Assembly (NCBI GenBank): GCA_021158465.1 | Contig: JAGGUN010000033.1 | Location: 1 to 12,646, forward strand | Length of the DNA stretch: 12,646 nt | DNA from: a bacterium | Lineage (GTDB): Bacteria > UBP14 > UBA6098 > 4484-93 | Direction: 5' to 3' | In this document: in pieces, positions 1 through 12,646 of the stretch | How the letters are laid out: every line of letters starts with the position of its first letter | Position numbering within the stretch: position 1 is the first letter of the stretch | Position numbers and translations under genes: made by a program | The notes under the pieces: model-generated | What the model saw: only the letters and a program-made list of their open reading frames with translations | Database searches by the model: none | What the model was told of the DNA's origin: nothing

Positions 1-824
1 AAATCAGGGTTCACGATAAGGATAATCCCCAGCGCTAACATTATCACTCCACCGATGAGCTTCAGCAATCTCACCTGCCATTCTCTTATCGATTTGCCCC
101 TGAAGAAATAACCAAAGATGGCGATAACCGCAGCCAAGGGTATGATGTAGACTAAATTATAAAGGATCAGAAACAGGTAATAGCCGGCATTGCTTTCGAA
201 TCCCTTTTCTGCGAGAATGTTGGTGTAAATTACCGGCCAACCTGCTGTGCAGGGTAGTTCGACAAATGATGAAAAGGCTGCAAGCACAACGGAAGCAACG
301 ATAACCGAAAACAGGGACCCCCTGGTTATAATCCCTCTCATCTTATCCATTCGTGAGATGAGCGACTTCTGGAATCTTCCGGGTATCATCAATGAAATCC
401 CCTTCTTAAAGAAGAAGAAATCCTTGCAATTGATTAGCCCAGCAACTATGGCGATTATGGCTATTATTATCCTGACGGTGTCTACATATCCAACAAATAG
501 ATAGATATTGAGCCAGGCTGCCATAAAGAGGAAATAGATTATAAAAACCACCGCCACAAAGCTGTATCCTACGGCAAATATCCGTGCCCTCTCGTGGGAT
601 ACAGATATGAGCAGGGTCATAAGGAAGGTTAACACCCACAGGGTGCAGGGGTTGAAACCGTCAATGAGGGCGATTATAAATGTGAATGCTGGCAGTGGTA
701 GCTGTAGCCCCAGCTTCTGGAATGCGTCAGGAGAGGCATGAGCGGCAAGATAAAAGAATATGGCAAGCCCTATTATAAGGCATATTCCAGTGATTATTCT
801 CTTCCGATTGGAAGCCTCATCCAT
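1..824 (-). CDS. CcdA/DsbD-type thiol-disulfide transmembrane protein (partial, C-terminus beyond window)
   Basis: Reading the minus strand from an ATG at 824 gives 274 codons with no stop before the window edge. The protein is very hydrophobic, with roughly six or more membrane segments (for example residues 11-29, 46-73, 83-111, 117-132, 171-189, 215-241, 255-271). Two cysteines stand in conserved settings: Cys60 in DGFNPCT and Cys192 in FVELPCTAGW. In the CcdA/DsbD family such a pair carries electrons from cytoplasmic thioredoxin across the inner membrane to periplasmic partners. The start lies 5 bp after the stop of the thioredoxin-like gene, so the two are probably co-transcribed and translationally coupled; no strong ribosome binding site is visible. 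The family call is firm. The exact partner (cytochrome c maturation, disulfide reduction or other) is not decided by the sequence. Confidence 0.85.
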   Translation of the reverse strand, partial: MDEASNRKRIITGICLIIGLAIFFYLAAHASPDAFQKLGLQLPLPAFTFIIALIDGFNPCTLWVLTFLMTLLISVSHERARIFAVGYSFVAVVFIIYFLFMAAWLNIYLFVGYVDTVRIIIAIIAIVAGLINCKDFFFFKKGISLMIPGRFQKSLISRMDKMRGIITRGSLFSVIVASVVLAAFSSFVELPCTAGWPVIYTNILAEKGFESNAGYYLFLILYNLVYIIPLAAVIAIFGYFFRGKSIREWQVRLLKLIGGVIMLALGIILIVNPD

Positions 825-829
825 GGTTT

Positions 830-1549
830 TTATTTCTCAGTTTGCTCAGATCTGTAGTATGGTTCCCATTGGAATAGCCATCCATCAATTCGGATGGCTT
901 TTCTATAAGAAAGCTTGTCTACAAGTTGATTATTTTCCGGTTTTACCTCCTTGTATTTGATTTTTTTGACAACCTCATAAACCGAATCCGTGGTCAAAAG
1001 CTTATGCAGAATTCTATTATCAATCTCACTTTTTCCTTCTTTGATTAGTATCCTGTCTTTCATCCAGAGCTGTGGTTTCCCTGGCAGGGATGAGATGTCC
1101 AGTTCATCGAACGGGACCTCACCATCTGCAAGAGGACATTTATTGCTCTCAAATTGCTTTATCATCTCTTTGCATTTACTCTTTAATACCTTTCCACCTG
1201 CTCCCTTCACCTTCTTATTGAAGATGAGTATCGGCACCATAAATCCTACCCTGTATCTCTTGCTGTATTTGCCTATAACCTCGGCGTTGGCAGGTTCTTC
1301 CTCAAGTTCATAGACGATGAGGACAAGTTGAGGGTATTGTTCGAACAGTTCGTCTATTATTATCTTTGCTACATCCTCACAGCTATGGCAGCCTATGCCT
1401 CCAAAATATGTCCCGCAGATATATTCTTTATTCCCGGTGGTATCGATTTCACCACTCGGCTCGGTGCTGTCTCCATACAGCGGAGACAGAGCCAACGCAA
1501 AGCATAGCAGAAGAATAAAGGATTTCATTCTGTTATTCGTTTCCCCCAT
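830..1549 (-). CDS. Exported thioredoxin-like protein with CHSC active site
   Basis: A 239 aa protein with a signal peptide (hydrophobic stretch about residues 9-24), so it should act in the periplasm or on the outer face of the inner membrane. A CxxC motif (Cys54-His-Ser-Cys57, in GIGCHSC) is followed by a helix-like segment, and VP at residues 105-106 sits where thioredoxin folds carry the cis-proline. Cys45, Cys126 and Cys138 are extra. The tail from about residue 145 is not recognisable. It precedes the CcdA-like gene by 5 bp, fitting a relay in which the membrane protein reduces this thioredoxin-like protein. The start is uncertain: Met8 (ATG at 1528) gives a cleaner signal peptide but has no better ribosome binding site. 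The gene begins 131 bp after the end of the large PilX-like gene on the same strand, so read-through from the pilin operon is possible. Confidence 0.8.
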   Translation of the reverse strand: MGETNNRMKSFILLLCFALALSPLYGDSTEPSGEIDTTGNKEYICGTYFGGIGCHSCEDVAKIIIDELFEQYPQLVLIVYELEEEPANAEVIGKYSKRYRVGFMVPILIFNKKVKGAGGKVLKSKCKEMIKQFESNKCPLADGEVPFDELDISSLPGKPQLWMKDRILIKEGKSEIDNRILHKLLTTDSVYEVVKKIKYKEVKPENNQLVDKLSYRKAIRIDGWLFQWEPYYRSEQTEK

Positions 1550-1680
1550 CGACTAAGGGTGTGGAATCTTTTTGAGCCTAAATTTAATTATTTTTTATTT
1601 CTTTGCAAGAATTTTTGTAAAGATTGCACTTGTTGATCCTCTGGGGAACTACAAGGATAACCTATCTTTGTGGGAAGCGC
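1550..1680 (-). other. Intergenic gap with AT-rich upstream region and an imperfect palindrome
   Basis: This 131 bp gap separates the PilX-like gene from the thioredoxin-like gene. An imperfect palindrome at 1601-1622 (CTTTGCAA, 6 nt, TTGTAAAG) would form an 8 bp stem with one G-U pair in plus-strand RNA; in minus-strand RNA the same position is an A-C mismatch. No U-tract follows it on the minus strand, so it is a poor terminator. The AT-rich stretch at 1575-1600 could hold a promoter for the redox genes, but I see no convincing paired -35 and -10 boxes. Confidence 0.3.
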
Positions 1681-4083
1681 TTAGTCGAGCTTTACCTGGG
1701 CTTCGCTCTTCGATATCTCGCTCCAGCCACCGGTAACGAACACCCCCTCGGTGGTGCAGGGGAAGAACTCCATAAAGAGTGGTGGCAGGTCGAATATGTT
1801 CTGGAAACGAACATCATACCCCCAGTTTCGGTGAGGTGGATTGTATGTTTTGTTTCCAGTGTGCCGCCAGTTGGCGTTGTTGAAAGTCGATTCCCAGAGT
1901 TCGATGAATGAGCCCCTTATCTTAAGTCTTCTGCCCCTCCAGTTCTCAATGAATCGAGGGAAGTTCTCTAGACCGCCGGAATATTTTACGCTGCCGTTCT
2001 CCCTGTGTGTCTGGATATGCCCTGTCAGGACAACCGCATTGAGTTCCCAATCCTGTGTGACTGTCTGGACATCGCCACCTGTCTCGTTCGACCAGGAGAG
2101 GTTATCCTTATAAGTCGGTGAGAGGATCTTGAATGCGTCGGAGATAAATGCAACAGGTCGCCAAAGGTCACTATACTTATCGTAGGATGCGGAATCCATC
2201 GGGTCAAGCTCGTTGCCCGATGCATCCTGGTGCAGGTTGAAGTTAGCAACAGCGTATACAACATTGTTGGAGACAAATGTCATACCGATGCTCGGCTCAC
2301 TATACTCTGTTGGGTCCCTCGGAGCGCGGAGTATCGTCTTCTCGTTGAAATTTGTCAGGTCGACTACCTTGACCGAGTCGAGGTTCAGGGTTGTGCTGTC
2401 TGCCTTGTATATGTTACTCCGGAGAACCTCACCGTTCTTCACGCGATACCCATACGGTTTAACATTGTTGGGCACGGCATCCTCACGGGAAGCGTATATT
2501 ACGCCGTTTTCAGGGAAGTGACTCGGGTAATACTTTGCCTTTGGATTCTTCGGGTTGACTGGATTACCGTTTGTGCTGTCGAAATATCCACCCATAAGCT
2601 TCAGCAGGTCCACTGTTGTTAGCATAACATGTCTCCCTGCCCTGTTGTCGTAGAGCGAGTCGAACGAAAATGTCCCAGGAGGGAACTCATCGAGGTTGAC
2701 ATACACGGAATCGCTATCGTTCTTAGCCCAGACATGAAGGGAGTCTTTTACCTCGGAAATATAGGTGGAGTCATATTCCCACCAGCCGGGGGTGATTGTT
2801 GTATCGAGGCAGACCTCCACATACTGCCCGGCACAGCAGGTAAGGGTTGAGTCTCCCACATAAGCCGAGCTGCATTCCCAGCGATGCCCGCAGCAGGGAT
2901 AGTTACGGTTGCCATATGTCGAGCAGGAGTAGTAATACCAATGACCACGCCGCCACCTTCGGTATTTATACCATTTATAACAGACATACTTCTTCCTCTT
3001 TGTGCAGACATACTCCTGGTGACAGTTTGAGAAGGTTGTGTCTGGGGGATGCCAGGTAGTATCTACCTGAAGGGTGTATGTTGTATCCTTCCTTGTTATC
3101 AGTTTCAGCCCGGCTTTCCGCTCATAGTATCCACCCCTGTCAATTGAGCCGTAGGCAGGTGCTGCCTGATATCTTATACCGTGTGAATAGTCTCTGACAT
3201 AGCCGTGCCAGGTATCAAGAGCCCTATTCCGCCAGGCAGGGTCGACCTTCCAGGTATCCTTCGGATTGCCATGCTCCGGGTCGTTTATACCATCCCCGAG
3301 AAGTGGATTGTCGAGGTCCATAGGGTGGTAACCCTCAAGCGGTATTATAGCATCGTTGTCAGTTGTCATCTCGGGTCCTGCCGGCATCGTTGTCCAGTCA
3401 CCGTTGCCATCGTTCACATAGACACGCCCGCTTGCCTTATTCTCGTTTTTCCTCGTTCTCGTTATGTGCAGAGCGGCGGTCAGCTTATCGTAGAAGTTGA
3501 GCGTGCCGCCGGAGCCCATAAAGCAGTTCATATTCGTATGGACAGGCCCAAAGAACTCCATGGAAGGTCCCGGAAGTATCTCGAGGTCATGCTCAAAGAA
3601 TATTCCCCAGTTGAACAAGTATGTTCTTGTTATGGCAATCTCCTGGCGTAGGATACACTGTGCTATCTGCCCCTCTTTCAAGCCGCTGTCCACTACATAT
3701 GTTTTTGTGGATGAGTTCTCATACCTCTGCCAACCGGATGCTTCTCTTATCCTGTATCTGACAACAAGCGGTGGGTCTCCCGGAAGGGTGAACTCATAAT
3801 AATCGTAGGTTGAGTTATATGTTTCACCTGTCGAGGTAGGAAAAGGGAGAGGGATATGTGGCTCGAGGATAATAAGTGTCGGGTCGCTATACACTTTCCT
3901 TATCTTTGCCATCGCTGCTTCGAGCCCAGCCTCCGCCGCGTAAAAAGCCTTCTGGTCGTTGGTATAGTAATGGGCAGTTTTCGCGCCTGTCATAGAAAGC
4001 TTCATCGAGGCGTAGATAATAACGGAGACAACCACAATAATTATCAAGACGACAAATAGGGCAATCCCCTTCCTATTTGACAT
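1681..4083 (-). CDS. Large PilX-like minor pilin / tip protein with cysteine-rich insertion
   Basis: An 800 aa protein whose N-terminus is a type IV pilin signal: MSNRKG, then IALFVVLIIIVVV (cleavage after Gly6) and the PilX hallmark FYAAEAGLE at residues 48-55. Mature position 5 is Val, not Glu, as in GspK/PilX-type tip subunits. Most PilX proteins are far shorter. Residues 354-425 hold ten of the thirteen cysteines in the protein, mixed with Tyr, Trp and Arg (YVCYKWYKYRR at 366-376, NYPCCGH at 394-400). The C-terminal part has the run GGLENFPRFIENW (703-715) followed by RGSFIELWES (723-732), which I recall from large PilX-like proteins with DUF4900-type regions. ATG at 4083 is preceded by GGAGGAG six bases upstream, 14 nt after the PilW-like stop. 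It is last in the minus-strand pilin operon. Its large extracellular part makes a role as pilus tip or adhesin plausible (inference). Confidence 0.8.
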   Translation of the reverse strand: MSNRKGIALFVVLIIIVVVSVIIYASMKLSMTGAKTAHYYTNDQKAFYAAEAGLEAAMAKIRKVYSDPTLIILEPHIPLPFPTSTGETYNSTYDYYEFTLPGDPPLVVRYRIREASGWQRYENSSTKTYVVDSGLKEGQIAQCILRQEIAITRTYLFNWGIFFEHDLEILPGPSMEFFGPVHTNMNCFMGSGGTLNFYDKLTAALHITRTRKNENKASGRVYVNDGNGDWTTMPAGPEMTTDNDAIIPLEGYHPMDLDNPLLGDGINDPEHGNPKDTWKVDPAWRNRALDTWHGYVRDYSHGIRYQAAPAYGSIDRGGYYERKAGLKLITRKDTTYTLQVDTTWHPPDTTFSNCHQEYVCTKRKKYVCYKWYKYRRWRRGHWYYYSCSTYGNRNYPCCGHRWECSSAYVGDSTLTCCAGQYVEVCLDTTITPGWWEYDSTYISEVKDSLHVWAKNDSDSVYVNLDEFPPGTFSFDSLYDNRAGRHVMLTTVDLLKLMGGYFDSTNGNPVNPKNPKAKYYPSHFPENGVIYASREDAVPNNVKPYGYRVKNGEVLRSNIYKADSTTLNLDSVKVVDLTNFNEKTILRAPRDPTEYSEPSIGMTFVSNNVVYAVANFNLHQDASGNELDPMDSASYDKYSDLWRPVAFISDAFKILSPTYKDNLSWSNETGGDVQTVTQDWELNAVVLTGHIQTHRENGSVKYSGGLENFPRFIENWRGRRLKIRGSFIELWESTFNNANWRHTGNKTYNPPHRNWGYDVRFQNIFDLPPLFMEFFPCTTEGVFVTGGWSEISKSEAQVKLD

Positions 4084-4097
4084 ATCTTACTCCTCCA

Positions 4098-4973
4098 CTA
4101 TTCAATATTCCTCATACTTATCTTTGTCGATGTTGTGAACCTGAGATACCCATCTGGATATTCGCTCTTTCCTGGGAATTTCCTGTCCGAGCGGATTGTT
4201 ATGCTCACAGTATAGAGAGTGGCGTTTGCTACAGGAGGCGTTATCTGAAAGTTCTCTATGTTGTCAGCGAAGAGGTATTCTTCATCGGGCGCTGGCCATT
4301 TGCTGTAGATTACCTTCAGGTATGGTCTCTTCGGGTCGGAGTTGTCAATCTTTATCCTCATATCCTGTATCCTTATGACCCAGGCACCGGGACCGTATCC
4401 TCCCGGTGGGAAGATGTTTTTGCCTCCCGGTGGATTGTAAGGGTAGTCAACCCCTGGGTTGTGCTGGAGCTTTTTTGCCGCAATCTGAACATGTGATACC
4501 TGCAGCATCGAGCAGGTTCTACCGTCCGTTATAAGTATCAGGTCCTTCTGCTGGAAGCAGGACGGGTCGGCAACGCACAGTTCTGCTGAAGAGTTTGGCA
4601 TTCTTTTGGTTATCGTGGTCTTGCAGTCCCCATCTATAAGGCGCACAAATACGCTGTCTGGCGTTGTGCTGCCGTTGTCATAAGGGTATATTACAGGAAG
4701 GTAAGCAAGAGAATCCCCGTTCTTGTCATAAGCCCTTATTATACCACCGCGGATGCCAGCGCCTGCCATCTTCATAACCCGGCTTATCTGCTTCAGCGAT
4801 ATCATTGCGTTCTGCCGCATATCGTTGTAGACCTCATCGAGGCTTGTGCGCTTGTTCACCGTTATCAGAAAATACATAGCCGCACTTAACACTATCATCG
4901 AGAGAGCGGTAGCAACCAGAAGCTCAATGAGTGTCCAACCCTTATTTCGCCTTTTGGGTGATAAGAGAGACAT
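4098..4973 (-). CDS. PilW-like minor pilin
   Basis: A 291 aa protein. The prepilin signal is MSLLSPKRRNKG followed by WTLIELLVATALSMIVLSAA, with cleavage expected after Gly12 and Glu at mature position 5; Trp at mature position 1 is unusual (Phe or Met is common). The helix is followed by ISRVMKMAGAGIRGG, matching the 'R.MAG' stretch of PilW-type proteins, a middle section around LCVADPSCFQQKDLILI, and a strand-rich end (YTVSITIRSDRK). An upstream ATG at 5015 would add 14 residues, but the ATG at 4973 has a good ribosome binding site (AGGGGAG about nine bases upstream) and gives a normal leader, so I chose it. It overlaps the end of the PilV-like gene by 32 bp and is followed 14 nt later by the PilX-like gene: a coupled operon member. 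Confidence 0.85.
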   Translation of the reverse strand: MSLLSPKRRNKGWTLIELLVATALSMIVLSAAMYFLITVNKRTSLDEVYNDMRQNAMISLKQISRVMKMAGAGIRGGIIRAYDKNGDSLAYLPVIYPYDNGSTTPDSVFVRLIDGDCKTTITKRMPNSSAELCVADPSCFQQKDLILITDGRTCSMLQVSHVQIAAKKLQHNPGVDYPYNPPGGKNIFPPGGYGPGAWVIRIQDMRIKIDNSDPKRPYLKVIYSKWPAPDEEYLFADNIENFQITPPVANATLYTVSITIRSDRKFPGKSEYPDGYLRFTTSTKISMRNIE

Positions 4974-5322
4974 GCTTCTTTTCTCCCCTTCTATCAAGCC
5001 ATTCGACCTCAACACGAATTCTAAACATATTCTCCTGTAACCCTGTCCCTGTATCGGTTATGAATGTGGTTACCTGAAAATAGTCGATGCTATCAGGACC
5101 GAATGTACCGAGGGTGACCTCTGTCGGGTCCTTCGCCTTTATCTCCTCGAGCTTCTCCTGTGCTATAGCTGTAGCCCGAGAGATGGCTCTGGCGTTGAAA
5201 TTGAGATATGCAATCGTTACGAGGAGTGGAGCAATACCCATAGCAAGAGCGGTCAGGATGAACATCGCTACCATAACCTCCAGAAGCGACCTACCCCTGC
5301 GGTTCTTAAGCCGAATCCTCAC
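4942..5322 (-). CDS. PilV-like minor pilin
   Basis: A 126 aa prepilin. The leader MRIRLKNRRG precedes RSLLEVMVAMFILTALAMG. Cleavage is expected after Gly10 and Glu is at mature position 5, but mature position 1 is Arg, which is atypical. After the helix comes ATAIAQEKLEEIKA, the 'A..Ae..le.l' stretch seen in PilV/GspI-type pilins, and a short beta-rich end. The start codon is GTG at 5322, forming a 4 bp GTGA overlap with the stop of the GspH-like gene; AAGGAG lies five bases upstream. Its product should insert in the inner membrane and join the minor-pilin priming complex with its three operon neighbours. Confidence 0.85.
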   Translation of the reverse strand: MRIRLKNRRGRSLLEVMVAMFILTALAMGIAPLLVTIAYLNFNARAISRATAIAQEKLEEIKAKDPTEVTLGTFGPDSIDYFQVTTFITDTGTGLQENMFRIRVEVEWLDRRGEKKHVSLITQKAK

Positions 5323-5831
5323 GGTAGCTCCTTTGCCGCGGACTTCGATGTCCAGTCCACCGTTATCCGCCCGGATAGCGGGAATATCCTTACGAGTATA
5401 GCACCATTCTCTGCCAGCGAGTCAGCCTTTTCCCTGCCAAGAACAACATATCCACCGTTGGATGTCCCATAGTAGTTGAAGATTACCGTGTGGTTTTCAA
5501 CATTTACCTTGACCCAGTAAATCTCTGGGCGGAGCGATTGCGGTCCTTTTATAAGCTCCTCAGAGGTAGAGTCAAAGATGCAGTTCTCGTTCTTGTCGAA
5601 GAAAACGCCGTAGGTGTTATTTGTTGTGTCGATGTATACACCGTAGTTGGACTTGTGGGCTATGGCGTTGCTCCTTGCCATCCGGAGGAAGCCGCTCAGG
5701 TTCCTCGCCTGTGCAGAGAGACGGCTCTTGCTTATGAACTCGGTAAAGCGTGGAACGGCAATAGCAGCCAGTATCCCAGAGATAACGATAACCGCCATTA
5801 TCTCCAGCATTGTAAAACCGGCTCTCTTCAT
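5319..5831 (-). CDS. GspH/FimT-like prepilin (minus-strand operon)
   Basis: A 170 aa prepilin and the first gene of the minus-strand operon. The signal is canonical: MKRAG then FTMLEIMAVIVISGILAAIAVP, cleaved after Gly5, with Glu at mature position 5. The helix continues to about residue 55 (ARNLSGFLRMARSNAIA), typical of GspH/FimT pilins. Residues 79-91 (DKNENCIFDSTSE) form a calcium-loop-like turn, and TSNGG near residue 123 followed by VVLGRE and SGRITVDW resembles the beta-sheet end of the family. The plus-strand operon opens with a clear relative that shares SNGG, LG and GR(I/V). A long purine-rich tract on the coding strand (about 5843-5866) lies just upstream and holds several Shine-Dalgarno-like GGAGG/AGGAGG motifs; the nearest, AAAGGTGAG, is about ten bases before ATG. 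Its promoter is the minus-strand box pair at 5874-5901. Confidence 0.88.
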   Translation of the reverse strand: MKRAGFTMLEIMAVIVISGILAAIAVPRFTEFISKSRLSAQARNLSGFLRMARSNAIAHKSNYGVYIDTTNNTYGVFFDKNENCIFDSTSEELIKGPQSLRPEIYWVKVNVENHTVIFNYYGTSNGGYVVLGREKADSLAENGAILVRIFPLSGRITVDWTSKSAAKELP

Positions 5832-5873
5832 ACACGCAACTCACCTTTCCCTTCCTCCTCTCCTCTATCAAAT

Positions 5874-5901
5874 ATTCTATTCGATTCTACCTTAATGTCA
5901 A
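5874..5901 (-). promoter_or_regulatory. Sigma-70-type promoter for the minus-strand pilin operon
   Basis: Read on the minus strand, TTGACA (5901-5896) and TAGAAT (5879-5874) are separated by 16 bp. The -35 box is perfect and the -10 box has five of six consensus bases. Transcription would start near 5867, about 36 nt before the GspH-like ATG at 5831, and the leader would carry the purine-rich tract. Confidence 0.6.
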
Positions 5902-5934
5902 GAAATTAATTATAATCTATCTTGTCTTGTCGTC

Positions 5935-5969
5935 TTGACAATCGTTCCCAAACACCATATAATTATAAT
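5935..5969 (+). promoter_or_regulatory. Consensus sigma-70-type promoter for the plus-strand pilin operon, with tandem -10 boxes
   Basis: TTGACA at 5935-5940 and TATAAT at 5958-5963 are both perfect consensus with the ideal 17 bp spacer. A second TATAAT follows directly at 5964-5969. Start of transcription from the first box would fall near 5970, placing the GAGGAG ribosome binding site (5971-5976) at the very 5' end of the mRNA, 8 bp before ATG at 5985. The outward-facing -35 boxes of the two operons form the inverted repeat TGTCAAGA / TCTTGACA (5896-5903 and 5933-5940). Confidence 0.75.
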
Positions 5970-5984
5970 TGAGGAGTTAAGGTT

Positions 5985-6467
5985 ATGAAAAGGGTCCTGA
6001 AAAACCTTCCTGGTATGACGATGATAGAGATAATGCTCATCGTCGTAATTATAGGGGTTCTTGCAGGGTTATCCCTGCCTATGTTCGGTAGGTATGCAAG
6101 GAACAATAGGGTTAAATCGGATGCGAGGGCGCTCATCTCTGCGGCAAGGCTGGCGAGGAGTATTGCTGTGTCCGATATAAAAACAACAGGAGTGTCTATT
6201 GTTCTGGATTCGATGAAATGTGTCGTCTTCGAGGATAAAAACGGGAACGGTGTCCTTGATACTGCCGATGTCTGGCGTTCACAGAGTAAGCTATCCGACG
6301 ATGTAATATTCTGGAATGTTACATTCCCCAACAATACCCTCATATTCTATCGTGACGGCTCCTCGAACGGTGGGAGGGTGAAGCTTGGAACAGAGGACAG
6401 ACTCGTTGCGTTTGAACTCTCTGTCCTCGCAAGCACCGGAAGGGTAAAGCTTAGGCAGATAAAATGA
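5985..6467 (+). CDS. GspH/FimT-like prepilin (plus-strand operon)
   Basis: A 160 aa prepilin and the first gene of the plus-strand operon. The leader MKRVLKNLPG precedes MTMIEIMLIVVIIGVLAGLSLP; cleavage is expected after Gly10, with Met at mature position 1 and Glu at position 5. Residues 84-95 read DKNGNGVLDTAD, a close fit to an EF-hand or dockerin-like calcium loop (Asp1, Asn3, Asn5, Gly6, Asp9, Asp12). SSNGGRVKLG and STGRVKL mirror the end of the GspH-like protein of the divergent operon, so the two are paralogues. GAGGAG lies 8 bp before the ATG. The stop overlaps the next start as ATGA at 6464-6467, so translation is coupled. Confidence 0.88.
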   Translation: MKRVLKNLPGMTMIEIMLIVVIIGVLAGLSLPMFGRYARNNRVKSDARALISAARLARSIAVSDIKTTGVSIVLDSMKCVVFEDKNGNGVLDTADVWRSQSKLSDDVIFWNVTFPNNTLIFYRDGSSNGGRVKLGTEDRLVAFELSVLASTGRVKLRQIK

Positions 6468-6841
6468 GAAAAAATTTTAACAGTCGTGGACTAACGCTTC
6501 TCGAGGTGGCTGTTGCGATTATGCTATTTGCCTTTGTCATCCTATCTATGGGGACTGCGTTTATGTACGCGGTAAAAACATCCGGCAGTGCCGATATGGC
6601 GACTGAGGCGACACTTATGGGTGAGCGAAAATTGGAAGAGTTAAGGCTTTTGCCGTTCGATAATATCACAGATGGCTCAGAAAAAATCGGAGATTATTCA
6701 ATATCCTGGGATGTAACAACCGTGGGGCTTAGGATAAAGATAGTTCATGTTAGGGTGCACTATGTTGTTAGACCGAATGAGCCTCACAATATCGACATCT
6801 ACTCAGCATTCTGGAGGAAGGCGAGAGATGTTGGAACATAA
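6464..6841 (+). CDS. PilV-like minor pilin (plus-strand operon)
   Basis: A 125 aa prepilin. MRKNFNSRG precedes LTLLEVAVAIMLFAFVILSMG; cleavage is expected after Gly9 with Glu at mature position 5. The segment EATLMGERKLEELRLLPF corresponds to the post-helix stretch of PilV/GspI-type pilins and to ATAIAQEKLEEIKA in the divergent operon. A short beta-rich end follows (IKIVHVRVHYVV). It starts within the ATGA overlap with the GspH-like gene, and its last 14 bp overlap the PilX-like start at 6828. It is the paralogue of the minus-strand PilV-like protein and is of the same length. Confidence 0.85.
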   Translation: MRKNFNSRGLTLLEVAVAIMLFAFVILSMGTAFMYAVKTSGSADMATEATLMGERKLEELRLLPFDNITDGSEKIGDYSISWDVTTVGLRIKIVHVRVHYVVRPNEPHNIDIYSAFWRKARDVGT

Positions 6842-8069
6842 TCAGGACGGTGCAGCACTGTTTTTAGTGATGATAGTTATCATTCTTATAACAGCCATTG
6901 CCACAGCGGCTCTCTTGACATCAAAAACGGACTTTGCTATCGCCCAGAATGAGCGCCGGTCTGTTCAGGCATTCTATATTGCCGAGGCGGGGCTCGTCTA
7001 TGGATGTGAGATACTCGATAATGCCGCGGGAAACGGATTTAACGATGAACTTGCCGGAGCGGATGGAACACCTGGCACATCTGATGATGGGCTCTTGATT
7101 AAAAGAACACCGTTCGGAAATGGATATTTTACCGTTCTGGTGATGGATAACGAGGGTGCGGTGACGGAGGATGGCGATCCGTTTAACGATGCCGATGGGA
7201 TGGTGACGATAGAAAGCATAGGCGAGCGACCGCTCACAAAGCGTATCCTCCGAATGGATGTGAAGAGCGGGCATGACTCCATTCCGGTTGCCCTCTTTAG
7301 TAGGAAGCATTTTGATATGAACGGGAGCATACACATCGATAGCTACGACTCCGATGTCGAACCATACGGACATTTCCCGATGAGATACTCCGGCGATGTC
7401 AGAAGCAACGGGTGGATTGATATGGTCGGAGTGGTCAAGATTTATGGTAGTGCATACTCCGGTGGAATAGTTACTATGACCCCTAATTGTTTTGTTTATG
7501 GTGAGGTGCTCGAGCATCAGGATACAATAAGTTTCGATATCGACTATCATCCTTGCGATTCGCTATGCAATCCTGACCTCATCGGTAGCCCTTACTACGA
7601 TGCCGCCACACAGACATTTAATATCGGGGGGAGTGATGCGATTAGCTTGAACGGGACCGAATACTGCTTCAAGAGTTTTACCATAGGTGGCAGGGCAACG
7701 GTTACCTTCACTCAGCCGAAGGTGAAGATATATATGGAAGGTGATTTCACTATGAATGGCAACAGGTGTCTTATAAAAGTTAAGGATGATAAGCCAGATA
7801 ACCTAAGGATTTACTCCAAACCACCCGATTGGGAGACCGGTGGCAGGGCAAATGTTACCCTCAACGGTAGAAGCGATTTCTACGGTGTTGTCTATTGCCC
7901 CTATGGCGAGTTGACCTTGAATGGAGGCAAGTGTGAGTATTTTGGAGCATTTATGTGCGATGAGGTGACATTAAACGGTAATCCGAGAATCCACTATGAT
8001 GAAGCGCTCCATGGCGTGTTGCATGCGGCAGGTGGTATAACCATATTCGGCTGGAGGGAGAAGCGTTGA
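6828..8069 (+). CDS. PilX-like pilin with beta-helix-like C-terminus
   Basis: A 413 aa protein. An in-frame ATG at 6747 lies deep inside the PilV-like gene; ATG at 6828 is preferred because GGAGG lies ten bases upstream and the protein then begins with a short prepilin leader, MLEHNQDG, before AALFLVMIVIILITAI. Mature position 5 is Leu, not Glu, as in tip-type PilX/GspK. The PilX hallmark FYIAEAGLVYG is at residues 49-59. The C-terminus has regular strands: VTLNG (343-347), LTLNGG (362-367) and VTLNGNPRIHYDEAL (380-394), with FYGVVYCPYGE and YFGAFMCDE between them. This closely resembles the DUF7305-type end of many PilX proteins (family recalled, not searched). It is about half the length of the divergent operon's PilX-like protein and lacks its cysteine-rich insertion. 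It overlaps PilV by 14 bp and PilW by 4 bp. Confidence 0.82.
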   Translation: MLEHNQDGAALFLVMIVIILITAIATAALLTSKTDFAIAQNERRSVQAFYIAEAGLVYGCEILDNAAGNGFNDELAGADGTPGTSDDGLLIKRTPFGNGYFTVLVMDNEGAVTEDGDPFNDADGMVTIESIGERPLTKRILRMDVKSGHDSIPVALFSRKHFDMNGSIHIDSYDSDVEPYGHFPMRYSGDVRSNGWIDMVGVVKIYGSAYSGGIVTMTPNCFVYGEVLEHQDTISFDIDYHPCDSLCNPDLIGSPYYDAATQTFNIGGSDAISLNGTEYCFKSFTIGGRATVTFTQPKVKIYMEGDFTMNGNRCLIKVKDDKPDNLRIYSKPPDWETGGRANVTLNGRSDFYGVVYCPYGELTLNGGKCEYFGAFMCDEVTLNGNPRIHYDEALHGVLHAAGGITIFGWREKR

Positions 8070-8869
8070 GAAAAGGTTTCACCCTCATCGAGCTTCTGAT
8101 TGCAGTAGTCGTTTTTGCATTTCTGTTTATTATTATTATGAGGTTCTACATAGTCGAGCACAAGACCTGGCTGTATATGAATCAGGTCGCCGAGATGCAG
8201 CAGTCGGGCAGGGTATCTATGGAGGAGATAGCAAGAACAATAAGAATGGCTGGCTATATGGTCCCTGCATCGCTGGAACTTATCCGCTCCTATGACACGA
8301 ACCCCGACTCTATCAAAATACGCTCAAACTTCAAGGATATAAGCACAAGGTTAAAATTTGACCTTGCTATCGGCGGGAACCTGGTTGTCGTGGATACAAC
8401 CGGTTTCCAGATAGGAGGGTTTGTCTGCCTTCAGTCGAGCGAGATAGGGGAGTGCGGGAGAATAACCAATATCACACCGTTTGTCCTCGGTGGGTATCTT
8501 ATATCCACATCGTCGGCTATTGCAGGCTCATTCGATAAGAGTAAAACGGTTGTCTGCCCTGTCGATGAGGTAACCTACTTCCTGAAGAAAGATGCGACAG
8601 GCTCATATCTTATGAAGAGGATAAATCGGGAAGCAGCTCAGATTTTCGCCGAGAATATCGAGCGCCTGCAGTTCAGATACCTTTGCGAGGATACAATCGT
8701 CGATACACTCGATTTTGTCGACACACTATTCAACGATAGGACAGTCAGGGTTGTTTATGTGGACATAACCGCCCGCTCCGAGCGTCCCGACCCGGATATA
8801 ACCACAGGTAACGGCTACCGCAGGAGGCAGTATAACACGGGGATAAAGATAAGGAACTACCGGTATTAG
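8066..8869 (+). CDS. PilW-like minor pilin (plus-strand operon)
   Basis: A 267 aa prepilin that ends the plus-strand operon. The start is TTG at 8066, within a 4 bp TTGA overlap with the PilX-like stop; GGAGGGAG lies five bases upstream. The leader is only MRKG before FTLIELLIAVVVFAFLFIIIM, a canonical cleavage site with Glu at mature position 5. MEEIARTIRMAGYMVP matches the PilW 'R.MAG' stretch, LVVVDTTGFQIGGFVCL parallels the middle of the divergent PilW, and VRVVYVDITARSERPD is the typical end strand. No clear terminator follows in 8870-9021; the hairpin at 9022-9045 has only three Ts on this strand. Confidence 0.87.
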   Translation: MRKGFTLIELLIAVVVFAFLFIIIMRFYIVEHKTWLYMNQVAEMQQSGRVSMEEIARTIRMAGYMVPASLELIRSYDTNPDSIKIRSNFKDISTRLKFDLAIGGNLVVVDTTGFQIGGFVCLQSSEIGECGRITNITPFVLGGYLISTSSAIAGSFDKSKTVVCPVDEVTYFLKKDATGSYLMKRINREAAQIFAENIERLQFRYLCEDTIVDTLDFVDTLFNDRTVRVVYVDITARSERPDPDITTGNGYRRRQYNTGIKIRNYRY

Positions 8870-9018
8870 CTTGCCAGACAGCCAAGATTCGATGGTTTCC
8901 CTCAAGGATAAATGAAAAGCCCTGAACCCGTAATGACTTCCGTGAACATTGGAAAGTCGTCCGTTCTTCTTGGAGGGCAAGGAGTTAGCTGTTTTAATGG
9001 GAAATGCGAAGATTGGGG

Positions 9019-9045
9019 AAAAAAGCCCCGCAAAAGCGGGGCTTT
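9019..9045 (-). terminator. Rho-independent terminator of the minus-strand envelope operon
   Basis: A perfect 10 bp stem (AAAGCCCCGC at 9022-9031, GCGGGGCTTT at 9036-9045) closes a four-base loop. Read on the minus strand it is followed by a run of six Ts (9024-9019, partly within the stem) and lies 22 bp after the DUF5683-like stop. On the plus strand the T run is only three bases, so it would be a weak stop for the convergent PilW-like gene. Confidence 0.85.
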
Positions 9046-9067
9046 GCAGTTCACATTCTGCTACTCT

Positions 9068-9640
9068 TTAGAAAGTTGCATCCACCAGTGTGAGCTTCAA
9101 TGTATTATCCTTTGGATGATATGCCAATTTAGGCATATCGAATTTCAGAGTTGTGTTCTTGTTAGTTCCGGACTTGATTGCGAAATTAAGCAGTCCTTGA
9201 TTTGTTGAACCATATCCGCGTCCGCCACCTTTAGAGGCAACCATCACAGCATCTATAATAGACCAAATGCCCGAAACTACTGCAATTCCATATCCACCAT
9301 ACATAAGTGCTTCATTGGGGTCGCTGACCTCTTGCTCATATGTGGACCCCGTCCACGGGTCAGTGTACGTTTCGGTTTTTGTTGCTGAAGCACCTATGAT
9401 ACCCATGGTGATACCCAGTACAGATGCTCCAAAAAAGGCTGCACCTTTCCCATATTGCTCATTATATACCTGCCCAAGACCGGGCACCAACCATGACAGT
9501 GCTCCTGCAAGACATGGGCTTTTTTCTCCCGCAGCAAAACTTGGTGCAAAAGCAAAAACAACCACAGCAACAAGGGTGAATGCAAAAATCCCCCTTCTCG
9601 TGATTTGACCTCCTTTGAATGTTTTGGGTTTACATATCAT
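9068..9640 (-). CDS. DUF5683-like small membrane protein
   Basis: A 190 aa protein with an N-terminal signal peptide or anchor (FAFTLVAVVVFAFAPSFA, residues 19-36). ALSWLVPGLGQVYNEQYGKG (47-66) is the hallmark of DUF5683/TM2-like proteins ('PGLGQ.Y.g...kG'), followed by hydrophobic segments at 67-84 and 112-134. The tail is polar and unrecognised. The biochemical role of the family is unknown; it is common in FCB-group genomes. The start is doubtful. ATG at 9640 overlaps the stop of an 8-codon ORF and has no ribosome binding site of its own, while a perfect AAAGGAGG at 9616-9609 lies inside the reading frame, seven bases before ACG (9601), from which an ideal signal peptide (RRGIFAFTLVAV...) would begin. 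It is the last gene before the terminator, 34 bp after the lipoprotein gene. Confidence 0.75.
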   Translation of the reverse strand: MICKPKTFKGGQITRRGIFAFTLVAVVVFAFAPSFAAGEKSPCLAGALSWLVPGLGQVYNEQYGKGAAFFGASVLGITMGIIGASATKTETYTDPWTGSTYEQEVSDPNEALMYGGYGIAVVSGIWSIIDAVMVASKGGGRGYGSTNQGLLNFAIKSGTNKNTTLKFDMPKLAYHPKDNTLKLTLVDATF

Positions 9641-9663
9641 CTACAACCTAAATTACTCATCAT
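9637..9663 (-). CDS. Possible 8-codon leader ORF before the DUF5683-like gene
   Basis: Directly after the lipoprotein stop (TGA, 9677-9675) comes AAGGAG, then ATG at 9663, encoding MMSNLGCR and ending in TGA at 9639-9637. That stop overlaps the ATG at 9640 as ATGA. Ribosome binding site, start and overlap are all well placed, so it may be translated and may couple the lipoprotein and DUF5683-like genes. It could equally be a remnant or chance. Confidence 0.3.
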   Translation of the reverse strand: MMSNLGCR

Positions 9664-9674
9664 AGGCTCTCCTT

Positions 9675-11456
9675 TCATTTTGAAACAATTGAACGAATTC
9701 GATTGTGGTTTTGGGTCTGTGTATTTGATTTCTTTAGTATTGATGCCAATCCAATTCGGTTAGCCAAGCCATCGCTATCTTCAAATACGCGTGCATCGTT
9801 TATTTCAATCAATATATCATCGGGGTCGTACTTGTCGGTTAAAATAAATCCAATTTGGCAATCTATGATACCAGACGCAGATATAGTTCCCGAAACTATT
9901 TTGGCTAAAGTGTAAGTGGCATAGTCAGTGCTATCATCTATTTCCCCCTCGATTTGCAGGAACACAGAGAAATCCGAACCACTTCCCGATATAAAAGAGC
10001 CTACACCTGTAGCAACATCAGTGTATCCCTCTGAATGGTAGTTCACTTCAATTTCATAGTCTTCCGTTTGATTGAAGAAATTATAGTAGTAGTCAGCAAA
10101 TTGCGAACCTATTACATCTTCAGCAATACTTGAACCAATAAGGATAAGTGGAGAAATAAAGTATTCTCCTTCAATATTGGGCGGGTCGGAGCCTGGATTT
10201 ATTTCCAGACCGAGCTCCTCAAGTATTTCCATCTGTTCCGGAGTAATAATATGGATGACCGTGTCGGGAATGAATTCAGAACTTCCGGTTGCGAGAGTTT
10301 CCTCTATACTTAATATGTTAGTGTTGTAATCTGCCAATTCCAAAGTTAGCAAGTGTACTCGAAAACTTAGTGCTGCATCTGCACCGGCAGTTAAAGCCCA
10401 ATTCCAATCCGTAAAATCATGAACTTCCGCGTTTGCTTTTAAGAAAGGTTCCAAATATAGATATGGACCGGCTATATCATCCAATTCTATGCTTACTGTC
10501 GGTCTTACATATACTCTGCACATTAAATCAGCATCTTGCTCCCATTCAAATGGGTATGGAGTAAAATCGGTGAAAGGATGCCATATCTCATGCCATCCAC
10601 CATCTATGTATCGAGCACCGACCTCTACCTCGGCGTCTGCCTCAAAACCAGTAGTTGCATAGCCACTTATATACGAATTGAAATCAACGCCCATATCAAA
10701 TGTCAGGGAAACCTTTGCCCATATTGGTATAGGTCCGGCAAAACCTATCCATTGCCGGTGAACCAATGAAAAAATGGTTGTCTCTTGAACATATGACCAA
10801 TCGCGATAGGCGGTAACTTCAGCAGAGGCATCAAATGATAGCTGTCCCGTAACTGTTGCATGAAACTCATCAAGGGTAAACCAACCCAGTGTAAAGCCTA
10901 TATCATAGCTCGGTTCAAAAAGCAATTGACCATTTATTGTTATGACCAATGGCGGATTCGGATCATCGTCAGGTGGGTATATTACGAAATCATTAATGGA
11001 TATCCCGCCATCAATGATTTCAATGCCATCTTCCAAGTGGCATTCATAGGCATTGGGTTTCGTTCTCAGAAGTGAGGGAGAGATTTCTATCGTAAATTGC
11101 TTCTCCAGATTTGCATTTGCCATGAATTCTGTCAGAGCTATTGGCGATGTCTCAAGTGACATACTATTTCCGTCGAATTGCACGCCTGTAACTTTTCGAA
11201 GAAAACCATAGCTATCACTGCAAGCCATGACATAACCTGGTCTAACATCCGGTGGATTCCCCGAGTATGTGAAAATAAATTTGGAACCAATTATTTCCTC
11301 AAGTTCAACATTTTCAATGCTATCTGGCAGGAAAAGACCGCAGTTTATATATATATCATCATTTTGACTCGGCTCTATCCCTTTCTTACTGCAACCCCAA
11401 TAAGCAATGCTTATTAGCACAGCTAAGACCATTAAAACAATACTCATCTTTTTCAT
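9675..11456 (-). CDS. Large beta-rich lipoprotein of unknown function
   Basis: A 593 aa protein. The N-terminus MKKMSIVLMVLAVLISIAYWGC is a lipoprotein signal with Cys22 as the lipidated residue, though Tyr-Trp-Gly before Cys departs from the usual lipobox; Ser-Lys after Cys suits outer-membrane sorting in many Gram-negatives. Residues about 160-380 are strand-rich, with many Trp and Tyr and alternating polar and hydrophobic residues (TVTGQLSFDASAEVTAY, GYATTGFEADAEVEVGARY), and no catalytic motif is visible. A second region from about 404 to 580 begins ITPEQMEILEELGLEINPGS and PPNIEGEYFISPL, a pattern I recall from uncharacterised lipoproteins of FCB-group bacteria. ATG at 11456 has GAGG six bases upstream. 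It sits between an outer-membrane barrel candidate (55 bp before) and a DUF5683-like gene, which suggests an envelope operon. Function unknown. Confidence 0.75.
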   Translation of the reverse strand: MKKMSIVLMVLAVLISIAYWGCSKKGIEPSQNDDIYINCGLFLPDSIENVELEEIIGSKFIFTYSGNPPDVRPGYVMACSDSYGFLRKVTGVQFDGNSMSLETSPIALTEFMANANLEKQFTIEISPSLLRTKPNAYECHLEDGIEIIDGGISINDFVIYPPDDDPNPPLVITINGQLLFEPSYDIGFTLGWFTLDEFHATVTGQLSFDASAEVTAYRDWSYVQETTIFSLVHRQWIGFAGPIPIWAKVSLTFDMGVDFNSYISGYATTGFEADAEVEVGARYIDGGWHEIWHPFTDFTPYPFEWEQDADLMCRVYVRPTVSIELDDIAGPYLYLEPFLKANAEVHDFTDWNWALTAGADAALSFRVHLLTLELADYNTNILSIEETLATGSSEFIPDTVIHIITPEQMEILEELGLEINPGSDPPNIEGEYFISPLILIGSSIAEDVIGSQFADYYYNFFNQTEDYEIEVNYHSEGYTDVATGVGSFISGSGSDFSVFLQIEGEIDDSTDYATYTLAKIVSGTISASGIIDCQIGFILTDKYDPDDILIEINDARVFEDSDGLANRIGLASILKKSNTQTQNHNRIRSIVSK

Positions 11457-11511
11457 TTTGTCCTCGCATTTATTGGTTTTGATTTACTATTTCATCTCTA
11501 ATAATTTTGTG

Positions 11512-12222
11512 TTACCAGCGCCTTCTGCTTCTTGCTATTGGTAACAATTTAACTTCAAGCGATATATATGGACCTGAAGAATTGATTTTCCAATCCACCG
11601 GCAACTGGATTACGGTATAATCATTTTCAAACCCATCCGCGGAGAACTTTGGTGAATCCTCTGAACTGAAATATTTATATCCTAAAGCCACACGAATTGG
11701 TACAAATGCTTGGAAAGTAACTCCAACTTCCCCGAAACCACCGAATGCGCCACTTGAAATAGAGAATGTGATGTCCTCATCTGAAGCTTCACCCATAACA
11801 TCTTTTGCCCATAGATAGCCACCACCCAATCGGACTCCGCCGGAAAATGGGCTTCTATATCCCCCGAAGCGCATTTCATACGAAAGTGCTCCGCCGATTT
11901 CTGCGGTCCATGACCCGCAGAATTCTTTATAAAAGCCTGCAAATACATCGCCACCAAGCCCCATAGCCAGAGTATATGATGCTCTTGCCGAAATGGGAAA
12001 GAAGAAGCGGGTTCCGGGCATTGGAACGGAATATGTTTTGATATAGACATCGTTCTGATATAAATGAATGAATATCATGTCATCATCATTGATGTTCAAT
12101 GCGGTTCCGGTTCCCAGCCAGAAGCCAAATTGCCCTCCTCTTGAGCCATAATTTCCTCTGTATGCATAGGCTGAACTAAGCATCAAGAAAATGCAAATCA
12201 AACAAATCCATATATTTTTCAT
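11512..12222 (-). CDS. Predicted outer-membrane beta-barrel protein
   Basis: A 236 aa protein with a clear signal peptide (MKNIWICLICIFLMLSSAYA, cleaved near residue 20). The mature part is glycine- and aromatic-rich with alternating hydrophobic strands (GQFGFWLGTGTALNI, AMGLGGDVFAGFYKEF, GGVRLGGGYLWA, IRVALGYKYF, PYISLEVKLLP), typical of a small outer-membrane barrel of perhaps eight to ten strands; it ends in Arg-Arg-Trp rather than a plain C-terminal Phe. An upstream ATG at 12264 would add 14 residues, but the ATG at 12222 has AAAAAGGAGG six bases before it and starts the signal peptide directly, so it is preferred. It is the first gene of the three-gene envelope operon. No specific family is recognised. 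Confidence 0.75.
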   Translation of the reverse strand: MKNIWICLICIFLMLSSAYAYRGNYGSRGGQFGFWLGTGTALNINDDDMIFIHLYQNDVYIKTYSVPMPGTRFFFPISARASYTLAMGLGGDVFAGFYKEFCGSWTAEIGGALSYEMRFGGYRSPFSGGVRLGGGYLWAKDVMGEASDEDITFSISSGAFGGFGEVGVTFQAFVPIRVALGYKYFSSEDSPKFSADGFENDYTVIQLPVDWKINSSGPYISLEVKLLPIARSRRRW

Positions 12223-12289
12223 AACAATCCTCCTTTTTCCCAAAAGAAATGTTTTAGCCTTCATAAGTCAAGGAATTTATCTACAAATT

Positions 12290-12442
12290 TCACACCACCT
12301 CTACCACCCAAATCTCCGAATATCTTCCATATCCTGCTCCATTTCTTGCTTTTGTCCTGAATACATAAGTCCATCCTTCTTCCGAAGGTGTGACTCCAGA
12401 ATATAACTCATCAGAAGCCTTGTCAAGAACAAATTTATCAGG
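12290..12442 (-). pseudogene. Fibronectin type III C-terminal remnant
   Basis: On the minus strand a 50-codon open stretch between two stops has no start codon. It reads SGVTPSEEGWTYVFRTKARN (15-34) and then GAGYGRYSEIWVVEV, which fits the last strands of a fibronectin III domain (Y.FR..A.N.aG.G.YSe). The upstream stop is TGA at 12445-12443, and no convincing first half of the domain is seen beyond it. I read it as the decayed end of a larger surface protein. It lies 67 bp upstream of the barrel gene's ATG. A chance resemblance cannot be excluded. Confidence 0.45.
12398..12426 (-). promoter_or_regulatory. Possible promoter for the envelope operon
   Basis: On the minus strand TTGACA (12426-12421) and TATTCT (12403-12398) are 17 bp apart. 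It lies inside the fibronectin remnant and would give the barrel gene a leader of about 170 nt. A TTGACT nearer the gene (12270-12265) lacks a matching -10 box. Weak evidence. Confidence 0.3.
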
Positions 12443-12592
12443 TCAAGCGATTTCCCCTTTGGACGATTCCTGCCTTTTTCTGGTGAGTGTGAGAAAAAAC
12501 TCAAGATTTCTTCTTGACGATTCGATAAAATCTTATAGAGTGGAACGGCTGCCAAGATAGAAAATTCTGGTAGCAAAAAATAGAAATTTTTC

Positions 12593-12620
12593 TTGACATA
12601 AGGTAAAAAATGTTTATACT
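12593..12620 (+). promoter_or_regulatory. Near-consensus promoter reading out of the window
   Basis: TTGACA at 12593-12598 and TATACT at 12615-12620 are separated by 16 bp on the plus strand. The expected start is near 12627, followed by a small CCCT-GTAA-AGGG hairpin (12630-12641). It should drive a plus-strand gene or RNA beyond the window, divergent from the envelope operon. Confidence 0.6.
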
Positions 12621-12646
12621 TAATTTTGCCCTGTAAAGGGTGGGGT

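Follow-up and report, generated by a model that had tools for sequence, protein, structure and literature searches.

Here we describe an 800 aa pilin with a 72-residue insertion rich in Cys, Tyr/Trp and Arg/Lys, encoded on a bacterial contig (JAGGUN010000033.1) of which the whole stretch of 12,646 nucleotides, the window, was analyzed. The protein is a relative of cyanobacterial HpsA, its predicted fold is like that of the Thermus thermophilus pilin ComZ, and it is very probably a subunit of the type IV pilus tip. In the best explanation, to which we give an even chance of being right, the insertion would form a disulfide-braced loop of basic and aromatic character and enlarge the ligand-binding area of this large tip pilin, with a polyanion such as DNA as the likeliest ligand. 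The features discussed are collected in Table 1.

Table 1 Features of the pilin, its minor-pilin cassette and the zinc-finger pilins of the same phylum.
Feature	Residues	Position (nt)	Strand	Basis or remark
HpsA/ComZ-like large minor (probable tip) pilin carrying the insertion, 800 aa		1681..4083	(-)	ORF, PilX_N, HpsA profile, ComZ by fold
PilX_N transmembrane/assembly helix	5-55	3919..4071	(-)	Pfam; processing Gly at residue 6; +5 is Val
Family signature DLEILPGPSMEFFGPVHTN	166-184	3532..3588	(-)	Conserved in homologues; close to where the predicted beta-solenoid starts
Length-variable loop between two conserved strands, DTT-rich flanks	331-476	2656..3093	(-)	Homologue alignment, AlphaFold2 model
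Cys-, Tyr/Trp- and Arg/Lys-rich insertion	354-425	2809..3024	(-)	Ten Cys
Conserved C-terminal region GGLENFPRF ... YNPPHRNWGYDV	700-775	1759..1986	(-)	Predicted to close the solenoid and return to the pilin sheet (homologue conservation and AlphaFold2 model)
PilW/HpsC-like minor pilin, upstream		4098..5015	(-)	N_methyl 7.7e-6; HpsC NF038304 1.3e-4, below cut-off
PilV-like minor pilin		4942..5322	(-)	N_methyl 2.2e-5
FimT/GspH-like minor pilin		5319..5831	(-)	N_methyl and GspH
Zinc-finger PilX_N proteins (genomes G004, G007, G009, G011)		L039 1465-3183	(+)
		L040, L043, L046 from base 1	(-)

The carrier is a large HpsA-related pilin

The N-terminal helix of the 800 aa protein matches Pfam PilX_N (PF14341) with 40.5 bits against a cut-off of 25.5 (E 2.7e-10). 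The NCBIfam HpsA profile NF038301 matches in several stretches (E 1.4e-34, 119.1 bits), and because this score is below the curated cut-off of 400, the protein is best classed as a relative of HpsA rather than an HpsA equivalog. The sequence-only reading had labeled the protein PilX-like, which is too narrow for a member of an HpsA/ComZ-like family. A search of genome contigs with the single whole-protein sequence gave no match; a search with a two-sequence alignment gave 69 related loci from Cyanobacteria, Thermus, Verrucomicrobia, Acidobacteria, Deltaproteobacteria and others. The same alignment found no relatives in viral contigs. Motifs common to the homologues are DLEILPGP..GPVHTN, GGLENYPRFHE and a C-terminal YxxPxRxWxYD. 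The cyanobacterial HpsA members have the LEI-PGP ... GPVHTN and C-terminal motifs as well and are likewise preceded by prepilin genes, but their loop, in most cases a longer one, contains 1-4 Cys and is unrelated in sequence. HpsA itself belongs to the polysaccharide-linked hps locus, its function being listed as unknown (PMC4284469).

The carrier gene sits in a FimT-PilV-PilW-PilX-like cassette, and one to three prepilin-motif ORFs were found directly upstream in 55 of the 59 homologue loci with enough upstream sequence. The processing Gly is present in 55/57 aligned homologues, none of which (0/55) has Glu at +5; the 800 aa protein has Val at this position. Tip subunits such as GspK typically lack Glu at +5. 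Together with the PilX_N helix, the predicted ComZ-like fold and the minor-pilin cassette, this makes the carrier very probably a tip subunit of a type IV pilus. Display of the insertion at a pilus tip, as proposed from the sequence at first, fits this placement, a location that we infer for the carrier. A second PilX_N protein, with DUF7305, is encoded at 6747-8069 (+) on the same contig and belongs to another, divergently oriented minor-pilin cassette (5985-8869, (+)). With respect to an hps gene neighborhood, no glycosyltransferase Pfam match was found among the larger ORFs of the 12.6 kb contig, which ends there.

Downstream of the pilin gene are a secreted CHSC-motif protein (830-1549, (-)) and a CcdA-like membrane protein (3-824, (-)), separated from it by 131 bp. 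The CHSC-motif protein has a signal peptide, the membrane protein is CcdA-like by eye, and neither has a Pfam or NCBIfam match. The CcdA-like protein matches part of a larger open frame of ~510-570 aa in most other genomes of the phylum. The pair first seemed a promising candidate for a dedicated disulfide machinery, but in two relatives it follows hydrogenase and CCG-domain reductase-like genes, and it was no longer counted as specific support on these grounds.

The predicted fold resembles ComZ

An AlphaFold2 model of the 800 aa protein, built from a 40-sequence alignment, has moderate confidence (mean pLDDT 63). In this model a long N-terminal helix is followed by a pilin sheet and a lengthy series of short strands, after which the chain rejoins the sheet. 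Among solved structures, ComZ matches the model best (PDB 6QVI; Foldseek 1.4e-6). In a VIA comparison ComZ gave Z 14.8 over 352 residues, far above the next entries, with an rmsd of 8.9 Å; given this high rmsd, the predicted match is one of overall architecture. Structures of GspK and FimT did not score above ComZ in the fold search, a result that is not informative either way. By sequence profile the link to ComZ has an E-value of 0.19 and covers the N-terminal part only. The cyanobacterial HpsA family and Thermus ComZ appear to share a fold as well, with a weak sequence link.

ComZ is a large minor pilin in which a beta-solenoid is inserted between the last two strands of the pilin fold; Lys98 and Lys233 contribute to its DNA binding, and it is argued to be located at the tip and has been proposed as a pilus-tip DNA receptor (PMC6561018). 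The moderate-confidence model of the 800 aa protein likewise has a predicted pilin fold with a beta-solenoid before the last strand. The two differ in length (about 550 aa in ComZ) and share only ~10-14% identity. ComZ has no identifiable counterpart of the insertion, and its mapped DNA-binding lysines lie in another part. From the order along the chain, the comparable point in ComZ would be where, after a long loop, the solenoid breaks into antiparallel strand pairs (residues 301-362).

The insertion sits in a length-variable loop

The insertion (residues 354-425, 72 residues) corresponds exactly to positions 3024..2809 of the minus strand. Cysteines of the 800 aa protein are at residues 143, 187, 354, 360, 368, 387, 397, 398, 404, 416, 417, 425 and 776, so that ten of the 13 fall in the insertion and three elsewhere, as had been noticed at the first look, along with the two CC pairs (397-398 and 416-417), the DTT-type text on both flanks and the density of Tyr (12), Trp (4), Arg (7) and Lys (5). 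All of these were confirmed in the translation of 1681-4083(-). Only four residues of the insertion are acidic, its net charge is +8 compared with -18 for the rest of the protein, and its aromatic share is 22%. When 13 Cys were placed randomly over 800 positions, the maximum in a 72-aa window was eight in 20,000 shuffles, against the ten observed. Among 110 sampled genes of the same genome, just one other protein reached ten Cys per 72 aa, with the CxxC spacing typical of an iron-sulfur protein. The spacings in the insertion are 5, 7, 18, 9, 0, 5, 11, 0 and 7, and a scan of residues 354-425 found no CxxC, CxxCxxC or CxxCH motif. A search of the pilin gene for tandem repeats found none. Imperfect 16-nt direct repeats (88%) at 2790-2805 and 3072-3087 flank the insertion, encode DTTIT and DTTYT, and may be due to chance.

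The loop runs from a conserved strand near residue 331 to the conserved segment LYDNRAGR at 477. In 57 homologues it is 29-244 aa long (median 64) with unrelated sequences. The alignment thus places the variable element at the whole loop, residues 331-476, and not only at 354-425. In this protein the loop has 146 residues and ten Cys, compared with 0-4 Cys in the 57 aligned homologues. Homologues lacking the cysteines had been named beforehand as evidence against the first reading, and this came true in part: none of the 57 has more than four Cys in the loop or a similar stretch. This indicates that the insertion is no conserved family domain but a lineage-specific elaboration of the variable loop that this HpsA/ComZ-like tip pilin carries. 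AlphaFold2 gave an unusable prediction (pLDDT ~30) for the insertion segment alone, and in the whole-protein model pLDDT is below 50 for residues 344-459.

The insertion is a genuine coding part of the pilin gene

Because amino-acid-based coding scores fall in the insertion, Cys and Trp being rare residues, the frame was assessed with a score based only on the choice among synonymous codons, with 665 windows from 94 genes of this genome as reference. In calibration, the true frame was the best of three in 90% of windows. The insertion scored 0.041 in frame. This puts it at percentile 30 of the true-frame windows, and at percentiles 95 and 97 when it is ranked against windows shifted by +1 and +2, respectively. 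Its other two frames scored -0.062 and -0.124. Conserved protein lies on both sides of the insertion in the same frame. From the synonymous codon score and these same-frame flanks, we determined that the insertion is a genuine coding part of the pilin gene. A frameshift artefact had been raised by the sequence-only reading as a way to overturn the finding; the codon bias, correct for this frame and wrong for the two others, does not bear it out. More broadly, a frameshift, assembly error or out-of-frame capture could yield a nonsense protein with a composition like that of shadow frames, as the insertion has, and the first-look matches in relatives were indeed shadow frames. Beyond the codon bias, such an artefact is hard to square with the conserved protein that resumes in the same frame on either side, and none of 642 shadow ORFs had the combined Cys and Tyr/Trp density of the insertion. 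We consider it very improbable.

Relatives of the insertion and other modified pilins

No relatives of the insertion were found in its own genome, among the family homologues, or in viral contigs, plasmids and phages. In 17 genomes of the phylum there were also none: the matches examined were either chance stretches or ordinary genes read in a shadow frame, and a search at the DNA level gave only short chance matches. Pfam, NCBIfam and PHROGs gave no match. The best PDB sequence match, to a ribonuclease (E 0.3), was rejected as compositional. The insertion had gone unrecognized when it was first noticed, and no collection searched holds a detectable relative. The whole locus is absent from the only other genome of the genus examined, which is 80% complete.

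Modular type IV pilins such as Streptococcus sanguinis PilB also carry a functional module on a pilin (PMC8179133). In PilB-type proteins the module is appended after the pilin module, whereas here the Cys-rich loop has no known domain and would be nested inside the predicted solenoid. In genomes of a sibling family in the same phylum (f4), ~580 aa PilX_N proteins have a DnaJ-type CxxCxGxG zinc-finger array of 34-39 Cys in the middle of the protein. The Pfam models DnaJ_CXXCXGXG or BSD2_CRD match these proteins weakly, and it is unusual for an exported pilin to contain such an array. They resemble the 800 aa protein as PilX_N proteins with a Cys-rich insertion but differ in having CxxCxGxG repeats and in belonging to a different PilX lineage.

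Proposed function and alternatives

In the proposed mechanism, the protein, a PilX_N pilin module into which a beta-solenoid is built ahead of the last strand, most probably caps the type IV pilus tip, and in this lineage its variable loop would have been enlarged and filled with the 72-residue stretch rich in Cys, aromatic residues and Arg/Lys. After export, the ten Cys most likely pair into disulfides, which would hold a basic, aromatic surface that extends the ligand-binding area of the tip. The even Cys count, the CC pairs, the lack of CxxC and the exported protein argue for disulfides over metal. Since the insertion has neither CxxC nor CxxCH, zinc ribbons, iron-sulfur clusters and c-type heme are less likely, and metal binding in the usual sense, one of the first suggestions, is not supported. 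Such a loop, basic, aromatic and covalently braced, on a tip pilin of the ComZ kind points to polyanion binding, with DNA as the best precedent: ComZ itself binds DNA, and FimT and ComP do so via electropositive patches (PMC8897410). The ligand would then be DNA or another polyanion in the first place, and a polysaccharide or solid surface in the next. Several points weigh against a loop that grips DNA. The insertion has no homologue to show conservation of its Cys, its structure prediction is poor, the mapped DNA lysines of ComZ are elsewhere in that protein, and HpsA relatives serve polysaccharide secretion or motility, not DNA uptake. A ComEC gene is present in the genome, but says little about DNA uptake because it is near-universal among the control genomes. 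Against a disulfide-braced tip, VKOR was sought and not found. The bolder proposal is that a new disulfide-rich domain arose de novo in one lineage and serves as the head with which the pilus tip grips DNA or a surface; we regard it as unlikely.

The loop could also be weakly constrained, a translated in-frame expansion that only decorates the surface and whose composition is an accident of its origin, for example in captured or newly arisen DNA, perhaps through recombination between the short flanking repeats. The 29 to 244 aa span and unrelated sequences of the family loop, the failure to find a relative in any collection searched, and the 16-nt repeats that bracket the insertion all speak for this possibility, which we hold to be rather unlikely. 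On the other side, ten unpaired Cys would do harm to a secreted protein unless they were selected for, their number is even, the charge and the share of aromatic residues are extreme, the codons used are adapted to the host, and a two-copy 16-nt repeat can be chance. Glycan binding by modular tip pilins is reportedly described in a further study. A Tyr/Trp-rich, disulfide-knotted adhesin patch that binds polysaccharides or surfaces, in HpsA-type polysaccharide-linked gliding or adhesion, would suit the closest family by sequence, HpsA of the hormogonium polysaccharide locus, the 12 Tyr and 4 Trp of the 72-residue stretch, and the modular tip pilins elsewhere that bind glycans (PMC8179133). Pfam and NCBIfam gave no lectin or carbohydrate-binding profile match, and so positive a charge is more characteristic of binding to polyanions; this patch is rather unlikely, although polysaccharide is the chief alternative to DNA as ligand. 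Least expected among the functional roles is a metal or redox module, in which the Cys would coordinate zinc or iron, or pass electrons to or from the CHSC-motif and CcdA-like proteins encoded downstream on the same strand. Sibling genomes do have the DnaJ-type CxxCxGxG array in another PilX-like protein. Such a role is nevertheless improbable: the insertion lacks CxxC, CxxCxxC and CxxCH, the downstream pair lies with hydrogenase genes rather than pilins in two relatives, so that its location here is unspecific, the 131 bp gap sets it apart from the pilin gene, and the search for VKOR was negative.

Implications for tip pilins

Modular pilins with grafted modules are already well known (PMC8179133), and the insertion is a further variant. 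The disulfide-braced loop that we favor would extend the modular pilin repertoire by a cysteine-knotted binding head. If the bolder proposal of a de novo domain is true, then with the zinc-finger pilins of the sibling family, it would mean that a small phylum repeatedly arms its pilins with cysteine-rich heads. The comparison of predicted folds sets cyanobacterial HpsA beside the DNA-binding tip pilin ComZ, with the variable loop as the place where tip specificity might evolve.
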